From: Polyangiaceae bacterium
Lineage (GTDB): Bacteria; Myxococcota_A; Polyangia; Polyangiales; Polyangiaceae
Direction of reading: 5' to 3'
NCBI GenBank assembly: GCA_023150915.1
Contig: JAKLKA010000014.1
Location: 1-64,000, forward strand
DNA length: 64,000 nucleotides
Shown here: positions 1-64,000 of the stretch, one piece after another
Numbering within the stretch: position 1 is the first letter of the stretch
Layout: the number at the start of each line of letters is the position of its first letter
Notes under the pieces: model-generated
What the model was told of the DNA's origin: nothing
What the model saw: the letters and a program-made list of their open reading frames with translations, nothing else
Database searches by the model: none
Made by a program: the position numbers and the translations under genes

Positions 1-588
1 CTTCTTGTCCCACACGTAGAGCCCGGCGAGCACCAAGAGACCGAGGGCCACTTCGTACAGCTGGCTGGGGTGCCGCAGCGGGGGGTTCGGCACGCGATCG
101 AAGCGCGGCAGCCGCACGCCCCAGGTCTGGTCGGTGAGCTTGCCGACGATCTCGGAGTTGAACCAGTTCCCGACCCGCACCAGGGTGGCGCCCAGCGCGG
201 CCGAGTAAGAAAAGCGATCCGAGCCCTCGAGGAATGGGACCCCGCGGCGCTTGCAGAACAGGTACATCGCGATGATCAGCCCGATCACCGCGCCGTGGCT
301 GGCCAGCCCGCCCTCCCAGATCTTGAGGACCCAGACCGGATCCTTCAACGCCTTGTCGATGTCGTAGAACAGCACGTGCCCGAGCCGCGAGCCCACCAGC
401 ACGCCGAGCACGCCATAGACGATGAAGTCACCCGCGTCCTCTTCGTCCCCGTCGCCGCGCTTGACCTGCCACTTGAGCAGCCAGAAGCCGCCCAAGAACA
501 CCAGCACGAAGAGCAGGCTGTACCAGCGCAGTGAGACGGGGCCCAGGCGCGCCAAAATCGGATCGACGTTCCAAGTGAAGGTCGGCAC
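1..588 (-). CDS. lgt: Prolipoprotein diacylglyceryl transferase, C-terminus outside window
   Basis: Inner-membrane enzyme that transfers diacylglycerol from phosphatidylglycerol to the lipobox cysteine of prolipoproteins. The 196 visible residues begin at a GTG and read MPTFTWNVDPILARLGPVSL, typical of Lgt. They contain several hydrophobic segments and the conserved GGLASHGAVIG and RVGNWFNSEIVGK stretches (the latter near residue 140). The 3' end runs off the left edge. It lies 40 nt downstream of the histidine kinase on the same strand. Lgt is a housekeeping gene; lipoproteins such as FlgH in this window would be its substrates. Confidence 0.9.
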   Translation of the reverse strand, partial: MPTFTWNVDPILARLGPVSLRWYSLLFVLVFLGGFWLLKWQVKRGDGDEEDAGDFIVYGVLGVLVGSRLGHVLFYDIDKALKDPVWVLKIWEGGLASHGAVIGLIIAMYLFCKRRGVPFLEGSDRFSYSAALGATLVRVGNWFNSEIVGKLTDQTWGVRLPRFDRVPNPPLRHPSQLYEVALGLLVLAGLYVWDKK

Positions 589-628
589 GGGGCGCTTCTA
601 CCGCGATTTGGCCGGGCCCGCGAGGGTT

Positions 629-3208
629 TCAGTGCAGGCGTGCCCCGCTGGTTTCGCTCGGCTCGGGCGCCACCCCTGCCAGCGCCCGCACGCGCTCTTT
701 CAGCTCGGCCACGCTGATCGGCTTGGGCAAGATCCGGTCGGCCACCTTCGCGCAGAAGGCCGTCGCTTCGGGGGTGAACGCGCCACCGGTGGTGAACAGC
801 ATCCGCTCCGCGACCTTGGGGAAACGGCGCTCCACCGTGGCGTACAGCTCCATTCCACTGGTCCCCGGCATCATCAGGTCGGTCACCACGGCATCGAGCT
901 CTTCTCCGCGCTCGAGCCGCTCCAGCGCTTCTTCGGCCGACACGCACAGCGTCAGATCGAAGTGCCTGCGAAGCGGTCGTGCCAGCGAGCGAAGCAGCGC
1001 CTCGTCATCGTCGACCAGCATCACCCGCAGCGATCGGGTGGGGGGGGCCGAGACACGCTTGGCGAGCCGCAGCGGTTCGGTCGTCGGTTCCACCGCCGGC
1101 AAGAGCACCCGGAAGGTGGTGCCGACCCCCAGCTCGCTCTCGACCTCGATGTCGCCGCCCAGCGAGCGCACGGTCTGGCGGCAGATGCTGAGGCCGAGGC
1201 CGGTGCCCTGGCCCACGGGCTTGGTGGTGAAGAACGGATCGAAGATCCGCGGCAGCACGTTTGCGGGGATGCCGCTGCCGGTATCGGACACCTCGCACAC
1301 CGCCCGGCCGTTCTCCGAATACGTACGGACGCGGATCTCGTTCTTCTCGGGGCCGCCCTCGTGCACGGCGTGGCAGGCGTTGACCAGCAGATTGAGCAGC
1401 ACCTGGCCCAGCTCGGCCTCGTTGGCGCTGACGTAGAAGTCCTGCTGGTGGTCGATCGACAGCCGAGCCCGGTGGCGGATCTCGTTGCCGGCCATGGTGG
1501 TCGCCGACTGCACCGCGTCGCGCAGACTGGTCGCGTGCCGCTCGGGCGCGGCGCGCGAGAAACCCGAAATGGCCTGGACGATGTCGCGAATGCGGCGCGC
1601 ACCCTGCAAGGCTTCGTCCACCAGGACCTTGGGCTCGGCGGGTCCCTTGCCGAGCGAAAGCTCGAGCTCTTCCAGGTTTGCCGTCAGATAGGCCAGCGGG
1701 TTGTTGATCTCGTGGCCGACGCCGGCCGCCAGGGTGCCGACCGCCACCATGCGGTCGAGCTCCATCATGCGCGCGGTGAGCTCGTTGCGATCGGTGACGT
1801 CCCGGGCGATCAAGGCTTGGGCCGGGGCGCCGTCGAACTCGATGGGCACGCAGGCCACCTCGGCCGTGATCGACCGATGACGTGAGCTGAGGCGCAGCTC
1901 GGCTGGCGTTCCCCCTTCGCGGATGGCCTGCAATCGCTGGCGATCCGCGTGGTGGACCAACCGCCCGGCGCGCAGCCCACTCAGGCTGTCTTCGGCGCTC
2001 AGCTCGAGGAGGTTGCTGAGCGCGGCGTTGATGTAGAGGATCTGGTCGCCCTGGAGCACGGCGATGGCGTCGGGCAGGCTCTCGATCAACGCGCGCGAGT
2101 TCTTCTCGCTGCGGATCAGCGCCGCGCGCGCCGCCTGTTCGGAGGTGACGTCGCGCAACACCGCGATCACCCCGCCGTCATGGCCGAACGGGGCGATGGT
2201 CCACACCACCTGGACCCTGCCCCGGTGATCGTGCTGCGTGATGGGGGCCGTGGTGACCGTGCTGCCGCGGGCCGCCTGCGCCAGCTTGGCGGCCAGCGTC
2301 TTTTCGTCCTTCGCGGCGATGCGCAGCAAGTCCCACAGCCGCTCGCCCAGGGCGCTGTCGGTCGGCACGTTGGCCAGCTGTGCCGCCACCGGGTTCCAGA
2401 GCCGGACGCGCTGCGCCGCGTCGAGCACCACCACGCCCTCGCCGATCGACGAGACCACGTCGTGGTGCAAGAGCTCGAGCGCCCGGTGCTTGCTGGCGTT
2501 CGACTCGGCGGCGTGCTCGCTCTGGGCGAGCGCTTCCATGAACCGCTTCACGTCGTGGGCGACCACGCTGGCCGCCAGGGCGGTGAAGCCGTATTCCGTG
2601 GTCGAGAAGGCTGCCTGTTGGCCGAGCCAGATGCTCACCGCGGAGTACAGCGCCGTCAGGCCCCACAGTCCAATCCCCAGCTGGAAATGGCGGACTTCGC
2701 GGCGACGTTCCGGTGGAGCCCGCGTCGAGACGACGAGCGCGCCACCGAGCAGCGCTAGCCCTACCAGCAACAGCGCGGTGACCCCGGGGGACACGTTGCG
2801 GCGCCAGAACACGCCCTCGCCGAGGGGCTGGGTCACGGGATGCACCCCGGTGATCAGCCAGGGCGACAGGGTCAAGCCGACCGGCAGCAGCGCACACGCC
2901 CAGAGCACCGTCAGGGCGCGAGGCGTGGCGCGCCCCGCCACGGTCAGGGACCAGGCCAGGGTGGCGAAGGCCGTCACGCCCAGCACGGCGCCCTCGATCC
3001 GCGAGAGCAACAGGGCGGCCTCTGCGCCGACGTTGTAGTGCACCGCCATCAGCCCGGCGTAGGCCGCGGCCATCAGGCTGGTGACGCCCATCCAGAGGTG
3101 CTCGGCATGGGCGGGGCGCCGGGAGAAGAGCCAGAGCTCGTAGGCGGTGAGCAGGGCGGCGGCGCCGCCGAGCACACTGTCACCGATGGAGAGAATGGAG
3201 ACCGACAC
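629..3208 (-). CDS. Hybrid sensor histidine kinase with C-terminal receiver
   Basis: About 859 residues from a GTG start. Residues ~1-225 hold seven or so hydrophobic segments (7TM-type sensor). Two PAS-like regions follow (~250-490), then a HisKA helix with GVGHEINNPL (phospho-acceptor His), an ATPase with N box (LLNLLVNACHAVH) and G boxes (DTGSGIP, GTGLGLSI), and a receiver domain with LVDDDE, the phospho-acceptor Asp in VVTDLMMPG and the KP motif. The open frame extends 299 codons further upstream, but that part runs antisense-like through flgF and has no protein character. I chose the GTG because a sigma-28-type promoter sits 25-51 nt upstream. The REC-HDOD protein encoded two genes upstream is a plausible partner. 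The ligand is unknown. Confidence 0.85.
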   Translation of the reverse strand: MSVSILSIGDSVLGGAAALLTAYELWLFSRRPAHAEHLWMGVTSLMAAAYAGLMAVHYNVGAEAALLLSRIEGAVLGVTAFATLAWSLTVAGRATPRALTVLWACALLPVGLTLSPWLITGVHPVTQPLGEGVFWRRNVSPGVTALLLVGLALLGGALVVSTRAPPERRREVRHFQLGIGLWGLTALYSAVSIWLGQQAAFSTTEYGFTALAASVVAHDVKRFMEALAQSEHAAESNASKHRALELLHHDVVSSIGEGVVVLDAAQRVRLWNPVAAQLANVPTDSALGERLWDLLRIAAKDEKTLAAKLAQAARGSTVTTAPITQHDHRGRVQVVWTIAPFGHDGGVIAVLRDVTSEQAARAALIRSEKNSRALIESLPDAIAVLQGDQILYINAALSNLLELSAEDSLSGLRAGRLVHHADRQRLQAIREGGTPAELRLSSRHRSITAEVACVPIEFDGAPAQALIARDVTDRNELTARMMELDRMVAVGTLAAGVGHEINNPLAYLTANLEELELSLGKGPAEPKVLVDEALQGARRIRDIVQAISGFSRAAPERHATSLRDAVQSATTMAGNEIRHRARLSIDHQQDFYVSANEAELGQVLLNLLVNACHAVHEGGPEKNEIRVRTYSENGRAVCEVSDTGSGIPANVLPRIFDPFFTTKPVGQGTGLGLSICRQTVRSLGGDIEVESELGVGTTFRVLLPAVEPTTEPLRLAKRVSAPPTRSLRVMLVDDDEALLRSLARPLRRHFDLTLCVSAEEALERLERGEELDAVVTDLMMPGTSGMELYATVERRFPKVAERMLFTTGGAFTPEATAFCAKVADRILPKPISVAELKERVRALAGVAPEPSETSGARLH

Positions 3209-3232
3209 GAGGGGGATGGATCGACGACTGCG

Positions 3233-3259
3233 TGAACGGCGCCCGTGCGCCGATCTTGA
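3233..3259 (-). promoter_or_regulatory. Sigma-28 (FliA)-type promoter of the hybrid kinase
   Basis: On the minus strand TCAAGATC, 11 nt, GCCGTTCA. It has the same elements and spacing as the flagellin and flgM promoters in this window. The predicted start is near 3228, about 20 nt before the GTG at 3208. Confidence 0.65.
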
Positions 3260-3357
3260 CCCTTCACCGTAGCACGACGAGACACTCGGGATTTCCGTCG
3301 GCTGCCCGTGTGGGTAGGCCGCGCACCCCTCGGCCGGGCCGAGTCTTGGACAGCGCT

Positions 3358-4098
3358 TCAGCGCTTGGCCATCACGTCGGTGGCAGCCTTGCGATCGATG
3401 GTCGAGAAGGCTTCGATCACCTTCGTGAGCATCTCGAACTGCCGGCTGGCCGTCACCAGTGAGGTCATTCCGCCGACGGCCGAGGCGTTCGAGCCTTCGA
3501 GCGCTTCGACCTCGAGATCGGCTGCCGCTTCGACCGGCCTTCCCGCGGCAGGGGGCGCACGGAACATGACCTTGCCGTCGCGCTCGAGCGCGGCGGGCGC
3601 CTTGAACGACACGACCAAGAGCCGCTGCGGGCTCTCGACGCCGTCGACGACGAGGCGGCCGTCCTTTGCGAAGGCCACCGACTTTGCCTCGCTCGGAACC
3701 TTGATGATCTTGCGATCGGGGCCCAGATAGGGCGTGCCGTCGGGCATTGTCAGCGACCCATCTGCCGCCACGTGGGCGCCGCCGGCGCGCGTGTAGCGCT
3801 CGCCGTCCTTGGTCTTGACCACGAAGAACGTGTCGTCGCTGCGGAGCGCGACGTCGAGCGGCCGACCCGTGGTGGTGAGGTCCCCGGCTCGGAAGTCGAC
3901 CCGCGCACTGCGCACCAGGGCGTAGCGCAGCGACGGGGTCTGGCCCTGCTGCACCGCTCTCGCGAGCTCCTGGCGGAAGACGGCCTGATCGGAGCGAAAG
4001 CCAGGGGTGGTCGCGTTCGCGATGTTGTTCGCGGCCACGTCGAGCGAGAAGCCCTGCGCCACTGCGCCCGAGGCCGCCGACCAGATCCCGGTGCTCAT
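3358..4098 (-). CDS. flgF: Flagellar basal-body rod protein FlgF
   Basis: Proximal rod subunit exported by the flagellar type III system. 246 residues. The N-terminal rod motif is clear (VAANNIANATTPGF, residues ~20-33). A central FlgE/F/G-type domain follows (LDVALRSDDTFFVVKTKDG) and the C-terminal helix reads VTASRQFEMLTKVIEAFSTID. The ATG is preceded by GGAGATGCAG, and it overlaps the stop of the REC-HDOD gene by 4 nt, so the two are translationally coupled. This flgF is separated from flgG (25633-26418), which is unusual because the two are normally adjacent. FlgG identity is less likely because a fuller FlgG exists elsewhere in the window. Confidence 0.85.
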   Translation of the reverse strand: MSTGIWSAASGAVAQGFSLDVAANNIANATTPGFRSDQAVFRQELARAVQQGQTPSLRYALVRSARVDFRAGDLTTTGRPLDVALRSDDTFFVVKTKDGERYTRAGGAHVAADGSLTMPDGTPYLGPDRKIIKVPSEAKSVAFAKDGRLVVDGVESPQRLLVVSFKAPAALERDGKVMFRAPPAAGRPVEAAADLEVEALEGSNASAVGGMTSLVTASRQFEMLTKVIEAFSTIDRKAATDVMAKR

Positions 4099-5342
4099 CC
4101 TGCATCTCCTTCGCGCGTGCTCAGCACGCGCTCTGCCGCCGCCCGCCACTCGGGCAAGAGTTGCGCCAACGCCAGCTCTTTCAGGTGCCCCCGGTCGATC
4201 ACGAAGGGGTCGTCCCCCGCGTCGTCCAGCGCCGGCACCTCGGGGTCACGGGCCAGTTTCGACGCAATGTTCACCGCGAGCGGCACGTCCATGCGCTGGG
4301 ACACGTTTCGCTGCAGCTCGTGGTGCGAAAGCACGCCGCGGATCAGCACGCCGGGCAACCCCCAGATCCCCAGCAGGTAGGCGCCGACCGCGGGGTGGCC
4401 CACGCCGAATACGTCCACCTCGCTCAGCTCCGGCGGGGCGCCTTCGCGCTGGCGGATCAGCACCTCCGAGTATTCGTGGGGTGCCCGCGACGCCAGCAAC
4501 AGCTGCCCGACGTTCTGCAACATCGCGGCGCTGAAGGCGGTCTCGCTCGCGTTGGGCTGTCCGATCACCTGCCGTGCGATGTGGGCGCTGGCCAGCGCGT
4601 GGGCCTGCAGCGCCTCGAGATCGAAGCCGCGAACCGGCTGCGACATGCGGTATTGCTCGACGATGGCCGCGCTGAGGACCAGTGTCTTCACGGTGTTGAA
4701 GCCCAGGTAGGCGATGGCGCCGCGCACGCTGCGGACGCGGCGCGGCAGCCCGAAGAAGGCCGATGACACCAGTCGGATCAGCTGAGCCGAGAGTGCCACG
4801 TCGCGCTCGATCAAGACCGCCACGTCCTCGACCCCCGCGCGCCGGCCGGCCAGCGCCACGGCCACCTCGTGGAAGACCTTCGGCGGCGACGGCAGGCGAT
4901 TGCTGGCGCCGACCAGGCCCCGCAGCCGCTCGTTGGTCAAGAGCTCGCGAAGCTGCAGCGCGCGCTTCAGCTTGGCATGAAGCTCGCGCCGCTCGAATGG
5001 CTTCTGAAGCAGCAAGTGCGCCGTGGGCAGCGACCGATGCGCCATCTCGGGCGTGGCTTGTCCGGTCAGCAAGATGCGCACTACGTCGGGGTGACGCTCT
5101 TGGACGAACGACAAGAGCTCGGCACCGCTCATGGCCGGCGTGCCCAGGTTCAGGTCGGAGAGCACCAGATCGACCGCTTGCCGTTCGAAGACCGCGATGG
5201 CCTCTTCGGCCGTGGCGGCGGTTTCGACGAGCCACTCGGGCTCCACGCTGCCGAGGAGTCGCGCGACGCTGCGAAGCACCATCGCATCGTCGTCGACGAG
5301 CAGGACCCGAATTGGTCGTTCTCGGGCGATGCCGTCCATCAT
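4095..5342 (-). CDS. Response regulator with HDOD output domain
   Basis: 415 residues. Receiver domain at ~10-125 with LLVDDDAM, Asp in LVLSDLNLG and Lys in LLQKPFERRE. HDOD domain at ~140-370 with SSAFFGLPRRVRSVRGAIAYLG. The usual HD motif is replaced (MLQNVGQLLL), so phosphohydrolase activity is unlikely; HDOD domains generally act as signalling or protein-interaction modules. It is the first gene of a two-gene unit with flgF, tying a signalling output to rod assembly. Either of two adjacent ATGs could start it. The nearby hybrid kinase is a candidate phosphodonor (inference). Confidence 0.82.
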   Translation of the reverse strand: MMDGIARERPIRVLLVDDDAMVLRSVARLLGSVEPEWLVETAATAEEAIAVFERQAVDLVLSDLNLGTPAMSGAELLSFVQERHPDVVRILLTGQATPEMAHRSLPTAHLLLQKPFERRELHAKLKRALQLRELLTNERLRGLVGASNRLPSPPKVFHEVAVALAGRRAGVEDVAVLIERDVALSAQLIRLVSSAFFGLPRRVRSVRGAIAYLGFNTVKTLVLSAAIVEQYRMSQPVRGFDLEALQAHALASAHIARQVIGQPNASETAFSAAMLQNVGQLLLASRAPHEYSEVLIRQREGAPPELSEVDVFGVGHPAVGAYLLGIWGLPGVLIRGVLSHHELQRNVSQRMDVPLAVNIASKLARDPEVPALDDAGDDPFVIDRGHLKELALAQLLPEWRAAAERVLSTREGDAG

Positions 5343-5356
5343 TGCCCCCGGATGAG

Positions 5357-5372
5357 AGCAAAGCCTACGCCA
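5357..5372 (-). promoter_or_regulatory. Sigma-54-type promoter of REC-HDOD/flgF
   Basis: Minus strand TGGCGTA-GGCT-TTGCT with GG-N10-GC spacing. The predicted start is near 5346, 3-4 nt before the ATG. The -24 box is imperfect (4 of 7 to TGGCACG). Confidence 0.45.
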
Positions 5373-5505
5373 GCTCGTGGTCTTCGGGTGGATGAAACTC
5401 CGGACACGAGATCGCGCCCGACACTGCCCGCCAGATTGACGGCGCTCGCGTCACCGATCTGGCGGCGCCGGCAGCGACCACGGTCCGGGCCAGGCCGCGC
5501 GCGCA

Positions 5506-5521
5506 TGGCCTGCTTCTTGCC
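5506..5521 (+). promoter_or_regulatory. Sigma-54-type promoter of the glucosaminidase gene
   Basis: TGGCCTG-CTTC-TTGCC with GG-N10-GC. The predicted start, near 5532, is 2 nt before the ATG at 5534, so the mRNA would be leaderless. Confidence 0.55.
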
Positions 5522-5533
5522 GATTGACCCGGA

Positions 5534-6337
5534 ATGCACGTCGGTGGCGCTCCCGGTCTGGCTCCCGAGCCGCGACCCTTGCCCTTGCCGCCCGAGCCGC
5601 GGCCAGCCGTGGGCTCGTTCGAGGCCGAGCTCGAGCGGGTGCGCGCCGACGTCGAGGTCCGCCGCACCGCGCTCTCCGGCGACGAGGCCCGGGCTGCCAT
5701 CGAGCGGGCGTGGACCGCGCGCTTCGGGGCCCCCCCCAGCCGGGGAACGCTGGGGGTGCTGGTGGCCCAGTGGGCCCACGAGACGGGCCGCGGCGCGTCG
5801 ATGTACAACTTCAACTTCGGAGGCATCAAAGGGGTCGGGCCGTCGGGGCTGTCGGTCGTGCAGCGCACGCGTGAGGGCTCGGGCTCGACCGAGCGCGTGA
5901 TCCACGATCGGTTCCGGGCCTACCGGACGGCAGAAGAGGGCGCGTCGGACTACCTTGCGCTGCTCGAGAAACGCTACGGCGCGGCGCTCGATGGGGCGAA
6001 GAACGGGGACCCCGAGGCCTTCGTGCGGGGGCTCAGGGCCCGCGGCTACTTCACCGGTGACGCCGGCGCTTACACGCGCTCGGTGAGCAAGCTGTCGGAG
6101 CTGGCCGCGACCCGCGGCTTCGACGCGCTGGGCGGGGCCACGGGCGTGGCGCCCACGCGCCTCGAGGCGCCCGCGGGCGCAGCGGCGCACACCGAGCTGC
6201 CATCGGGCTTCGAACCACCCATCCCCGAAGATACGCCGTTCGTCAGCGCGTTGGCGCTGGCGGACGAGATCGGACGGAGCGCCGTCCGCATCTTGTCGGA
6301 TCGGCGCGACCGCGACGACGAGGTCGGCCGGGGATAG
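5534..6337 (+). CDS. FlgJ-type peptidoglycan hydrolase (glucosaminidase domain)
   Basis: 267 residues. A proline-rich N-terminus (~1-25) has no signal peptide. The glucosaminidase domain spans ~45-200: LVAQWAHETGRGASMYNFNFGGIKG matches the catalytic-Glu and NLFGIK-like core of the FlgJ C-terminal domain (split here: WAHETGRG, then FNFGGIKG). It also has FRAYRTAEEGASDYLALL and YFTGDAGAYTRSV. It would open the peptidoglycan for rod passage. The rod-capping half of FlgJ is a separate gene at 22812-23114, so the classical two-domain FlgJ is split here. Lack of a signal peptide suggests export through the flagellar apparatus, as for FlgJ (inference). Confidence 0.8.
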   Translation: MHVGGAPGLAPEPRPLPLPPEPRPAVGSFEAELERVRADVEVRRTALSGDEARAAIERAWTARFGAPPSRGTLGVLVAQWAHETGRGASMYNFNFGGIKGVGPSGLSVVQRTREGSGSTERVIHDRFRAYRTAEEGASDYLALLEKRYGAALDGAKNGDPEAFVRGLRARGYFTGDAGAYTRSVSKLSELAATRGFDALGGATGVAPTRLEAPAGAAAHTELPSGFEPPIPEDTPFVSALALADEIGRSAVRILSDRRDRDDEVGRG

Positions 6338-6353
6338 CGGCACGACCGTTGCA
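6338..6353 (+). promoter_or_regulatory. Sigma-54-type promoter of the neuB operon
   Basis: CGGCACG-ACCG-TTGCA, one mismatch to the consensus, GG-N10-GC exact. The predicted start is near 6364, 16 nt before the neuB ATG. It directly follows the stop of the glucosaminidase gene and would drive the sugar genes, flbD, motA and motB. Confidence 0.75.
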
Positions 6354-6379
6354 CTCGACCCAACCGGAGGAACCATCTC

Positions 6380-7246
6380 ATGTCCGACGTCATCATCAAC
6401 GGAACACGCATCGGCGAGGGGGCTCCCTGCTACGTGGTGGCCGAAATTGGCATCAACCACAACGGAGATCTCGAGACGGCGCGGCGCCTGATCGACGTGG
6501 CCGGTATCGCCGGGTGTCAGGCCGTGAAGTTCCAGAAGCGCACCGTGGACGTGGTGTACGGCAAAGAAGAGCTCGAGCGCCCGCGCGAGAGCCCCTTCGG
6601 CAAGACCAACGGCGACTTGAAGCGCGGGCTCGAGTTCGGGCTCGGCCAGTACTGGGACGTTCACCGCTATTGCCGCGACAAGCACCTGACCTGGTTCGCG
6701 TCGTGCTGGGACGAGCACAGCGTCGACTTCATCGAGCAGTTCAACCCGCCGGCGTACAAGATCGCCTCGGCGTGCCTGACCGACGCGAACCTCTTGGCCC
6801 ATCACCGCCGCACCGGCCGCCCGCTGATCCTCTCGACCGGCATGAGCACTCAAGAGCAGGTCGACCGAGCCGTGGAGCTGCTCGGGACCGAGAACCTGGT
6901 CCTCTTGCACACCACCAGCGCCTACCCTGCGAAGCTGGACGATCTGAACCTGCGGATGATCCCCAAGATGGCCGAGCGTTATGGCGTGCCGGTGGGTTAC
7001 TCGGGTCACGAGGTGGGCCTGGCGACTTCGCTGGCCGCCGTGGCCCTGGGTGCGTGCATGATCGAGCGCCACATCACCCTGGACCGCGCGATGTGGGGCA
7101 GCGACCAGGCTGCCAGCGTCGAGCCGCAGGGCCTGATGAAGCTCGTGCGCGACATTCGCGCCATCGAGCGTGCGCTGGGGGACGGCGTGAAGACCGTCAC
7201 CGCCGACGAAGTACCCATCATGAACAAACTGCGCAGGGTTGCCTGA
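6380..7246 (+). CDS. neuB: NeuB-family nonulosonate synthase without SAF domain
   Basis: Condenses phosphoenolpyruvate with an N-acyl-hexosamine or hexose to give a nine-carbon nonulosonic acid. 288 residues forming the TIM barrel: VAEIGINHNGD (~18-28), AVKFQKRTVD (~48-57), SAYPAKLDDLNL, VGYSGHEVGL and IERHITLDRAMWGSDQAAS near the end. Family members with the C-terminal antifreeze-like (SAF) domain are usually ~335-350 residues; this one stops where SAF would begin. AGGAGG-like GGAGGAAC precedes the ATG. Exact substrate (sialic, legionaminic, pseudaminic or Kdn type) cannot be told from sequence; flagellin glycosylation is inferred from Maf and the flagellar context. Confidence 0.88.
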   Translation: MSDVIINGTRIGEGAPCYVVAEIGINHNGDLETARRLIDVAGIAGCQAVKFQKRTVDVVYGKEELERPRESPFGKTNGDLKRGLEFGLGQYWDVHRYCRDKHLTWFASCWDEHSVDFIEQFNPPAYKIASACLTDANLLAHHRRTGRPLILSTGMSTQEQVDRAVELLGTENLVLLHTTSAYPAKLDDLNLRMIPKMAERYGVPVGYSGHEVGLATSLAAVALGACMIERHITLDRAMWGSDQAASVEPQGLMKLVRDIRAIERALGDGVKTVTADEVPIMNKLRRVA

Positions 7247-7253
7247 GGCATTC

Positions 7254-7997
7254 ATGAGCTCGCTCGAGATCTTGGCGCTGATTCCGGCCCGCGGCGGGTC
7301 GAAGGGGATCCCACGCAAGAACCTGCTGGCCATCGGCGGCAAGCCGCTGATCGTGCACTCCATCGAGACCGCACTGGCGTCGCGCCGCATCACGCGCACC
7401 ATCGTCTCGACCGACGACCCAGAGATTGCCGACGTGGCCGCAGCGCACGGCGCCGAAGTTCCGTTTCGACGCCCCGCCGAGCACGCCACCGACGAGGCCA
7501 CCGACCTGCAGGTGTTCCGGCATGCCCTGGAATGGCTGGCGGCCGAGGGCTACCGGCCCGACCTGGTGGTGCACCTGCGGCCCACCCAGCCCGCGCGCGA
7601 CGCAGGCGTGGTGGACCGGGCCATCGACGAGCTGGCGAAACGCCCCGAAGCGGACTCGCTGCGTTCGGTCGAGCTGGCCGAGCACACGCCGTACAAGATG
7701 TACTCGCTCGACGGCGGTCGGCTCAGGCCCGTGATGGAAGTGCCGGGCATGCCCGAGGCGCACAACATGCCGCGGCAGAAGCTGCCGCTGGTCTACCGCG
7801 GCAACGGCTACGTCGACGTGCTCCGCCCGCGGGTCATCGAGCAAGACTCGATGAACGGAGCGGTGATCTTGCCGTTCGTGATCTTCGAGCGAGTCTTGGA
7901 TCTGGACTACCCCGATCAGATCCCCTCGCTCGAGCGCGCCCTGCAGGGGTCACGGCGCCCCCCATCGACCACCGTGCGCCTGCGCCACCCCGCGTGA
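7254..7997 (+). CDS. neuA: Acylneuraminate (nonulosonate) cytidylyltransferase
   Basis: Activates the nonulosonic acid with CTP to a CMP-sugar, the donor for glycosyltransferases. 247 residues with the nucleotide-binding signature LIPARGGSKGIPRKNL near residue 7, LRPTQPARD (~105) and PLVYRGNGYVDV. The ATG at 7254 is preferred to the in-frame TTG at 7239: GAGG lies 7 nt before the ATG, and this start puts the signature at the normal distance. It begins 7 nt after neuB. LegF/PseF-type specificity is equally possible. Confidence 0.87.
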   Translation: MSSLEILALIPARGGSKGIPRKNLLAIGGKPLIVHSIETALASRRITRTIVSTDDPEIADVAAAHGAEVPFRRPAEHATDEATDLQVFRHALEWLAAEGYRPDLVVHLRPTQPARDAGVVDRAIDELAKRPEADSLRSVELAEHTPYKMYSLDGGRLRPVMEVPGMPEAHNMPRQKLPLVYRGNGYVDVLRPRVIEQDSMNGAVILPFVIFERVLDLDYPDQIPSLERALQGSRRPPSTTVRLRHPA

Positions 7998-8008
7998 TCG
8001 GAGAGTCA

Positions 8009-9088
8009 ATGATCGCACACTCGAACGTCGAAGTTCTGGCTCTGGACGTCGACGGCGTGCTCACCGACGGCCGGGTGGCCCTGGGCCCAACCGGAGAGGA
8101 GACGAAGGGGATCGCCTTCCGCGATCTGGACGCGCTGACCGTGGCCCGGCGGGCGGGCCTGCGCATCGCGCTGGTCACCGGCGAAGAGGGGCCGCTGGTC
8201 GACGTGATCGCGCGGCGCACCGGGGCCGAGCACGTGATCCGCGGGGCGAAGGACAAGGCCGCGGCGCTGCGCGAGCTGGCGGCCGAAATGCATGCCGACC
8301 TGGCGCGTATGTGCTTCGTGGGCGACGCCGACCGAGACGCCATCGCGTTCGACAGCGTGGGGCTGGCGCTCGCTCCAGCGGATGCCTCGTCTCGGGCGCG
8401 CGAGCGCGCTCACCGCGTGCTGTCGCGGTCGGGCGGGGCGGGCGCCGTGGCCGAGGCGGTGGAGATCGTCCTTCGCGCCGTGGGCGGCGATTCGGCGCGG
8501 ATCGCTCGGGAGCGCGGGCTGGCCCTGGCGCTGGCCGAGAGCATCGAGGCGCATCAGCGCTTGGCCGCCGAAGGGCCGGCCGCGCTTTCCGAGATCGCAC
8601 GGGCGCTCGCGGCGGCGATCGGCATGGGGAAGAAGGCACTGTTCTGCGGCAACGGGGGCAGCGCCGCCGACTCGCAGCACGTTGCCGCCGAGCTGGTGGG
8701 CCGATTCGCTCGCGAGCGCGACCCCTGGCCCGCCATCGCGCTCACCACCGACACCTCGATCTTGACCGCGGTCGGCAACGACTGGAGCTTCGACGAGGTG
8801 TTTTCGCGCCAGGTCCGTGGCCTCGCGCGGCCGGGTGACGTCGTGGCGGGGATCAGCACCAGCGGAAACTCGCCCAACGTCGTTCGCGCCCTTCAGGCCG
8901 CCCGGGAGCGCGGGGCAACCGCCATAGCGTTCACCGGCGCACGGGGCGGTCCGGTTGCCGATGCGGCCGACCTGGTGTTCCGGGCGCCGTCGAGCTCGAC
9001 CCCACGCATTCAAGAGCTGCACATCTTGGCTTGGCACGCGATCTGCGAGGTCGTGGAAGCCGAGCTCGCTCGGAGGCCAGAAGCATGA
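8009..9088 (+). CDS. Fusion of KdsC-like HAD phosphatase and GmhA-like SIS isomerase
   Basis: 359 residues. Residues ~1-165 are a KdsC-type HAD phosphatase: ALDVDGVLTDGRV gives the DxDG nucleophile motif, LVTGE the second motif, KDKAAAL the Lys and GDADRDAIAF the Asp pair. Residues ~175-355 are a GmhA-type SIS domain: CGNGGSAADSQHVAAELVGRF, GISTSGNSPNVVRAL and the C-terminal QELHILAWHAICE. Normally these are two enzymes, one dephosphorylating Kdo-8-P or a nonulosonate-9-P and one isomerising sedoheptulose-7-P. Position after neuB and neuA suggests the HAD half removes phosphate from a nonulosonate-9-phosphate. The SIS half's substrate is open. The long upstream open frame before 8009 overlaps neuA and is not coding. 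Confidence 0.85.
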   Translation: MIAHSNVEVLALDVDGVLTDGRVALGPTGEETKGIAFRDLDALTVARRAGLRIALVTGEEGPLVDVIARRTGAEHVIRGAKDKAAALRELAAEMHADLARMCFVGDADRDAIAFDSVGLALAPADASSRARERAHRVLSRSGGAGAVAEAVEIVLRAVGGDSARIARERGLALALAESIEAHQRLAAEGPAALSEIARALAAAIGMGKKALFCGNGGSAADSQHVAAELVGRFARERDPWPAIALTTDTSILTAVGNDWSFDEVFSRQVRGLARPGDVVAGISTSGNSPNVVRALQAARERGATAIAFTGARGGPVADAADLVFRAPSSSTPRIQELHILAWHAICEVVEAELARRPEA

Positions 9089-9354
9089 TCCAGCTCTCGC
9101 GTCTGAACGGCGGCGTGATCGCCATCAACCCCGATCTGGTGACGTGGATAGAGGTCACGCCCGACACCACCATCGAGTTTTTGAACGGCGACCGCATCAT
9201 GGTGCGCGAATCGCTGGACGAGGTGATGGACCGCGTCGTGAGCTTCCGCCGAGCCGTCAGCCACCCTCTGGGCTCTACCAGCGCGCACCCGCCTTCGAAG
9301 CACGTGGTGCACGAGCTGGCGTGTGCGGAAGAAGCGGAGGTGCACGGTGGATAA
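9085..9354 (+). CDS. flbD: FlbD-family small flagellar protein
   Basis: 89 residues starting MIQLSRLNGGVIAINPDL, followed by VTPDTTIEFLNGDRIMVRESLDEVMDRV, the full FlbD-family core. The ATG overlaps the stop of the fusion gene by 4 nt. The family is small, widespread beside motA or flgE in many phyla, and of unclear biochemical role. It is not the Caulobacter NtrC-type FlbD. The C-terminal ~25 residues are unlike the family and may be disordered. Confidence 0.85.
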   Translation: MIQLSRLNGGVIAINPDLVTWIEVTPDTTIEFLNGDRIMVRESLDEVMDRVVSFRRAVSHPLGSTSAHPPSKHVVHELACAEEAEVHGG

Positions 9355-10156
9355 GGCGTCCCTCGTCGGTCTGATCCTGGGGCTGCTGGCCATTTTCGGT
9401 GGAAACGTCCTCGAAGGTGGCTCGATGTCCCAGGTCGTCAACCCCATCGCGTTCATCATCGTCGCGGGCGGAACGGTCGGCGCCACCATGCTCCAGTTTC
9501 CGATGAGCACGTTCATCCGTGCCATCAAGAGCTTCAAGAGCGTGATGAGCCCGCCGAAGGGCCGAGCGCCGCAGCTGATCGAAGAGATCATCGGCTACGC
9601 CACCACGGCGCGCCGCGACGGGATTCTCGCTCTCGAGTCCGTGGCCCCCAAGGCGACCGACCCGTTTCTGGCGCGTGCGCTGATGCTGGCGGTGGACGGG
9701 GCGGACAGCAACCAGATGAAGCAGACCCTGGAGTCGACCATCGAGCACGCGGAAGAGCAGGGGGAAGACGTCGCGAAGGTGTTCGAGGCCATCGGTGGCT
9801 ACGCGCCCACGGTGGGCATCATCGGCGCCGTGCTCGGCCTGATCCAGGTGATGCAGAACCTCTCCGACATCGAGAAGGTCGGGCACGGCATCGCGTCGGC
9901 GTTCGTGGCCACCATCTACGGCGTGGCCATCGCCAACCTGATCGCCCTGCCGTGCGGCGGAAAGATGAAAGTCCGGACCCGCGACGAGGTGGCGACGTTG
10001 ACCCTGATCCTGGAAGGGGCGCTGGGCATTCAGCAAGGGGTGAACCCCATGGTGCTGCGCGAGCGGCTCGAGGGCCTCATGCCGCACGACGAGAAGCACG
10101 CCGCGGGCAAAGAAGGCGCCGCGGCCGGGGCTGCCGCCCGAAGCGCCACGGCGTGA
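9347..10156 (+). CDS. motA: Flagellar motor stator protein MotA
   Basis: Stator subunit, inner membrane, forms the ion channel with MotB. 269 residues with four hydrophobic segments: ~5-22, 30-50, ~150-170 (GYAPTVGIIGAVLGLIQVM, with the conserved Pro) and ~180-205. The cytoplasmic loop carries the charged torque region. The GTG at 9347 follows GCGGAGG and overlaps flbD by 8 nt. An upstream alternative start adds eight basic residues with no ribosome site. Confidence 0.92.
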   Translation: MDKASLVGLILGLLAIFGGNVLEGGSMSQVVNPIAFIIVAGGTVGATMLQFPMSTFIRAIKSFKSVMSPPKGRAPQLIEEIIGYATTARRDGILALESVAPKATDPFLARALMLAVDGADSNQMKQTLESTIEHAEEQGEDVAKVFEAIGGYAPTVGIIGAVLGLIQVMQNLSDIEKVGHGIASAFVATIYGVAIANLIALPCGGKMKVRTRDEVATLTLILEGALGIQQGVNPMVLRERLEGLMPHDEKHAAGKEGAAAGAAARSATA

Positions 10157-10166
10157 GCGCTGGGTC

Positions 10167-10982
10167 ATGGCCAGGAAGAAGAAGCATCCCGAGCACGTCA
10201 ATCACGAGCGTTGGCTGATCAGCTACGCCGATTTCATCACCTTGCTATTTGCCTTCTTCGTCGTGATGTTCGCCGTGTCGCAGGTCGACACCAAGCAGGT
10301 GGGCCGATTCACCGAATCGTTCACCGACGCCCTCGAGTGGCAGGTGTTCGACACCAAAGGGGGCAAGGGCTTCATGCCCGCCGACAAACGCATGCAGCCC
10401 ATGGTCGGGCAGAGCACGAAGCCAGTGGGGCGGGCCGTGCTGGGGCGCTCGCCGCAGGTGCAAGTCGATGAATCCGCTCTGGCGCGCGAGCTGAAGCAGA
10501 AGCTGAAGACGGTGCCCGAGCTCAAAGACCTGAAGGTCATCGAGTACAAGGGCGAGCTCATCCTGCGGCTGCCCGAGCAGCTGCTCTTCCAGAGCGGCGA
10601 GACCCGCGTCAACGACGATGGGCAAGAGGCCCTCTCAGCGATTGCGCAGTCGCTCAAGGGGCGCAACCTCGAGATCCGGGTCGAGGGGCACACCGACCGA
10701 GTGCCGATCCGTACCATCCGCTACCAGTCCAACTGGGAGCTGTCGGCCGGGCGTTCGACTTCGGTGGTGCGGTACTTCGTCGAGGCCTGCGGGATGGACC
10801 CCGAACAGTTCTCGGCGGCCGGCTACGGGGAGTACCGGCCGGTGGCCTCGAACGACACGGTGGACGGGCGCGCCCAGAACCGGCGGGTGGACGTGGTCCT
10901 GGTGACCGAGGCCACCCAGGGCGTGGTGCCCCCCGCCGGCACTGCCGAAACGGCAGCTCCGGCCTCAAGCGCCGGGCATTAG
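10167..10982 (+). CDS. motB: Flagellar motor stator protein MotB
   Basis: 271 residues. The single transmembrane helix SYADFITLLFAFFVVMFAVS (~18-37) carries the channel Asp. A plug/linker follows, then an OmpA-type peptidoglycan-binding domain at ~145-250 with VEGHTDRVPI and NWELSAGRSTSVVRYF, and the C-terminal NRRVDVVLV. It anchors the stator to the cell wall. The Tyr/Leu-rich helix does not settle H+ versus Na+ use. A sigma-28 promoter for the next gene is embedded in its last codons. Confidence 0.93.
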   Translation: MARKKKHPEHVNHERWLISYADFITLLFAFFVVMFAVSQVDTKQVGRFTESFTDALEWQVFDTKGGKGFMPADKRMQPMVGQSTKPVGRAVLGRSPQVQVDESALARELKQKLKTVPELKDLKVIEYKGELILRLPEQLLFQSGETRVNDDGQEALSAIAQSLKGRNLEIRVEGHTDRVPIRTIRYQSNWELSAGRSTSVVRYFVEACGMDPEQFSAAGYGEYRPVASNDTVDGRAQNRRVDVVLVTEATQGVVPPAGTAETAAPASSAGH

Positions 10983-10991
10983 TGCCGTTCG
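10965..10991 (+). promoter_or_regulatory. Sigma-28-type promoter of the HDOD-GGDEF gene
   Basis: TCAAGCGC, 11 nt, GCCGTTCG, overlapping the end of motB. The predicted start is near 10998, about 3 nt before the ATG at 11001. Confidence 0.6.
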
Positions 10992-11000
10992 GAGAAAGAA

Positions 11001-12491
11001 ATGACCGGAAGCGTGTCGCGCTCGAGTCAGCCCGGTCAGAGCCCGCTGGCGCTCATTGCGGCGCGTATCGTGGAAGAGTCGCTGAAGAACGACGTGGAGC
11101 TGACTCGCCTCGCTGCGCTCGCGCAGTCGGACCCCGCGTTCGGCGTTCGCCTCCTGGCCACCGTCAACAGCGCCGCCTTCGGCCTGTCGCGCCGCGTGGC
11201 CGACGTCCGGCAGGCGGTCAGCCTGCTCGGCACCCGGGGCATCCGAAACCTGGGCCTCAGCCTGGCGCTCTCGGACATGGTCCCCACCAAGGGCGCCGGG
11301 ATCTTGCTTGCCCACTGTACCCGGCGGGCCGCAGCAGCCCGGGCCATTGCGCGCGCCGCCCGCCTGGGGGATCCCGAAGAAGCCTTCAGCATGGGCCTGT
11401 TCCTCGAGGTCGGGTTGCTGGCACGAGCCCGGGACGATCTGGCCGGCGTGGTGGCCCTGGCCCGGCGCCCGGCCCGACACCGCCCGCTTTTCGAACGGGC
11501 CGACGGCATTCGGCCGCATCCGGAGGCGGGAGCGGATCTGGCGGCGACTTTTCGCTTGCCGGAGGCGGTGGTCGAGGCCATCCGCACCCATCACGCGCCC
11601 ACCATGCCCGCGCCTCCCGCGGCGCGCGTGGCCTGGATGGCCGAGCGCTTGGCTGGCGCGTTCGAGTCCAGCGGGACCACGGCGGGCGCCGCCGAGGTGC
11701 GGTCCAGCCTGGAGAAGCTCGGCCTTGCCAAGGCCGAAGCGGCGCAGCTGGTGGCGGGGTTCCCCGACGAATTCGCCCGGGCCGCTGCCTTCCTCGACCG
11801 CGAGCTCGAGCCCCAGCGCAGCCTGGAGGATCTTGGTTCCAGCGCGCAGCAGGCGCTGGTCGATCTCAACCTCGAGTACGAAGCGGTGATGCGCCGCATG
11901 GAAGAGCTGATGGTGGAGAACGAACGCGTGGCCGCCGAGCTTCGCGAGGCCAACGCCAAGCTCTCGGAGCTGGCGGCCACCGACTCGCTGACCGGCTTGC
12001 CCAACAACCGCGCGTTCCGCGAGGCGTTGGGGCGAGAGCTGGCCCGGGCTCAGCGCGCGGGCACCCCCGCCGCGCTGATCATGATGGACATCGACTTCTT
12101 CAAGCGGGTCAACGACACCCATGGGCACGCCGCGGGCGACGAGGTCTTGCGGTCGGTGGCGCAGAGCCTGCGCGGTGCCCTGCGCGCGGGCGACCTGCCC
12201 GCACGCTACGGCGGCGAGGAGTTCGTGGTGCTCTTGCCGGCGACGGATCTGGCCGGTGCCGGCGTGGTGGGCGAGCGACTGCGCCGCGCCATCGAGACCT
12301 CACCCGTGGCGCTCGCCGACGGCACCCAGCTGGCGGTGACGGCCAGCTTCGGCGTTGCCCTGGCCCGGGGAACCAGCGACGCCAGCGGGGTGTTTGCTCG
12401 GGCCGACGCCGCGCTGTATGCCGCCAAGCGGGGCGGGCGCAACCGGGTCGCCGTCGATGCACCCGAGGCCGTCGAGCAAGCGGTGGCCTGA
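11001..12491 (+). CDS. HDOD-GGDEF protein, probable diguanylate cyclase
   Basis: 496 residues. HDOD domain at ~15-230 with VNSAAFGLSRRVADVRQAVSLLG; its HD dipeptide is replaced (LFLEVGLL). A predicted coiled coil with a leucine/glutamate-rich pattern spans ~285-325. GGDEF domain at ~330-485: DSLTGLPNNRAF, MMDIDFFKRVNDTHGH, active-site RYGGEEFVVLLP, and AALYAAKRGGRN. RAGD lies five residues before GGEEF, so a product-inhibition I-site is present. It should make c-di-GMP, with the HDOD part as input or localisation module. It follows motB and has its own sigma-28-type promoter. Confidence 0.87.
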   Translation: MTGSVSRSSQPGQSPLALIAARIVEESLKNDVELTRLAALAQSDPAFGVRLLATVNSAAFGLSRRVADVRQAVSLLGTRGIRNLGLSLALSDMVPTKGAGILLAHCTRRAAAARAIARAARLGDPEEAFSMGLFLEVGLLARARDDLAGVVALARRPARHRPLFERADGIRPHPEAGADLAATFRLPEAVVEAIRTHHAPTMPAPPAARVAWMAERLAGAFESSGTTAGAAEVRSSLEKLGLAKAEAAQLVAGFPDEFARAAAFLDRELEPQRSLEDLGSSAQQALVDLNLEYEAVMRRMEELMVENERVAAELREANAKLSELAATDSLTGLPNNRAFREALGRELARAQRAGTPAALIMMDIDFFKRVNDTHGHAAGDEVLRSVAQSLRGALRAGDLPARYGGEEFVVLLPATDLAGAGVVGERLRRAIETSPVALADGTQLAVTASFGVALARGTSDASGVFARADAALYAAKRGGRNRVAVDAPEAVEQAVA

Positions 12492-12514
12492 GCCCCGAAA
12501 GCCGGCCGCGCGAG

Positions 12515-13852
12515 TCAGTGGGCAACGCGCCCGGGGAACGAGCTCCACAGCTCGATCACTTCTGGATCTTCGGGATGGCGGGCGCGGGCCAGGCGCGCCT
12601 CGAGCTCGGCATCGGCACGGCGGCCTTGCGCCAGCAGCGCCCGCGATAGCTCCACGTGCAAGCTGGCGCCCTGGTCGTCGCCATAGGCACGCACGCGCTC
12701 GAGCGCGGCGACCCCCGGGCCACCGTCGCCGAGGCGTGACGCGGCTTCGGACAGGGCGCGCGCCAGATCGAAGTCGTCGGGCGCCAGGTTGTTCGCGATC
12801 CGCACTGCGCTCATCGCGTCTTGGTGTCCGAGCGCCAGCGCGGCGAACGCAGCGATGCGCGAGGCCGAGGGCTCGCACGGGTCGCGCTGGGCGGCTTCGA
12901 GCCCCAGCCGGAGCGCGGTGGGAAGGTCGTGGGTCAAAAACGAGAGCTCGGCCAGGCCCGCCAGCGGCCGCGCATCGTCCGGGTCCACCGCAGCGGCGGT
13001 CATCAAGGCGCGCGCGGCGGCGTCGCCATCGCCCAAGACGAGCGCGGCCTGCGCGCTCGCGAGCAACGCTTCGCGTTCGATGGGCTTGGACCCACAGCCT
13101 GCCGCGGTGTCGAGCGCGGCTCGTGCGGCCGCCGGCTCACCGGACCCGAGCGCGTCGAGACCGGCGAGCAGCGAGTCGGTGCCCACACCCGTTGCCACCT
13201 CGGCGATGCAGGCCACGAACGTGCCGCGCTTCGAGACCCAGTCGCGGAGGCGCAGACCCGAACGCACCAGCAGCGCCTCGAGCGATCGGAGCGACTGTGC
13301 GCGCCGCGCGGGGCTGGCCAGGCGCTGCAGCGGGATCGCCAGCGGCTCGGCCACCAACAAGCGACTGGCCGGCCCGAGCAGGGCGCGTGTGTGTCGAAGC
13401 GCGAGCTCTGGCCTTCGCAGGTGGCCGAGAAGATCCGCGATCACCGCCAGATCGACCGGATCGGTCTCGAAGGGCGCGGTCACGTCGGCCTGGACGAACC
13501 GGCCGCGAGGACACCACTCGCGGGCGAAGACCAAGGCCTCGGCCCCGCTGTCGATGCCCGTCACGTTGGAGTAGCGCGTGCAAAGCCGGCGGGCCCCGTC
13601 GCCCGACCCGCAGCCCACGTCGAGCACGTGGCCCACGTCCGGAAGCTGACACGCTATTCCGTAGAACACGGTGGTGGGTGGGGCCGCGCCCCTGAGCCCG
13701 GGATAGTTTCGGGCACGACCGCGCCCCGCGCGCACGATCAGGCCCGACCGAAAGTGCGCGAACACGTCCGAGCGGGTTCCCCCCGCGACGTAGTTCGGCG
13801 GCAAGACCTCGTCGAGCGGGACACTGGGCGCCCGCGTGACCGCCGCGCGCAC
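12515..13852 (-). CDS. SAM-dependent methyltransferase with TPR-like C-terminus
   Basis: 445 residues. The class I methyltransferase fold starts with VLDVGCGSGDGARRL (~75-90), then GIDSGAEALVFAREW and DPVDLAVIADLLGHL. Residues ~230-440 are alanine/leucine-rich helical repeats of TPR type. GTG at 13852 is chosen because GGAGGT lies 6 nt upstream at the end of fliS; the longer frame has no such site. It is the last gene after fliD-fliS, so flagellin or sugar methylation is a reasonable guess. No substrate can be read from the sequence. Confidence 0.72.
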   Translation of the reverse strand: MRAAVTRAPSVPLDEVLPPNYVAGGTRSDVFAHFRSGLIVRAGRGRARNYPGLRGAAPPTTVFYGIACQLPDVGHVLDVGCGSGDGARRLCTRYSNVTGIDSGAEALVFAREWCPRGRFVQADVTAPFETDPVDLAVIADLLGHLRRPELALRHTRALLGPASRLLVAEPLAIPLQRLASPARRAQSLRSLEALLVRSGLRLRDWVSKRGTFVACIAEVATGVGTDSLLAGLDALGSGEPAAARAALDTAAGCGSKPIEREALLASAQAALVLGDGDAAARALMTAAAVDPDDARPLAGLAELSFLTHDLPTALRLGLEAAQRDPCEPSASRIAAFAALALGHQDAMSAVRIANNLAPDDFDLARALSEAASRLGDGGPGVAALERVRAYGDDQGASLHVELSRALLAQGRRADAELEARLARARHPEDPEVIELWSSFPGRVAH

Positions 13853-13854
13853 CC

Positions 13855-14253
13855 CTACCTCCCCCGCTCGACCGCCATTTCGGCGGCCGCCTTCGGCACG
13901 GCGAGCTTCCACGCCTCGCGCAGGGGGGTGAGCACTCGGAGGGTGTCGTCCACGCAGTCCACGGATCCCTGCTGACTGGCCTGCATGATCCGGTCCATGG
14001 CGAACCCGTACAAGCCCTCCAGATTGGCGCAGAGCTCGGGGTGAGCGCTGTGGTCGAGCGCGATGTACAGCTCGCTCACCACGGCGTAGGCCTTGGAAAG
14101 CAGCTCGGCGGCGCGCGCGCGCTCGCCGCGCTCGAGGTGCACCCGCGCGCCCTTCAAGAAGCGGAACAACCCATCGTACAGGGCCACCAGCAGCTCGCCG
14201 GGACTCGACGTAGAGGCTCGAACTTGCTGATAGCGACTGATGGCCGGATGCAT
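13855..14253 (-). CDS. fliS: Flagellin export chaperone FliS
   Basis: 132 residues, helical. Binds the C-terminus of flagellin and prevents premature polymerisation; in Bacillus-type systems it also works with FliW and CsrA. The N-terminus ISRYQQVRASTSSPGELLVALYDG is typical of the family, followed by IALDHSAHPELCANLEGLYGF. ATG 14253 is preferred to TTG 14259 because GGAG then sits at a normal distance. It lies 17 nt downstream of fliD. Confidence 0.92.
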   Translation of the reverse strand: MHPAISRYQQVRASTSSPGELLVALYDGLFRFLKGARVHLERGERARAAELLSKAYAVVSELYIALDHSAHPELCANLEGLYGFAMDRIMQASQQGSVDCVDDTLRVLTPLREAWKLAVPKAAAEMAVERGR

Positions 14254-14270
14254 GGGCAAGGCTCCCTGGT

Positions 14271-15605
14271 CTACTTGAGGTTCATGATGGCGCTGAGATA
14301 GTCGGTTTGTGCATTCGAGCCCGAGACGCTGCCGTCCATGTTCGAGAACTGTCGGCGTAGCATCTCTTCGTACCAGTCCAGGTGCTTCTGCTCGCGGTCC
14401 ACGCGAGCGTCGATGGTCTTGGCACGCTGCTCGAGCGTTTCTTTCTTGGTGGCGATCAGGCCCGTGCCCGTCTGATTGAAGGAATCGACGACGTCGGCCA
14501 GGACGTCCATCACCCCGTCGTCGCCCGACACCCCGGCCAAGACCTTGGCGACGCTGCCCGAGTCGGCCGCGAGCGCCGTGTCGAGCTTGGCCGAGTCGAA
14601 GCTGATGGTTCCGTCCTTGGTGAGGCTGACGCCCAGGCTGGACAAGCTGCCGTAGGTGCCCGCCCCGGTCACGCTGGTCAGCATCGAGCTGCTCAGCTTG
14701 CTGGTGATCGACCGCAGCAGCGAATCGCCGGCCAGGACTGGGTTCTGGGCTTTGGTCGTGGCGAAGCCCGCCGCCTGGTGGACCTTGTTCACGACCGCGT
14801 TATAGGCGCTGACGAAGCTCTCGATCTTGCTCTTCAACGCGGCGGGGTCGGCCTCCACCTTCACGCTCAGGGCGCTGGCGGTGGTGTCGGTCAGGTTCAG
14901 GGTCACGCCGGGCAGCGCCCCGCTGATCTGGTTCGATGCGCGAGAGACGGTGAAGCCGTCGATCACCACCTGGGAGTTCTGCGCCGACTGCACCACGCTT
15001 CCCGGCAGGGTCAGCCCCAGGCTGGTGCCGGTCTCGGTGAACGTCAACGCGTTGTCGGCGCCAGTGTCCAGCCCTCTGACTTGCAGACGGTAGTTGGTCC
15101 CGTCGTAGAACACCGCGGCGCTGACCCGGGCCCCCGAGGCGCCGATCTTGGTGACCAGGGAGTCGAGGGTGTCGGTGGCCTCGACGGTGACGTCCTTTGC
15201 GGTGCCCGTTCCGACCTGGATGCTCAGCGTGCCGGTCTGCCCCAGCGCGGTGGACGACGAAGCAAAGGTCGACGAGTAGTTGCGCTGCTCCTTCGCCAGC
15301 TGCTGCACCTGCACCGACCACGCGCCGGCCTGAGCCGAGGAGCTGGCCGACGCGGTCACGGCCGCCCCGCTCGAGGTGGCCTTGTAGCTCTTCACGCCGC
15401 TGTCGTCGGACAGGGCACTGAGCGCCGATTTCAGCTTGGCCAAGAGGCTGCCCACGTCCGACAGCTCGGACACGGCCGATCGGGTGGCGGCGGCTCGGCT
15501 CTTCAACGAGCTCAGCCCGGTGCCGCTGGCCGACACCAGGCCTTTGATGATGCCCTCGGTGTCGAGCCCCGAGCCGATTCCGCCGAAGGAGATCGTGCCA
15601 GCCAT
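14271..15605 (-). CDS. fliD: Flagellar filament cap protein FliD (HAP2)
   Basis: 444 residues. The N-terminus SFGGIGSGLDTEGIIKGLVS is the FliD hallmark. A Ser/Ala-rich helix follows, then the variable domain, and a C-terminal coiled segment EKRAKTIDARVDREQKHLDW-like with YEEMLRRQFSNMDG (~415-428). It caps the filament and guides flagellin folding. AGGAGG lies 5 nt before the ATG. It follows a flagellin gene, from which it is separated by a strong hairpin. Confidence 0.93.
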   Translation of the reverse strand: MAGTISFGGIGSGLDTEGIIKGLVSASGTGLSSLKSRAAATRSAVSELSDVGSLLAKLKSALSALSDDSGVKSYKATSSGAAVTASASSSAQAGAWSVQVQQLAKEQRNYSSTFASSSTALGQTGTLSIQVGTGTAKDVTVEATDTLDSLVTKIGASGARVSAAVFYDGTNYRLQVRGLDTGADNALTFTETGTSLGLTLPGSVVQSAQNSQVVIDGFTVSRASNQISGALPGVTLNLTDTTASALSVKVEADPAALKSKIESFVSAYNAVVNKVHQAAGFATTKAQNPVLAGDSLLRSITSKLSSSMLTSVTGAGTYGSLSSLGVSLTKDGTISFDSAKLDTALAADSGSVAKVLAGVSGDDGVMDVLADVVDSFNQTGTGLIATKKETLEQRAKTIDARVDREQKHLDWYEEMLRRQFSNMDGSVSGSNAQTDYLSAIMNLK

Positions 15606-15624
15606 TCATCCTCCTAGAAGAACT

Positions 15625-15667
15625 GGGGCGCGCGGGCTCGGGACCACTCACCGAGCCGGCGCGCCCC
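15625..15667 (-). terminator. Strong hairpin between flagellin and fliD
   Basis: Two 17-nt arms (15625-15641 and 15651-15667) pair with one internal mismatch around a 9-nt loop, followed on the minus strand by AGTTCTTCT. GC-rich stem with a weak T tract: a probable terminator or attenuator that lowers fliD/fliS transcription relative to flagellin. Confidence 0.65.
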
Positions 15668-15682
15668 GCGTTCAGCCATCCA

Positions 15683-16507
15683 TCAACCGATCAGGCCGAA
15701 GGCCAGCTGCGGCAGCTGGTTGGCCTGGGCCAAGACCGAGATGCCGGCCTGGGTCAGCACCTGGTTGCGCGACATCTTCGCGGTCTCGTCGGCCACGTCC
15801 ACGTCGCGGATGCGCGAGTTGGCGCCGCTCAGGTTCAGGCGCATGGTCTGGATGTTGTTGGTGGCCACCTGCAGGCGGTTCATCGCCGAGCCGAACTTCG
15901 AGCGGGCGCTCGAGGTGGTGGCAATGGCGGTGTCGATGCGGCCCAGGGCGGTCAGCGACGACGTGGCGCCGCTGCCCGACAGCACCGTGGTGGTGGCCAA
16001 GAGCGTGGTGAAGCCGACCCCGCCGAAGGTGACCGAGATCTTGTCTGACGAGGTGTTGTTCAGACCCACCTGGAAGGTGACCGTGCTGGCGGTGGCGTTC
16101 ACCAGCTTGCTGCCGTTGAACTTGGCCGAGTCCTGAATGCGGGTGATCTCGGACTTGAGCGACGAGAACTCGGTGTTGATGTAGCCGCGGTCGGTCGAGG
16201 TCAAACCGCCGTTCGACGCCTGCATGGCCAGCTCGCGCATGCGGCCGAGCACCTCGTGCACCTCGCCGAGGGCGCCTTCCGCCGTCTGCGCCATGCTGAT
16301 GCCGTCGCCCGCGTTGCGTTCGGCCACGGTGTAGGACCGGATTTGCGACTTCATGCTCTCGCTGATGGCGAGGCCTGCCGCGTCGTCCGATGCGCTGTTG
16401 ACCCGGTACCCGCTGGAGAGCTTGGCGAAGCTCGCCTGCAGGGCCCGCTGATTGCGACTGACGTTCTTCTGCGCTTCGAGAGAGGCTACGTTGGTCTGGA
16501 TCTTCAT
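15683..16507 (-). CDS. fliC: Flagellin (short, D0-D1 type), copy 1
   Basis: 274 residues from ATG 16507 (MKIQTNVASLEAQKN). The N-terminal D0/D1 has LSSGYRVNSASDDAAGLAIS and the C-terminal D1/D0 has SRIRDVDVADETAKMSRNQV and VLAQANQLPQLAFGLIG. The central part is short (~100 residues, Ser/Thr-rich), so outer D2/D3 domains are absent. Ser/Thr patches such as TVLSGSGATSSL are candidate glycosylation positions for the Maf enzyme. AAGGAG precedes the start inside a leader with a hairpin. The upstream 13-codon extension of the frame covers the leader and is not coding. Confidence 0.95.
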   Translation of the reverse strand: MKIQTNVASLEAQKNVSRNQRALQASFAKLSSGYRVNSASDDAAGLAISESMKSQIRSYTVAERNAGDGISMAQTAEGALGEVHEVLGRMRELAMQASNGGLTSTDRGYINTEFSSLKSEITRIQDSAKFNGSKLVNATASTVTFQVGLNNTSSDKISVTFGGVGFTTLLATTTVLSGSGATSSLTALGRIDTAIATTSSARSKFGSAMNRLQVATNNIQTMRLNLSGANSRIRDVDVADETAKMSRNQVLTQAGISVLAQANQLPQLAFGLIG

Positions 16508-16521
16508 GACAGGGGCTCCTT

Positions 16522-16547
16522 CTTGGAGGTCGCCGCGACCCTCCAAG
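16522..16547 (-). promoter_or_regulatory. Flagellin leader hairpin, candidate CsrA site
   Basis: In the flagellin leader CTTGGAGGGTCGC pairs with GCGACCTCCAAG (one bulged G). The stem carries a GGA, and a second GGA lies in the Shine-Dalgarno AAGGAG just downstream. Paired GGA motifs, one over the ribosome site, are how CsrA represses flagellin in CsrA-FliW systems; csrA and fliW are both in the window. Binding itself is inferred. Confidence 0.5.
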
Positions 16548-16583
16548 GAGGCGCGGGGGGCGTCGTTGCCCTTTCACCGCGAC

Positions 16584-16610
16584 TGAACGGCCCCCCCTGG
16601 GAGGCCTTGA
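16584..16610 (-). promoter_or_regulatory. Sigma-28 promoter of flagellin copy 1
   Basis: Minus strand TCAAGGCC, 11 nt, GCCGTTCA. It has the same layout as the enterobacterial TAAAGTTT-N11-GCCGATAA element. The predicted start is near 16577, giving a ~70-nt leader that contains the hairpin. Confidence 0.75.
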
Positions 16611-16621
16611 GGCGCTTTCCT

Positions 16622-17458
16622 TCAGCCACCGCCGACCAGGCTCAGGGCCAGCTGCGGCAGCTGGTTGGCCTGGGCCAAGACCGCCACGCCGGCCTGCGAA
16701 AGGACCTGATTTCTTGCCAGCACCGCGGTCTCTTCGGCCACGTCGACGTCCCGGATGCGCGAGTTGGCGGCCGACAGGTTGAGCCGCATGGTCTGGATCG
16801 ACGAGGTGACCACCTCGAGGCGGTTCATCGCGGCGCCGTACCGGGCGCGGCTGGTCGAGATGATGCCCAGCGCCGAGTCGATGCGGCCCAGGGCGGTGAG
16901 CGACGAGGTGGTGCCCGCGCCGCTGAGCGCCGTGGTGGTCGAGAGCAGGGTCGTCAGGCCCAGGCCGCCAAAGGTCACCGAGAGCTGGTCGGCGGCGGTG
17001 TTGTTCAGCCCCACCTGGAACTTGATGGTCGAGGCCGTCTGCGAGAGCAGCTGCTTGCCGTTGAACTTGCTCGAGGCCTGAATGCGCGTCATCTCGGCCT
17101 GAAGCGCGGTGAACTCGGTGTTCAGGTAGCCGCGATCGGTCGAGGTCATCGAGCCGTTCGAGCCCTGCATGGCGAGCTCGCGCATGCGTCCCAAGATAGA
17201 GTGCATCTCACCTAGCGCGGCCTCGGCGGTCTGCGTCATGCTGATCGCGTCGTTCGCGTTTCGCTCGGCCACCACATAAGAGCGGATCTGCGAGCGCATG
17301 CTCTCGCTGATGGCGAGCCCCGCCGCGTCGTCCGAAGCGTTGTTGATCCGGAAGCCGCTGGACAGCCGGTTGAAGCTCTTCTGAAGCGCGCCTTGGGAGC
17401 GATGCAGGTTCTTCTGCGTCTCGAGGGACGCCACGTTGGTTTGAGTCACAATCGGCAT
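16622..17458 (-). CDS. Flagellin (short), copy 2
   Basis: 278 residues, close paralogue of copy 1. It has LSSGFRINNASDDAAGLAIS, SRIRDVDVAEETAVLARNQV and ends VLAQANQLPQLALSLVGGG. The central region is equally short. It starts 13 nt inside the end of the Maf gene with AAGGAG upstream. I see no sigma-28 site directly before it, so it may be co-transcribed with csrA-maf and translated by coupling. A different promoter class from copy 1 would make it an early or minor (proximal) flagellin; that is inference. Confidence 0.94.
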   Translation of the reverse strand: MPIVTQTNVASLETQKNLHRSQGALQKSFNRLSSGFRINNASDDAAGLAISESMRSQIRSYVVAERNANDAISMTQTAEAALGEMHSILGRMRELAMQGSNGSMTSTDRGYLNTEFTALQAEMTRIQASSKFNGKQLLSQTASTIKFQVGLNNTAADQLSVTFGGLGLTTLLSTTTALSGAGTTSSLTALGRIDSALGIISTSRARYGAAMNRLEVVTSSIQTMRLNLSAANSRIRDVDVAEETAVLARNQVLSQAGVAVLAQANQLPQLALSLVGGG

Positions 17459-19383
17459 GGGTCGGGTTCTCCTTGGGTCGTGGTCGGCTCGAGGTGTGCG
17501 GGGGCGCCGCCTCGAGCAAGGTCGGTGAGTCGGTCGGCGATTCTTCGGGCGGCACCTTCGATGGCGCGGGTGAGGGCGACCTCGCGGCGGACGGCCGTCA
17601 CCGCGCTTCGGTGCGAGTCTTCCCCGTGGCTCCCGTCGTCCTCGCGCATGGCCGCTTCGATGTCGGCGAACGCCCAGGCGTTGACCATGGGCGCAGCGCT
17701 CGCGGCAGCCTTCAGCTCGATCTCGTGAGTCGACAGGCGCTCGAACGCCTGGGTCACTGCGTCCGGGCTATCGCCCTCGATGGCCACCAGCGCGCGTTTC
17801 GCCGCGCCGCGGGTGCGCCGAGCACAGTCCCGCACCCGGCGGACTCGCTCGCGCTCGTCCCGTGCCCACGCAGAGAGCGCCTCGGGTGCCACGCGCCGGC
17901 CGGTGGTGCGTGCCTTCTGGCACAGCTCGTCCACCGTGGGGCCGCGCCCCTCGAGCGACGCCAGCACCCCGGCCAACGGACGCTCGTCGAAGCCGTCGAT
18001 CCGCGAGCCCCCCTCGGTGGCGTTCACCAGGGCCACGTGCGGTGCGAGCTGTCGCAGGCTGTGGGCCGCGCCCGAGAGCCACGCCCGCGGACCGGCGAAG
18101 CTCTGTCCGGATGGCACCGTTCCCACGCCGCCCCAGGCCGGCACTTCTTCCAGGCGCTCTTCCGCGTGCAGCGGCGGATCACCCGCCGAGCGGGTCCCGC
18201 GCGAGGTGGGGCACCAGTCGATGCGGATCTGGCCATCGGCGCAGACCTCGACGCGCGATGCATCGAACGGACTGCCCTCGGCGTGGGTGCGGTTTCCGGT
18301 GTACGCCAGGTCTTGCCCCACCAGCACGATCGGCGAACAGCCGAAGGCGTAGGCTAGCGAGAACGCCAGCGTGGACACGCTGCCCGAGACCGCCAGGCCG
18401 GGCAGGCCGGTGAGCCGCTCGAGGGGCTCGCAGAGCTCGGGGATCCCCTCCCACACCGGAAACAGCGGCCCCTTGCCGGTACGGAACGTCCTGGGGTGGG
18501 CAGAGAGGCTGAAGGCCCGGATGGACCGATCGACGAACGGGACCGAGCCGACCAGCGGCGACACGTCGACCGACTCGATGCAGCAGAAGATCTGCGGCTC
18601 TATCCCGTGACGGGCCAGCACGCGTCCGCTCGAGTTCGTCGAGAAGACCACCCCCTTGGCGGTGGCCTCGCGGAGCAGCTCGGCGTTCTTGGCGAGCGAC
18701 GGCCCCGCGCCCACGATGAACGCCGGGACCCCCACCAGCTGGTTCCGGAGTGCGATCAGCGGCACTTCGTCCTTTAGGCTGCCGATGTTGGCAAACAGGT
18801 CCTCTATCCAGGTGCGGGCGCGCTGTTGATGGGTGTTGCGGTTGATGCCGGTGCGGTGCACCAGCTCCGAGACCAGCCGCTCGAGCTCGGCATGCTCGTC
18901 CGGAAAGCGCTCCCGGTAGCCCGGAGTACGCACCAGGGTCGCGCCCACTTCGTCGCGGGCCAGCGCTGCCCAGATCTGGGACAGGTCCCGCAGCGAGCAG
19001 ATGAGCTCGGTGTTGCCCAGATCCGTTGGGCCGCGCTCGAGCACTGCGCGCGCCACGCGCGCGTCGGGCTCGTAGACCACCACCGGGCCATCGAATGCGT
19101 GCTGCACCGAGCGCACGGTGTCGCCGGTGCCCAGGCCGAACACCACCACCGGCGCGCGGCCGGCATTCTGGCAGGTCTGCATCAGGCCCCAGTCGTCGGC
19201 GGGCGCCCCGAGCAGCGCGCCGTCGACCGAGATCACGTCGATCCCCGGCTCGGCCTCGACGACCTCGGCAGAGGCTGCCTGGTGGATCAGGTCCACCGTC
19301 AGCGCCGAGACCCCGAGCGCGCTCAGGTTCTCGCTCAAGAAGGCGGCGCGAAGCTCGGCGTCGGGCCAGTCGAGGTTGCCCAT
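17446..19383 (-). CDS. maf: Maf-type motility accessory glycosyltransferase
   Basis: 645 residues. Matches the Maf (motility accessory factor) family, which transfers nonulosonic acids or Kdo from CMP donors onto flagellin Ser/Thr in the cytoplasm. Visible marks: GLGTGDTVRSVQHAF (~83), FIVGAGPSLAKNAELL (~215), a GT29-like central domain with VSGSVSTLAFSLAYAFGCSPIVLVGQDLAY split by short gaps, then a helical C-terminus. Directly upstream of and overlapping flagellin copy 2, downstream of csrA. Together with neuB and neuA it gives a full donor-to-flagellin route. Confidence 0.85.
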   Translation of the reverse strand: MGNLDWPDAELRAAFLSENLSALGVSALTVDLIHQAASAEVVEAEPGIDVISVDGALLGAPADDWGLMQTCQNAGRAPVVVFGLGTGDTVRSVQHAFDGPVVVYEPDARVARAVLERGPTDLGNTELICSLRDLSQIWAALARDEVGATLVRTPGYRERFPDEHAELERLVSELVHRTGINRNTHQQRARTWIEDLFANIGSLKDEVPLIALRNQLVGVPAFIVGAGPSLAKNAELLREATAKGVVFSTNSSGRVLARHGIEPQIFCCIESVDVSPLVGSVPFVDRSIRAFSLSAHPRTFRTGKGPLFPVWEGIPELCEPLERLTGLPGLAVSGSVSTLAFSLAYAFGCSPIVLVGQDLAYTGNRTHAEGSPFDASRVEVCADGQIRIDWCPTSRGTRSAGDPPLHAEERLEEVPAWGGVGTVPSGQSFAGPRAWLSGAAHSLRQLAPHVALVNATEGGSRIDGFDERPLAGVLASLEGRGPTVDELCQKARTTGRRVAPEALSAWARDERERVRRVRDCARRTRGAAKRALVAIEGDSPDAVTQAFERLSTHEIELKAAASAAPMVNAWAFADIEAAMREDDGSHGEDSHRSAVTAVRREVALTRAIEGAARRIADRLTDLARGGAPAHLEPTTTQGEPDPCRL

Positions 19384-19496
19384 GGCTGAGGGGCACCATT
19401 CACGCCGCGTGCCAGCCCGTTTCGGCGTCGATCGCGATCCGCAGCACCGCCGCGCGCCGGAGCGCTGACGCAGGCACTGCCACCGGCGTGACGAGC

Positions 19497-19721
19497 TCAG
19501 CGCGGCGGCTTGGTGGCGAGCGCTGCGGCTTCGACCGTGCTCGAGAGTGCCTCGCGGTTGGCCTGCTCGATGGCCTCGTGGACCTCACCCCGCAGGATGG
19601 TGCAGCGGGCGGGTGCGCTGATCCCCAGCTTGACGGTCCCACGACCGACCTCGCTGACCACGATCACGATGTCTCCCCCGAGGACGATGCGCTGCCCTTT
19701 GCGACGCGCCACGACGAGCAT
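19497..19721 (-). CDS. csrA: Carbon storage regulator / translational repressor CsrA
   Basis: 74 residues. The beta-strand core is present: MLVVARRKGQRIVLGGDIVI, KLGISAPARCTILRGEV (with the RNA-binding Arg) and the helix HEAIEQANREAL. It binds GGA motifs in mRNA leaders; in flagellar loci it represses flagellin translation and is antagonised by FliW (48215-48721). A short Ala/Thr tail extends past the usual ~60-65 residues. The sigma-54-type promoter sits 13-28 nt upstream, implying an almost leaderless mRNA. Confidence 0.92.
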   Translation of the reverse strand: MLVVARRKGQRIVLGGDIVIVVSEVGRGTVKLGISAPARCTILRGEVHEAIEQANREALSSTVEAAALATKPPR

Positions 19722-19733
19722 GGGCTCTTGGAT

Positions 19734-19749
19734 TGCAGCCCGCGTGCCA
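19734..19749 (-). promoter_or_regulatory. Sigma-54-type promoter of csrA
   Basis: Minus strand TGGCACG-CGGG-CTGCA. The -24 box is perfect, GG-N10-GC exact. The predicted start is ~2 nt before the ATG. It may also serve maf and flagellin copy 2. Confidence 0.68.
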
Positions 19750-19766
19750 CTGAATGTCGGGGCAGG

Positions 19767-20645
19767 TCAGTACCCGCGCCAGCGCGCACCCAGATCCAGG
19801 ACCTGCTTGGAGATCGAGATCGCGCGCTCCATCGCGCCCGAGAGGGAGTTCATCCGCGAGAAGGCCTCGAAGGCGTCGGCGCCCCCGACGCGCTCGGTGG
19901 CTCGCGTCAGGTCGACGCCGCCTTGAGCCAGCACGCCGTCGGCCGCGGTCAGCTTCTCGAGCGACAGCCCGGTCTTGCCGCGCTCCGCCTCGACCTGCTT
20001 GCGGGCGGCCTCGAGCCCGTCGAGCGCGGCGCGCACGCCCGCGGCGTCGTCGGTTGAAAGGGCGGTTCGTAGCTGGGAGAGGTCCGCGAACACGTTGCGC
20101 CCACCGGCCACGGTGAAGGCCAGCGCGCCGCTGGCGCTGGCGCTGGTGGCCCCCGAGCCCACGTCGACCGAGTGGTCGCTGCCGTCCCCGCTGAAGACCC
20201 CGGCTGCGGCGAAAGGCGGCGCATCGATCTTGCTGCCTGCGAACAGGTACCCCCGGGCGCCCTGCTGGTTCGCGATGCCGAGCAGCTCTTGCTCGAGGGC
20301 TTTCACCTGCTCGGCCAGCATGCTGCGCTCGCTGGCACCCAGTGCGCCGTTCGCGCCCTGCATGGCCAGCTCTTTCGCGCGCACGAACACGTCACTGGCA
20401 GCGGCCAGAGAAGACTCCGAGAGCTCGAGATCGTTCATCGCCGAGCGCAGCGTCTCGCGGTGCGCATCGACCTTGCTGGCGGCGTGTCGCAGCCGCACCA
20501 GCTCGGCCGCCGCCAGGGGGTCGTCCGACGGGCGCGCGACCCGCTCGCCGGTGGCGGCCTCGCGCGAGGCCTTGGCATGCTCGGACGCGAGCCGCCCGAG
20601 CACGGCGCTGACGTTCTTGTAGCGATCCGCGTCGCTGACCCTCAT
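19767..20645 (-). CDS. flgL: Hook-filament junction protein FlgL (HAP3)
   Basis: 292 residues. The flagellin-like N-terminus has TGERVARPSDDPLAAAELVRL and LAMQGANGALGASERSMLA, and a flagellin-like helix closes the C-terminus (FEAFSRMNSLSGAMERAISI). It links hook and filament after FlgK. The ATG overlaps the flgK stop by 4 nt. Confidence 0.93.
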   Translation of the reverse strand: MRVSDADRYKNVSAVLGRLASEHAKASREAATGERVARPSDDPLAAAELVRLRHAASKVDAHRETLRSAMNDLELSESSLAAASDVFVRAKELAMQGANGALGASERSMLAEQVKALEQELLGIANQQGARGYLFAGSKIDAPPFAAAGVFSGDGSDHSVDVGSGATSASASGALAFTVAGGRNVFADLSQLRTALSTDDAAGVRAALDGLEAARKQVEAERGKTGLSLEKLTAADGVLAQGGVDLTRATERVGGADAFEAFSRMNSLSGAMERAISISKQVLDLGARWRGY

Positions 20646-22021
20646 CGGCCCACCTTGTCGAGCAACTCGCGCAGCAGCTCGTCGACGGTGGCCAGCACCT
20701 TGGCGGCCGCGTCATACGCATGCTGGTACTTGGTCAGCGAGACCATCTCTTCGTCCAGCGACACCCCGCTCACACTCTCGCGCAGCGATTCCACCTGAGC
20801 CTGCACGCTCTGTCGCAGCTCGGTCTCTTCGCGCGCACGCGCCACGCGGCTGCCCACGTCGCCCACCAGATCGCTCCACGAACCGCTGGCGGTGCGCGTA
20901 TTGCCGGCGAACAGCTTCTGCGCCGAGAGCCCCGCCAGCGCCACGGCGTTGTCCGACCCGCCCGGCAGGGTGGTCGCCAGGCTCGAGGCGGCCAGCCGTT
21001 CGGGATGGCCGACCATCTGGGCGTCGAGTGCGATGGCGCGCGCCGCGCCGGCTGGCGTGGCAGAGATCGAATACAGCGCCCGCCCACCGAGGCCGTCGAG
21101 CCCGAAGCCCGCCGCGTGCTGCGCATTGACCGCGGCTGCCAGGTCCCACGCGAACTGGTCGAGCTGGGCGGCCACGCTGGCCAGATCCGAGTCGCGAACC
21201 TCTTTGATGGCGGCCAGGCTGCCGCCGGAGAGCGACGCCGTCACGTCCATCGCGGGCGGCCCGCTCTGCGCCACCGACAGCCGCAAGCTGCCGTCTCCCG
21301 CCAGATCCACCTCGAAGGCCTGCGCAATGTCACCCTCGACCAGGGTCGTTCCGGCGGCGCGCACCACCAAGCCGCCCTGACCGTCGACGAAGGTGGTGAT
21401 GTCGATCTCCGACGAGAGGCCCAAGAGCAGCTTGTCGCGCTGGTCGCGCAGGCTGCTGGCGTCATCGCCCTGGGCCTCGGCCAGGGCGATCTTGCGGTTC
21501 AGATCGGCGACCTCTGCGGCTTTGCCATTGATCTCGCTGACCACGCTCTCGGCCCGCGAGAGCAGCTCTTCTCGCTGCGACGCGATGGCGTCCGCGTTTT
21601 CTCGCAAGCGCGCGGCGAGCTCGTCGGCCCGCGCCAAGAGCGCCTGCCGCGTGGTCGGGTCGGCGGGGTTCGCAGCCAGGGCCGAGAACCCCGAGAAGAG
21701 CTGGTCGAGTGCGGTGCCCACGCCGCTGCCGCCGACGTCATCGAACAGCGGCTCGACCCGGCTGAGCAGGGCTTCGCGCTCCGAAGCGCTGGCCCCCAGG
21801 CTCGAGGCCGCGAGCCAGCGCCGGTCCACGAACTGATCAGCAACGCGCCGCACGCCCACCGCGACCACGCCTCCGGTGGCCCGATTCTCGAGCAACGCCT
21901 CGCGCCGGACGTAGGCCGGGGTGGTCGAGCTGGTGATGTTCTGCCCCGTGACGCCGAGCGCGTACGACTGCGCGCTGAGCGCGTCGCGGGCCGTCAAGAG
22001 CATCTGGGTCAGCGACGACAT
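20642..22021 (-). CDS. flgK: Hook-filament junction protein FlgK (HAP1)
   Basis: 459 residues from ATG 22021. It starts MSSLTQMLLTARDALSAQSY with the rod-type motif VTGQNITSSTTPAYVRRE. FlgK-type LFSGFSALAANPADPTTRQA lies at ~115, and the C-terminus reads VSLTKYQHAYDAAAKVLATV. The longer upstream frame overlaps flgN and is not coding. It forms the first junction layer on the hook. Confidence 0.94.
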   Translation of the reverse strand: MSSLTQMLLTARDALSAQSYALGVTGQNITSSTTPAYVRREALLENRATGGVVAVGVRRVADQFVDRRWLAASSLGASASEREALLSRVEPLFDDVGGSGVGTALDQLFSGFSALAANPADPTTRQALLARADELAARLRENADAIASQREELLSRAESVVSEINGKAAEVADLNRKIALAEAQGDDASSLRDQRDKLLLGLSSEIDITTFVDGQGGLVVRAAGTTLVEGDIAQAFEVDLAGDGSLRLSVAQSGPPAMDVTASLSGGSLAAIKEVRDSDLASVAAQLDQFAWDLAAAVNAQHAAGFGLDGLGGRALYSISATPAGAARAIALDAQMVGHPERLAASSLATTLPGGSDNAVALAGLSAQKLFAGNTRTASGSWSDLVGDVGSRVARAREETELRQSVQAQVESLRESVSGVSLDEEMVSLTKYQHAYDAAAKVLATVDELLRELLDKVGR

Positions 22022-22023
22022 CG

Positions 22024-22386
22024 TCAACCCGTGGTGTCGAGGCCGCCGCTCGCGCCGAGGTGGCGCGCGCCCCGGGGGCCATAGGTGGGGCCGGCGGCCC
22101 CGGTGAGAATGCCCAGCACGCCGCGCACTGCGTCCCGGGCGTGCACCAAGAGCAGCTGATTGTGGACCAGCCCCAAGCGGATGCGCTGAAGGCGCTCGTG
22201 CTCGGTCAGGCCTTCGCCATCGCTCAGCGCACGGCTGAGCTGTTCGGCCAGCTCCAACTTCTGCCGAGCCGCGTCCTCGACCGCGTCGTGGTCCAGCGCC
22301 CTGAGCGCGCGCCGTTCTTCGCACAGCACCAGCTCGAGGCGATTTAGCAGGGCGTCGACATTCGAGTCACGAGTAGGACGAGACAT
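22024..22386 (-). CDS. flgN: FlgN-type export chaperone for FlgK/FlgL
   Basis: 120 residues, helical, with LLNRLELVLCEERRALRALD at ~10-29, the FlgN-family heptad region, and a low-complexity Gly/Ala end. Starts at MSRPTRDSN (22386). Placed between flgM and flgK, the classical order. Sequence conservation in this family is low, so position weighs heavily. Confidence 0.82.
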   Translation of the reverse strand: MSRPTRDSNVDALLNRLELVLCEERRALRALDHDAVEDAARQKLELAEQLSRALSDGEGLTEHERLQRIRLGLVHNQLLLVHARDAVRGVLGILTGAAGPTYGPRGARHLGASGGLDTTG

Positions 22387-22426
22387 GGGGGTGGGGTTCC
22401 CTCCCGTGCGCCCCACCGGGGCGCAC

Positions 22427-22714
22427 TCAACCCAGGACGTCCAGCATGCGGCGGGCCACCGTCGCGCTGTCGACCTGGAACGAGCCGTCGGAGATCCGGC
22501 TCTTCAGCTCTTCGACCTTCTTCTGGTCGACCGCCTCGCCCGCCTTCGCCAGCTCGCGCGCGGCGTCCGAGATCGCGACCTTCGCGGCCTCTTTGCTGCT
22601 GGCCGCTTCGCTGACGGGCTGTTCGCCCTGGGCGACGGGCCTGGCGGCATTGACCCCCGATATCGCCATCCTCTGGTAGGCGTCGAGTGCGGGGTTTCCT
22701 GTGACCGACTTCAT
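22427..22714 (-). CDS. flgM: Anti-sigma-28 factor FlgM
   Basis: 95 residues, N-terminus flexible, C-terminal sigma-binding helices VEELKSRISDGSFQVDSATV followed by ARRMLDVLG. It holds FliA inactive until exported through the finished hook. GGAGG lies 6 nt before ATG 22714; the upstream extension of the frame is not coding. It has its own sigma-28-type promoter, an autoregulatory arrangement known from enterics. Confidence 0.92.
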   Translation of the reverse strand: MKSVTGNPALDAYQRMAISGVNAARPVAQGEQPVSEAASSKEAAKVAISDAARELAKAGEAVDQKKVEELKSRISDGSFQVDSATVARRMLDVLG

Positions 22715-22745
22715 GGCGTCCTCCGAACCGATTGCATCGCTCGGC

Positions 22746-22772
22746 TGAACGACCCCTTCCGGAAGGGCTTGA
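22746..22772 (-). promoter_or_regulatory. Sigma-28 promoter of flgM-flgN-flgK-flgL
   Basis: Minus strand TCAAGCCC, 11 nt, GTCGTTCA, in the gap between flgJ and flgM. The predicted start is near 22739, 25 nt before the flgM ATG. Confidence 0.72.
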
Positions 22773-22811
22773 GCCCATTTCCGTAAGTCCGCGGAGTATA
22801 AGGAGTTTCTC

Positions 22812-23114
22812 TCATCGAGCGGCGCCCCCTGACCGAATGGCCATGCCCTGCTCGACCTGCCCGGCCAGGCCCAGGCTTCCCGCGCGGGCAATGGCGTCCG
22901 ACATGGCCTCGACCAGCATGCTGCCGTATTGACTGCCGCCGCCGAGGGCCGGGTTCTTCCCCACCTGGGTGGTTCGCTCCAGGCACTTGAGCACGCGCCC
23001 GAGGAGCATCGCCTCGAACTGCTGCGACGCCTCGTGCAGGCGTTGCTGCTGCCGGTCGGTGACGGCCGGGGCTCGCGACGCGGCCAGGGCTGGGTCGGCG
23101 ACGGGTGGGATCAT
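22812..23114 (-). CDS. flgJ: FlgJ rod-assembly (N-terminal) domain protein
   Basis: 100 residues, only the rod-capping half of FlgJ: LHEASQQFEAMLLGRVLKCL (~26-45), then GGGSQYGSMLVEAMSDAIAR. No muramidase domain; that is encoded separately at 5534-6337. Single-domain FlgJ is common outside gamma- and beta-proteobacteria. ATG overlaps the flgI stop by 4 nt. Confidence 0.88.
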   Translation of the reverse strand: MIPPVADPALAASRAPAVTDRQQQRLHEASQQFEAMLLGRVLKCLERTTQVGKNPALGGGSQYGSMLVEAMSDAIARAGSLGLAGQVEQGMAIRSGGAAR

Positions 23115-24202
23115 TGGACGATGATCTCCCCATGCAAGGCCCCTGCCGCCTTCAACGCCTGGAGCAGCGAGGCCAGCTCGCGCGGAGCCACCCCGAGCAC
23201 CGAGAGCGACCGAGCCACGTCCGCCAGGGTGGTGGCGCCCTTGACGTACGACAGCGTGGGTGGGCGCTGCTCGTTGGCCTGCACGTCCGTCTCTTTCACC
23301 ACCTGCGTGGTCCCTTGCGAGAGCGGTCCGGGCTGACTCACCACCGGGGTTTCGGTCACGCTGATGGTGATGCCGCCCTGGGCAATCGCCACCGGCGAGA
23401 GGCGAATGTCCCCACCGGCCACGATGGTCCCGGTGCGCTCGTTGATCACGATCTTGGCCGAGCTGGGAAGGTCGACGTCGAGGTCGTTGACCTTGGCCAA
23501 GAGAGCCACTGCCGAGCCCGAGGCCTTGACCTCGACGGCGCCGGCGTCCAGAGCTTTGGCCGAGCCCTGCCCCAGCGCCTTGTTGATGGCCTGCGTCACC
23601 CGATCGGCGGTGGTGAAGTCAGGGGTTCTCAGCGAGAGTGTGATCTTGCCTTTGATGGCGACGTCGGCCTTGATCTCGCGCTCGACCAGGGCCCCACCCG
23701 GCACCCGCGCCGTGTTGGTCGAGTTCTCTTGAATCGAGCTGCCTCCGCCGCTGGCCGAGAAGCCCCCGACGATCAGCGCCCCCTGGCCCACGGCGTAGGT
23801 CCGGCGATCGGCGCCGCGCAGAGGGGTCTGCACCAGCACGCCGCCACGCAGCGAGCGCGCGTTGCCGATCGACGTGACCGTGACGTCCAGCTTGCTGCCC
23901 TGACGCACGAACGCCGGAATGTTGGTCGTGACGATCACGGCCGCCACGTTGCGCAGGCGCACCTGGCGCTGATCGATCTGCACGCCCAAGCGCCGCAAGA
24001 GCGCACGCAGCGACTGCGCTGCGAATGGCGCCGAGACGTCGTCGCCCGTGCCGTTCAGGCCCGTGACCACGCCGTACCCCACCAGCTGGTTGTCTCGAGC
24101 GCCCACCACGTCGCACAGGTCGCGAACCTTGCCGGCGTGTGCGCTCCGCGGCCCCAGCGACAGCAGCAAACAGGCAGCGGCGAAGGCGATGAGGTGTTTC
24201 AT
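23111..24202 (-). CDS. flgI: Flagellar P-ring protein FlgI
   Basis: 363 residues with a Sec signal peptide (~1-23, ends SAHA). VRDLCDVVGARDNQLVGYGV is followed by VTGLNGTGDD, the family hallmark. Later motifs include VIVTTNIPAFVRQGSKLDV and ERTGTIVAGGDIRLSPVAIA, and the C-terminus LASLLQALKAAGALHGEIIV. Forms the periplasmic bushing around the rod. Two nt after flgH. Confidence 0.95.
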   Translation of the reverse strand: MKHLIAFAAACLLLSLGPRSAHAGKVRDLCDVVGARDNQLVGYGVVTGLNGTGDDVSAPFAAQSLRALLRRLGVQIDQRQVRLRNVAAVIVTTNIPAFVRQGSKLDVTVTSIGNARSLRGGVLVQTPLRGADRRTYAVGQGALIVGGFSASGGGSSIQENSTNTARVPGGALVEREIKADVAIKGKITLSLRTPDFTTADRVTQAINKALGQGSAKALDAGAVEVKASGSAVALLAKVNDLDVDLPSSAKIVINERTGTIVAGGDIRLSPVAIAQGGITISVTETPVVSQPGPLSQGTTQVVKETDVQANEQRPPTLSYVKGATTLADVARSLSVLGVAPRELASLLQALKAAGALHGEIIVQ

Positions 24203-24204
24203 GG

Positions 24205-24900
24205 TCAGAACGGGTTGATGAAGTCCAGTGCCTTGGTCAGCCAGCCGCGCTCGACCTGGTCGGCAATGTCGCCGCGGCCGGTGAACTCGACGCGCGCGTC
24301 GGCGATCAGCGACGAATCCACCGAGTTGTCACCCTCGATGTCGGCGGGGCGGATCACGCCCGAGACATACAGGTGGTACTCTTCGTGGTTGATCATCACG
24401 ACCTTGGTGCCTTCGACGAACAGGTCGCCATTCGGCAGCTCTTTCTTCACCCGAACGCCCATGGTGCCCTTCAGCTTGCCGGCCCGCTGGGTCTTGCCCT
24501 CGCCGTTGAAGTCGAAGCTGGCGGCCAGCTTCACCAGCTCGGCCGGGTCGATGTTGGGGTACGCCTTCTTGATGGCCGGCACCAGCCCGAGCAGCGAGTC
24601 GACGCTGGCATCACGCCCCGTGTCTTTCTTGAGGTTCGTCTTGGCGCCGCCCTGGGCGTCTGCCTGCTCGTTGATCCGGATCAGCATGATGTCGCCGACC
24701 CGCAGCGCACGCGTGTCCTCGAGGTAGCCCGCCTGGGCTTCGGAGTAGATGGACCCGGGCGCCGGCGCATAGCCCTTCTCGGTGGCGGCGTAGGCGCCCA
24801 CGTCGTACTTCCGTTCGCGCGGCGTGAAAGGGCGAATGTGCGGCGGCCCACAGGCCGAGAGCGTCAGCACGAAACCGATCCCGAAGAGCCAGCCTTTCAT
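24205..24900 (-). CDS. flgH: Flagellar L-ring lipoprotein FlgH
   Basis: 231 residues. Lipoprotein signal with lipobox LSAC at ~15-18. The FlgH core follows: LRVGDIMLIRINEQADAQGG, LKGTMGVRVKKELPNGDLFV, YHLYVSGVIRPADIEGDNSV and ARVEFTGRGDIADQVERGWL. Outer-membrane ring of the basal body; presence of L and P rings shows a didermal envelope. ATG overlaps flgA by 4 nt. Confidence 0.95.
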   Translation of the reverse strand: MKGWLFGIGFVLTLSACGPPHIRPFTPRERKYDVGAYAATEKGYAPAPGSIYSEAQAGYLEDTRALRVGDIMLIRINEQADAQGGAKTNLKKDTGRDASVDSLLGLVPAIKKAYPNIDPAELVKLAASFDFNGEGKTQRAGKLKGTMGVRVKKELPNGDLFVEGTKVVMINHEEYHLYVSGVIRPADIEGDNSVDSSLIADARVEFTGRGDIADQVERGWLTKALDFINPF

Positions 24901-25631
24901 TGCACCACCACCGCTCGGTTCGACGAGAGCACTCGCCCGCGGACGATCTTCTTCGTTGCCTCGACCTTGAAGGTCGTCACTTCACCCGCGTCGGCGTCGC
25001 CGAGCGCGATGGCAGAGGCGCCCACGCGCACCGCGCCCTGCTCGATGAGCAGGTCCAGGCGAGCGCCGCGCTGCACGGCCGGTTTCGCCGCGCTCTCGTC
25101 CAGTGTGATCACGGCGCGGAGCGGCAAGCGGTGGGAAATGGTGCCGAGCTCGCCGAGCTCGGCGGTGATGGTCAGGGTGTGTTGCCCCACGCGACGCGGC
25201 AGCTTGGGCACCCGGATCCCCATCACCTCGACGTTCTTGGCCACGGTGGCGCCCTTGCTGGCGGTGAGCGAGAGCACGCGGGCGCCGCTCGGCAGCCGCG
25301 CCGCCAGGGCCGGCCGGGCGCTCTTCACCAGGTCACCCGCTGACAGGTGGCGCGCCGACCGGGTGACACGGATGGCCGACGGTAGCTTGACGGTCTTCGC
25401 GTCGATGCCGGCGTCGGCGAGCCGCCGGCCGAGCTCGTCTTTCGAAACCAAGCGGCTCTGCCCCGGCGCAGGGGCAGGGCCAAGGTCGAAGTCTTGCAGC
25501 TCGGACGACACGTCCGCGAGCTCGCCCAGCTTCAGCGTGGGCCCGTCGACCGTCTTCTGCGGCTCGGCCGGCGCGGGGACGGCAGCGCCCAGCCCGAGCA
25601 GAAGCGTCACGAAGAAGGGCCAGCGTCGCAT
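24897..25631 (-). CDS. flgA: P-ring assembly chaperone FlgA
   Basis: 244 residues. Signal peptide (~1-22, PAPA), then an SAF-type domain with VSKDELGRRLADAGI and the C-terminal FlgA block VQRGARLDLLIEQGAVRVGA followed by ASAIALGDADAGEV. Periplasmic chaperone for FlgI. It lies one codon after flgG. Confidence 0.9.
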   Translation of the reverse strand: MRRWPFFVTLLLGLGAAVPAPAEPQKTVDGPTLKLGELADVSSELQDFDLGPAPAPGQSRLVSKDELGRRLADAGIDAKTVKLPSAIRVTRSARHLSAGDLVKSARPALAARLPSGARVLSLTASKGATVAKNVEVMGIRVPKLPRRVGQHTLTITAELGELGTISHRLPLRAVITLDESAAKPAVQRGARLDLLIEQGAVRVGASAIALGDADAGEVTTFKVEATKKIVRGRVLSSNRAVVVQ

Positions 25632-25632
25632 C

Positions 25633-26418
25633 TCACCTCATCTGGGTCGCCGCGCGCAGCATCTCGTCGGCGGCGGTGATCACCTTGGAGTTGACCTCGT
25701 ATCCGCGCTGCGCGCTGATGAGTCCGATCATCTCTTCGACGATGTCGACGTTGGCGCGCTCGAGCGAGCCCTGCAGGAGCGCGCCCCGCCCGTCTTGACC
25801 CGCCTCGCCCACCTGGGGTTCGCCACTGGCCGCGCTGGGGATGAACAGGTTGTGCCCCAGGGCGCGCAGCCCCGCGGGGTTCACGAAGGTCGCCACGCTG
25901 ATCTGCCCCAGGTCGACCGGGGCTTTCTCGCCTGCCATGATCGCCGACACCGTGCCGTTCGCCGAGATCGACACGCCCGCGGCGCCCGGCGGCACCGTGA
26001 TGGGCGGGTCCAGCGGCAGCCCTTCGGAGGTGACCAATCGTCCGTCGCCGTCGGTCTTCAAGTTCCCGGCCCGGGTGTAAGCGGGGGTTCCATCGGCCTG
26101 CTGCACCACGAAGAAGCCGTTGCCTTCGATGGCCACGTCGAGTGGGCCCTGGGTGTTGTAGAGCGTGCCCTGCTCGAAGGTGCGCGAGGTACCGACCACG
26201 CGCACGCCCGTGCCGAGCTGCAGCCCGGTCGGTGACATCGTGGTGGGCCCGGTGGGCGCACCGGGGGCGCGCACGGTCTGGTAGAGCAGATCTTGGAAGT
26301 CAGTGCGCTGACGCTTGAAACCGACGGTGTTCGCGTTGGCGATGTTGTGCGCGATTCCGTCCAGCTGCGTCTGCTGCGCGCTCATTCCGGTGGCGGCGAT
26401 GTTGAGGGAGCGGAACAT
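25633..26418 (-). CDS. flgG: Distal rod protein FlgG
   Basis: 261 residues. MFRSLNIAATGMSAQQTQLD, then GIAHNIANANTVGFKRQRTD, a long FlgG core (LGTGVRVVGTSRTFEQGTLY) and C-terminal EEMIGLISAQRGYEVNSKVI. It is the full-length FlgG type and first gene of flgG-flgA-flgH-flgI-flgJ, with a near-perfect sigma-54 element just upstream. Confidence 0.95.
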   Translation of the reverse strand: MFRSLNIAATGMSAQQTQLDGIAHNIANANTVGFKRQRTDFQDLLYQTVRAPGAPTGPTTMSPTGLQLGTGVRVVGTSRTFEQGTLYNTQGPLDVAIEGNGFFVVQQADGTPAYTRAGNLKTDGDGRLVTSEGLPLDPPITVPPGAAGVSISANGTVSAIMAGEKAPVDLGQISVATFVNPAGLRALGHNLFIPSAASGEPQVGEAGQDGRGALLQGSLERANVDIVEEMIGLISAQRGYEVNSKVITAADEMLRAATQMR

Positions 26419-26438
26419 GGGTGCCTGACTTCACCCAC

Positions 26439-26454
26439 TGCAACTCGGGTGCCA
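26439..26454 (-). promoter_or_regulatory. Sigma-54-type promoter of flgGAHIJ
   Basis: Minus strand TGGCACC-CGAG-TTGCA, one mismatch to consensus, GG-N10-GC exact. The predicted start is near 26428, 10 nt before the flgG ATG. Confidence 0.75.
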
Positions 26455-26456
26455 GC

Positions 26457-26921
26457 TCAGCCGGCGGCGTCCGCGTCGCCCGCATCGGCGTCGCCCGCAT
26501 CGGCGGCGTCCCCGGCATCGGCGGCGTCGCCCGCATCGGCGGCGTCCCCGGCATCGGCGGCGTCCCCGGCATCGGCGGCGTCCCCGGCATCGGCGGCGTC
26601 CCCGGCATCGGCGGCGTCCCCGGCATCGGCGGCGTCCCCGGCATCGGCGGCGTCGGAGCCGTCGGCGGCGTCCCCGCCCGATTCGTGCGCGTCCGCGCTG
26701 TCTGCGTCGCCATCGGCGGCGGGCGCGTCCAGCTCGCTGGTTGCATCGCCGGCTTCGAGCTCCGCGTCACCCTCCGGCGGCGCAAGCTGACAGCGGCCGT
26801 CGCTGCAGGTCTGGCCGGTGGGGCAATCGGTGTTGCGCAAGCACGCGTCGGAATCGACGCAGGCGCTGGGCAGCGCGAGGCCCACCAGGGCGAGCAGCGC
26901 GACCCGCCCGAGGGAACGCAC
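26457..26921 (-). CDS. Small lipoprotein with Asp/Ala/Gly repeat tail
   Basis: 154 residues from GTG 26921. Lipoprotein signal ending LPSAC (~18-22). A short Cys-rich segment follows (SDACLRNTDCPTGQTCSDGRC, split at ~24-44), resembling Cys-rich motifs of myxobacterial surface lipoproteins. The rest is an acidic Asp/Ala tail with nine DAADAG units. Starts right after the stop of the barrel-like gene, so the two form a pair. Function unknown. Confidence 0.68.
   Translation of the reverse strand: MRSLGRVALLALVGLALPSACVDSDACLRNTDCPTGQTCSDGRCQLAPPEGDAELEAGDATSELDAPAADGDADSADAHESGGDAADGSDAADAGDAADAGDAADAGDAADAGDAADAGDAADAGDAADAGDAADAGDAADAGDADAGDADAAG
26493..26654 (-). repeat. 18-bp tandem repeat, nine units
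   Basis: Nine in-frame 18-bp units encoding DAADAG, almost identical at DNA level, followed by degenerate units. Copy number is likely to vary by slippage without breaking the frame. Confidence 0.85.
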
Positions 26922-26922
26922 G

Positions 26923-27459
26923 CTAGAGCCCAAGCCGGACTCCAGCCGACAGAAGCGCCCAATAGAGCGGCGTGTCGCCCGGCAGATCGCTGCCCAGCGG
27001 CAGGACGCTGAAGCTCGGTTCGATGTAGATCCCGGCGCGCTTGCCGATCGAAAGCAGGTACCGCCCACCGATCACCCCACCGAACAGGGTCTCGGGGGTG
27101 ATGGTTCCGGTGGCGCCCGCGAACACTCCGAGCTTGGGGGACGGCCAGAGCGCGTAGCGCAGCTCTGCCCCCACGCTTCCGCGCTTTTCGATCTCGGCGA
27201 ACGCGCGAAAGTGGTAGCCCTGGTCCGCGTCCTCGTCGCTACGCATTTCGACGCCCGCGCTCACGCGCGTACGGGCGCGCCGCCACTCGATCTCTCCCGC
27301 CCCGTCGTCGCCGCCCTCGAGGCCGGTCGAAAGCCCGAGCTCGCCGTCAATCAACCAGCCCTCGGCGTTCGCGGGGGTCGCCAGCAGGGTGGCACCGATC
27401 AGCGTCGAGACTGTGACGCAGCGTCTGAGAACGGCGGCTCTGGAGCGGATGGAGGTCAC
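26923..27459 (-). CDS. Putative outer-membrane beta-barrel or secreted protein
   Basis: 178 residues from GTG 27459. Signal peptide ~1-31 ending ATPANA. Then alternating-hydrophobicity strands such as YHFRAFAEIEKRGSVGAELR and AGIYIEPSFSVLPLGSDLPG, ending in ALLSAGVRLGL, as in small outer-membrane barrels. No family recognised. GTG 27459 is favoured because a sigma-54-type promoter predicts transcription from ~27463. The longer open frame would run through the promoter. Confidence 0.6.
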   Translation of the reverse strand: MTSIRSRAAVLRRCVTVSTLIGATLLATPANAEGWLIDGELGLSTGLEGGDDGAGEIEWRRARTRVSAGVEMRSDEDADQGYHFRAFAEIEKRGSVGAELRYALWPSPKLGVFAGATGTITPETLFGGVIGGRYLLSIGKRAGIYIEPSFSVLPLGSDLPGDTPLYWALLSAGVRLGL

Positions 27460-27473
27460 CTGGGGTCGTCCTT

Positions 27474-27489
27474 CGCAAAGCCCGTGCCT
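27474..27489 (-). promoter_or_regulatory. Sigma-54-type promoter of the barrel/lipoprotein pair
   Basis: Minus strand AGGCACG-GGCT-TTGCG with GG-N10-GC. The predicted start is ~4 nt before GTG 27459. It places two unknown envelope proteins in the flagellar sigma-54 set. Confidence 0.6.
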
Positions 27490-27511
27490 GCGACGCCGAT
27501 GACGGAGAGTG

Positions 27512-27642
27512 AACCGCCAAGGCGCGGAGGTCGCCAAGCAAGAATCACAAAAGCCTTCTTGGCGCGCTTGGCGACTTGGCGGTTGATCTCCACTCGACGC
27601 GGAGCGAGCAAGGCGGTTTCAGGAGGCTGGCGACTTGGCGGT
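27512..27642. repeat. Inverted GGCGACTTGGCGGTT-type intergenic repeat
   Basis: AACCGCCAAG...GTCGCCAAG (27512 on) is followed by an inverted copy ending CTTGGCGACTTGGCGGTT (27584). A third, single copy GGCGACTTGGCGGT lies at 27629-27642. The inverted pair can form a long hairpin between the barrel gene and the activator gene. Looks like a dispersed intergenic repeat element; possibly also a terminator for the activator gene. Confidence 0.6.
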
Positions 27643-27652
27643 CGTTCTCTGC

Positions 27653-28750
27653 TCACGCCACGCGCTGGATGATGCGCTTGCGCTTCAGCATCTCGACGAG
27701 CGTGGTGCGATTGAGCCCGAGCAGCGCCGCGGCCCGCTTCTTGTTCCAGTTGGTGCGGTCCAGAGCCTGGCGAATCAGCTGGTTTTCGAAGGCATCCACG
27801 GCTCCCCTGAGGTCCATGCCCGCGTCCGGCAGGCGGGCCGTCACGCGCCGCTCGGTGCCGAGGCCCAGCACCCGAGTGGGCAGATCCCGCGGCTCGATCT
27901 GGTCGCCGTTGCACAGCAGGACCGCGCGCTCGATGGTGTTCTCGAGCTCGCGCACGTTGCCTGGCCAGCCGTATTGCATCAAGAGCTCGGCCGCGGCCCG
28001 GCTCACGCCCGACACCCTGCGGCCGCTCTTCTCGACGGCCCGCTTGAGGAAGTGATGGGTCAAGAGCGGGACGTCGTCCAGGCGATCGCGAAGCGCCGGA
28101 ACCTGGACGTGGATCACGTTCAGTCGATAGTACAGGTCTTCGCGGAACACGCCGTCGCGCACGGCGTCTTCCAGGTTGACGTTGGTGGCAGCCAAGACGC
28201 GCACGTCGGCAGTCAGCGTGCGGGTGTCACCCACCGGCGAATACTCACGCGACTGAAGCACGCGCAGCAGCTTGACCTGCAGCGAAAGGGGCAGCTCGCC
28301 GACCTCGTCCAGGAACAACGTTCCGCCCTGCGCCATGGCGATGCGGCCGATCTTGGTGGCGTGCGCGCCGGTGAACGACCCGCGCGCATGGCCGAACAGC
28401 TCGCTCTCGAGGAGCGCCTCGGGGATGGCGCCGCAATTGACCGCCACGAACGGAGCATCAGAGCGGGAGCTGGCATCGTGCACCGCCCGGGCGACCAGCT
28501 CCTTGCCGGTCCCGCTCTCCCCGGTGATCAGCACCGTGCAGGCGCTGTCGGCGATGCGGTCGACGATGCGGTAGACATCCACCAGGGGTTCGCTCGCGCC
28601 GATCACGCCTCTCATCGACTCGGGCAGTGCCTCCGCGATGGTGGCGCGACCCAAGGCGTCGGCGCGTTCGGTCATCCGAACCCCGGAGCCGGGTTCATCG
28701 GTCTCGAACCGCGCGATCTCACCCGAGAGGATATCCACAGCTACATCCAT
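27653..28750 (-). CDS. Sigma-54-dependent flagellar activator (FlrA/FleQ-like)
   Basis: 365 residues. Short N-terminus (~60) without a receiver or FleQ domain. AAA+ domain at ~65-285: Walker A GESGTGKE, sigma-54 contact loop GSFTGA (usual GAFTGA), Walker B GGTLFLDEVGELP, sensor region VFREDLYYRLNVIHV and YGWPGNVRELENTIERAVLL. A Fis-type helix-turn-helix lies at ~325-360 (NWNKKRAAALLGLNRTTLVE). Start ATG 28750. Position between the two large flagellar operons, and its own sigma-54 element, make it the likely master activator. Lack of a sensory domain suggests control by level or partner. Confidence 0.88.
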   Translation of the reverse strand: MDVAVDILSGEIARFETDEPGSGVRMTERADALGRATIAEALPESMRGVIGASEPLVDVYRIVDRIADSACTVLITGESGTGKELVARAVHDASSRSDAPFVAVNCGAIPEALLESELFGHARGSFTGAHATKIGRIAMAQGGTLFLDEVGELPLSLQVKLLRVLQSREYSPVGDTRTLTADVRVLAATNVNLEDAVRDGVFREDLYYRLNVIHVQVPALRDRLDDVPLLTHHFLKRAVEKSGRRVSGVSRAAAELLMQYGWPGNVRELENTIERAVLLCNGDQIEPRDLPTRVLGLGTERRVTARLPDAGMDLRGAVDAFENQLIRQALDRTNWNKKRAAALLGLNRTTLVEMLKRKRIIQRVA

Positions 28751-28788
28751 TGTTTTGCTCCTGCCGCCACCCGGCGCAGCGGACCCAC

Positions 28789-28804
28789 AGCAAGAGCCGG
28801 GCCA
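28789..28804 (-). promoter_or_regulatory. Sigma-54-type promoter of the activator
   Basis: Minus strand TGGCCCG-GCTC-TTGCT, one mismatch in the -24 box, GG-N10-GC exact. The predicted start is near 28778. Implies positive autoregulation. Confidence 0.68.
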
Positions 28805-28982
28805 AGCACAATCCAGCTGAATTTCCCTGTGTGGGCACGCGGAGCACAAGTTCGTTCGACTGCCGGCGCGCGCGTCCCTCGGATGGAAACGACGACAAAC
28901 CACCGACCCGGTCAGAACGACCCTTGCCGGTCAAACTGACTCTGCCCCGAGATCGAACGGCCGCCGGAGTCGGAACTTGAGC

Positions 28983-28998
28983 TGGCATGGGGCGTGCT
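28983..28998 (+). promoter_or_regulatory. Sigma-54-type promoter of the flgB operon
   Basis: TGGCATG-GGGC-GTGCT, GG-N10-GC exact, -24 box 6 of 7, -12 box 4 of 5. The predicted start is near 29009, 2 nt before a GTG at 29011, like other promoters here. Confidence 0.5.
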
Positions 28999-29010
28999 GG
29001 TGCTTTGAGC

Positions 29011-29406
29011 GTGTTCGAGACCGTCACGCCACTGCAAGGGGCCCTCGACTACCACCTCGAGCGCCACAACGTGCTGTCGTCGAACGTCGCGCACGTGGAC
29101 ACCCCCGGCTATCGCCCGGTGGATCTCGAACGGGTCGATGCGTCGGGCTTCGCGGGAACGCTCGCCGTGGCGATGGCCCGAACCAGCGCCGCCCACATCC
29201 CCGGTGGCGCGGCCGGCGCCACGCCCGTGACCGGGCGGGTGTTCAGCGACTTGACGGCAGGGGCGGGCAGCGACGGCAACTATGTCTCGCTCGATCGCGA
29301 GGCGGCCAAGGTTGCTGCGAACCACCTGCGCTACGACGTGGTTTCGGCGGTGGTCCAGTCCGAGCTTCGCCAGCTTCGATTTGCGGTGAGCGACGCCAAG
29401 GGTTGA
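29011..29406 (+). CDS. flgB: Flagellar rod protein FlgB
   Basis: 131 residues from GTG 29011 (MFETVTPLQGALDYHLERHN). Rod motif VLSSNVAHVDTPGYRPVDLE and C-terminal VVSAVVQSELRQLRFAVSD. An ATG at 28987 in the same frame would add eight residues, but it lies inside the putative -24/-12 element and gives an unusually long start for FlgB. TTG 29005 is another option. First gene of flgB-flgC-fliE-fliF and onward. Confidence 0.88.
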   Translation: MFETVTPLQGALDYHLERHNVLSSNVAHVDTPGYRPVDLERVDASGFAGTLAVAMARTSAAHIPGGAAGATPVTGRVFSDLTAGAGSDGNYVSLDREAAKVAANHLRYDVVSAVVQSELRQLRFAVSDAKG

Positions 29407-29423
29407 CGAAAGTGAGTTGAAAC

Positions 29424-29855
29424 ATGCTGGGAGTCTTCAGTGCCATGGAAGTCGCGGCCTCGGGCCTGGGGGCCGAGCGCGTCCGAATGAACACCATCGC
29501 CGCGAACCTGGCCAATGCCCGCACCACCCGGACCGAGCAGGGCGGCGCCTACCGCCGGATCGACCCGCTCTTCGAGGCGGTGGGGCTCGATCGCTCGCGC
29601 CCCACCGTGGGGCGCACCGGGGTTTCACTCGTCCAGGTGGCCCGGATCGTCCAAGACGAGCGCCCGGGGCAGATGGTCTACGAGCCCGGCCACCCCGACG
29701 CCAACGGCGAGGGGTACGTCGAGTACCCGAACGTCAATGCGGTGGAGGAAATGGTGAACATGATCACCGCCTCCCGCGCGTATGAGGCCGGCGTCACATC
29801 GATCGACACCATCAAGAGCATGGCGCGCTCCGCCATCGATCTTGGACGAGGCTGA
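29424..29855 (+). CDS. flgC: Flagellar rod protein FlgC
   Basis: 143 residues. N-terminal VFSAMEVAASGLGAERVRMN then TIAANLANARTTRTEQGGAY, central GQMVYEPGHPDANGEGYVEY, C-terminal PNVNAVEEMVNMITASRAYE. Complete and typical. Lies 17 nt after flgB. Confidence 0.95.
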   Translation: MLGVFSAMEVAASGLGAERVRMNTIAANLANARTTRTEQGGAYRRIDPLFEAVGLDRSRPTVGRTGVSLVQVARIVQDERPGQMVYEPGHPDANGEGYVEYPNVNAVEEMVNMITASRAYEAGVTSIDTIKSMARSAIDLGRG

Positions 29856-29857
29856 AA

Positions 29858-30172
29858 ATGAGCGCGATCGACGCATCGACGCTCCAGCTGCTTCGGCCCC
29901 ATCAGCCCGTGGGGCCCGAGGTTCAGCCGCTGCGCGAAGCGCCGGAGCCCGACGGGGCATTCGGACCGCTCTTGGACGGAGCGCTCCGGCGCGTCAACGA
30001 CGCGGGCCACGCCGGGTCGCGAGCGGGCGAGGCCTTCGCCGCCGGCGCGGTGGACGACATCCACGGCACCATGCTCGCGCTGAGCAAGGCCGACATCGAG
30101 CTCCGGTACGCGGGCGCGGTGCGAAACAAGGTCATCGACGCGTTCTACGAGCTCTGGCGGATGCAGATCTGA
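29858..30172 (+). CDS. fliE: Hook-basal body complex protein FliE
   Basis: 104 residues. The FliE core is FGPLLDGALRRVNDAGHAGS, DDIHGTMLALSKADIELRYA and GAVRNKVIDAFYELWRMQI. Adapter between MS ring and rod. Two nt after flgC. Confidence 0.93.
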   Translation: MSAIDASTLQLLRPHQPVGPEVQPLREAPEPDGAFGPLLDGALRRVNDAGHAGSRAGEAFAAGAVDDIHGTMLALSKADIELRYAGAVRNKVIDAFYELWRMQI

Positions 30173-30183
30173 GGACCTGAGCC

Positions 30184-31833
30184 ATGCCTGAACGGATCAA
30201 GACAGTCCTGGCACAGCTGGTCGGCCTGTGGAAGTCGCTGTCGACCGCCAAGCGTTTGGCGCTGATCTTCGTGACCACCAGCGTTCTGCTGGGCGCGCTT
30301 GCTCTGGCCTTCCTCGGATCGCGGCAGAATTTCTCGATTCTCTACGCCGACCTGCCTCAAGAAGACGCCGGAAAGATCGTCGAGAAGCTCGACGCCCTGA
30401 AGGTCCCCTACCGGGTCGAACGCGGTGGCAGCGCCGTGCTCGTCCCGGAAGAGAAGGTGCACCAGCTCCGGCTCGAGCTGGCAAAATCGGGGCTCCCGCG
30501 GGGTGGCGGGGTCGGGTTCGAGCTGTTCGACAAATCCCAGATCGGGTCGACCGAGTTCGAGCAGCGGGTCAACCTGAGGCGGGCGCTCGAAGGGGAGCTT
30601 GCACGCTCGATCGCCACGGTCGAAGGCGTCTCGCAGGCGCGGGTGCACCTGGTCTTGCCCGAGCGCCGCCTGTTCGCGGCGGACAGCGAGAAGGCGTCGG
30701 CGTCGGTGGTCCTCAAGCTGCAGAACCCCGGGAATTTCGGCAAGCGCGAGGTGGCGGGCATCGTTCACCTGGTTTCCGCCGCGGTGCCGGGGCTGGCGCG
30801 GGATCGCGTGTCGGTCGTCAGTACCGAGGGATTGACACTCCACCGCCCGGCTTCTGACACCGGCCCGAAGGCGACGGAGGCTGCGGACCTACACGGCGAG
30901 CAGTCCCGCGAGGTGGCTGGCACCCTCGAGCAGCGCGTGAAAGAACAGCTCGAGCGCGTGGTCGGGCCGGGAAACGCCGACGTGCGGATCCACGTGGCGC
31001 TCGATCCGGCTACCCGCGAGCGCACCGAAGAGCACTACGACCAAGCCAAGACGGCGCTTCGCAGCGAGCACAAGGTCGAAGAGCTGGCCGGCGGCGAGGC
31101 GGCCGGCGTCGCCGGCGTACCCGGCGCCCGCACGAACCTTCCGGACGCCGTCGCCCCGGGTCAGGCACCGGCGGAAGACAAGCTGGCAGAGGGGGCGCCG
31201 GGGGGTGGGGGAGCGCTGCGTCGCAGCCACACCCGGAACTGGGAGGTCGACCGAGTCACCGAGAAAACCATGCTCCCGCCCGGCGACCTCGAGCGGGTCA
31301 GCGTGGCGGTCTTGCTGAACGGCCGCTACGAAGACCGCGGGGGCCGGCCGGCTTATGTGCCGCGGAGCGCCGAGGAGCTGAAGTCGCTCGAGGAGATCGT
31401 CAAGCGCGCCGTGGGCTTCGACGAGAAGCGCGGGGACAGCATCAAGCTCGAGACCATGGAATTCGCGCGGCTCGACGGTGACCGCCCGCCCCCCTCGATT
31501 CCGCTGCCGCTCTGGCGGAAGTACCTTCCGCACGCCGTGGGCGGGTTCGCTGCGCTCTTGGCCCTCGGGGTGTACGTGCTGGTGCGACGCAAGCGGAGGA
31601 AAGCGGCACGGAAGCAAGCGCTGGCGTCCTCGCCGGTGAGGGTCGCTTTGACCGGGCTGGACGCCGACGCTCCGCAGCTCGAGCAGAGCGAGGTTCCGCG
31701 CTTGGACGCCGCGGCGTCGGCCGAAGCCAAAGAAATCGCACTTGAAATCGCGGCGCGCGACCCCGCCACCGCCGCCGTGGTGTTGCGCAAGTGGCTCGGC
31801 TCTGCCGGCACGGCGCCTGCGGCACGCCCTTAG
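30184..31833 (+). CDS. fliF: Flagellar MS-ring protein FliF
   Basis: 549 residues. TM1 at ~24-42, periplasmic ring domains with ILYADLPQEDAGKIVEKLDA and VNLRRALEGELARSIATVEG followed by VSQARVHLVLPERRLF, a low-complexity Gly/Ala insert at ~300-335, and TM2 at ~440-460 (AVGGFAALLALGVYVLV). The cytoplasmic FliG-binding tail is at the end. Complete; it nucleates flagellar assembly. Confidence 0.95.
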   Translation: MPERIKTVLAQLVGLWKSLSTAKRLALIFVTTSVLLGALALAFLGSRQNFSILYADLPQEDAGKIVEKLDALKVPYRVERGGSAVLVPEEKVHQLRLELAKSGLPRGGGVGFELFDKSQIGSTEFEQRVNLRRALEGELARSIATVEGVSQARVHLVLPERRLFAADSEKASASVVLKLQNPGNFGKREVAGIVHLVSAAVPGLARDRVSVVSTEGLTLHRPASDTGPKATEAADLHGEQSREVAGTLEQRVKEQLERVVGPGNADVRIHVALDPATRERTEEHYDQAKTALRSEHKVEELAGGEAAGVAGVPGARTNLPDAVAPGQAPAEDKLAEGAPGGGGALRRSHTRNWEVDRVTEKTMLPPGDLERVSVAVLLNGRYEDRGGRPAYVPRSAEELKSLEEIVKRAVGFDEKRGDSIKLETMEFARLDGDRPPPSIPLPLWRKYLPHAVGGFAALLALGVYVLVRRKRRKAARKQALASSPVRVALTGLDADAPQLEQSEVPRLDAAASAEAKEIALEIAARDPATAAVVLRKWLGSAGTAPAARP

Positions 31834-31848
31834 CATGAGCGCGCGGTC

Positions 31849-32832
31849 ATGGAGCTGACGGGTCCAGAGAAAGCCGTGCTCATGCTGCTTTCCCTCGACG
31901 AGGCCACGGCCACCCCGATCCTCTCGGAGCTCGACGGGGACGAGGTTCGCAAGCTGCGCGAGGTGGCCTCGTTGATGCGCGCGGTCCCGACCACCGCGCT
32001 CGATTCCGTGTATACGGAATTCGTCGAGCGGTCGCGTGAGGCCATCGCCGTACCCCGCGGCGGCGTCCGGTACCTACGGCGGCTTGCCACCCGGGCGCTG
32101 GGCGAGGCTCGCGCCCAGGAGATCTTCGTGGACGCGCCGCAGTCGTCGATGGAGCGCCTGCTGGCGGCCGATCCGGCCACCCTGGGCGTGGTGCTCGAGA
32201 ACGAGCACCCGCAGATCACCGCAGCGATCATCTCGCAGATGGACCCCGACCGGGCGGCGGCGGTGCTCGATGCCATGCCGGAAGAGACCCGCCCGATCGT
32301 GCTCGAGCGCCTGGCCACGCTGAAAGAAGTCCCGGCCGGCTTGTTGGAAGAGGTGGCCACTGCGCTGGCGGCCGAGCTGCCCCCAGAAGAAGCCGAGGCG
32401 TCGATGTCCGTCGATGGCATCAGTCGCTCGGCCGCGCTGGTGCGCCGCCTTCCGCGCGAGGCCGGAGAGGCCCTGCTCAGCCGACTGGGCGACGGAGACT
32501 CGGAGCTGGCCACTCAGATCCGCCGCAGCATGTATGGCTTCGACGATCTGATGGCCCTCGACGCCCGCGCGCTGCGCTCGGTGCTCGAAGCAGTTCCTGC
32601 CGACCGCTTGGTGCTGGCGCTGAAGGCCGCGAGCGCCGAGATGCGCGAACACATCTTCAAGGGAATGAGCAAGCGCGCCTCGGACCGCATTCGTGACGAC
32701 ATGGAGCTGCTCGGCGCCGTGCGGCTCGCTGACGTGGAGGCCGCGCAGCAGGAAATCGTCGAGATCGCGCTGCGGCTCGAGTCCGAAGGCGCCATCTCGC
32801 TGGACTCGAACAAGGCAGGGACCATTGTCTGA
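31849..32832 (+). CDS. fliG: Flagellar motor switch protein FliG
   Basis: 327 residues. N-terminal LTGPEKAVLMLLSLDEATAT, middle EHPQITAAIISQMDPDRAAA, and the torque helix in the C-terminus MYGFDDLMALDARALRSVLE, then LALKAASAEMREHIFKGMSK and DDMELLGAVRLADVEAAQQE with the conserved charged residues. Complete. Ends overlapping fliH. Confidence 0.95.
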   Translation: MELTGPEKAVLMLLSLDEATATPILSELDGDEVRKLREVASLMRAVPTTALDSVYTEFVERSREAIAVPRGGVRYLRRLATRALGEARAQEIFVDAPQSSMERLLAADPATLGVVLENEHPQITAAIISQMDPDRAAAVLDAMPEETRPIVLERLATLKEVPAGLLEEVATALAAELPPEEAEASMSVDGISRSAALVRRLPREAGEALLSRLGDGDSELATQIRRSMYGFDDLMALDARALRSVLEAVPADRLVLALKAASAEMREHIFKGMSKRASDRIRDDMELLGAVRLADVEAAQQEIVEIALRLESEGAISLDSNKAGTIV

Positions 32833-33562
32833 CCGAGCGACGCGCGCCGTTGCCTTCCTGAACGTCACCCCCGAGCGACGCCGCCAGCCGTCGTGGATCG
32901 CAAAGCAGCGCGGGGACATGCCCGCGGTGGTGGTGGCCGGTCCGCCGCGCCTTCCGCGAGAGATGGTCGCGGCGTTTCAGCAAGAGCTGAACATGTTCCC
33001 CGAGTCGGTGATGCCGCCGGCTTCGATGGACGAGGCTCCGATCGAGAGCATGGTGTCGGAGGCGGAGCCGCACCCCCCCTTCGAGCCGGAAGGCGAGCCC
33101 TCCAGCGAGCCGCTGCTGCACGAGCCAGCGCTCCCCGATCCGGATCTTCTGGCAGGGCTGATCGACGCTGTCGAGCAACTCTCGCGCACCCGCAGCGAGG
33201 TGCTCGACGCCACCGCGGGGCAGCTGGCCGAGCTCGCGACCTTGATCGCCCGGCGCGTGATCGCTCATGAGCTGAGCGTCAGCCCCGAGGTCGTCGAAGG
33301 CCTGGTCCGGGAGGGGCTCGATGCGTTGGGCGAGCACGACCGGGTGTCGATTCGGGTCGGCTCTGGCTTCGGCGCCGCGATCGAACCGATGAAGCAACGG
33401 CTGAGCTCGAACGGCCAGAACGTCGCAGTGCGGGTCGACCCGGCGCTTTCCGACTTCGCGTGTGTGGTCGAGACCGAGCTTGGCGTGGTCGACGAGTCCA
33501 TCGAGGCGCGCCTGACCGCTCTTCTCCAAGCGCTCAAACCCGACAGTGCCCCGCCGATCTGA
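32825..33562 (+). CDS. fliH: Flagellar assembly protein FliH
   Basis: 245 residues if TTG 32825 is used (8-nt overlap with fliG). Start uncertain: MPAVVVAG further in is an alternative. Acidic Pro/Glu middle (~55-100), then the helix LAELATLIARRVIAHELSVS and the FliH-type C-terminus DRVSIRVGSG...VRVDPALSDFACVVETELGV. Negative regulator and stator of the FliI ATPase. Position between fliG and fliI supports the call. Confidence 0.85.
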   Translation: MSDRATRAVAFLNVTPERRRQPSWIAKQRGDMPAVVVAGPPRLPREMVAAFQQELNMFPESVMPPASMDEAPIESMVSEAEPHPPFEPEGEPSSEPLLHEPALPDPDLLAGLIDAVEQLSRTRSEVLDATAGQLAELATLIARRVIAHELSVSPEVVEGLVREGLDALGEHDRVSIRVGSGFGAAIEPMKQRLSSNGQNVAVRVDPALSDFACVVETELGVVDESIEARLTALLQALKPDSAPPI

Positions 33563-33567
33563 ACTGA

Positions 33568-34890
33568 ATGCGCATGCTCGACCGCCTCATCGAAAAGACC
33601 AAGAGCGCCCCGGTTCACAACCCGCGAGGCGTGGTGCTCGACGTGGTGGGGCTGATCGTCGAGGTCGGCGGCCTGCGCGCGGCCGTGGGCGACACGCTGG
33701 CCGTCGACTCTGCTCGAGGGCTCGAGCTCGAAGTCGTCGGATTCCGCGGCGGGCGCCTGCTGGCCACGCCCCTGGGGCCTCTGGCTGGCGTGCGGCCCGG
33801 GGCGCGGGTCTTCCGTACCCATCGCGGCGCGAGCGTCCCGGCGTCGAAGGGCCTGCTCGGTCGCGTGATCGACTCGTTCGGCCGTCCGCTCGACGGCGAG
33901 CCTGCACCGGAGCTGGACCGCATGGTGCCGGTGCACGCGCCGCCGCCGCCGCCGTTCGCGCGGCGGCCCATCGATAGGCCGTTTGCCACCGGCGTGCGCG
34001 CCGTGGATGCCCTTCTGCCACTGGGCATCGGCCAGCGCATGGGCATCTTCGCCGGCGCCGGCGTGGGCAAGAGCACCCTGCTGGGCATGATCTGCCGCTC
34101 GTCTCAGGCCGACGTGAACGTGGTGGGACTGATTGGCGAGCGTGGTCGCGAGCTCAACGACTTCATCCGGCAAAGCCTGGGCGCCGAAGGCCTGTCTCGC
34201 ACCGTGGTGGTCGCCGCGACCAGCGATCAACCGCCCCTGGTGCGCGCGCGGGGGGCCGAATCCGCCACCGCGTTGGCGGAGTACTTCCGCAATCAAGGGC
34301 TGAGCGTGCTCTTGGTGATGGACTCGATCACCCGCTACGCCATGGCGCTGCGCGAGGCCGCGCTGGCAGCCGGCGAGCCGCCGGCGACCAAGGGGTACCC
34401 ACCGAGCGTGTTCGCGGCCCTCCCCCGGCTGCTCGAGCGCGCGGGCACCGGCGGGTGCAACGGCGTGATCACTGCGCTCTACACCGTGTTGGTGGAAGGC
34501 GACGACATGTCCGATCCGATCGCCGACTCGGTGCGTAGCATTCTGGACGGCCACTTGGTGCTCTCGCGCGAGCTGGCAGAAAAGGGGCACTTCCCGGCCA
34601 TCGACGTGCTGCAGAGCGTGTCGCGCTTGGCGCCCGAGATCGCGCACCCCGACGACCTGCGCGCAGGCGCGCTGCTGCGCGACCTCTTGTCGGTGTATCG
34701 CGAGGTCGCCGATCTCATCCAGGTCGGCGCCTATGTCACGGGCAGCGACCCGCGGGTGGAAGCCGCCCGCGCGGCCATGCCCCACCTCGAGGCCTTCTTG
34801 AAGCAGGGCATGAACGAGCGAATCAGCGCCGATGAGGCGCGCGCGCGGCTGCACGTGCTCGCTCGGCAGGCCGTCGGGAGAGCCGGATGA
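33568..34890 (+). CDS. fliI: Flagellum-specific export ATPase FliI
   Basis: 440 residues. Walker A GIFAGAGVGKSTLLGM (~162-177), GLIGERGRELNDFIRQSLG, Walker B LSVLLVMDSITRYAMALREA and the family signature PPSVFAALPRLLERAG. Hexameric ATPase that unloads export substrates. Complete; ATG follows the fliH stop by 5 nt. Confidence 0.95.
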   Translation: MRMLDRLIEKTKSAPVHNPRGVVLDVVGLIVEVGGLRAAVGDTLAVDSARGLELEVVGFRGGRLLATPLGPLAGVRPGARVFRTHRGASVPASKGLLGRVIDSFGRPLDGEPAPELDRMVPVHAPPPPPFARRPIDRPFATGVRAVDALLPLGIGQRMGIFAGAGVGKSTLLGMICRSSQADVNVVGLIGERGRELNDFIRQSLGAEGLSRTVVVAATSDQPPLVRARGAESATALAEYFRNQGLSVLLVMDSITRYAMALREAALAAGEPPATKGYPPSVFAALPRLLERAGTGGCNGVITALYTVLVEGDDMSDPIADSVRSILDGHLVLSRELAEKGHFPAIDVLQSVSRLAPEIAHPDDLRAGALLRDLLSVYREVADLIQVGAYVTGSDPRVEAARAAMPHLEAFLKQGMNERISADEARARLHVLARQAVGRAG

Positions 34891-35339
34891 AGAGCCGGCT
34901 TGCGCGGCTCGCCAAGCTGACCGAGCTTCGCAAGAAGGACCTCGAAGATCGCGCTGCGCGACTCGCCGCGGCGCACCAGGCGACGGAACAGGCTCGCGAG
35001 CGCCTGGTCGCCGAAGAGGCCGCGCACCACCTGGCCGAGGTCGACCGCTCGGCGCTGGCGCAAGGCGGGCTCGAGCCCGAGACCTGGCGCACCGCGAACG
35101 AGTGGCTCGAGCTGCGCGAGCTCTACCGCGAGGCGGCTCGCCGGCGCGTTGCGCTGGCCGAGGTCGCGGCGCTTCGCGCCCAAGAGCAGGTCTTGGCGGC
35201 GCGGGCCGCGCTGCGCCGTCTCGAGGTCCTCGAAGAGCGGCTGCGGCGCGCCCTCTCGAAAACCGAAGAGCGCAAAGAGAGCAAGGCCCACGACGAGATC
35301 GCGGCCGGTCGTGCCGCTGCCCGTGCCCGGACGCGTTGA
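34887..35339 (+). CDS. fliJ: Flagellar export protein FliJ
   Basis: 150 residues, almost entirely charged coiled coil rich in Arg, Glu and Ala (for example LAKLTELRKKDLEDRAARLA). ATG overlaps fliI by 4 nt. FliJ proteins share little sequence; size, coiled coil and position identify it. It is the central stalk that links FliI to FlhA. Confidence 0.82.
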   Translation: MKSRLARLAKLTELRKKDLEDRAARLAAAHQATEQARERLVAEEAAHHLAEVDRSALAQGGLEPETWRTANEWLELRELYREAARRRVALAEVAALRAQEQVLAARAALRRLEVLEERLRRALSKTEERKESKAHDEIAAGRAAARARTR

Positions 35340-35342
35340 GCC

Positions 35343-35927
35343 ATGGATTCGACCAAACTCGGCCTCGACATGCTCGGCCCTGCCAGCGACGAGCGCGGCG
35401 CAGAGCGCCGCCGGCGACAAGAAGTCGAGAAATGGGCGCACGCTCTGGCCACCAGCGTGGCGAGCGCGCTGCCGGCCGCCGCCGAGGGCGAGGCCCAGAT
35501 CGGGACGCCGGTGCATTGGCGTCCGAGCGACGGTGAGCTGACGCCTGGGGCCGGGCCGCTGGCCGGCGCTGCGGCAGCGCCGTCTGAAGACGCCGACCCG
35601 CAGTCACCGGTTCGACTCAGCGTAAACGCGGGCGATCTCGGCGAGGTCGACATCGTGGTCGATCGATCGGCCCAGGGGGTGCGGGTGATCATCGGCCTGG
35701 CGGATCCGAACGCCGATACCGCGATGATTCCCGAGCTCTCGGCGCTCCAGCGGGCGCTGGAAGCCAGCGGCATCCGCGTGGCCTCGGTGCGCACCGTCGC
35801 TCAGAGTCGCGTCGGCACCGTTCTTGCTCAGTCCAAGTTCCGTGTCGCCAAGGGTGACCCGCCCGCGGATGACGAGAAGCACGAGAGCAGACGGCGTTCG
35901 TCGAAGCGTTTGAATCTGATCGGTTGA
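35343..35927 (+). CDS. fliK: FliK-like hook-length control protein (short)
   Basis: 194 residues. Residues ~75-150 match the FliK C-terminal domain: VRLSVNAGDLGEVDIVVDRS and VRVIIGLADPNADTAMIPEL followed by SALQRALEASGIRVASVRTV. The N-terminal ruler region is only ~70 residues, far shorter than the several hundred in typical FliK. Lies between fliJ and flgD, where fliK belongs. Either a minimal ruler or only the switch half; a longer ruler elsewhere is possible. Confidence 0.72.
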   Translation: MDSTKLGLDMLGPASDERGAERRRRQEVEKWAHALATSVASALPAAAEGEAQIGTPVHWRPSDGELTPGAGPLAGAAAAPSEDADPQSPVRLSVNAGDLGEVDIVVDRSAQGVRVIIGLADPNADTAMIPELSALQRALEASGIRVASVRTVAQSRVGTVLAQSKFRVAKGDPPADDEKHESRRRSSKRLNLIG

Positions 35928-35930
35928 GCC

Positions 35931-36626
35931 ATGGTGGATTCAGTCAACAATAGCCAAGCAGCGTCCGGCGCCACCGGCAGCGGAATGACCGGCGCGCTGA
36001 CGGGTGGCAACACCATGGGGAAGGACGCCTTCCTGAAGCTCTTGGTGGCTCAGCTCAGGCACCAAGATCCGCTCAAGCCCCAAGACGGCTCCGAGTTCGT
36101 GGCCGAGCTCGCGCAGTTCTCGTCTCTCGAGCAGACCATCGCCATCAACGATCGCCTCGACATGCTCGCGCTGCAAAACCGCGGCCTGGCCAACACCCAG
36201 GTGGCCGGTCTGGTGGGGCAAGTAGCGACAGTGCGCGGAACGATGGTGACCAGCGATGGCACCGGAGTGGGTGCGCCCGTCAACTTCACCCTGGGCGGCG
36301 CCGCCGACAAGGTGACGGTGAAGATCACCAACCAGTCCGGTGAAACGGTACGAACCATCGAAGTGGGGGCGAAGGCCGCAGGCTTCGCCAAGGTGATGTG
36401 GGATGGCCGCAACGACGCTGGCGTGGTCCAGCCCGCCGGCGCCTACCAGGTCTCGATCGTGGCCAAAGACGCGAGCGACGCGCCGGTCAGCGTCGAGCAA
36501 GAGACCAGCGGCACGGTGACCGGGGTGTCTTTCGACAAGGGCTACCCGGTGCTGCACCTCGACACGGGCGTCAGCGTACCGGTCTCGGATCTGCTGAAGA
36601 TCGAGCCGGCCAAGAGCAAGCCATGA
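35931..36626 (+). CDS. flgD: Hook-capping protein FlgD
   Basis: 231 residues. N-terminal core MGKDAFLKLLVAQLRHQDPL followed by KPQDGSEFVAELAQFSSLEQ. Then the FlgD Ig-like/tudor part with VMWDGRNDAGVVQPAGAYQV and the C-terminal VPVSDLLKIEPAKS. Scaffold for hook polymerisation. Three nt after fliK. Confidence 0.93.
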   Translation: MVDSVNNSQAASGATGSGMTGALTGGNTMGKDAFLKLLVAQLRHQDPLKPQDGSEFVAELAQFSSLEQTIAINDRLDMLALQNRGLANTQVAGLVGQVATVRGTMVTSDGTGVGAPVNFTLGGAADKVTVKITNQSGETVRTIEVGAKAAGFAKVMWDGRNDAGVVQPAGAYQVSIVAKDASDAPVSVEQETSGTVTGVSFDKGYPVLHLDTGVSVPVSDLLKIEPAKSKP

Positions 36627-36691
36627 TCACGACCGGCCCAGCGCCGGTTCTGCCGACACAAGGGAAACGAAAGGAAAGTCAGGAGGCCTAA

Positions 36692-37984
36692 ATGGTATTG
36701 CGGGCAATGTACTCGGGGGTTTCCGGTCTTCGGGCCGAAGGAGAGGCGCTCGGGGTCGTCGGCGACAACATCGCCAACGTCAACACCGTGGGCTTCAAGG
36801 GCCAGCGCGTGATCTTTCACGACGTGCTCGGCCACTCCATCCTCGCCGGGTCGTCCTCGGCGATGCCGGGGTCGGGTGTGCGCGTCGGTGGGATCCAGCA
36901 GCTCTTCACCCAAGGGTCACTGGCGAACACGGGCGTGTCGACCGATCTCGCACTCAACGGCGACGGCTTCTTCGTCGTTCAAGGCACGGTGGCAGGTGTG
37001 CAAGGCAACTTCTACACGCGCGCCGGACAGTTCGTGATCGACAATCAGGGCTACCTCACGGACTCTGGCGGGTTGCAAGTGCAAGGCTATGCGGCCAACC
37101 CGGACGGAACGTTCCAGGCGTCCGTGTCGTCGATCAAGGCACCCACCTCGTCGATCCAACCGAACGCCACCGAGCTGATGGAGATCACGGCGAACCTGGA
37201 CGCGAACTCGACCACGCCCACGTTGCCCTGGGACGCTCAGAACCCGGCGAACACGGCGAACTTCTCGACCTCGATGACGGTCTACGACTCGCTCGGGAAC
37301 TCTCACCAGGTCGAGGTGTACTTCCGCAAGACGGCCGCCAACACCTGGGACTATCACGTCTTGGCCCAAGGCAGCGAGCTTGCCACCCCGGTGGCCGGCA
37401 ACGCCGAGATCGGAACCGGCTCGCTGGCGTTCACCACCAACGGTGCGCTCAACACCGTGACGACGACCACTGCGGTCAGCGTCAGCTTCGCCGGCGCCAC
37501 CGGCGCCCAGGCCATCACGCTGGACTTCGGCACACCGATCGCTGGCGGTGGCACGGGCCTCGACGGAAGCACGCAGTTCGGGTCGCCGTCCAACATCTCG
37601 AGCCAGTCGCAGGACGGCTACTCGTCCGGCGACTTCGCCGGGGTCGCGGTCGACGGTCAGGGCGTGGTGATGGGCCTCTACACCAACGGGCAGAAGCTCG
37701 CGATTGGGCAACTGGCCATCGCGAAGTTCCGCGCCAACGAGGGCCTGGGCCGTGCCGGGCAGAACTTGTGGATCGACACCCGAGAGAGCGGCACCGCGGC
37801 GCTGGGCACCGCCGGCAGCGGCGGGCGCGCAGCGGTTTCGGCCGGCGCGCTCGAGAGCTCGAACGTCGATCTGGCGGAAGAGTTCGTGGGTCTCATCCAG
37901 CACCAGCGGTCGTTCTCGGCGAACTCGAAGACGATCACCACCGCGGACGAGATGCTCCAAGAGCTGATCAACATCAAGCGCTAG
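36692..37984 (+). CDS. flgE: Flagellar hook protein FlgE
   Basis: 430 residues. MVLRAMYSGVSGLRAEGEAL, VVGDNIANVNTVGFKGQRVI, LALNGDGFFVVQGT, SMTVYDSLGNSHQVEVYFRK and C-terminal SNVDLAEEFVGLIQHQRSFS then ANSKTITTADEMLQELINIK. Complete hook subunit. GTCAGGAGG precedes the ATG. Followed by a perfect GC hairpin. Confidence 0.95.
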   Translation: MVLRAMYSGVSGLRAEGEALGVVGDNIANVNTVGFKGQRVIFHDVLGHSILAGSSSAMPGSGVRVGGIQQLFTQGSLANTGVSTDLALNGDGFFVVQGTVAGVQGNFYTRAGQFVIDNQGYLTDSGGLQVQGYAANPDGTFQASVSSIKAPTSSIQPNATELMEITANLDANSTTPTLPWDAQNPANTANFSTSMTVYDSLGNSHQVEVYFRKTAANTWDYHVLAQGSELATPVAGNAEIGTGSLAFTTNGALNTVTTTTAVSVSFAGATGAQAITLDFGTPIAGGGTGLDGSTQFGSPSNISSQSQDGYSSGDFAGVAVDGQGVVMGLYTNGQKLAIGQLAIAKFRANEGLGRAGQNLWIDTRESGTAALGTAGSGGRAAVSAGALESSNVDLAEEFVGLIQHQRSFSANSKTITTADEMLQELINIKR

Positions 37985-37990
37985 GCCTGA

Positions 37991-38012
37991 CGCGGGCTCG
38001 CCCGAGCCCGCG
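37991..38012 (+). terminator. Hairpin after flgE
   Basis: CGCGGGCTCG-CC-CGAGCCCGCG perfect inverted repeat 10 nt after the flgE stop, with TTTTCT about 20 nt further. Probable weak terminator or mRNA-end stabiliser. Confidence 0.5.
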
Positions 38013-38053
38013 CGCGGCTTCCACGTTTTCTAGTTGGCAGAACCCCCCCTTGG

Positions 38054-38086
38054 AAGGCCGGTCGCGTCCCCTGCGCGGCCGGCCTT
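38054..38086 (+). promoter_or_regulatory. Inverted repeat in the fliL leader
   Basis: AAGGCCGG (38054-38061) and CCGGCCTT (38079-38086) form a stem 19 nt before fliL. It could hide or expose the region just upstream of the start. I see no well-spaced sigma-54 or sigma-28 site for fliL. Confidence 0.35.
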
Positions 38087-38104
38087 CGCTACGAGGACGT
38101 CGAC

Positions 38105-38617
38105 ATGAGCGAAGACGCCGAAGAGGGCACGGTCAGCCCGGCCCCGACACCCAAGAAGAAGAGCAGCCTCGGCATCATCATCGGCGTGTTGGTCGCTGCC
38201 GCGGCGGCCGGGGGCGGCGCGTTCTTGGGGCCGAAGTACCTTTCTGGAGGCGCGGCAGCCAAGCACGGCGCCGAGGGCGAAGAAGAAGAGGAGCCCGCCG
38301 GCGGCGGTCATGGCGCAGCCAGCACCGTCGCGTTCCAGCCCATTGTCGTGGATGTTCGGGGTGGCGACGATGTGCACCACCTCAAGGTGGTGCTCACCTT
38401 CGAGCTGGCGGGGAGCACCAAGCCGGAAGACTTCGAGAAGTTCTCGCCGCGCGGTCGTGAGGCCGCGATCGTCTACTTGCGAAGCAAGAGCTTCGACGAC
38501 GTCACCAGCCCCGAGAAGTTCCCCGAGCTGTCGGCCGAGCTCACCGAGAAGGTGGTCACCGCGGTCGGGAAGAAGCGCGTGAAGCGCATGATGATCACCG
38601 ACTTCGTGACCCAATGA
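38105..38617 (+). CDS. fliL: Flagellar basal body-associated protein FliL
   Basis: 170 residues. One N-terminal transmembrane helix (~18-40, LGIIIGVLVAAAAAGGGAFL), an acidic linker, then the FliL domain with HLKVVLTFELAGSTKPEDF and the C-terminal RVKRMMITDFVTQ. Stator-associated inner-membrane protein. ATGA overlap with fliM. Confidence 0.9.
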   Translation: MSEDAEEGTVSPAPTPKKKSSLGIIIGVLVAAAAAGGGAFLGPKYLSGGAAAKHGAEGEEEEEPAGGGHGAASTVAFQPIVVDVRGGDDVHHLKVVLTFELAGSTKPEDFEKFSPRGREAAIVYLRSKSFDDVTSPEKFPELSAELTEKVVTAVGKKRVKRMMITDFVTQ

Positions 38618-39534
38618 GTGCCGTGGCCCGCGCCTCAATCGACGTTGCCGTGGCACCTGCGCGGCGCCGGGAGCGCAGCAGCCTGCGGCCTTTGGATCTG
38701 ACGGGCCGCGAGCGCCACCTGCGCGGTGCGATGCAGGCGATGTCGCGGGTGGCTGCGCGCTTCGCGCGTGCCGCACGCCGGACCCTGCCGTTCTTGGTCC
38801 GCCGGCGTGCCCACCTCGAGCCCGGGCCGGTCTCGCTTCCGGCTGCCGGGCCCGACCGCGCCGCAGAGGCCGGCCCGAGGTTCTTGGTTCGGCTCGAAGC
38901 TCCAGACGGTCCCGCCTGGGGCCTCTTGGCGCTCAACTCCGAGGCCCTCTCGCTCTTGCTCGAGTCCGCGCTGGGCGGCGGCGAGGGGCAGGCCGCGCCG
39001 CTCGGCGCCGAGCTGTCGCTGGCACAGGCCGCGTTGACGGCGCGCATCGCGCGCTCGCTGGCCCAAGACTTCGCCACCGCGGTCAGCGCCGAGACCGGGC
39101 TGCGCCTTCAGGTGGTGGCTGCGCAGGCGGTGGCGGCCGGCGAAGGCGCCGAATCGGAGAAGCTCGACGGGCTGGCGGTAGAGTGTGGGTTCTCCGGCCT
39201 CAGCGAAAGCGCGGTGGTGATCGTCGCCGTCAGCGCCGAGGCGCTCGAGGCCGCGGCGCGTGAGCAGGCGGTGGACGACGCGCCCGCCGCCGCTGACCCC
39301 CGCATGACCGAAGCCATCCACGAGGTGCCCGTCACCCTGGTGGCAGAGCTCGGGGTGGTGACGCTCGATCTTCGGCAGGTGCTCTCGTTCACCGTCGGGC
39401 AGGTCATCCGGCTGCCGACGGCGGTCGATGATCCGGTCACGATTCGCGTGGCGGGCTTGGAGAAGTTCACGGCTGCCCCAGTGGTCTCGCGCGGGCAGCT
39501 GGCCGTGCAGATCCGCGGTCGGCACGAAGAATGA
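38614..39534 (+). CDS. fliM: FliM-like motor switch protein lacking the CheY-binding peptide
   Basis: 306 residues. A basic N-terminal ~50 residues (LTGRERHLRGAMQAMSRVAA) corresponds to the start of the FliM middle domain. A CheC-like middle domain follows (LNSEALSLLLESALGGGEGQ). The SpoA domain lies at ~225-300 (EVPVTLVAELGVVTLDLRQV, then GQVIRLPTAV and GQLAVQI). The usual N-terminal EIDALL peptide that binds CheY-P is not visible. Divergent from canonical FliM; placement between fliL and fliN supports it. Confidence 0.78.
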   Translation: MSAVARASIDVAVAPARRRERSSLRPLDLTGRERHLRGAMQAMSRVAARFARAARRTLPFLVRRRAHLEPGPVSLPAAGPDRAAEAGPRFLVRLEAPDGPAWGLLALNSEALSLLLESALGGGEGQAAPLGAELSLAQAALTARIARSLAQDFATAVSAETGLRLQVVAAQAVAAGEGAESEKLDGLAVECGFSGLSESAVVIVAVSAEALEAAAREQAVDDAPAAADPRMTEAIHEVPVTLVAELGVVTLDLRQVLSFTVGQVIRLPTAVDDPVTIRVAGLEKFTAAPVVSRGQLAVQIRGRHEE

Positions 39535-39547
39535 ATGCGGAGCGGAC

Positions 39548-39934
39548 ATGAGCGATGCGCAGAAGTCTCAGGCACCCGGGTTCGCGACCATCGCCGGCGA
39601 TTCTCCGCCCGCCGTCACCCCGCTGTCGGCCCCCCCGGTGAGCCCGGCGCCGGCGGCACCGGTCTCGAGCCTCGATTCCATCGGATTCGTGATGGATGTT
39701 CCGGTGGAAGTCACGGTCGAGCTCGGTCGCCGCAGCACGAAGATCGGAGAGATCTTGCGGCTCGGCCCCGGGTCGGTGCTCGAGCTGGACAAGGTCAACG
39801 GTGAGCCGCTCGACATCTACGTCAACAACCGTCTGATAGCCCAGGGTGAGGCAGTGGTGGTGGGCGAGCGCTACGGTGTGCGGCTGACCGAGGTGCTGGT
39901 GGGTGAAGAAACTCGGAGAGGCGGTGCCGGGTGA
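39548..39934 (+). CDS. fliN: Flagellar motor switch protein FliN
   Basis: 128 residues from ATG 39548. A Pro/Ala-rich N-terminal ~45 residues, then the SpoA domain: FVMDVPVEVTVELGRRSTKI, ILRLGPGSVLELDKVNGEPL, DIYVNNRLIAQGEAVVVGER and YGVRLTEVL. Complete C-ring subunit. Confidence 0.95.
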   Translation: MSDAQKSQAPGFATIAGDSPPAVTPLSAPPVSPAPAAPVSSLDSIGFVMDVPVEVTVELGRRSTKIGEILRLGPGSVLELDKVNGEPLDIYVNNRLIAQGEAVVVGERYGVRLTEVLVGEETRRGGAG

Positions 39935-40590
39935 AGGCCTGGATGCTGATCGCAGCACTCGCGGTGGCGGTGCTGCCGTCGCCGGTGTTCGCCCAGGCGG
40001 CGGACGCGCCCGATGCTTCTGACGCGCCCCGCGCCTGGCTGTCGCAGCGTGGTCAAGCGCCACTGGGGAACGATCGCGCCGGCGACTCGCCCAGTGGCGC
40101 GCGGGCGCTGCTGGGCCTGGTGGCCATGGCAGCGCTGGCCGGCGGCGTGATGTTCTGGCGCAAGAAGCGCGATCGCGCCGCGAAGACCGCTCAGGCGGGG
40201 TTGATGCTCGAGGTGCTGGCCTCGACCCGCCTGGGCCCCAAGGCGCAGGCGGTGGTCGCACGCGTGGGCAAGAAGGTCGTGCTCTTGGGCGTCACCGAGC
40301 ACAGCGTGCAGAAGCTGGCGTGGCTCGATGGTCGGAAGCTGACCACGGCCCCGGCCGTGGCGCTGCCGGAACCCGCCGCCCCGGCCGAGGCTCGGCCCCA
40401 GACGCCCGGCTTCGCTCAGGTGATCCGTGACGTGCTGGGCCGTACGCCGCCCGCTCGACCCGCCGACGCGGCGGTGGTGCTCGCCGAAGAGACCCGGGAC
40501 GTCTATGTGCCGAGCGCCGAGCGCCGGCCCGCGCGGATCGAGACCCAGGCAGCGGGGCTGGTCGCCCGACTGCGGGAGCTCGAGCGATGA
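39931..40590 (+). CDS. fliO: Flagellar biosynthetic protein FliO
   Basis: 219 residues from GTG 39931, overlapping fliN by 4 nt. N-terminal signal or TM segment (~4-22, ends VFA), second TM at ~66-82 (ALLGLVAMAALAGGVMFW), then the FliO cytoplasmic block with VLASTRLGPKAQAVVARVGK and KVVLLGVTEHSVQKL. Assists FliP assembly. Confidence 0.88.
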   Translation: MKAWMLIAALAVAVLPSPVFAQAADAPDASDAPRAWLSQRGQAPLGNDRAGDSPSGARALLGLVAMAALAGGVMFWRKKRDRAAKTAQAGLMLEVLASTRLGPKAQAVVARVGKKVVLLGVTEHSVQKLAWLDGRKLTTAPAVALPEPAAPAEARPQTPGFAQVIRDVLGRTPPARPADAAVVLAEETRDVYVPSAERRPARIETQAAGLVARLRELER

Positions 40591-41252
40591 ACCCGACTGC
40601 CGTCGTCGATCAGACCTTCGGCAACGGCTCGCTCACGCCGTCGCTGAAGGTTCTGCTGGTCCTGACGGTGCTGGCGCTCTTGCCAGCCATCATCCTGACC
40701 ATGACCAGCTTCGTCAGGACCGTCGTGGTCCTGTCGTTCGTGCGTCAAGGCGTGGGCACTCAGGTGCCGCCCAACCAGGTGGTCATCGGGCTGGCGCTGT
40801 TCCTCACGCTGTTCACCATGTCGCCGGTGGTCGACAGCATGAAGACCGCCGCCTACGACCCCTACATGCGGGGCGAGGTCACCGACATGCAGGCCCTCGA
40901 GCTGGCGTCGGTTCCGCTGAAGAAGTTCATGCTGCGCGAGACGCGGGAGGCGGACCTGCGCATGTTCTACTCGGTGACCAAGACGCCGTTGCCGGCCACG
41001 CCGGAAGACGTGCCAATGCGCCTGGCGGCGCCGGCTTTCGTGGTCTCGGAGCTGACCACCGCCTTCCAGATGGGGGTGATCATCCTCTTGCCGTTCCTGG
41101 TGGTGGACCTCGCGGTCGCCTCGCTCTTGATGAGCATGGGCATGATGATGGTGCCGCCGACCACCCTCAGCTTGCCGATCAAGCTTCTGCTGTTCGTCTT
41201 GGTCGATGGCTGGAGCCTGGTAGCAGGCTCGCTGATGAGGAGCTTCTGGTGA
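40587..41252 (+). CDS. fliP: Flagellar export gate protein FliP
   Basis: 221 residues. Core motifs: LLVLTVLALLPAIILTMTSF, RTVVVLSFVRQGVGTQVPPN and QVVIGLALFLTLFTMSPV, then VSELTTAFQMGVIILLPFLV and SMGMMMVPPTTLSLPIKLLL. Lacks a cleavable signal. ATGA overlap with fliO. Confidence 0.95.
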   Translation: MNPTAVVDQTFGNGSLTPSLKVLLVLTVLALLPAIILTMTSFVRTVVVLSFVRQGVGTQVPPNQVVIGLALFLTLFTMSPVVDSMKTAAYDPYMRGEVTDMQALELASVPLKKFMLRETREADLRMFYSVTKTPLPATPEDVPMRLAAPAFVVSELTTAFQMGVIILLPFLVVDLAVASLLMSMGMMMVPPTTLSLPIKLLLFVLVDGWSLVAGSLMRSFW

Positions 41253-41518
41253 CCACCGACGGCGCCGTCGAGCTCTTGCGGAACGCGCTGATCGTCGCCG
41301 CGCTGGTGGTCGGCCCCATGCTCGCCGTCGCGCTCTTCGTCGGGCTCATCGTCGGCGTCTTGCAGGCGGCGACCCAGGTGAACGAAGCCAGCATCAGCTT
41401 CGTGACCAAGCTGATCGCGATCGTGGCAACCTTCGTGGTCCTGGGCAGCTGGACGCTGCGCCAGCTCGTGGACTATTCGACGCGGACCATCTCTTCCATC
41501 GCGGATGTCACGAAGTGA
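41249..41518 (+). CDS. fliQ: Flagellar export gate protein FliQ
   Basis: 89 residues from GTG 41249, overlapping fliP by 4 nt. Two transmembrane helices (~15-40, ~52-72) with VVGPMLAVALFVGLIVGVLQ and AATQVNEASISFVTKLIAIV. Complete. Confidence 0.94.
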   Translation: MTTDGAVELLRNALIVAALVVGPMLAVALFVGLIVGVLQAATQVNEASISFVTKLIAIVATFVVLGSWTLRQLVDYSTRTISSIADVTK

Positions 41519-42294
41519 ATGCCCTCGAGGCGCTGATCCGAGCCGAGGCCATCTCCTATCTCCTGGAGATTTCGCGTATCTCGGGCCTGATCGTGATCTC
41601 GCCGCTGGCATGGCAGTCGGCGCCGGCGCGCTTGCGGGTGGGCCTGGTGCTGGCGCTGGCGGCGGTGGCTCATGGCGTCGGCGGCGGAAGCGTGCGGGCC
41701 GAGCCGCTTCCCATCGCCTTGGGTGTCGCGTGGGAGCTGGGGGTGGGGCTGGCCATGGGATTCGTCGTCCGGCTCGCGGTCTCCGTGGCCGAAGTGGCGG
41801 CAGAGATCATCGCCCCGATGATGGGGCTGGGCGCGGCGCACCTGTTCGATCCCCACGCGGGCAGTGGCACCGTTCTGACCTCGCTCTTCCGGCATTTCGC
41901 CATCTTCGTGGCGTTGATCGTCGGCGTGCACCGGGTGGTGCTGGGTGCGCTCATCGAGAGCTTCCGCGTCTTGCCGGTGGGCACCAGCGAAAGCATCGCT
42001 TTGGCCACGCCCGTGCTCTTGCGGCTGAGCGCCGATGCGCTGTCGGCGGGCGTGCGGATCGCCGTTCCGGTCGTGGTCATCCTTTTCATGGTCCAGATCG
42101 CGCTGGCCTTCATCTCGCGCGCGGCCCCCGCGCTCCAGATCTTCTCGCTGGGCTTTGCCGTCACCCTGGGGGTGGGTTGGATGTCGCTGATCATCGTCTC
42201 GCCGGATCTGACCATGCGGATCATCGCGGAGCTCAGCCACGTGGGTGAGGGGCTCGAGGGTGTGGTGGCCTCGCTGACCTGGAGAGCACCATGA
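41515..42294 (+). CDS. fliR: Flagellar export gate protein FliR
   Basis: 259 residues, six or so hydrophobic segments. Family motifs LLEISRISGLIVISPLAWQS, EIIAPMMGLGAAHLFDPHAG, LALATPVLLRLSADALSAGV-type region and IALAFISRAAPALQIFSLGF. GTG start overlaps fliQ by 4 nt. Confidence 0.93.
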   Translation: MNALEALIRAEAISYLLEISRISGLIVISPLAWQSAPARLRVGLVLALAAVAHGVGGGSVRAEPLPIALGVAWELGVGLAMGFVVRLAVSVAEVAAEIIAPMMGLGAAHLFDPHAGSGTVLTSLFRHFAIFVALIVGVHRVVLGALIESFRVLPVGTSESIALATPVLLRLSADALSAGVRIAVPVVVILFMVQIALAFISRAAPALQIFSLGFAVTLGVGWMSLIIVSPDLTMRIIAELSHVGEGLEGVVASLTWRAP

Positions 42295-43349
42295 GTGAGG
42301 AGAGCGACAGCGAGAAGACAGAGGAAGCCACCCCAGAACGAAGACGGCAGGCGCGGGAAGAAGGCCAATTCCCCCGCGCCCGCGACACCGGGGCGATGGC
42401 CGCGTCGACCGCCGTGCTCGCCCTCTTGGCGTTGACGGGCGTCGAAATCGCGACGCGCCTTCGGGAGCTCACCACCCACTGCTTCAGCCAGGTCCACAAC
42501 CTGCACCAGAACGGCGCGGCCCATGCCGGGGGCTTCGCGGCGCGCACGCTGCTCTGGATCACGGCGCCCGCCATGCTGGTGGCCATGGTGGCCGCCACCG
42601 CCGCCGGGTTCGCCGAAGCGGGGTGGAATCCGAAGTTCGAGCTGAAGTGGGAGCGCCTCGAGCCGCTCTCGAAACTGCAGCAACTGGCGTCACCCAAGGC
42701 GGCCGCCGCGAACACCGTGCTGGCGCTCGGCCGCGTGGCGGTGGTGGGGGTCGTGGCCTACATGGTCGTCGAAGAGGCCTTGCCGACCCTGCTGAAGCTC
42801 ACACGCACGCCCCTGATCGGCGCCGTGGGCGCGCTGGGCGCCGTGGTGTCGCGGCTGGCCATCTGGGCCACCGTGGCCTTGGCCGCGCTCACCGCCGCCG
42901 ATTATGGCTATTCGTGGTGGAAGCACGAGCGTGATCTCCGCATGTCACGCGAAGAGATCAAACAAGAGATGAAGGGTCAGGAAGGCGACCCGAAGGTGAA
43001 GGCCCGGCAGCGCGCTCGCGCCCGCGAGATGCTTCGCCGGGGCATTCGCAAGGAAGTGAAGACCGCCGACGTGATCGTGACCAACCCCACGCACGTCGCC
43101 GTGGCCATCCGCTATCGCGCCCACGAAGGGGCGCCGGTGGTCGCGGCCAAGGGCTACGACGACGTGGCGATGTTCATCCGGTCGCTGGCCAAAGAGCACG
43201 GGATCCCGATCATCGAGAACAAGCCGCTGGCTCGAGCCCTGGCCGAGCAGGTCAAGGCGGGTCGGGCGATCCCCGTCGAGCTGTACGCCGCGGTCGCCGA
43301 GGTGCTGGCGTTCGTCTACCGGCTCAGGAACCGCGGCCTCCGGGCCTGA
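42291..43349 (+). CDS. flhB: Flagellar export specificity switch protein FlhB
   Basis: 352 residues. N-terminal DSEKTEEATPERRRQAREEG, four transmembrane segments to ~215, then MSREEIKQEMKGQEGDPKVK. The autocleavage motif NPTH is in VIVTNPTHVAVAIRY (~262-276). C-terminal IIENKPLARALAEQV. It switches export from hook to filament substrates. ATGA overlap with fliR. Confidence 0.95.
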   Translation: MSEESDSEKTEEATPERRRQAREEGQFPRARDTGAMAASTAVLALLALTGVEIATRLRELTTHCFSQVHNLHQNGAAHAGGFAARTLLWITAPAMLVAMVAATAAGFAEAGWNPKFELKWERLEPLSKLQQLASPKAAAANTVLALGRVAVVGVVAYMVVEEALPTLLKLTRTPLIGAVGALGAVVSRLAIWATVALAALTAADYGYSWWKHERDLRMSREEIKQEMKGQEGDPKVKARQRARAREMLRRGIRKEVKTADVIVTNPTHVAVAIRYRAHEGAPVVAAKGYDDVAMFIRSLAKEHGIPIIENKPLARALAEQVKAGRAIPVELYAAVAEVLAFVYRLRNRGLRA

Positions 43350-43354
43350 GCCGC

Positions 43355-43370
43355 TGGCACGACTCTCGCA
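43355..43370 (+). promoter_or_regulatory. Sigma-54-type promoter of flhA
   Basis: TGGCACG-ACTC-TCGCA. Perfect -24 box, one mismatch in -12, GG-N10-GC exact. The predicted start is ~2 nt before the GTG at 43383. Confidence 0.65.
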
Positions 43371-43382
43371 CGCCTGTTCAGC

Positions 43383-45476
43383 GTGACGACCGCCGCCACG
43401 ACCGCCGAGCCCAAGGGCAGCGCCAGCGAATTGGCACTCCCCCTCGCCATCGTCGGCATCGTCATGATGCTGGTGGTGCCCATTCCGCCGGTGGTGGTCG
43501 ACCTCCTCTTGGCGCTCAGCCTGGCGATCTCCATCGGGGTCTTCTTGATCGGCCTGTTCATGGAGCATCCGCTCCAGTTCAGCTCGTTTCCGGCGGTGGT
43601 CTTGGTGGCCACGCTGCTTCGGCTCAGCCTGAACGTGGCCACCACGCGGCTCATCTTGCTCCACGGCAAGGACGGGCACAGCGCCGCCGGGCGGGTGGTC
43701 GAGGCCTTCGGGCGGGTGGTGGTGGGCGGCAACGTCGTGGTGGGCCTGATCGTCTTCGTGATCTTGGTGATCATCAACTTCATCGTGATCACCAAGGGCG
43801 CCGGCCGCGTTGCCGAGGTGGCGGCCCGCTTCGCCCTCGATGGCATGCCCGGCAAGCAGATGGCGATCGATGCCGACATGAACGCCGGCGTCATTTCCCC
43901 CGAGATCGCCCGGGAACGCCGCAAGTCCATCGAGCGCGAGGCCGACTTCTTCGGGGCCATGGACGGCGCCAGCAAGTTCGTCAAAGGCGACGCCATCGCC
44001 GCCATCTTGATCACCGCCGTCAACTTGATCGGTGGCCTGATGCTGGGCGTCGCCGGAGGCATGTCGTTGGCCGATGCCGCCGAGACCTTCAGCATTCTGA
44101 GCGTGGGCGACGCGCTGGTCTCGCAGGTGCCCGCGCTCTTGATCTCGACCGCAGCCGGCGTCGTCGTGACCCGCTCCCCGACCGGGGACCAGCTCGGCCG
44201 CATCGTCCAGACCCAGTTGCTCGGCAGTCGACGGGCCGTTGGCGCCACCGCCGGGATCTTGGCGCTCTTTGCCCTCTTGCCCGGGATGCCCGCTCTGCCC
44301 TTCCTGGTCCTGGCCGGCGGTCTGTACTGGGTGACGAAGCGGCAGGACAAGGCCAAGGCGGCCCCTCGCCCCGAGCCCGGTCAGACGCCGGAGGGCGGCG
44401 CCTCTGCGCCGAAGCCGTCACCCGGAGAAGACATCGACGCCGCGCTGCCGGTCGACGTGCTCGCCCTCGAGGTGGGCTACGAGCTGGTCCCGGTGGTCGA
44501 CCCCAAGATGGGCGGAACGCTGGTGGAGCGGATCTCGGCCTTGAGGAAGCAGCTGGCGCTCGATCTGGGCATCGTGATTCCGCCGGTTCACATCCGCGAC
44601 AACCTCGAGCTTCAGCCGGGCGGGTATCGCATCTTGCTCTTGGGCACCGCGGTGGCCACCGGGACGTGCCGGGCCGGCAAGCTGCTGGCGATGGACCCCA
44701 GCGGTTCCGCCGCCGAGGTGGACGGCGAGGCCACTACCGATCCGGCCTTCGGAACCCCGGCGCGCTGGATCGCCGCCCGCGACCGCGAGCTGGCCGAGGC
44801 GCTGGGGTGGACCGTGGTCGACCACACGACCGTCATCGCAACCCACTTCGCAGAGACAGCCCGCCGACACGCCCAAGAGATTCTGGGTCGGGCAGAGCTC
44901 GCGCACCTCTTCGAAGTGTTCTCGAAGACCACTCCGAAGCTGGTCGACGACCTGGTACCGAATTTGCTCACGTTCGGGGAAGTGCAGAAGGTCTTGCGAA
45001 ATCTGCTGAAAGAGAACGTCTCGATCCGGGACCTCCGGAGCGTGCTCGAGGCGCTGCACGACCTGGCACCCGGCACGCGCGACACCGAGCAGCTCACCGA
45101 GCTCACCCGGCAGCGCCTGTCGCGCCAGATCACCGCAGCTTTCACCGGTGCCGACCGCACGCTTCACACGCTGGTGCTCGACAGCAAGGTCGAGGACATC
45201 TTCCGCCGGTCGCTGCGCGAGATCGCTTCCGGCACCGGCGGCGCTCTCGACCCCGAGCAGGCGCGGCAGCTCGGGCTCGCGCTCGAGGCGGCGACGCAAC
45301 GCATGCTGGCCGCCGGCAAGCCGGCCTGCGTGGTCACCAGCCCCGACGTGCGGCGGTATCTGCGCGCGTTTGCCGAGCGCCGTTGCCCGAGCCTGGCGGT
45401 GCTCAGCTTCCGAGAGATCGAAGCCGACGCGACCCTCAAACCGTTCGAAATCGTCAACTTGTCGACCGCAGCATGA
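43383..45476 (+). CDS. flhA: Flagellar export gate protein FlhA
   Basis: 697 residues from GTG. Eight N-terminal transmembrane segments to ~320. The FHIPEP region contains FPAVVLVATLLRLSLNVATT, RVAEVAARFALDGMPGKQMA and IDADMNAGVISPEIARERRK. The cytoplasmic domain spans ~350-697 with VVIATHFAETARRHAQEILG and PKLVDDLVPNLLTFGEVQKV. Complete. A sigma-54-type promoter in the 33-nt gap after flhB starts a new unit flhA-flhF-fliA. Confidence 0.96.
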   Translation: MTTAATTAEPKGSASELALPLAIVGIVMMLVVPIPPVVVDLLLALSLAISIGVFLIGLFMEHPLQFSSFPAVVLVATLLRLSLNVATTRLILLHGKDGHSAAGRVVEAFGRVVVGGNVVVGLIVFVILVIINFIVITKGAGRVAEVAARFALDGMPGKQMAIDADMNAGVISPEIARERRKSIEREADFFGAMDGASKFVKGDAIAAILITAVNLIGGLMLGVAGGMSLADAAETFSILSVGDALVSQVPALLISTAAGVVVTRSPTGDQLGRIVQTQLLGSRRAVGATAGILALFALLPGMPALPFLVLAGGLYWVTKRQDKAKAAPRPEPGQTPEGGASAPKPSPGEDIDAALPVDVLALEVGYELVPVVDPKMGGTLVERISALRKQLALDLGIVIPPVHIRDNLELQPGGYRILLLGTAVATGTCRAGKLLAMDPSGSAAEVDGEATTDPAFGTPARWIAARDRELAEALGWTVVDHTTVIATHFAETARRHAQEILGRAELAHLFEVFSKTTPKLVDDLVPNLLTFGEVQKVLRNLLKENVSIRDLRSVLEALHDLAPGTRDTEQLTELTRQRLSRQITAAFTGADRTLHTLVLDSKVEDIFRRSLREIASGTGGALDPEQARQLGLALEAATQRMLAAGKPACVVTSPDVRRYLRAFAERRCPSLAVLSFREIEADATLKPFEIVNLSTAA

Positions 45477-45488
45477 TGGAGGCCTGAC

Positions 45489-46640
45489 GTGCAGTCCCAG
45501 AGCTTTCGTGGAGCCGACGTGAAGGAAGCGCTGTCGCGCGTGCGCGCGTCCCTCGGGCCGGACGCGCTCATCCAGTCGACGCGTCAGGTCACCAACGGCC
45601 GCGGGGGCGCCCTGGGGCACGCCTGGGTAGAGGTCACGGCCACGGCGCCGGCGGGCCGGCCCAGCTGGCAGTTCGAGACCAACGGTCGGCCGACCGTGGT
45701 CTCGCCTCCTCGGTTCTCGAGCCTCCGAAGCCCGCCCACCGAGCGAGCGCCGCGGCCCGCCATGAGCCGGCTCGGGCGAACGCCGACCCTGGGGCTCGAC
45801 GCCTCCGAGCTCGAGCGCGAGCTGATGACGCTTCGGGCCATGCTGGACGAGCTGAACCAGAGTCGCCCGCCGCGCGAGCGCGTGATGTCGCTCTTGGCGG
45901 CCTTTGGCGTCGAGGGCGCGCTGGCGCGGCAGCTGGCAACCGGCGCCGGGCGCGTGGCCCGGCGAGGCTCGGAAGCGCTTCACGCGTGGCTGGTCCAGCG
46001 GATCGCCGAGCGTGTCACGCTGGCGCCCGATCCGCTCATCGCGCCTGGCCAGCAGATCATCGTCGCGGTGGGCAACACCGGCGTCGGCAAGACCACCACC
46101 TTGGCGAAGCTGGCAGCACGGGCGCGGCTGGATCTGGGCCGCTCAGTGTGCGTGCTGTCGTTCGACTCGTACCGGGTCGGCGCGGTGGAGCAATGGCAAC
46201 GCTATGCCTCGCTGATGGGCATCCCGTTTCACGCACTGTCGGGGCCCGACGAGCTGACCCGCCGGATCTCGGAACGCAGCGCGGACATCGTGCTGGTCGA
46301 CACCACGGGCAAGACCCCGAGCTCGCCGCCCGAAGACTGGCCGCTGGCCGAGGGTCTGGACGCGCTGGCAGGGAGGAACCTCCACACGCTCTTGGTGATG
46401 CCGGCCTGGATGCGGGGTCGCGATGCCGAGCGCACCGCGACGCTCTACCGCGATGCGCGACCCACCGGCGTGGTGGTGAGCAAGCTGGACGAGACCTGTC
46501 AGCCTGGAGGGGTCCTGCACGCGGCCATTCCCAATGCGCTGCCGCTCACCTTCTTCTGTAACGGCCCTCGGGTTCCCGAGGACATCCACCCCGCGAGCAT
46601 CGAAGCGCTCGTGAGCGGAAACCCCCTGGGATGCTCGTGA
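45489..46640 (+). CDS. flhF: SRP-type GTPase FlhF
   Basis: 383 residues. N-terminal B domain with SFRGADVKEALSRVRASLGP. The NG GTPase domain follows at ~190 on: G1 GNTGVGKTTTLAKLAARARL, CVLSFDSYRVGAVEQWQRYA, VDTTGK and VVSKLDE. Sets flagellar position, usually polar. Its usual partner FlhG is not encoded next to it or elsewhere in the window. Confidence 0.93.
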   Translation: MQSQSFRGADVKEALSRVRASLGPDALIQSTRQVTNGRGGALGHAWVEVTATAPAGRPSWQFETNGRPTVVSPPRFSSLRSPPTERAPRPAMSRLGRTPTLGLDASELERELMTLRAMLDELNQSRPPRERVMSLLAAFGVEGALARQLATGAGRVARRGSEALHAWLVQRIAERVTLAPDPLIAPGQQIIVAVGNTGVGKTTTLAKLAARARLDLGRSVCVLSFDSYRVGAVEQWQRYASLMGIPFHALSGPDELTRRISERSADIVLVDTTGKTPSSPPEDWPLAEGLDALAGRNLHTLLVMPAWMRGRDAERTATLYRDARPTGVVVSKLDETCQPGGVLHAAIPNALPLTFFCNGPRVPEDIHPASIEALVSGNPLGCS

Positions 46641-47362
46641 GCCTCGTCGAGCCCGAATCCAGCCCGAGCGGCGCGGCCTCCGCGCTGCCTGCCCACGCGG
46701 GCGACGACGTGGTGCGGCGCTACTCTCCGTTGGTTCGCCGGATCGCGATGCGCACCGTGCGCAACTTGCCCGCCCACATCTCGATCGACGACATCTTGTC
46801 CGCCGGCTGGCTGGGGCTGGTCGAGGCGCTGCGCCGGCGCCAGCCCAAGATGCCCGAGCACGAGTTTGAGGCCTACGCGTCGCACCGGGTGCGGGGCGCC
46901 ATCCTGGACTACCTGCGCGATTTGGACCCTCTGTCGCGCAAGCTGCGGCAGGCGTCGCGGCGGATCAGCGAGGCCGCCAGCGAGCTGGTGGGGCGGATGG
47001 GACGCTACCCCACCGAAGACGAGATGGCCGCCGAGCTCGGGCTCGACGTCGAGGGTTATCACTCCCTGCTCACCGACATCTCGCACTCCGGTCACGCGCG
47101 CCTCGAGCTTTCGGGCGAGGAACGCTCGCCGGACCCGTCCCCCGAGGCGCGCGCCGCGCAGCACGAGCTGGCCGACCTGGTGACCGAGGCGATCGACGCC
47201 TTGCCCGAGCGACTTCGGCTGGTGGTGGGGCTCTATTACCAAGAGAGCTGCAACCTTCGAGAGATTGGGGAGATCTTGGGGGTGACCGAGTCCCGGGTGT
47301 GCCAGCTGCACAGCGAGGCCATCCACCTGGTGCGGGGGCACCTCGGGCTCAAGCGTCGCTGA
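46631..47362 (+). CDS. fliA: Flagellar sigma factor FliA (sigma-28)
   Basis: 243 residues. Region 2: YSPLVRRIAMRTVRNLPAHI, SIDDILSAGWLGLVEALRRR and FEAYASHRVRGAILDYLRDL. Region 3 RMGRYPTEDEMAAELGLDVE. Region 4 LPERLRLVVGLYYQESCNLR followed by EIGEILGVTESRVCQLHSEA. Overlaps flhF by 10 nt. Its antagonist FlgM is in the window and ten candidate target promoters can be seen. Confidence 0.95.
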   Translation: MLVSLVEPESSPSGAASALPAHAGDDVVRRYSPLVRRIAMRTVRNLPAHISIDDILSAGWLGLVEALRRRQPKMPEHEFEAYASHRVRGAILDYLRDLDPLSRKLRQASRRISEAASELVGRMGRYPTEDEMAAELGLDVEGYHSLLTDISHSGHARLELSGEERSPDPSPEARAAQHELADLVTEAIDALPERLRLVVGLYYQESCNLREIGEILGVTESRVCQLHSEAIHLVRGHLGLKRR

Positions 47363-47387
47363 ACCGACCCCCTGCGCCGGTCGAAGC

Positions 47388-47414
47388 TCAAGGACTCGGG
47401 CCGCCCTCCGTTCA
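47388..47414 (+). promoter_or_regulatory. Sigma-28-type promoter of the small histidine kinase
   Basis: TCAAGGAC, 11 nt, TCCGTTCA, between fliA and the kinase. The predicted start is near 47421, 13 nt before the GTG. Confidence 0.6.
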
Positions 47415-47433
47415 GCGGCGCATAGGGTTCGAA

Positions 47434-48168
47434 GTGCGCTTTCCCCAGACCAGCTTCGATGCCGGTGGGTTCACCAGCGGCGTGTTTCGCGTGGAAGAGC
47501 GCGAAGATCGGGTGGCCGAGATGGCGTACGCGCTGCACGACGCGAAGAACATGGCGTGCGCCCTCCAGGCGGGCCTCGAGTGGCTCAGCGCCGCGCATGC
47601 CACACGCACCGACACCGAGGTGGCCGGCGCGATCGACGAGCTCGGACAGGTCGTGGGTCAGCTCTCGCGCATCCTGGTCGAGGCGCTGAACGCCGCCCGC
47701 TCGGGCTCGAGCGGGCTGTCCGTCGCGCTCGAACGGGTCGAGCTGGGGGCGCTTGCGCGGACGGCGCTGCATCACTGCCGCCATCGGGCTGACATGGCGG
47801 GTGTCAGACTGGTCGCCGAGCCCAGCAGCGAGATCTGGTGCGAAATCGACCGCGATCTGGTGCTTCGGGTCCTCGACAACCTGCTCGACAACGCGCTGAA
47901 GGTGTCGACGCGGGGCTCCACCATCACGATTGCGTGCGGGCGTCACGCCGAGCGGGTGGCGATCAGCGTGGCCGACGAGGGACCCGGTATCAGCCAGGAA
48001 GATCAGGCCAAGATCTTCGACCTCTTCGTGGGAACTGCCGCCCAGGGGACGGGCGTGGGCCTGGCGTTCTGCCAGCGGGTGGCCGAGGCCCACGGCGGGC
48101 GCTTGGGCGTGGTGAGCGGCCCGGGTCAGGGTTCGACCTTCGTCTTCAGCATTCCAACAGCGCCCTGA
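47434..48168 (+). CDS. Small soluble histidine kinase
   Basis: 244 residues from GTG 47434. No transmembrane segment or sensor domain. Dimerisation helix MAYALHDAKNMACALQAGLE carries the likely phospho-His (~34). ATPase: N box RVLDNLLDNALKVS, G1 DEGPGISQED, G2 GTGVGLAFCQ, then GGRLGVVSGPGQGSTF. Resembles FlgS-like cytoplasmic kinases only in being soluble. A GTG alternative is not obvious, but ATG 47521 is possible. Lies between fliA and fliW; no response regulator is adjacent. Confidence 0.8.
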   Translation: MRFPQTSFDAGGFTSGVFRVEEREDRVAEMAYALHDAKNMACALQAGLEWLSAAHATRTDTEVAGAIDELGQVVGQLSRILVEALNAARSGSSGLSVALERVELGALARTALHHCRHRADMAGVRLVAEPSSEIWCEIDRDLVLRVLDNLLDNALKVSTRGSTITIACGRHAERVAISVADEGPGISQEDQAKIFDLFVGTAAQGTGVGLAFCQRVAEAHGGRLGVVSGPGQGSTFVFSIPTAP

Positions 48169-48172
48169 GTGT

Positions 48173-48188
48173 TGGCACCCCCGTTGCT
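48173..48188 (+). promoter_or_regulatory. Sigma-54-type promoter of fliW
   Basis: TGGCACC-CCCG-TTGCT, one mismatch, GG-N10-GC exact. The predicted start is near 48199, 16 nt before the ATG. Matches the class of the csrA promoter, so CsrA and its antagonist would be made together. Confidence 0.72.
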
Positions 48189-48214
48189 AGAGCACCCGCA
48201 GGAGCATCCTCAAA

Positions 48215-48721
48215 ATGACCACGACCGTTGCCAGCGACCGATTCGGAACCATCGACGCGAACCCCGACGACATCATCGAGTTCCCGTCGGGCATCATCGG
48301 GTTTCCGAACGAGCGGCAGTTCATCCTGGTGCGGCATGGGCGCTCCGATGCGGTCGCCTGGCTGCAGTCGACCCAGACTGCGGCCCTGGCCTTCCCCGTG
48401 GTGTCGGCGCATGGCTTTCGGGGCACCTACCCCGACGTTCCGGTCGAGGAAGTGGCCAGTGCCAACGGCATCGGCTCGTCGGTGGAAGAGCTTGCCGTCA
48501 TGGCGGTCCTCTCGGCTCCGCCGTCGGGGCCCGCCACCGTGAACCTGATGGCTCCCATCTTGGTCAACGCCGCCGAGCGCAAGGGGGTCCAGGTCTTCCT
48601 CGAGGGGACGCGCTTTTCGACCCGCGAGCTCTACTTCTTGCCGCGCGAGCGCGAGTGCGAGACCGAGCCCGCGCCGCCCCTGGCGGACGATGACGCCGAA
48701 ATGCAGATGGGCGCCGAGTGA
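48215..48721 (+). CDS. fliW: Flagellar assembly factor FliW (CsrA antagonist)
   Basis: 168 residues. FliW core: FGTIDANPDDIIEFPSGIIG, FPNERQFILVRH, LQSTQTAALAFPVV, VEELAVMAVLSAPPSGPATV and NLMAPILVNAAERKGVQVFL. Binds flagellin or CsrA and relieves repression of flagellin translation. The last ~25 residues are acidic and extend past the usual end. Confidence 0.93.
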   Translation: MTTTVASDRFGTIDANPDDIIEFPSGIIGFPNERQFILVRHGRSDAVAWLQSTQTAALAFPVVSAHGFRGTYPDVPVEEVASANGIGSSVEELAVMAVLSAPPSGPATVNLMAPILVNAAERKGVQVFLEGTRFSTRELYFLPRERECETEPAPPLADDDAEMQMGAE

Positions 48722-48724
48722 GCC

Positions 48725-48751
48725 TCAAGCTTCCCCTCCAGCGCCCGTTCA
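48725..48751 (+). promoter_or_regulatory. Sigma-28-type promoter of the mini rod-like gene
   Basis: TCAAGCTT, 11 nt, CCCGTTCA, starting 4 nt after fliW. The predicted start is ~48758, next to the GTG at 48759: leaderless. Confidence 0.6.
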
Positions 48752-48758
48752 CCGGTTC

Positions 48759-49019
48759 GTGGCTGGAATTGGTGGTCTGACAAAGGTCGCGCTCGGGGGG
48801 CTGGGCGCTAGCGTCAAGCGATTCGAGCGCGCTGCCGAGACCATCGCGCAGCCCACCCCGCTGGTCGGGGACCGCGTCGAGATCGGAAGCGCGCCGCTGC
48901 CCGACAAGGTGGGCGCCACGGTCGACATGCGCATCCAGAAGTACGCCGCCATCGCGAACATGCGCGTCTTGTCGACCGCGATGGAGCTCGAGCGCGAGGT
49001 CACGAAGCTCGGCAAGTGA
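48759..49019 (+). CDS. Mini flagellar rod/hook-type protein, 86 residues
   Basis: From GTG 48759. N-terminus GLTKVALGGLGASVKRFERA then ETIA resembles the rod-protein start (A..GL.A...R.E..A.NIA). C-terminus YAAIANMRVLSTAMELE resembles the rod/hook end (..AY.AN.KV..TADEM). The ~30 residues between (LVGDRVEIGSAPLPDKVG) replace the whole central domain. It would form just the two axial helices of a rod, hook or junction subunit. Placement under a sigma-28-type promoter points to a late, filament-stage role. Similarity is by eye and no named family is claimed. The upstream extension of the frame overlaps fliW. Confidence 0.62.
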   Translation: MAGIGGLTKVALGGLGASVKRFERAAETIAQPTPLVGDRVEIGSAPLPDKVGATVDMRIQKYAAIANMRVLSTAMELEREVTKLGK

Positions 49020-49029
49020 CGCCGCGCGC

Positions 49030-49974
49030 TCAGGCCCGCCAGCGCCGAGCCAGGTGCACGCGGAGCAGCTGGCGATAGGCGCCAAACTGGGCGCAGTGGT
49101 CCGCGGGGCCGTTGCCGGCGTAGCCGCGCACGTGAAAGCCCCCCCGGACGAACCACGAGATCAAGTCCAGTCCGAACGGGTCGGTGCCGCGGGGCTTGGT
49201 CGCCTGCGGCCGGCCGCCGACCTCGGCGATCAGGTAGTTCGCCGTCTCGGTGGTGGACGAATACCCAGGCGGGATGATGGACGAGTGGGTCACGTACATC
49301 AGCTTCTTGCGGGCCGCCGCCTCGCGCGCGAACTCGGCGAACGGCGCCAGCTGCATGGCGTTCAGCGTGCCGCCGCCCGGGTCGTACCCCGAGTGCAGGC
49401 CGTCCAGCAGTACGACCGCATCCACGTTGCGCTTCTGCCCCAAGATTCGACCCACCGCGCCGTAGCCCGCGCTCCACGCGCTCAGCCCGATCCGTCGCAC
49501 CTTGGCGCCCGGCACCCCCATTCGGCCGGCAACCACGCGCTCGGTCGCCGCCAGCAGCTCACGAAACGCGTCCGGCGAGGAGAAATACTGGTCGTAGGCG
49601 CCGGACCCGGTGCCCAGGTCGACTCCGACGAAGACCGGGCCGTCCATCACCCGCACCCACTCTTTGCGCGCTGCTTCGTGCCCGTGGAAGTGGAAGACCA
49701 CGTCGAAAGTGCCCGACTTCTTCCAAGCGCGCGGCACCATGACCTGACCCGTGGGCAGCCCGCGTCGCCACGGCTCGTAGGCGCCGAAGCCCGGGTCGTC
49801 GGTCAGGCACGGGTTGATCCCGCCGCGCTCCTTCGGTGTCTTCTGCACCTGCGTCTCGGGTCCTGGCTTGGCTAGCACCCAGGCGCTCTTCGGCTCGGCG
49901 ACCGCGTTGGAGGTTTGACACAGTCCCAGCGCCAAGGCGGCGGACACTTGGCGCGCGCGGCTGAATGCGGGCAT
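49030..49974 (-). CDS. Secreted alpha/beta-hydrolase-like protein
   Basis: 314 residues with a Sec signal peptide (~1-26). FDVVFHFHGHEAARKEWVRV (~75-94) could form an oxyanion region. IGLSAWSAGYGAVGRILGQK (~155-174) has a Ser nucleophile in a WSAG turn, VVLLDGLHSGYD follows with an Asp, and His near MYVTHSS or GFHVRG could complete a triad. Substrate unknown. Convergent with the mini rod-like gene (10-nt gap), divergent from an HDOD gene. Confidence 0.62.
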   Translation of the reverse strand: MPAFSRARQVSAALALGLCQTSNAVAEPKSAWVLAKPGPETQVQKTPKERGGINPCLTDDPGFGAYEPWRRGLPTGQVMVPRAWKKSGTFDVVFHFHGHEAARKEWVRVMDGPVFVGVDLGTGSGAYDQYFSSPDAFRELLAATERVVAGRMGVPGAKVRRIGLSAWSAGYGAVGRILGQKRNVDAVVLLDGLHSGYDPGGGTLNAMQLAPFAEFAREAAARKKLMYVTHSSIIPPGYSSTTETANYLIAEVGGRPQATKPRGTDPFGLDLISWFVRGGFHVRGYAGNGPADHCAQFGAYRQLLRVHLARRWRA

Positions 49975-49989
49975 GGCGTTGTCGGCACA

Positions 49990-50005
49990 AGCAAGAGCCG
50001 CGCCC
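49990..50005 (-). promoter_or_regulatory. Sigma-54-type promoter of the secreted hydrolase
   Basis: Minus strand GGGCGCG-GCTC-TTGCT, GG-N10-GC exact, -24 box 5 of 7. The predicted start is ~5 nt before the ATG. Back to back with the next site. Confidence 0.45.
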
Positions 50006-50006
50006 C

Positions 50007-50022
50007 CGGCCCGTGATTTGCT
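50007..50022 (+). promoter_or_regulatory. Sigma-54-type promoter of the membrane HDOD gene
   Basis: CGGCCCG-TGAT-TTGCT, GG-N10-GC exact. The predicted start is ~2 nt before the ATG at 50035. One base separates it from the divergent hydrolase promoter. Confidence 0.5.
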
Positions 50023-50034
50023 TGGCACCCTGTC

Positions 50035-52242
50035 ATGACACGCGTGAGCAATCGACCTCACCGGTCGCTGAGTGGCCGCCCGAGCCACCGAGACTCGCAG
50101 CGACCGACACCCCCGGCGAGTCCGCCGTCCGTGCGGCCGGTCGACGTCGCCATCCAGGAAGACCTCTGGTTCGGCAGCTCTCAGGACGATCGCGCCGAAG
50201 AGCGGGCCGCCCAGAGCATGGCCGCCAAGGTCGGGCGCGTCGTGGGAGCCAAGCCGTTCCCCGAGGCAGCCCGCCGCCTGGACGAGCTCACCCGCGGCGT
50301 GTCGTGCAAGATCGGCGACGTGGTGCGGGTGCTCGAGATGGATCCGGCGCTCTCGGCCCGACTGCTGCGCCTCGTGAACTCGTCGGGCTACGCGCTGCGC
50401 ATGCGTTGCTCTTCGGTTCACCACGCGGCCGTGCTGGTCGGCACTCGCCGCCTCAACCAACTGGCCACTACCGCCGCGGTGCTCGACATGTTCGACTCGA
50501 GCACACGGTTCGCGAGTCGCATCGTGGAGCACGCGGCGGTGGTCGGGTCCCTGTGCCGCTACCTGGCGGCCCACTTCGGGCTGCCCAGCGACGAGCTGGC
50601 CACATCCGGCTTCTTGCACGACATCGGGAAGTTGGTCCTGCTGGACACCGAGGGTTTGGCCTATGCGAACCTGCTCGAGGTTCACAGCAACGGCCCGGAC
50701 CAGGCGTCGCTCGCCGAGCGCGAGCAGTTCGGCTTCGATCACGCGGTGCTGGGCGCGCACGTGCTGTCGGCGTGGCACATTCCCGAGCCGGTGCCCAAGG
50801 TCGTCGCCTGGCACCACCACCCGGCTCGAGCGCTCCAAGCCGGCGGCATGGTGGCGGCGATGGTGCAGGCGCTGCGAATGGCGGATGCCATCGCCCATTT
50901 CTTGGTCGCAACGCCAAAGACCGAAGCCATCGAGAGCCTCTCGCGCAGCGAGATGGCGAGCTATCTGGAGATCGGCGAGGCACAGCTTGCCGCCATGTGG
51001 ACCGACTTCGAGGGGTTGTACTTCCACGCTCGCGCCCGCGGTCGCGACGCCGATCCCGAGATCGTCCCGCGTCGCGTCAGCGTCGAGCCCAAGTCCAAAG
51101 CGCCGAAGTCACCGAAGGTGCCCAAGCAGTTCCCCTGCGTGTGCTGCGGGGCTGCCAGCTTCGGCTCGACCTGTGAAGCCTGCCGGGGCTACGTCTGCGC
51201 GGAACATTGGCACGACCGCGAGCAGTGGTGCGCGCACTGCGTCACCAGCTACCGCACCCTCGAGCACGAGTCGTCCATTCCGGTGGGCATCAGCGTCACC
51301 GCGGCGGCCACGGTGGCCGCGGCCGCGGGGGCGGGGGCGTTCGCCTCGGGCTCGGGCGCGGGGGCTGCGGGGCTGGTCGCCGTCGGCTCGGGCGCCATCG
51401 CCGCGGCGGTGGTCGTGATCCTGCACCGCGCTTCGCGCCGGATGCGCTTCTACCGCCAGCAAGCAGACAGCGAGGTCCAGCGCAAGTCGCAGACCGACCT
51501 CTTGCACATCGAGGTGCCGAGCCTGCCGGCCCTTCCCGGCATCGACATCGCCAGCATCATGCCGAGCGCCCCGACCATCACCGAGGTCTCGGTCGCACCC
51601 GCACCGACGCCCGCGGCGGCCCGGGCCGCGCTGACCGAGCCTCCGGACCCGGTGATCGAGGCGATGACGGCGCCGCCGCCCGCGCTGACCGAGCCTCCGG
51701 ATCCGATGATCGAGGCGATGACGGCGCCGCCGCCGGCGCTGACCGAGCCTCCGGATCCGATGATCGAGGCGATGACGGCGCCGCCGCCGGCGCTGACCGA
51801 GCCTCCGGATCCGATGATCGAGGCGATGACGGCGCCGCCGCCCGCGCTGACCGAGCGGCCCGATCCGGTGATCGAGGCGATGACGGCGTCGCCGATTGCG
51901 CTGACCGAGCCTCCCGATCCGGTGATCGAGGCGATGACGGCCCCGCCGCCGATGCAGCCCCCGGCGGTCGACCGCGAGAGCCCCGCGGCGTTCTTGCCCA
52001 CCGAGCTCGGGCCGGTCTCCGCCCCGGCGATCGAGCCCGAGCCGCGCGCCCTGCTCAGCGAACCCGAGACCAACTCGCCGCTCACCTCTGGGGTGCGGTG
52101 TGCGCCCGCACCGAGGCTCAATCGCTGCGTCGTGGGGCCAAGCCGCGTGCCCGATGTGGGCACGGCACCCACCGAGCCTCCCCCTGCCTGGTCTGCCGTG
52201 ACCCGCAGCTCCACGCCGCCCGAATGCGTCGCGCTGGCGTGA
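50035..52242 (+). CDS. HDOD protein with zinc-ribbon-like motif, membrane hairpin and tandem repeats
   Basis: 735 residues. HDOD domain at ~65-310 with LLRLVNSSGYALRMRCSSVH and GFLHDIGKLVLLD, so the HD dipeptide is kept. Cys/His cluster at ~365-410: CVCCGAASFGSTCEACRGYV, then HWHDREQWCAHC, a probable zinc-binding fold (B-box/AN1-like spacing, not assigned). Hydrophobic Ala/Gly segments at ~420-465 suggest one or two membrane passes. Residues ~532-639 are six 18-residue repeats (ALTEPPDPMIEAMTAPPP type), followed by a disordered tail. A membrane-tethered signalling scaffold is the likely nature; function unknown. Confidence 0.72.
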   Translation: MTRVSNRPHRSLSGRPSHRDSQRPTPPASPPSVRPVDVAIQEDLWFGSSQDDRAEERAAQSMAAKVGRVVGAKPFPEAARRLDELTRGVSCKIGDVVRVLEMDPALSARLLRLVNSSGYALRMRCSSVHHAAVLVGTRRLNQLATTAAVLDMFDSSTRFASRIVEHAAVVGSLCRYLAAHFGLPSDELATSGFLHDIGKLVLLDTEGLAYANLLEVHSNGPDQASLAEREQFGFDHAVLGAHVLSAWHIPEPVPKVVAWHHHPARALQAGGMVAAMVQALRMADAIAHFLVATPKTEAIESLSRSEMASYLEIGEAQLAAMWTDFEGLYFHARARGRDADPEIVPRRVSVEPKSKAPKSPKVPKQFPCVCCGAASFGSTCEACRGYVCAEHWHDREQWCAHCVTSYRTLEHESSIPVGISVTAAATVAAAAGAGAFASGSGAGAAGLVAVGSGAIAAAVVVILHRASRRMRFYRQQADSEVQRKSQTDLLHIEVPSLPALPGIDIASIMPSAPTITEVSVAPAPTPAAARAALTEPPDPVIEAMTAPPPALTEPPDPMIEAMTAPPPALTEPPDPMIEAMTAPPPALTEPPDPMIEAMTAPPPALTERPDPVIEAMTASPIALTEPPDPVIEAMTAPPPMQPPAVDRESPAAFLPTELGPVSAPAIEPEPRALLSEPETNSPLTSGVRCAPAPRLNRCVVGPSRVPDVGTAPTEPPPAWSAVTRSSTPPECVALA
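51628..51951 (+). repeat. 54-bp tandem repeat, six units, within an HDOD gene
   Basis: Six in-frame 54-bp units encoding ALTEPPDP(M/V)IEAMTAPPP. Units 2-4 are almost identical at DNA level; unit 5 has RPDP and TASPI changes. Frame-preserving, so length variation is likely. Confidence 0.88.
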
Positions 52243-52247
52243 AGGGC

Positions 52248-52274
52248 TCAGGGTTTTCCGACAGCTGCCGTTCC
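52248..52274 (+). promoter_or_regulatory. Sigma-28-type promoter of the GGDEF/HDOD/kinase/EAL operon
   Basis: TCAGGGTT, 11 nt, GCCGTTCC. One mismatch in each box relative to the local consensus, identical spacing. The predicted start is near 52281, 26 nt before the ATG. Confidence 0.5.
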
Positions 52275-52306
52275 CGAGACCGAACTCCGTTCCTGCCGAA
52301 ATAGCC

Positions 52307-53341
52307 ATGCTAGAGCCGCGGGTTTCCAGTGCGCCGCCCATTTCCGAACGTGCGTCGCGAATCTTGGTGGTGAGCCCCGACCCGGCGCACCAGGCCGAGC
52401 TGGTGGGCCTGCTCGACCAGGACGGGTATGAGGCGCTCAAGCTCTCCGACGTGGACGAGCTGATCCGGGTCGTCGCCGAGTTCGAGCCCGATCTGGTGCT
52501 GCTCGACGCTGCGCAGCCGAGCACCAGCTGCGTCGAGCTGTGCGGCGAGCTCTCCGCCCTCGATCCCAAGCGTCATCTCCCCCTCTTGGTAGTGGGTTGG
52601 AGTGAAGTTGACGAGGGCGAAGTGGTCGCCCACCTGCTCGCCGGCGCAGACGACTTCATTCGGGATCCCGGGGCCGCGATCGAGCTGTCGGCTCGGATCC
52701 GCGCACGCCTGCGCGTCAAGCGCCTGGTCGACGCGCTGCACCGCGTTCGCAACGAGCGTGATCTGTTGCGGCGCGACGCCGAGAGCGACGCCCTCACCGG
52801 CTTGATGAACCGCCGGGCTCTGGAGCGGGCGGCCCAGTCTCGGGTCGACAAGCGAGAGCGCTTCGGGGTGCTGTTCGTGGACGGCGACCGTTTCAAGCAG
52901 ATCAACGACGGCTTCGGGCACCTGGTGGGCGACCGCGTCCTGATCTCGATCGCCGAGATGCTGCGCGCCGGGCTTCGGCCGGGTGACGCCGTGGGACGCT
53001 ATGGCGGGGAAGAGTTCGTGGCCATCGTGGCGGGTGCAGGCCCCGAGTCCGCACGGCTGGTGGCCGAGCGGCTCAGGCGAAGCATCGAGGCGTTGCCGGC
53101 GCTGAAGCCCGGCCCCGAGCGCGTCACCGTGAGCATCGGCACTGCGGTGTTCGACCCGCGCAGCCCGGAAGAGGTGCAGTCGGTGTTCCGGCGGGCCGAT
53201 CTGGCGCTGTATGCGGCCAAGCGCGCCGGTCGCAACCGCGTCGTGATGCACACGCCCGAGTGTGAAGAGGCGCTCTCCCCTGCTCAGTCGTCTGCACGAC
53301 CCTCGGCGCCCCTGCCGCGCGTTCCGGAGGTCGGTCAGTGA
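52307..53341 (+). CDS. Degenerate receiver plus GGDEF, probable diguanylate cyclase
   Basis: 344 residues. Receiver-like domain at ~15-130 keeps LVLLDAAQP (Asp), but the acidic pair is SPDP and the Lys motif reads FIRDPG, so normal phosphorylation control is doubtful. GGDEF domain at ~160-320: DALTGLMNRRAL, LFVDGDRFKQINDGFGHLVG, RYGGEEFVAIV and LALYAAKRAGRN. RPGD lies five residues before GGEEF, an I-site. First gene of a tight five-gene unit reaching 57731. Confidence 0.85.
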   Translation: MLEPRVSSAPPISERASRILVVSPDPAHQAELVGLLDQDGYEALKLSDVDELIRVVAEFEPDLVLLDAAQPSTSCVELCGELSALDPKRHLPLLVVGWSEVDEGEVVAHLLAGADDFIRDPGAAIELSARIRARLRVKRLVDALHRVRNERDLLRRDAESDALTGLMNRRALERAAQSRVDKRERFGVLFVDGDRFKQINDGFGHLVGDRVLISIAEMLRAGLRPGDAVGRYGGEEFVAIVAGAGPESARLVAERLRRSIEALPALKPGPERVTVSIGTAVFDPRSPEEVQSVFRRADLALYAAKRAGRNRVVMHTPECEEALSPAQSSARPSAPLPRVPEVGQ

Positions 53342-54183
53342 ACGGCCAGAAGCTCGCCGTCGTCGAACCGCTTTCCGAAGGCGACGGAGGCCTCGAGCGC
53401 GAGCTCTTGAAGCAGCTGAACACCGGCCGCTCGGGGTTGCCGGTGTTGCCTCAGGTCGCGGGGCTGGCGCTGCGCCTTGCGGGCGACCGCAACGCGAACG
53501 TGGCCGAGCTGGCCCGCCTGGTCGAGACCGACCCGCCGATCGCCGCCCGGTTCCTCTCGGTGGCGAACAGCGCGCTCTACTTCCGCGGTTTCGTCATCGG
53601 CTCGACCCAGGCCGCCATCGTGCGCCTCGGGCTGGCGCGGACCCGCGATCTGTTGTTCCAGGTCGTGTATTCCAACACCACCGTCGGCCTGAAGCGCTTC
53701 CAGTCCGAGGTGCGGGTCTCGTTCGAACGCAGCGTCAGCTGCGCCATCGCCACGCGGGTGGCGTCGCAGGTGCTGGGGATGCCGCTCGAGCTGTCGTACA
53801 TGTGCGGCTTGCTCCACGACATCGGTGAAGCGCGGATCTATCGCGTGTTCGAGCACATCGCCGCGGCCGTCCCCGGCAGCCCCGAGGTGGAGCGGCTGGT
53901 GCGCAAACACCACAACCGCGCCGGCGCCGAGATCGCCATGGCCTGGCATTTGCCTTCTGAGATCGTCGATGCCTGCGCCGCACATCACGATCTGGGTGCT
54001 TCGGACTCGACGGCCGTGAGACTCGTCATGCTCGCCGATCTGGTCACCCAAGCCGCAGAGCCCGACTCCGACCAGCTATTCAACCTCGGGATCAACGATG
54101 CCCAGTGGCGGCGCTTCAAGGAAGCGTTCGCGCGCGAGAGCGCGACCTCGCGCCAGCGCGCCGCCCAGCTGACACCCGTTTGA
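53338..54183 (+). CDS. Stand-alone HDOD protein
   Basis: 281 residues from GTG, overlapping the GGDEF gene by 4 nt. HDOD core LPVLPQVAGLALRLAGDRNA, FLSVANSALYFRGFVIGSTQ, CGLLHDIGEARIYRVF (HD kept) and IAMAWHLPSEIVDACAAHHD. No input or output domain. Likely a signalling adaptor working with the adjacent cyclase. Confidence 0.82.
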   Translation: MNGQKLAVVEPLSEGDGGLERELLKQLNTGRSGLPVLPQVAGLALRLAGDRNANVAELARLVETDPPIAARFLSVANSALYFRGFVIGSTQAAIVRLGLARTRDLLFQVVYSNTTVGLKRFQSEVRVSFERSVSCAIATRVASQVLGMPLELSYMCGLLHDIGEARIYRVFEHIAAAVPGSPEVERLVRKHHNRAGAEIAMAWHLPSEIVDACAAHHDLGASDSTAVRLVMLADLVTQAAEPDSDQLFNLGINDAQWRRFKEAFARESATSRQRAAQLTPV

Positions 54184-54189
54184 CGAACC

Positions 54190-55104
54190 ATGTCTAATTC
54201 CGGACACCTCTCTTGGTTGCTCGTGCCCCTCGCAGGGCTGGCGCTCGCCTGCTCGGGCGAAGAGTTCGCCAGCGAAGCCCCGGGCAGTGGCGGCACCGCG
54301 TCCGACGCGGGCAGCTCGGGCGGCGCTGCCGGCACTCCGCCCACCGGTGGTGCGGGCGGCGTGGCGGGGTCACCGTCCGGCGGCGGCGCCGCGGGCACCC
54401 CGTCGGGGGGCGGCGCTGCGGGCGCCGCGGGTGAATCGGGCGCGGGCGGCAGCGGGGGTACGGTGCTCGAGCCTTGCGGGCCCGTCACCGGGAAGTCGCC
54501 GAAGTTTTACACCACGCTCGACGGCTCGACGGCGATCCTCAAGCCCAGCTCTGGCGTCGGCCCCGGTGCGGGGAACGGAACGTTCACCAGCGGCAAGTGC
54601 GCCTCGGCGCTGAACGTGAAAGACGTCGGGCACTATCTGCAGTTTCCCGCCCTCGGCAATCTGGACACCGGTCGCGGCACCCTCGACTTCTGGATGCTGC
54701 CAGATCACTCGCCGAAGGACGGCAAGGCACACACCTTCTTGTACGTGGCCGGGCGCTTCAACGTGGCGAAGGGCGACACCGGCTCGTTCTCGGTGGGTGT
54801 CAATGACAGCGCCGGCGGGACGCAAGTCACCCACGTGAAGGTTGACTACGTGCCCTACGTCGCGGGTTCGTGGGTGCGGGTGACGGTCACCTGGGACTTC
54901 AGCCGAAAAGACCAGCACGTCAGGGTGTATTTCGATCAGATCGAAGTGCCGAAGTACCTGGCCGCCAGCGCCGGCCCGCACGCGATGGAGCCCGTAACCA
55001 GCGGTGACACCCTTTCGATCGGCGCGCGCAGCAGCACCAGCTCCGAGGTTGCCGGGGCAGTGCTCGACGACGTGAAGCTGTACGACGCAGTCGTTTTCCC
55101 ATGA
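54190..55104 (+). CDS. Lipoprotein with Gly/Ser-rich linker and LamG-like domain
   Basis: 304 residues. Lipobox LALAC at ~17-21. A ~65-residue Gly/Ala/Ser linker (for example GGAAGTPPTGGAGG), common in Polyangia-type surface lipoproteins. Residues ~100-304 look like a concanavalin/LamG jelly roll: GRGTLDFWMLPDHS, WVRVTVTWDF, HVRVYFDQIEVP and AVLDDVKLYDAVVFP. Probably cell-surface carbohydrate or protein binding. Odd in an operon of cytoplasmic signalling genes. Confidence 0.72.
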   Translation: MSNSGHLSWLLVPLAGLALACSGEEFASEAPGSGGTASDAGSSGGAAGTPPTGGAGGVAGSPSGGGAAGTPSGGGAAGAAGESGAGGSGGTVLEPCGPVTGKSPKFYTTLDGSTAILKPSSGVGPGAGNGTFTSGKCASALNVKDVGHYLQFPALGNLDTGRGTLDFWMLPDHSPKDGKAHTFLYVAGRFNVAKGDTGSFSVGVNDSAGGTQVTHVKVDYVPYVAGSWVRVTVTWDFSRKDQHVRVYFDQIEVPKYLAASAGPHAMEPVTSGDTLSIGARSSTSSEVAGAVLDDVKLYDAVVFP

Positions 55105-55114
55105 CGGAGGACCG

Positions 55115-56461
55115 ATGACCATTCAGGCCCAGCTGCGAGATTCAGACAACGGCGCCCAGTCCCGCGGGCCGCTCTCGATCGACATGCGGTCGCGGATCGA
55201 CGGCCGCTACGCGATCAAGCGCCTGCTGGCCAGCGGCGGAATCGCCGACGTGTACGCCGCGGAGCACTGCTACACGCGCCGCGGCGTGGCGCTGAAGCTG
55301 CCGCGCTCCGCCGGCCCCCAGGAAGCGGCCCGCCTGATGCGCGAGATGGACGCGCTGGTGCGGGTCCGCGGGCCAGGTATCGTGGACTTGTGGGACGGCG
55401 GCGAATACAACGGCGTTCCGTACCTGGTCTTCGAGTTGCTCGAGGGGCGCACGGTCGAAGGTCTGATCACGGCGCGTGGCCGCCTGGCCATCGGCGAATC
55501 GGCGCGCATTGCCATCGAGACCGCCCGCGCCCTCGAGCGCTGCCACGCGGCGGGTGTGGTGCACCGAGACGTCAAACCGGCGAACCTGTTCGTCACGCCG
55601 GGAGCCGAGCCGCAGACGCGGTTGCTCGACTTCGGAATCGCCAAGCTGGCCGGCGAGGCGGGCGACGCGGCACCCGGCGGCAAGCTGACGCGTGAGCATG
55701 CGCTGCTCGGCACGCCCGAATACATGGCGCCCGAGGCGCTGCTCGCCCAGGGCGAGGTCGACGGTCGAGCCGACGTTTACGGCGTGGGCGTGGTGCTCTA
55801 CGAGTGCCTGACCGGGACCGTGCCCTTCGAGGGCACCTACGCCGAGGTGCTGCTGAAGATCTCGACCACTCAGCCGACCCCGATCCAAGAGCTTCGACCG
55901 GACGTACCGGCAGAGCTGGCCCAGGTGGTGGCCCGAGCGCTGGCGCGTGCGTCGGCCGAGCGCTTCGCCACCATGTCCGAGCTGATCACCGCGCTCGAGC
56001 GCGCCGTGCCCCGCCTGCCGCGCATCGATCTTTTTGGCCGAGTCACTGCGCCGCCGGCGGTGGGCGGCCCCGGCCCCACTCGCACCATGGCCGACAGCCC
56101 CAGCGCGCTCCAGCAGGGCGCCCCGGTCGACTGGCGTTCGCGCCGCAAGCAGCCGCGGGCTCCCTACATCACCCTCGCCCGCCTCACACGGCCCGGCGGC
56201 GAGCGTGTGGACGGCCGTCTGGAAGAGGTATCCGAGGGTGGGCTGCAGTTCGTCGGCGATTGTGCCATCCCGCTGGGCGAGTCGGTGAAGGTGCGATTTG
56301 CACTTCCTGCCACCGGGCAGATGACCGAAGTCACGGCCACCGCCCGCTGGAATCGCACGGTTCGCGGTTCGAACGCCACCGGCGTCCAGTTCGATCAGAT
56401 CTCGGACGTGGCCCGGCAAGAGATCGGGAAATACGTCGCCATCGTCTCGCCGCCGGACTGA
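55115..56461 (+). CDS. Ser/Thr protein kinase with C-terminal PilZ domain
   Basis: 448 residues. Kinase at ~28-290: Gly loop partly degenerate (LLASGGIADVYAAEH), VALKLPR (Lys), HRDVKPANLFV catalytic loop, LLDFGIAKL (DFG), GTPEYMAPEAL. No transmembrane segment. PilZ domain at ~335-445: RKQPRAPY gives the Arg motif, EEVSEGGLQF replaces the usual D/N-x-S-x-x-G with Glu. PilZ domains bind c-di-GMP, so the kinase may be controlled by the cyclase and phosphodiesterase in the same operon. GGAGG precedes the ATG. Confidence 0.85.
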   Translation: MTIQAQLRDSDNGAQSRGPLSIDMRSRIDGRYAIKRLLASGGIADVYAAEHCYTRRGVALKLPRSAGPQEAARLMREMDALVRVRGPGIVDLWDGGEYNGVPYLVFELLEGRTVEGLITARGRLAIGESARIAIETARALERCHAAGVVHRDVKPANLFVTPGAEPQTRLLDFGIAKLAGEAGDAAPGGKLTREHALLGTPEYMAPEALLAQGEVDGRADVYGVGVVLYECLTGTVPFEGTYAEVLLKISTTQPTPIQELRPDVPAELAQVVARALARASAERFATMSELITALERAVPRLPRIDLFGRVTAPPAVGGPGPTRTMADSPSALQQGAPVDWRSRRKQPRAPYITLARLTRPGGERVDGRLEEVSEGGLQFVGDCAIPLGESVKVRFALPATGQMTEVTATARWNRTVRGSNATGVQFDQISDVARQEIGKYVAIVSPPD

Positions 56462-56489
56462 GCTTCAGGGATCTTCCGGGCGGCCGTCC

Positions 56490-57731
56490 ATGGTCGTCAT
56501 GAGCGTGCGAGCCGAGCTACTCCCTTCCATCGAGCCCGCCAGCGGGGCCCCTTCTTCCGCGCGGGACTCGGGGGAAGTCGCAACCGCCACCCCGGCAACG
56601 GTGCTGCTGGTCGACGACGACGAGCTCCTGGTCAAGTCTCTGGCCCGGGTGCTCAAGGCCAAGGGCTTCGCGGTCAAGACCGCGACCAACGGCGAGGCCG
56701 CCACGCGCTGCATGGCCGAAGAGCGCTTCGACGTGGTGCTGAGCGACATCTCGATGCCGGGGATGGACGGCATCCAGCTCTTGAGGCAGCTCCGCAAGAC
56801 GGATCTGCTGGTCCCGTTCGTGCTCATGACCGGCGACCCCGCGGTCTCGACGGCCATCGAGGCCATGCAGTTCGGAGCCTTCCGCTACTTGACCAAACCG
56901 GTGGCCCACGACTCGCTGGTCGAGGTGATCGAGAGCGCTGCCCACTGCCATCGCATGGCCCGGGTGAAGGCCCGCGCTGCCGAGATCCTGGGCGTGACCG
57001 CGGGCCCCGGGGATCGCGCGGGGCTCGAAGCGAGCTTCCGCCGCGCGCTCGACACGCTGTGGATCGCCTATCACCCCATCGTCAACCCGCGCACGCGCAC
57101 CGTGTTCGGGCACGAGGCGCTGCTCCGCAGCCGGGAACAGAACCTGCCGCACCCGGGAGCGGTGATCGACGCCGCCGAGCGTCTGGATGCGCTCGACGTG
57201 CTGGGGCGCGCGATCCGCGCCCGCGCCGCCGAGCCCGTGGTGGATTCCTCGGAGTGTGGCCTGCTCTTCGTGAACCTCCACGTCCGGGACCTGGTCGACC
57301 CGACCCTCACCTCGGACGATGCCCCGCTGTCGCGAATTGCCGATCGCGTGGTGCTCGAGATCACCGAGCGCGCCGCGCTGGACGAGGTGGGCGACGTGCG
57401 CAGCAAGATCGCTCGGCTACGGGAGATGGGCTACCGCATCGCGGTCGACGATCTGGGCGCCGGCTACGCTGGGCTGACCTCGTTCGCACAGCTCGAGCCC
57501 GAGGTCGTCAAGCTGGACATGAGCTTGATCCGCGGCATCGACCAGAGCCCAACCAAGCAGAAAGTCGTCCGCAGCATGACTGCGCTCAGCCGAGACATGG
57601 GCATGCTGGTGGTCGCCGAGGGCGTCGAGACGCCTCGCGAGTGCGAGACGCTGCTCGAGATCGGCTGCGACCTCTTGCAAGGGTTCTTGTTCGCGCGCCC
57701 GTCGCCGCCGTTCCCGGGCATTGCCTGGTGA
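56490..57731 (+). CDS. Response regulator with EAL domain, probable c-di-GMP phosphodiesterase
   Basis: 413 residues. Receiver at ~37-150: LLVDDDELL, LSDISMPGMDG (Asp), YLTKPVAH (Lys). EAL domain at ~165-410: GHEALLR, LFVNLHVRDL, VLEITERAAL, IAVDDLGAGYAGL, VKLDMSLIRG, VVAEGVET and LLQGFLFARP. The metal and catalytic residues appear kept, so it should be active. Last gene of the unit that begins with a cyclase: opposed activities in one operon. Two ATGs (56490, 56499) are possible. Confidence 0.86.
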   Translation: MVVMSVRAELLPSIEPASGAPSSARDSGEVATATPATVLLVDDDELLVKSLARVLKAKGFAVKTATNGEAATRCMAEERFDVVLSDISMPGMDGIQLLRQLRKTDLLVPFVLMTGDPAVSTAIEAMQFGAFRYLTKPVAHDSLVEVIESAAHCHRMARVKARAAEILGVTAGPGDRAGLEASFRRALDTLWIAYHPIVNPRTRTVFGHEALLRSREQNLPHPGAVIDAAERLDALDVLGRAIRARAAEPVVDSSECGLLFVNLHVRDLVDPTLTSDDAPLSRIADRVVLEITERAALDEVGDVRSKIARLREMGYRIAVDDLGAGYAGLTSFAQLEPEVVKLDMSLIRGIDQSPTKQKVVRSMTALSRDMGMLVVAEGVETPRECETLLEIGCDLLQGFLFARPSPPFPGIAW

Positions 57732-57738
57732 GCGGCGC

Positions 57739-57781
57739 TGGCCCGCGGGCCAAGGCGGGCCGGCAGCACCGCGCCGCTGCC
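57739..57781. terminator. Inverted repeats between convergent genes
   Basis: TGGCCCGCGGGCCA palindrome and GGCAGC-N8-GCTGCC stem in the 113-nt gap between the EAL gene and the kinase on the other strand. No T tract, so weak evidence for termination. Confidence 0.25.
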
Positions 57782-57844
57782 GCCCCTGACGTCTCGTGAC
57801 GCGGTCACTGGCGCGTTCTGGCGCGCCTCCGCTGCCGCTTGGCC

Positions 57845-59863
57845 TCACGCCGCCAGCGTGGGCCGGGCTTGGAAGGGGAACCGTAGCGTGACGGTGGTGC
57901 CGCGACCGACTTCGGACTCGAGCTCGAGCTTGCCGCCATGGTTCTTGGCCGCCGACTGGGCGATGCTGAGGCCCCGACCCGTGCCGCTTCCGACCTCACG
58001 CGTGGTGAAGAAGGGGTCGAATACCCGCTCGCGCAGCGGCTCGGGGATGCCCACGCCGGTGTCTGCCACCGAGATCACGACCTCTTCGCCCTGAACGGAC
58101 GTCGCGACGGTGATTGTTCCTCGCGGGCCGCTCGCGTCTTTGATGGCCTGCGCCGCGTTCGTGACCAGGTGATACAGCGCCTGGCCGATCTGCCCGGCGT
58201 TGCAGGTGACGAGCGGCAGCTCGCCCAAGTGGGTGACGATGCCGGCCACGTCGCCGTGCTCGCTCCGAGTCACGCTCAGCACGTTCTGTACCGTGCGGTT
58301 GAGGTCGGTGGGCGCCGCAGAGCTCCGGTCGACGTCCGAGAACTCTTTCATTGAGCGCACCATGTCGGCGATGCGCCCCAGGCCTTCCACGGCGTTTTGC
58401 GCGGCGTGGGGCATGCGTTCCAGCAAGAAGTCGAGATCCGCTTCTTCTTCGGCCTCTGCCACGGCCGACGCCAGCTCGGGCGTGGCAACCCCCTGGGCAG
58501 CGGCCCGACCCAGCGCGCGATACTGCGCCAGCAGGGGCGCCAGATCGTCGCAGCTTTGCTGCAAGAACCGCGCGCTGTCGGTGGCATACTGTGCCGGCGT
58601 GTTGATCTCGTGGGCCAGGCCCGCGGCCAGCCGGCCCACGGCCTCCAGGCGTTGGGCCAGCCGCAGCTCGGCCTCGGTCCGCTCGCGCTCTTCACGCTCG
58701 TGCATCAGGGCCTGGTTGGCTTTGGCCAGCGCTGCCGAGTGCTGCTTCAGCGCTTCGGCCCGGCCCTTTGCCCGCCGTTCGAAAACGATGGCCACGGCCG
58801 CCGATGCCGCCAAGAGCAGGAGCACCAACACGCGCGCCGTCCGTAGCGGCGCCACTGGGGCGTAAGCTTCCGCGTGGTCCATCTCGGTGATGACCCCGAT
58901 CCCCAGCTCGGGAACCGCGCTCCACGTGCCGACCACCTCGACCCCCCGGTAGTCGCGGTAGCCCACCGCATCTGCTCCCGCGCGCCCCGCGGCGACCCGG
59001 CCCGCGGCCAGGGTGAGTGGTCGAACGGTCGAGGGCACGGGCCGATGCCCGCGAGTCAGATCCCCTCCGGGGTCGCGGGCGACCACCGCCAGCACCGACG
59101 ACCCTGGGCCATCGAGCAGCCCCAGCTCGCGGAGCTGGGGCTCGAACCGGCTGGCGGTGAGCAGGGTGCCGCCGGCGTTCACGGCGTAGGTTTCGCCCGT
59201 GGTGCCCACCCGCGCCAGCTCGAATACCCGGCTGAACTCGACCTCGGGCGAGATGCGGAAGGCCAGCGCGGCGATCACGTGGCTGGCGCGATCGCGCACG
59301 GGCGCCATGGCGAACATCGTCGTCTGCCCCTCGCCGCGACCCCGCTCCAGCTCTGGCACCACGATCTCGGCCCGAACCGGGGGAGTCACCACGGCCTCGC
59401 CCTGGAGCGTCCGGCCCAGGAACGGCTCGAGATCCGCCGAAACGCGCGCACCGAGCGCCGAGTCGAACCGGGACGCGAAGGTCCTTCCCCGGCGATCGAG
59501 CACCACGAACCCGGCCAGCTGCTGGTCCCGCACCACGGGGGACAGCGTGGCTCGGATCTGCTGGAGCGCTGGCGTGTCGGGCTGGCCCGGCGAGTGGGCG
59601 AGTTGCTCCTCTAGCAGGCCGACCAGCTTCGGATCGGCGGCCCAGGCAGTGGCCACCGCCAGCTGCTGGCGGTGCCAGCGGTGCAGCAGGCGCACCGCGG
59701 TCTCGTGGCTCGCGCGCAGCGAGCCCTCGATCTTGGTGGCCGTCGCCTGCTGGACGCGGTGGGCGGTCACGCTGGCCACCGCCACCACGGCCGCTGCCGT
59801 CGTCACCGCGACCCAGGGCATGCGTAGCCGCGACCCCCGCCGCCCGCTCGAATCCTGCGACAT
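57845..59863 (-). CDS. Membrane histidine kinase with Cache-like sensor
   Basis: 672 residues from ATG 59863. TM1 ~17-37, periplasmic Cache-type region ~40-300 (GFVVLDRRGRTFASRFDSAL, FAMAPVRDRASHVIAALAFR, GETYAVNAGGTLLTASRFEP), TM2 ~310-328 (VLVLLLLAASAAVAIVF), coiled coil, then HisKA with GLAHEINTPAQY and ATPase with LYHLVTNAAQAIKD, DTGVGIPEPL and GTGRGLSIAQ. The open frame continues 494 codons upstream antisense to FIST and another kinase; that part is not coding. Divergent from the FIST gene with paired sigma-28-type promoters. Confidence 0.87.
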   Translation of the reverse strand: MSQDSSGRRGSRLRMPWVAVTTAAAVVAVASVTAHRVQQATATKIEGSLRASHETAVRLLHRWHRQQLAVATAWAADPKLVGLLEEQLAHSPGQPDTPALQQIRATLSPVVRDQQLAGFVVLDRRGRTFASRFDSALGARVSADLEPFLGRTLQGEAVVTPPVRAEIVVPELERGRGEGQTTMFAMAPVRDRASHVIAALAFRISPEVEFSRVFELARVGTTGETYAVNAGGTLLTASRFEPQLRELGLLDGPGSSVLAVVARDPGGDLTRGHRPVPSTVRPLTLAAGRVAAGRAGADAVGYRDYRGVEVVGTWSAVPELGIGVITEMDHAEAYAPVAPLRTARVLVLLLLAASAAVAIVFERRAKGRAEALKQHSAALAKANQALMHEREERERTEAELRLAQRLEAVGRLAAGLAHEINTPAQYATDSARFLQQSCDDLAPLLAQYRALGRAAAQGVATPELASAVAEAEEEADLDFLLERMPHAAQNAVEGLGRIADMVRSMKEFSDVDRSSAAPTDLNRTVQNVLSVTRSEHGDVAGIVTHLGELPLVTCNAGQIGQALYHLVTNAAQAIKDASGPRGTITVATSVQGEEVVISVADTGVGIPEPLRERVFDPFFTTREVGSGTGRGLSIAQSAAKNHGGKLELESEVGRGTTVTLRFPFQARPTLAA

Positions 59864-59876
59864 TGGCTCGTGGGCC

Positions 59877-59903
59877 AGAACGGGCGCGCGCGCCGATGCT
59901 TGA
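59877..59903 (-). promoter_or_regulatory. Sigma-28-type promoter of the Cache kinase
   Basis: Minus strand TCAAGCAT, 11 nt, CCCGTTCT. The predicted start is ~7 nt before the ATG at 59863. Confidence 0.55.
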
Positions 59904-59910
59904 AGCCGGC

Positions 59911-59937
59911 TCAAGCGCCTAGCCACTGGGTCGTTCA
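59911..59937 (+). promoter_or_regulatory. Sigma-28-type promoter of the FIST-kinase pair
   Basis: TCAAGCGC, 11 nt, GTCGTTCA. The predicted start is at or next to the ATG 59945, with no Shine-Dalgarno: leaderless. Its -35 box faces that of the divergent site, 7 nt apart. Confidence 0.65.
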
Positions 59938-59944
59938 CGGGACC

Positions 59945-61057
59945 ATGACCCTCGTCGTATCTCGCGCGTACACGTCGGAGCCGGACCCGGCGCGCGCCGT
60001 CTCGGATCTGGCACGTTCGCTGGGTGCGCCCAGCTCCGGTGTGCTCTTCTTCGCCTCGCCCAGCTACGACTCGACCGCTTTGGCTGCCGCGCTCGAGCGA
60101 ACGTTCACCTGTCCGGTGGTCGGTTGTACTTCGTCGGGGCAGCTCGGTCCGACCGGGTTCCAGCGCGGGGGAATCACCGCCGTCGGTCTCTCGTATCCGG
60201 AGCTCACGCTCACGCCGCACCTGGTCACCCCACTGTCGGCGTCGGCCGAGCGGGCCAGCGAGATCGCGCGCGCGGTGCAAGAGCGCCGGGTCGGCTCCAC
60301 GCGCCGCCCGTTCGGTCTGCTCTTGGTCGACGGGCTCTCGCTGGGTGAAGAGCGGCTGGCCGCAGCGCTCTACCAGGCGCTGGGCGACATGCCGATCATC
60401 GGCGGCTCGGCGGGGGACGACCTGGCGTTCCAGCGCACCGCCGTCTACCACCAGGGGCAATTCCTGTCCGACGCGGCGGTGTTCACCCTGTTCGAGACCT
60501 CGCTGCCCTTTGCCACTTTCAAGCTGCAGCACTTTGCCACCAGTGATCGAAAGGTGGTGGTCACCGCCGCCAACCCGCACGAGCGGCTCGTGCTCGAGCT
60601 CAACGGCGAGCCGGCCGCCGACGTGTATGCAGAAGTACTGGGCCTGAAACGCAGCGAGCTCGGCCCCGGCGTGTTCTCGCGCCATCCGCTGGTGTTGCAG
60701 CTGGCGGGGGACGATTACGTGCGCTCGATCCAGAAGATGCACCCCGACGGGTCGTTCAGCCTGTTTTGCGCCATCGACGAAGGGGTGGTGCTGTCGGTGG
60801 GCGACTGCTTGGACGCGCTCGACGTGCTGCGCGGGGCGTTCGATCGCGTGTCGGGTGTGGTCGCCGACCCGGCTCTGGTGCTGGGGTGCGACTGCATCTT
60901 GCGCCGGCTCGAGTTCGAAGAGAAGGGAATGGACCGACGGGTCGGCGAGTTCCTGGCCGAGCGCTCGGTCCTCGGGTTCTCGACCTATGGCGAGCAATAC
61001 AACGGCCTGCACGTGAACCAGACCTTCACCGGCGTGGCGATTGGAGGGGGGGGCTGA
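59945..61057 (+). CDS. FIST-domain sensory protein
   Basis: 370 residues. FIST N domain with VLFFASPSYDSTALAAALER, FTCPVVGCTSSGQLGPTGFQ and MPIIGGSAGDDLAFQRTAVY. FIST C domain with NGEPAADVYAEVLGL, FSLFCAIDEGVVLSVGDCLD and C-terminal GFSTYGEQYNGLHVNQTFTG. FIST domains are small-ligand sensors coupled to signalling proteins. The next gene, a kinase without its own sensor, starts immediately after its stop, so the two likely act as sensor and transmitter. Confidence 0.88.
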   Translation: MTLVVSRAYTSEPDPARAVSDLARSLGAPSSGVLFFASPSYDSTALAAALERTFTCPVVGCTSSGQLGPTGFQRGGITAVGLSYPELTLTPHLVTPLSASAERASEIARAVQERRVGSTRRPFGLLLVDGLSLGEERLAAALYQALGDMPIIGGSAGDDLAFQRTAVYHQGQFLSDAAVFTLFETSLPFATFKLQHFATSDRKVVVTAANPHERLVLELNGEPAADVYAEVLGLKRSELGPGVFSRHPLVLQLAGDDYVRSIQKMHPDGSFSLFCAIDEGVVLSVGDCLDALDVLRGAFDRVSGVVADPALVLGCDCILRRLEFEEKGMDRRVGEFLAERSVLGFSTYGEQYNGLHVNQTFTGVAIGGGG

Positions 61058-62116
61058 ATGGCGGACGCTGCGGAAGTGCTCGAGCGCAAGCTGGCGGCCC
61101 GGGACAAGACGATTGCCGCGTTGATGAAGCGCGTCGAGGGCGCCAGCGCCAACAACAACAATGCGTTTTCGACGTTCGAACAGAACATTCGGCTCGAGCA
61201 GGTGGTCGCTCGCAAGACGGAAGAGCTGAAGGCGGCTCAAGACCGACTGTTGCGCGAGATCGAAGTTCAGCGCGCGCTCGAGGTCGAGCTGCGCCACGCA
61301 CAGAAGCTCGAGGCCGTGGGCCGCCTGGCGGCCGGCGTGGCCCACGAGATCAACACGCCGGTCCAGTATGTGAGCGACAGCCTCAGCTTCGTGCGCGAGG
61401 CCCTGGCCGACCTCTCGCGCTACATCCAGTGCTCACGCGAGCTCAGCGCGGCCGTCATTGCCGCCGAGCCGGCTCACGCCTCGGCACAGGGCTGCCAGGA
61501 GCTGGCCGAAGAGGTCGACCTCGACTACCTGCTCGAGAACCTTGCGCCTGCCGTCGACCGCGCGCTGGACGGTCTGGGGCGAGTCGCCAGCATCGTCCGC
61601 GCGCTCAAGCGGTTCGCGCACCCTGGCTCCGCGCAAATGGCACCGGCTGACCTGAACGAGGCTGTCGCCAGCACGTTGACCATCGCGGCGAACGAATACA
61701 AGTACGTGGCCGAGCTGGTCACCGACTACGGCGAGCTGCCGCTCGTGACTTGCCACCTGGGCGACCTCAACCAGGCGGTGCTCAACCTGGTCGTCAACGC
61801 GGCCCATGCCATCGCCGACGTGGTGGCCGACAGCGGCGCCCGAGGCACCATCACCGTACGCACTCTCCACGACGGCGACCACGTTCAGATCGAGATCGGC
61901 GACACCGGCGGAGGGATCCCGGACGAGATCCGCGAGCGGATCTTCGAGCCGTTCTTCACCACCAAGGACGTGGGCCGTGGAACAGGTCAGGGGCTGGCCA
62001 TCGCTCGAAGCGTGGTTCACGACGACCACGGCGGAGAGCTCTCGTTCGTCAGCGAACGCGGACGCGGTACGACGTTCCGCATCCGCCTGCCGGTCATGCC
62101 GCAGCGCTCGAGCTGA
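61058..62116 (+). CDS. Soluble histidine kinase paired with FIST protein
   Basis: 352 residues. N-terminal ~85 residues are a charged coiled coil with an Asn run (SANNNNAF). HisKA with [20 protein letters not shown] (~95-114). ATPase: [46 protein letters not shown] and [10 protein letters not shown]. Closely related in the His box to the divergent Cache kinase. Its stop overlaps the end of the convergent REC-HDOD gene by 23 nt. Confidence 0.88.
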
Positions 62117-63296
62117 CCACGGCGCGGGCCGCCTCTCGCCACTGCGAGAGGCGCGGAGCCAGACCCGTTCGCTCGAGCAGCTCGGGGTCGGGGCGCGCCG
62201 CCTCGATGGCGTCGTCGAGCGACGGTGCTGCGTGAATGGCGCGGGCGAATGCGGCCGCCGCGTGGACCACGGTCAGGACTTCGCTCGGGTGCGCGGCAAG
62301 CAGCGGGGTGTGGTGATAGGCCGCCGACTCGAGCACCGAGAACGGAAGACCCCAGGCTCCCAGAAGGTAGGCGCCCACTTCGGCGTGCGAGGCCCCCACC
62401 AGCTCGAGCTCGACTTCGTGCGAGGGCCGTGACTCGAGCTCGGACCGCCGCGCCACCTCGTGGGAAGCGTCGGGCAGCGCCAGCGCGAGGACCAGCTCGC
62501 CGATGTCGTGAACCATGGCGGCAGTGAAGGCCAGCGCCTGGTCGGGGCCCGTGGCGAACGCTCGGGCCAGGCGCGCGGTCATCAGCGAATGACGCTGCAG
62601 CTTCGACAGCGAGCAGGCGGCCACCTGGTCACCCTCGACCGTGGAGAAGACGTGGGCCGACAGCACGAGCGTGCGAACCGTCTCGAAGCCCAGGTAGGCG
62701 ATGGCGTCGCGCACCGAGTGGGTGGCGACGGGCAGGCTGAAGTACCCCGAATTGACCAGCTTCAAGAGCTGGGCCGACGTCGCAGGATCAGTCTCGACCA
62801 CGCTCGCGACTTCCGACACGTCGGCCTCGTCACTGCCCACCAAGCGCGTGAGCTCCCAGTACACGGCCGGAGCAGACGGCAGGCGATCGATCGAGCCAAT
62901 CACCCCGCGGACCCCCTCGGACTGAAGGTAGCGATTGAGCTGACAAGTCCGGTCGATGACGGTCCGCAGCAGGTCGGGCTCGCAGGGCTTGCTCAGGAAC
63001 TGCTGGGCCACCGGAAGCGCGCGCAGCATCGCGGCTTGCTCGGCATAGCCCGAAAGCACGATCCGCGCGGTCGACGGAAAGTTCTGGCGCACCACCCCCA
63101 AGAGGGCGGCACCGTCCATCCCCGGCATTCGCATGTCGGACACGACCACGTCGAAGGCGCCCCGCTCGAGCTCGCCCAGCGCCGCCTTGCCGCCGAGTGC
63201 GAAGACCATGTCCCACTTCTTGCGCTCGCGCCGCAAGATGTTCTTCAAGCCATCGAGCACGTGCTGCTCGTCGTCGACAAAGAGGATGCGCTTCAT
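62094..63296 (-). CDS. Response regulator with HDOD output domain, second copy
   Basis: 400 residues. Receiver at ~3-118: LFVDDEQHVLDGL, VVSDMRMPGMDG (Asp), FLSKPCEPDL (Lys). HDOD at ~135-365: VNSGYFSLPVATHSVRDAIA, AAMVHDIGELVLALALPDAS (HD kept), GAYLLGAWGLPFSVLESAAY. Same architecture as the REC-HDOD gene at 4095-5342, but with an intact HD dipeptide. Adjacent to two kinases of the HEINTP type, which are plausible phosphodonors. Confidence 0.87.
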   Translation of the reverse strand: MKRILFVDDEQHVLDGLKNILRRERKKWDMVFALGGKAALGELERGAFDVVVSDMRMPGMDGAALLGVVRQNFPSTARIVLSGYAEQAAMLRALPVAQQFLSKPCEPDLLRTVIDRTCQLNRYLQSEGVRGVIGSIDRLPSAPAVYWELTRLVGSDEADVSEVASVVETDPATSAQLLKLVNSGYFSLPVATHSVRDAIAYLGFETVRTLVLSAHVFSTVEGDQVAACSLSKLQRHSLMTARLARAFATGPDQALAFTAAMVHDIGELVLALALPDASHEVARRSELESRPSHEVELELVGASHAEVGAYLLGAWGLPFSVLESAAYHHTPLLAAHPSEVLTVVHAAAAFARAIHAAPSLDDAIEAARPDPELLERTGLAPRLSQWREAARAVVSSSAAA

Positions 63297-63317
63297 GGGT
63301 GACCCCCGCCGTGTCGC

Positions 63318-63344
63318 TGAGCGGCATTCCGCTGCGGAGCTTGA
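63318..63344 (-). promoter_or_regulatory. Sigma-28-type promoter of REC-HDOD copy 2
   Basis: Minus strand TCAAGCTC, 11 nt, GCCGCTCA, one mismatch in the -10 box. The predicted start is near 63311, 15 nt before the ATG. Confidence 0.58.
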
Positions 63345-63371
63345 GCCCGGGCTGTCGCTGACACGCCCTGG

Positions 63372-64000
63372 TCAGGCCGCACGGCCGACCCGCGACGCGG
63401 AGCGCACCGTGTGGGCTACGCCTGACTCGAACGAGAACCGGGGGCGCCAGCCCCGAGCCTCCAGCGCGCTGGGATCGAGCACGCTGCGCTCCAGGTCGCC
63501 GGCGCGGGGCGGGGCCAGAGCGATCGCGGGCGCGACCCCCAGGGCGCGGGCCAGCGCCTCGGCCACCGCCCGAGTGCTGAGGCCGCGCCCGCTTCCGACG
63601 TTGAACGTGCCTTCGATTTCACCGTCCACCGCCAAGAGCATTGCGCTGACCACGTCTGCGACGAAGACATAGTCCCGGATGCAGCCGGCATCGCCGGCGC
63701 GGCGCCGGCCGAAGATCTGGATCGGCAGCCCGGCCGCGAGGCGCGCGAGGAAGATGGCGATCACGCCGGCCTCGCCCGCCGGATCCTGGCGGGGCCCGAA
63801 GACGTTGCCGAAGCGCAGCACCGTCGCGGGCAAGTCGAAGCAGCGCTGGTACACGTTCAGATAGTGCTCGAGCGCGGCCTTGGCCGCGGCGTAGGGGCTC
63901 TTGGGCGCCAGCGGCCAGCCCTCGCGGGCGCGGGCGCCGCGTGGGACCTCGCCGTAGATGGCGCCTCCGGTGGAAGCGAACACCACCCGCCGGACGCCGG
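63372..64000 (-). CDS. NAD-dependent sugar epimerase/dehydratase, N-terminus outside window
   Basis: Over 200 C-terminal residues of a short-chain extended reductase of GalE type. FASTGGAIYGE gives the catalytic Ser/Thr region. SPYAAAKAALEHYLNVYQRC contains the YxxxK pair. VLRFGNVFGPRQDPAGEAGV, IRDYVFVADVVSAMLL and TFNVGSGRGLSTRAVAEALA follow. It acts on a nucleotide sugar, probably UDP-glucose or UDP-N-acetylglucosamine 4-epimerisation. The Rossmann GxxGxxG start lies beyond the right edge. It could feed envelope or flagellin sugars. Confidence 0.85.
   Translation of the reverse strand, partial: GVRRVVFASTGGAIYGEVPRGARAREGWPLAPKSPYAAAKAALEHYLNVYQRCFDLPATVLRFGNVFGPRQDPAGEAGVIAIFLARLAAGLPIQIFGRRRAGDAGCIRDYVFVADVVSAMLLAVDGEIEGTFNVGSGRGLSTRAVAEALARALGVAPAIALAPPRAGDLERSVLDPSALEARGWRPRFSFESGVAHTVRSASRVGRAA

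Follow-up and report, generated by a model that had tools for sequence, protein, structure and literature searches.

Bacterial 3-deoxy-ulosonic acids are mainly sugars of eight carbons (Kdo) or nine carbons (sialic, pseudaminic and legionaminic acids and Kdn). Kdo is synthesized by KdsD, KdsA, KdsC and KdsB, that is, by a SIS isomerase, a PEP-condensing synthase, a phosphatase of the KdsC fold and a CMP transferase, and in Escherichia coli the genes of the isomerase (kdsD) and the HAD phosphatase (kdsC) are adjacent. The window analysed here, a stretch of 64,000 nucleotides from a Polyangiaceae bacterium, encodes the same four kinds of enzyme, which would act in the same order. Unlike the Kdo pathway, however, it has a GmhA-type isomerase, a NeuB-type synthase lacking the SAF domain and a NeuA/PseF-type transferase; the isomerase and the phosphatase are one protein and the genes lie in a flagellar operon. 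As kdsD and kdsC are neighbours in E. coli, the fusion joins an equivalent pair.

Other described systems share parts of this arrangement. In Leptospira, NeuB is fused to a phosphatase domain and Neu5Ac is the proposed product (PMC3438082). This system, with the animal-like route through Neu5Ac-9-phosphate, resembles the present locus in the use of NeuB by way of a phosphorylated ulosonate and in the fused phosphatase domain, but there the phosphatase is joined to NeuB itself, no isomerase is involved and Neu5Ac is proposed. Murine CMP-sialic acid synthetase also carries a KdsC-like C-terminal domain (3ewi, a structure match). The sedoheptulose-7-phosphate (S7P) isomerase GmhA (2xbl, 2i22, 1x92) is similar to the SIS half in fold, zinc ligands, S7P contacts and sequence (about 40-50% identity), whereas here it shares one protein with a phosphatase and is encoded in a NeuB operon of a genome without HldE. 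The Kdn-9-phosphate phosphatase BT1713 (3e81, 4hgo) has the same KdsC-type HAD fold and a Glu at the Glu56 position, whereas in the fusions the Lys67 position is Arg or Leu and the score is well below the family cut-off. Each domain of the fusion is already known, as is the joining of a phosphatase to NeuB in Leptospira (PMC3438082). In the open-access literature we found no description of a KdsC-GmhA fusion or of GmhA feeding NeuB, which is not proof of absence, and nothing relevant on a C10 or 11-carbon flagellin sugar or on GmhA with nonulosonic acids.

The fusion protein and its flagellar operon

The initial annotation described a KdsC-like phosphatase fused to a complete GmhA-like isomerase in one protein of 359 residues, and this holds, as the gene is a single uninterrupted reading frame with neither a stop nor a frameshift between the halves. 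In profile searches residues 1-158 matched KdsC/YrbI phosphatases (TIGR01670, E=8.8e-28) and residues 174-354 matched GmhA with a complete SIS domain (PRK13936, E=2.4e-62; TIGR00441, E=5.9e-57). The AlphaFold2 model (mean pLDDT 85) has both folds in the expected order, joined by a helix of residues 161-205, and fold comparison gave Z of about 24-26 over 160-170 residues for the HAD half against KdsC/YrbI structures and about 26 over 175-190 residues for the SIS half against GmhA structures. Between the window fusion and that of a second genome of the same genus (L001), dN/dS was 0.08 overall, 0.10 in the HAD half, 0.05 in the SIS half and 0.29 in the linker, so that purifying selection acts on each half and the gene is real. 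A longer in-frame start at 7532 was rejected, as the extension gains no domain and crosses neuA in another frame. Since the same fusion occurs in further genomes (91% identical within the genus, about 55-68% elsewhere), it is not an assembly artefact.

Table 1. Genes of the sugar and flagellar region of the window
Feature	Coordinates	Strand	Evidence
FlgJ-like muramidase, upstream, same direction	5534..6337	+	PF01832; FlgJ model weak
Short NeuB-family synthase, 288 aa, no SAF domain	6380..7246	+	PF03102 only
NeuA/PseF-like CMP-ulosonate cytidylyltransferase, start TTG 7239 or ATG 7254	7239..7997	+	PF02348, E=4.8e-24
Fusion: KdsC-type HAD phosphatase (aa 1-158), helix 161-205, GmhA-type SIS isomerase (aa 175-354)	8009..9088	+	ORF, Pfam/NCBIfam, invariant catalytic residues, model, dN/dS
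FlbD (coordinates of the stretch translated)	9085..9327	+	PF06289, E=3.6e-22
MotA	9323..10156	+	PRK09109 above cut-off
MotB	10167..10982	+	PF13677 and PF00691
Flagellin	15683..16546	-	Homologous to paired flagellin genes in L001-L003, L020
Flagellin	16622..17458	-	Homologous to paired flagellin genes in L001-L003, L020
Maf-type putative flagellin glycosyltransferase, overlapping flagellin gene	17446..19383	-	PF01973, E=3.5e-29

The fusion gene ends in an ATGA in which its stop codon and the start codon of flbD overlap, and motA and motB come next. Owing to this overlap, translation of the sugar genes is probably coupled to that of the motor genes. The opposite strand holds FliD and FlgL besides the two flagellins and the Maf-type gene, whose PF01973 domain lies beside flagellin in the window as Maf homologues adjoin the flagellins in three relatives (L002, L003, L020). 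The link to the flagellum that had been proposed for the fusion is supported by this operon, the flbD overlap and the nearby flagellin and Maf genes. Pfam/NCBIfam profile searches detected neither an aminotransferase nor an acetyltransferase in the operon, so a non-amino sugar is expected. The transferase matched PseF ahead of KdsB, with 116 bits for the PseF model TIGR03584, under its cut-off.

The active sites of both halves are intact, so the other ground on which the fusion was to be rejected, loss of catalytic residues, fails as well. The zinc ligands of Burkholderia pseudomallei GmhA (H64, E68, Q175, H183) together with D61 and D98 (PMC5705639) correspond to H224, E228, Q335, H343, D221 and D258 of the fusion and are invariant across six aligned fusions, as are most of the S7P contact residues named for Mycobacterium tuberculosis GmhA (PMC7705670). 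The second half, which was earlier taken to imply a heptose or other sugar-phosphate substrate, is in keeping with that view. The HAD motifs DxD, T, K and GDxxxD of the KdsC/YrbI type are likewise complete (D13/D15, T57, K83, D106/D110) and invariant among the fusions. That the SIS half might be a non-catalytic domain like DiaA (2YVA), which has lost the catalytic Glu (PMC7705670), was rejected, as this Glu is retained in the fusion.

All scores stayed below the curated cut-offs, for GmhA (PRK13936, 210 against 276 bits; TIGR00441, 192 against 209 bits), for KdsC (92 against 208 bits; TIGR01670, 97 against 107 bits) and for the Kdn-9-phosphate phosphatase BT1713 (76 against 180 bits), and therefore the substrate of neither half is readable from its name. 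The Arg that follows TG in KdsC is replaced by Glu59, which is invariant in the fusions and stands at the position of BT1713 Glu56, the residue mutated in the Kdn-9-phosphate phosphatase structures 4hgq and 4hgr; E. coli KdsC has Arg there. Judged from the alignment, this replacement argues mildly against Kdo-8-phosphate as the substrate. Lys67 of BT1713 is Arg70 in the window fusion and the position is not conserved among the fusions.

These residues bear on a Kdo pathway for flagellin, in which the SIS half would make arabinose-5-phosphate, NeuB would replace KdsA and the KdsC half would yield Kdo. Its step order is identical, by sequence the HAD half matches KdsC best among PDB entries, and a replacement could be useful in a genome without KdsA and KdsD, but the SIS half matches GmhA with the KdsD model TIGR00393 not among the 25 matches listed, NeuA prefers PseF to KdsB and the KdsC Arg has given way to Glu, and we consider this pathway quite improbable.

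The short NeuB and its partners in other genomes

The synthase encoded upstream of neuA has a complete PF03102 domain (E=2.7e-77), and profile search gave no match to the C-terminal SAF domain; the model aligns only to residues 4-292 of the 348-residue NmNeuB. The SAF domain of NmNeuB supplies Arg314 to the active site of the partner subunit, and structures of the R314 mutant (4ipi, 4ipj) are among the structure matches of the window NeuB. Loss of the SAF domain would leave a more open active site. Homologues with 64-96% identity stand beside isomerase and/or phosphatase genes, and as a KdsC-type phosphatase lies next to almost all related SAF-less NeuBs, phosphorylated intermediates are indicated.

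The search of domain architectures and neighbourhoods proposed for the fusion detected it in seven genomes and placed the SAF-less NeuB in arrangements with and without a SIS isomerase. Besides the window's genome and L001, a MAG of the same genus with a 91% identical fusion, it occurs at about 55-68% identity in four Polyangiales-group genomes (L002, L003, L020, L040) and in a Chloroflexi MAG (L004, 55%), the only one to carry it in a sample of 400 Chloroflexota genomes. When plasmids were searched with the full-length fusion, only partial matches came back. A 608-residue protein encoded between an SDR and the fusion of L004 (L004:8138-9964) had no Pfam/NCBIfam match.

The arrangements fall into five types. 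Type A combines the HAD-SIS fusion with NeuA and the SAF-less NeuB, and the window and L001 have this minimal set. The other five of the seven fusion loci also encode a Gfo/Idh oxidoreductase and/or an SDR, with a TIM-barrel epimerase in three, so the products may differ among loci; a query with the relatives' Gfo/Idh gene, run without a positive control, found no orthologue in the host genome. In type B, NeuA is fused to HAD and the SIS and NeuB genes are separate, in the vicinity of MotA and Maf (the whole cluster in G061; also G094 and G081, whose contigs end in or next to the cluster, with NeuB not seen in G094 and NeuA-HAD not seen in G081). Type C has NeuB, HAD fused to a TPP-dependent enzyme and a separate SIS (L041, L042), type D has NeuA-HAD and NeuB with no SIS, and type E has two transketolase subunits, a class III aminotransferase, an SDR, HAD and NeuB. 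A SIS-type NeuB with a phosphatase and no adjacent isomerase occurs in L006, which counts against the pathway proposed below, although L006 has an intact GmhA elsewhere in its genome. The KdsC domain is in this way swapped among partners, namely GmhA, NeuA and the TPP enzyme here and NeuB in Leptospira.

Several of these loci hold further unusual genes. The type C fusions (L042:10849-13200, L041:6429-8648) join a KdsC-type phosphatase to a full acetolactate-synthase-like TPP enzyme in one reading frame adjoining the SAF-less NeuB and GmhA, and may serve in a two-carbon extension or branching of the sugar. The type E genes, with KdsC-type HAD and SAF-less NeuB, are found on a plasmid of the gammaproteobacterium Methylomagnum (L052:4889-10501) and in L045, L046 and L047, Polyangiales relatives included. 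In Azospirillum thermophilum (L054:9856-10941) a 361-residue 'HAD hydrolase' stands by NeuB, and its first half reads like a degenerate NeuA cytidylyltransferase joined to the phosphatase.

In the SIS tree the NeuB-linked isomerases form three groups (fusion, B and C), with three changes needed, of which well-supported branches force at least two as independent origins, and hence GmhA has been recruited to this NeuB repeatedly. Chance does not readily account for such repeated association with one NeuB. As GmhA is recurrently tied to it, the preferred reading is that the halves serve two steps of a single pathway, and not a nonulosonate route joined to a separate heptose route. The SIS-linked NeuBs also cluster in the NeuB tree (3 changes against 8.6 when shuffled). 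When 12 SIS-type NeuBs were compared with seven from the SIS-less types D and E, the start residue being left out, all ten fixed differences fell within residues 59-84, which read VVY..EEL..PRESPFG.TNGDLKRGLEF in the SIS-type proteins and CVP..Q...TPWG.M.YIDY in types D and E. A rough value of 1e-9 for this clustering assumes independent positions, which they are not. The loop, of low confidence in the model, would cover the substrate, and its difference fits a substrate change, as a correlation that follows phylogeny.

The host genome and the predicted sugar

The host genome, which is 98.8% complete, was searched for the standard pathways. HldE/RfaE and KdsD gave no match over cut-off, and a recognisable KdsA is absent, the two KdsA-like matches (C105, C221) being DAHP synthases. 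With no recognisable KdsA, KdsD or HldE in the genome, the explanation that the halves are relics of LPS Kdo or ADP-heptose synthesis was rejected. The absence of the Kdo and HldE pathways and the tie between the GmhA half and the SAF-less NeuB are new relative to the initial annotation. Close KdsC and GmhA domains were found in the host only in the fusion; the sole other match is a divergent SIS protein on contig C129, in which two of the four zinc ligands are changed by reading of the sequence (E68 to D, Q175 to E). Its cluster (L032:4772-10260) also encodes an HddA-like kinase, an HddC/MurU-like nucleotidyltransferase and a GalE-like protein.

The HddA-like kinase on C129 could suggest that two unrelated steps were fused, the GmhA half for a nucleotide-heptose and the KdsC half for a nonulosonate, and in the tree the nearest isomerase that stands alone, that of L005, does sit with an HddA-like GHMP kinase and a GmhB-like phosphatase. 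But the C129 cluster already includes a SIS gene, the genome has no HldE over cut-off, and GmhA lies repeatedly beside this NeuB in other arrangements where no heptose kinase was found, which makes such a union hardly probable. Among seven searched genomes with NeuB-linked SIS genes, HldE exceeded the cut-off only in G008, beside its second SIS gene, and the search gave only trace matches in L002, L003 and G081.

The fusion, its intact active sites, its gene linkage, its recurrence and the absence of the standard pathways are read from the sequences, and the protein is likely bifunctional and serves a pathway dedicated to an acidic sugar on flagellin, with isomerase, NeuB, phosphatase, NeuA and Maf acting in order. 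This confidence applies to the pathway logic, and we infer all of its chemistry, the order of steps, the length of the sugar and the flagellin target. In the proposed scheme the SIS half would convert a ketose phosphate into an aldose phosphate with zinc, most likely S7P into D-glycero-D-manno-heptose-7-phosphate. The SAF-less NeuB would condense PEP with this aldose phosphate, giving a 3-deoxy-2-ulosonate phosphate, and the HAD half would take the phosphate off this product. NeuA would then activate the ulosonate with CMP and Maf would transfer it onto flagellin.

Should the SIS half be a genuine GmhA, the acceptor of NeuB would be heptose-7-phosphate and the product a C10 3-deoxy-dec-2-ulosonic acid. 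A CMP-activated acid of this kind, made for flagellin from S7P and PEP by four enzymes, is our tentative first choice among three candidate products, Kdn (C9) and Kdo (C8) being the other possible ones, and it agrees with the unusual higher-carbon sugar hinted at in the initial annotation. Isomerases resembling GmhA can use substrates of other chain lengths (LmbN), which counts against the C10 reading. The earlier proposal of a nonulosonate-9-phosphate route as in Kdn synthesis stands for its phosphorylated ulosonate and KdsC-type phosphatase, whereas Kdn itself is just one of the three candidates. In a Kdn pathway NeuB would act on mannose-6-phosphate, the HAD half would be the Kdn-9-phosphate phosphatase and the SIS half would make mannose-6-phosphate from fructose-6-phosphate or have a side role, and Glu59 at the BT1713 Glu56 position and the expected non-amino sugar agree with this. 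However, the Kdn-9-phosphate phosphatase model scores far under its cut-off, a type I mannose-6-phosphate isomerase is present elsewhere in the genome, so that an extra isomerase is unneeded for Kdn, the SIS half shares 40-50% of its residues with true GmhA and retains most of the S7P contacts, and presence of the isomerase tracks the altered NeuB loop. Kdn therefore seems rather unlikely.

A compact operon with a heptose-phosphate-type isomerase, NeuB and a KdsC-type phosphatase predicts either a C10 member of the ulosonic acids or the synthesis of a known member by an unusual route. The loop at residues 59-84 of the SAF-less NeuB offers a marker for finding such pathways. If the C10 prediction is true, the flagellin sugar would be related to Kdo and sialic acid but have ten carbons.
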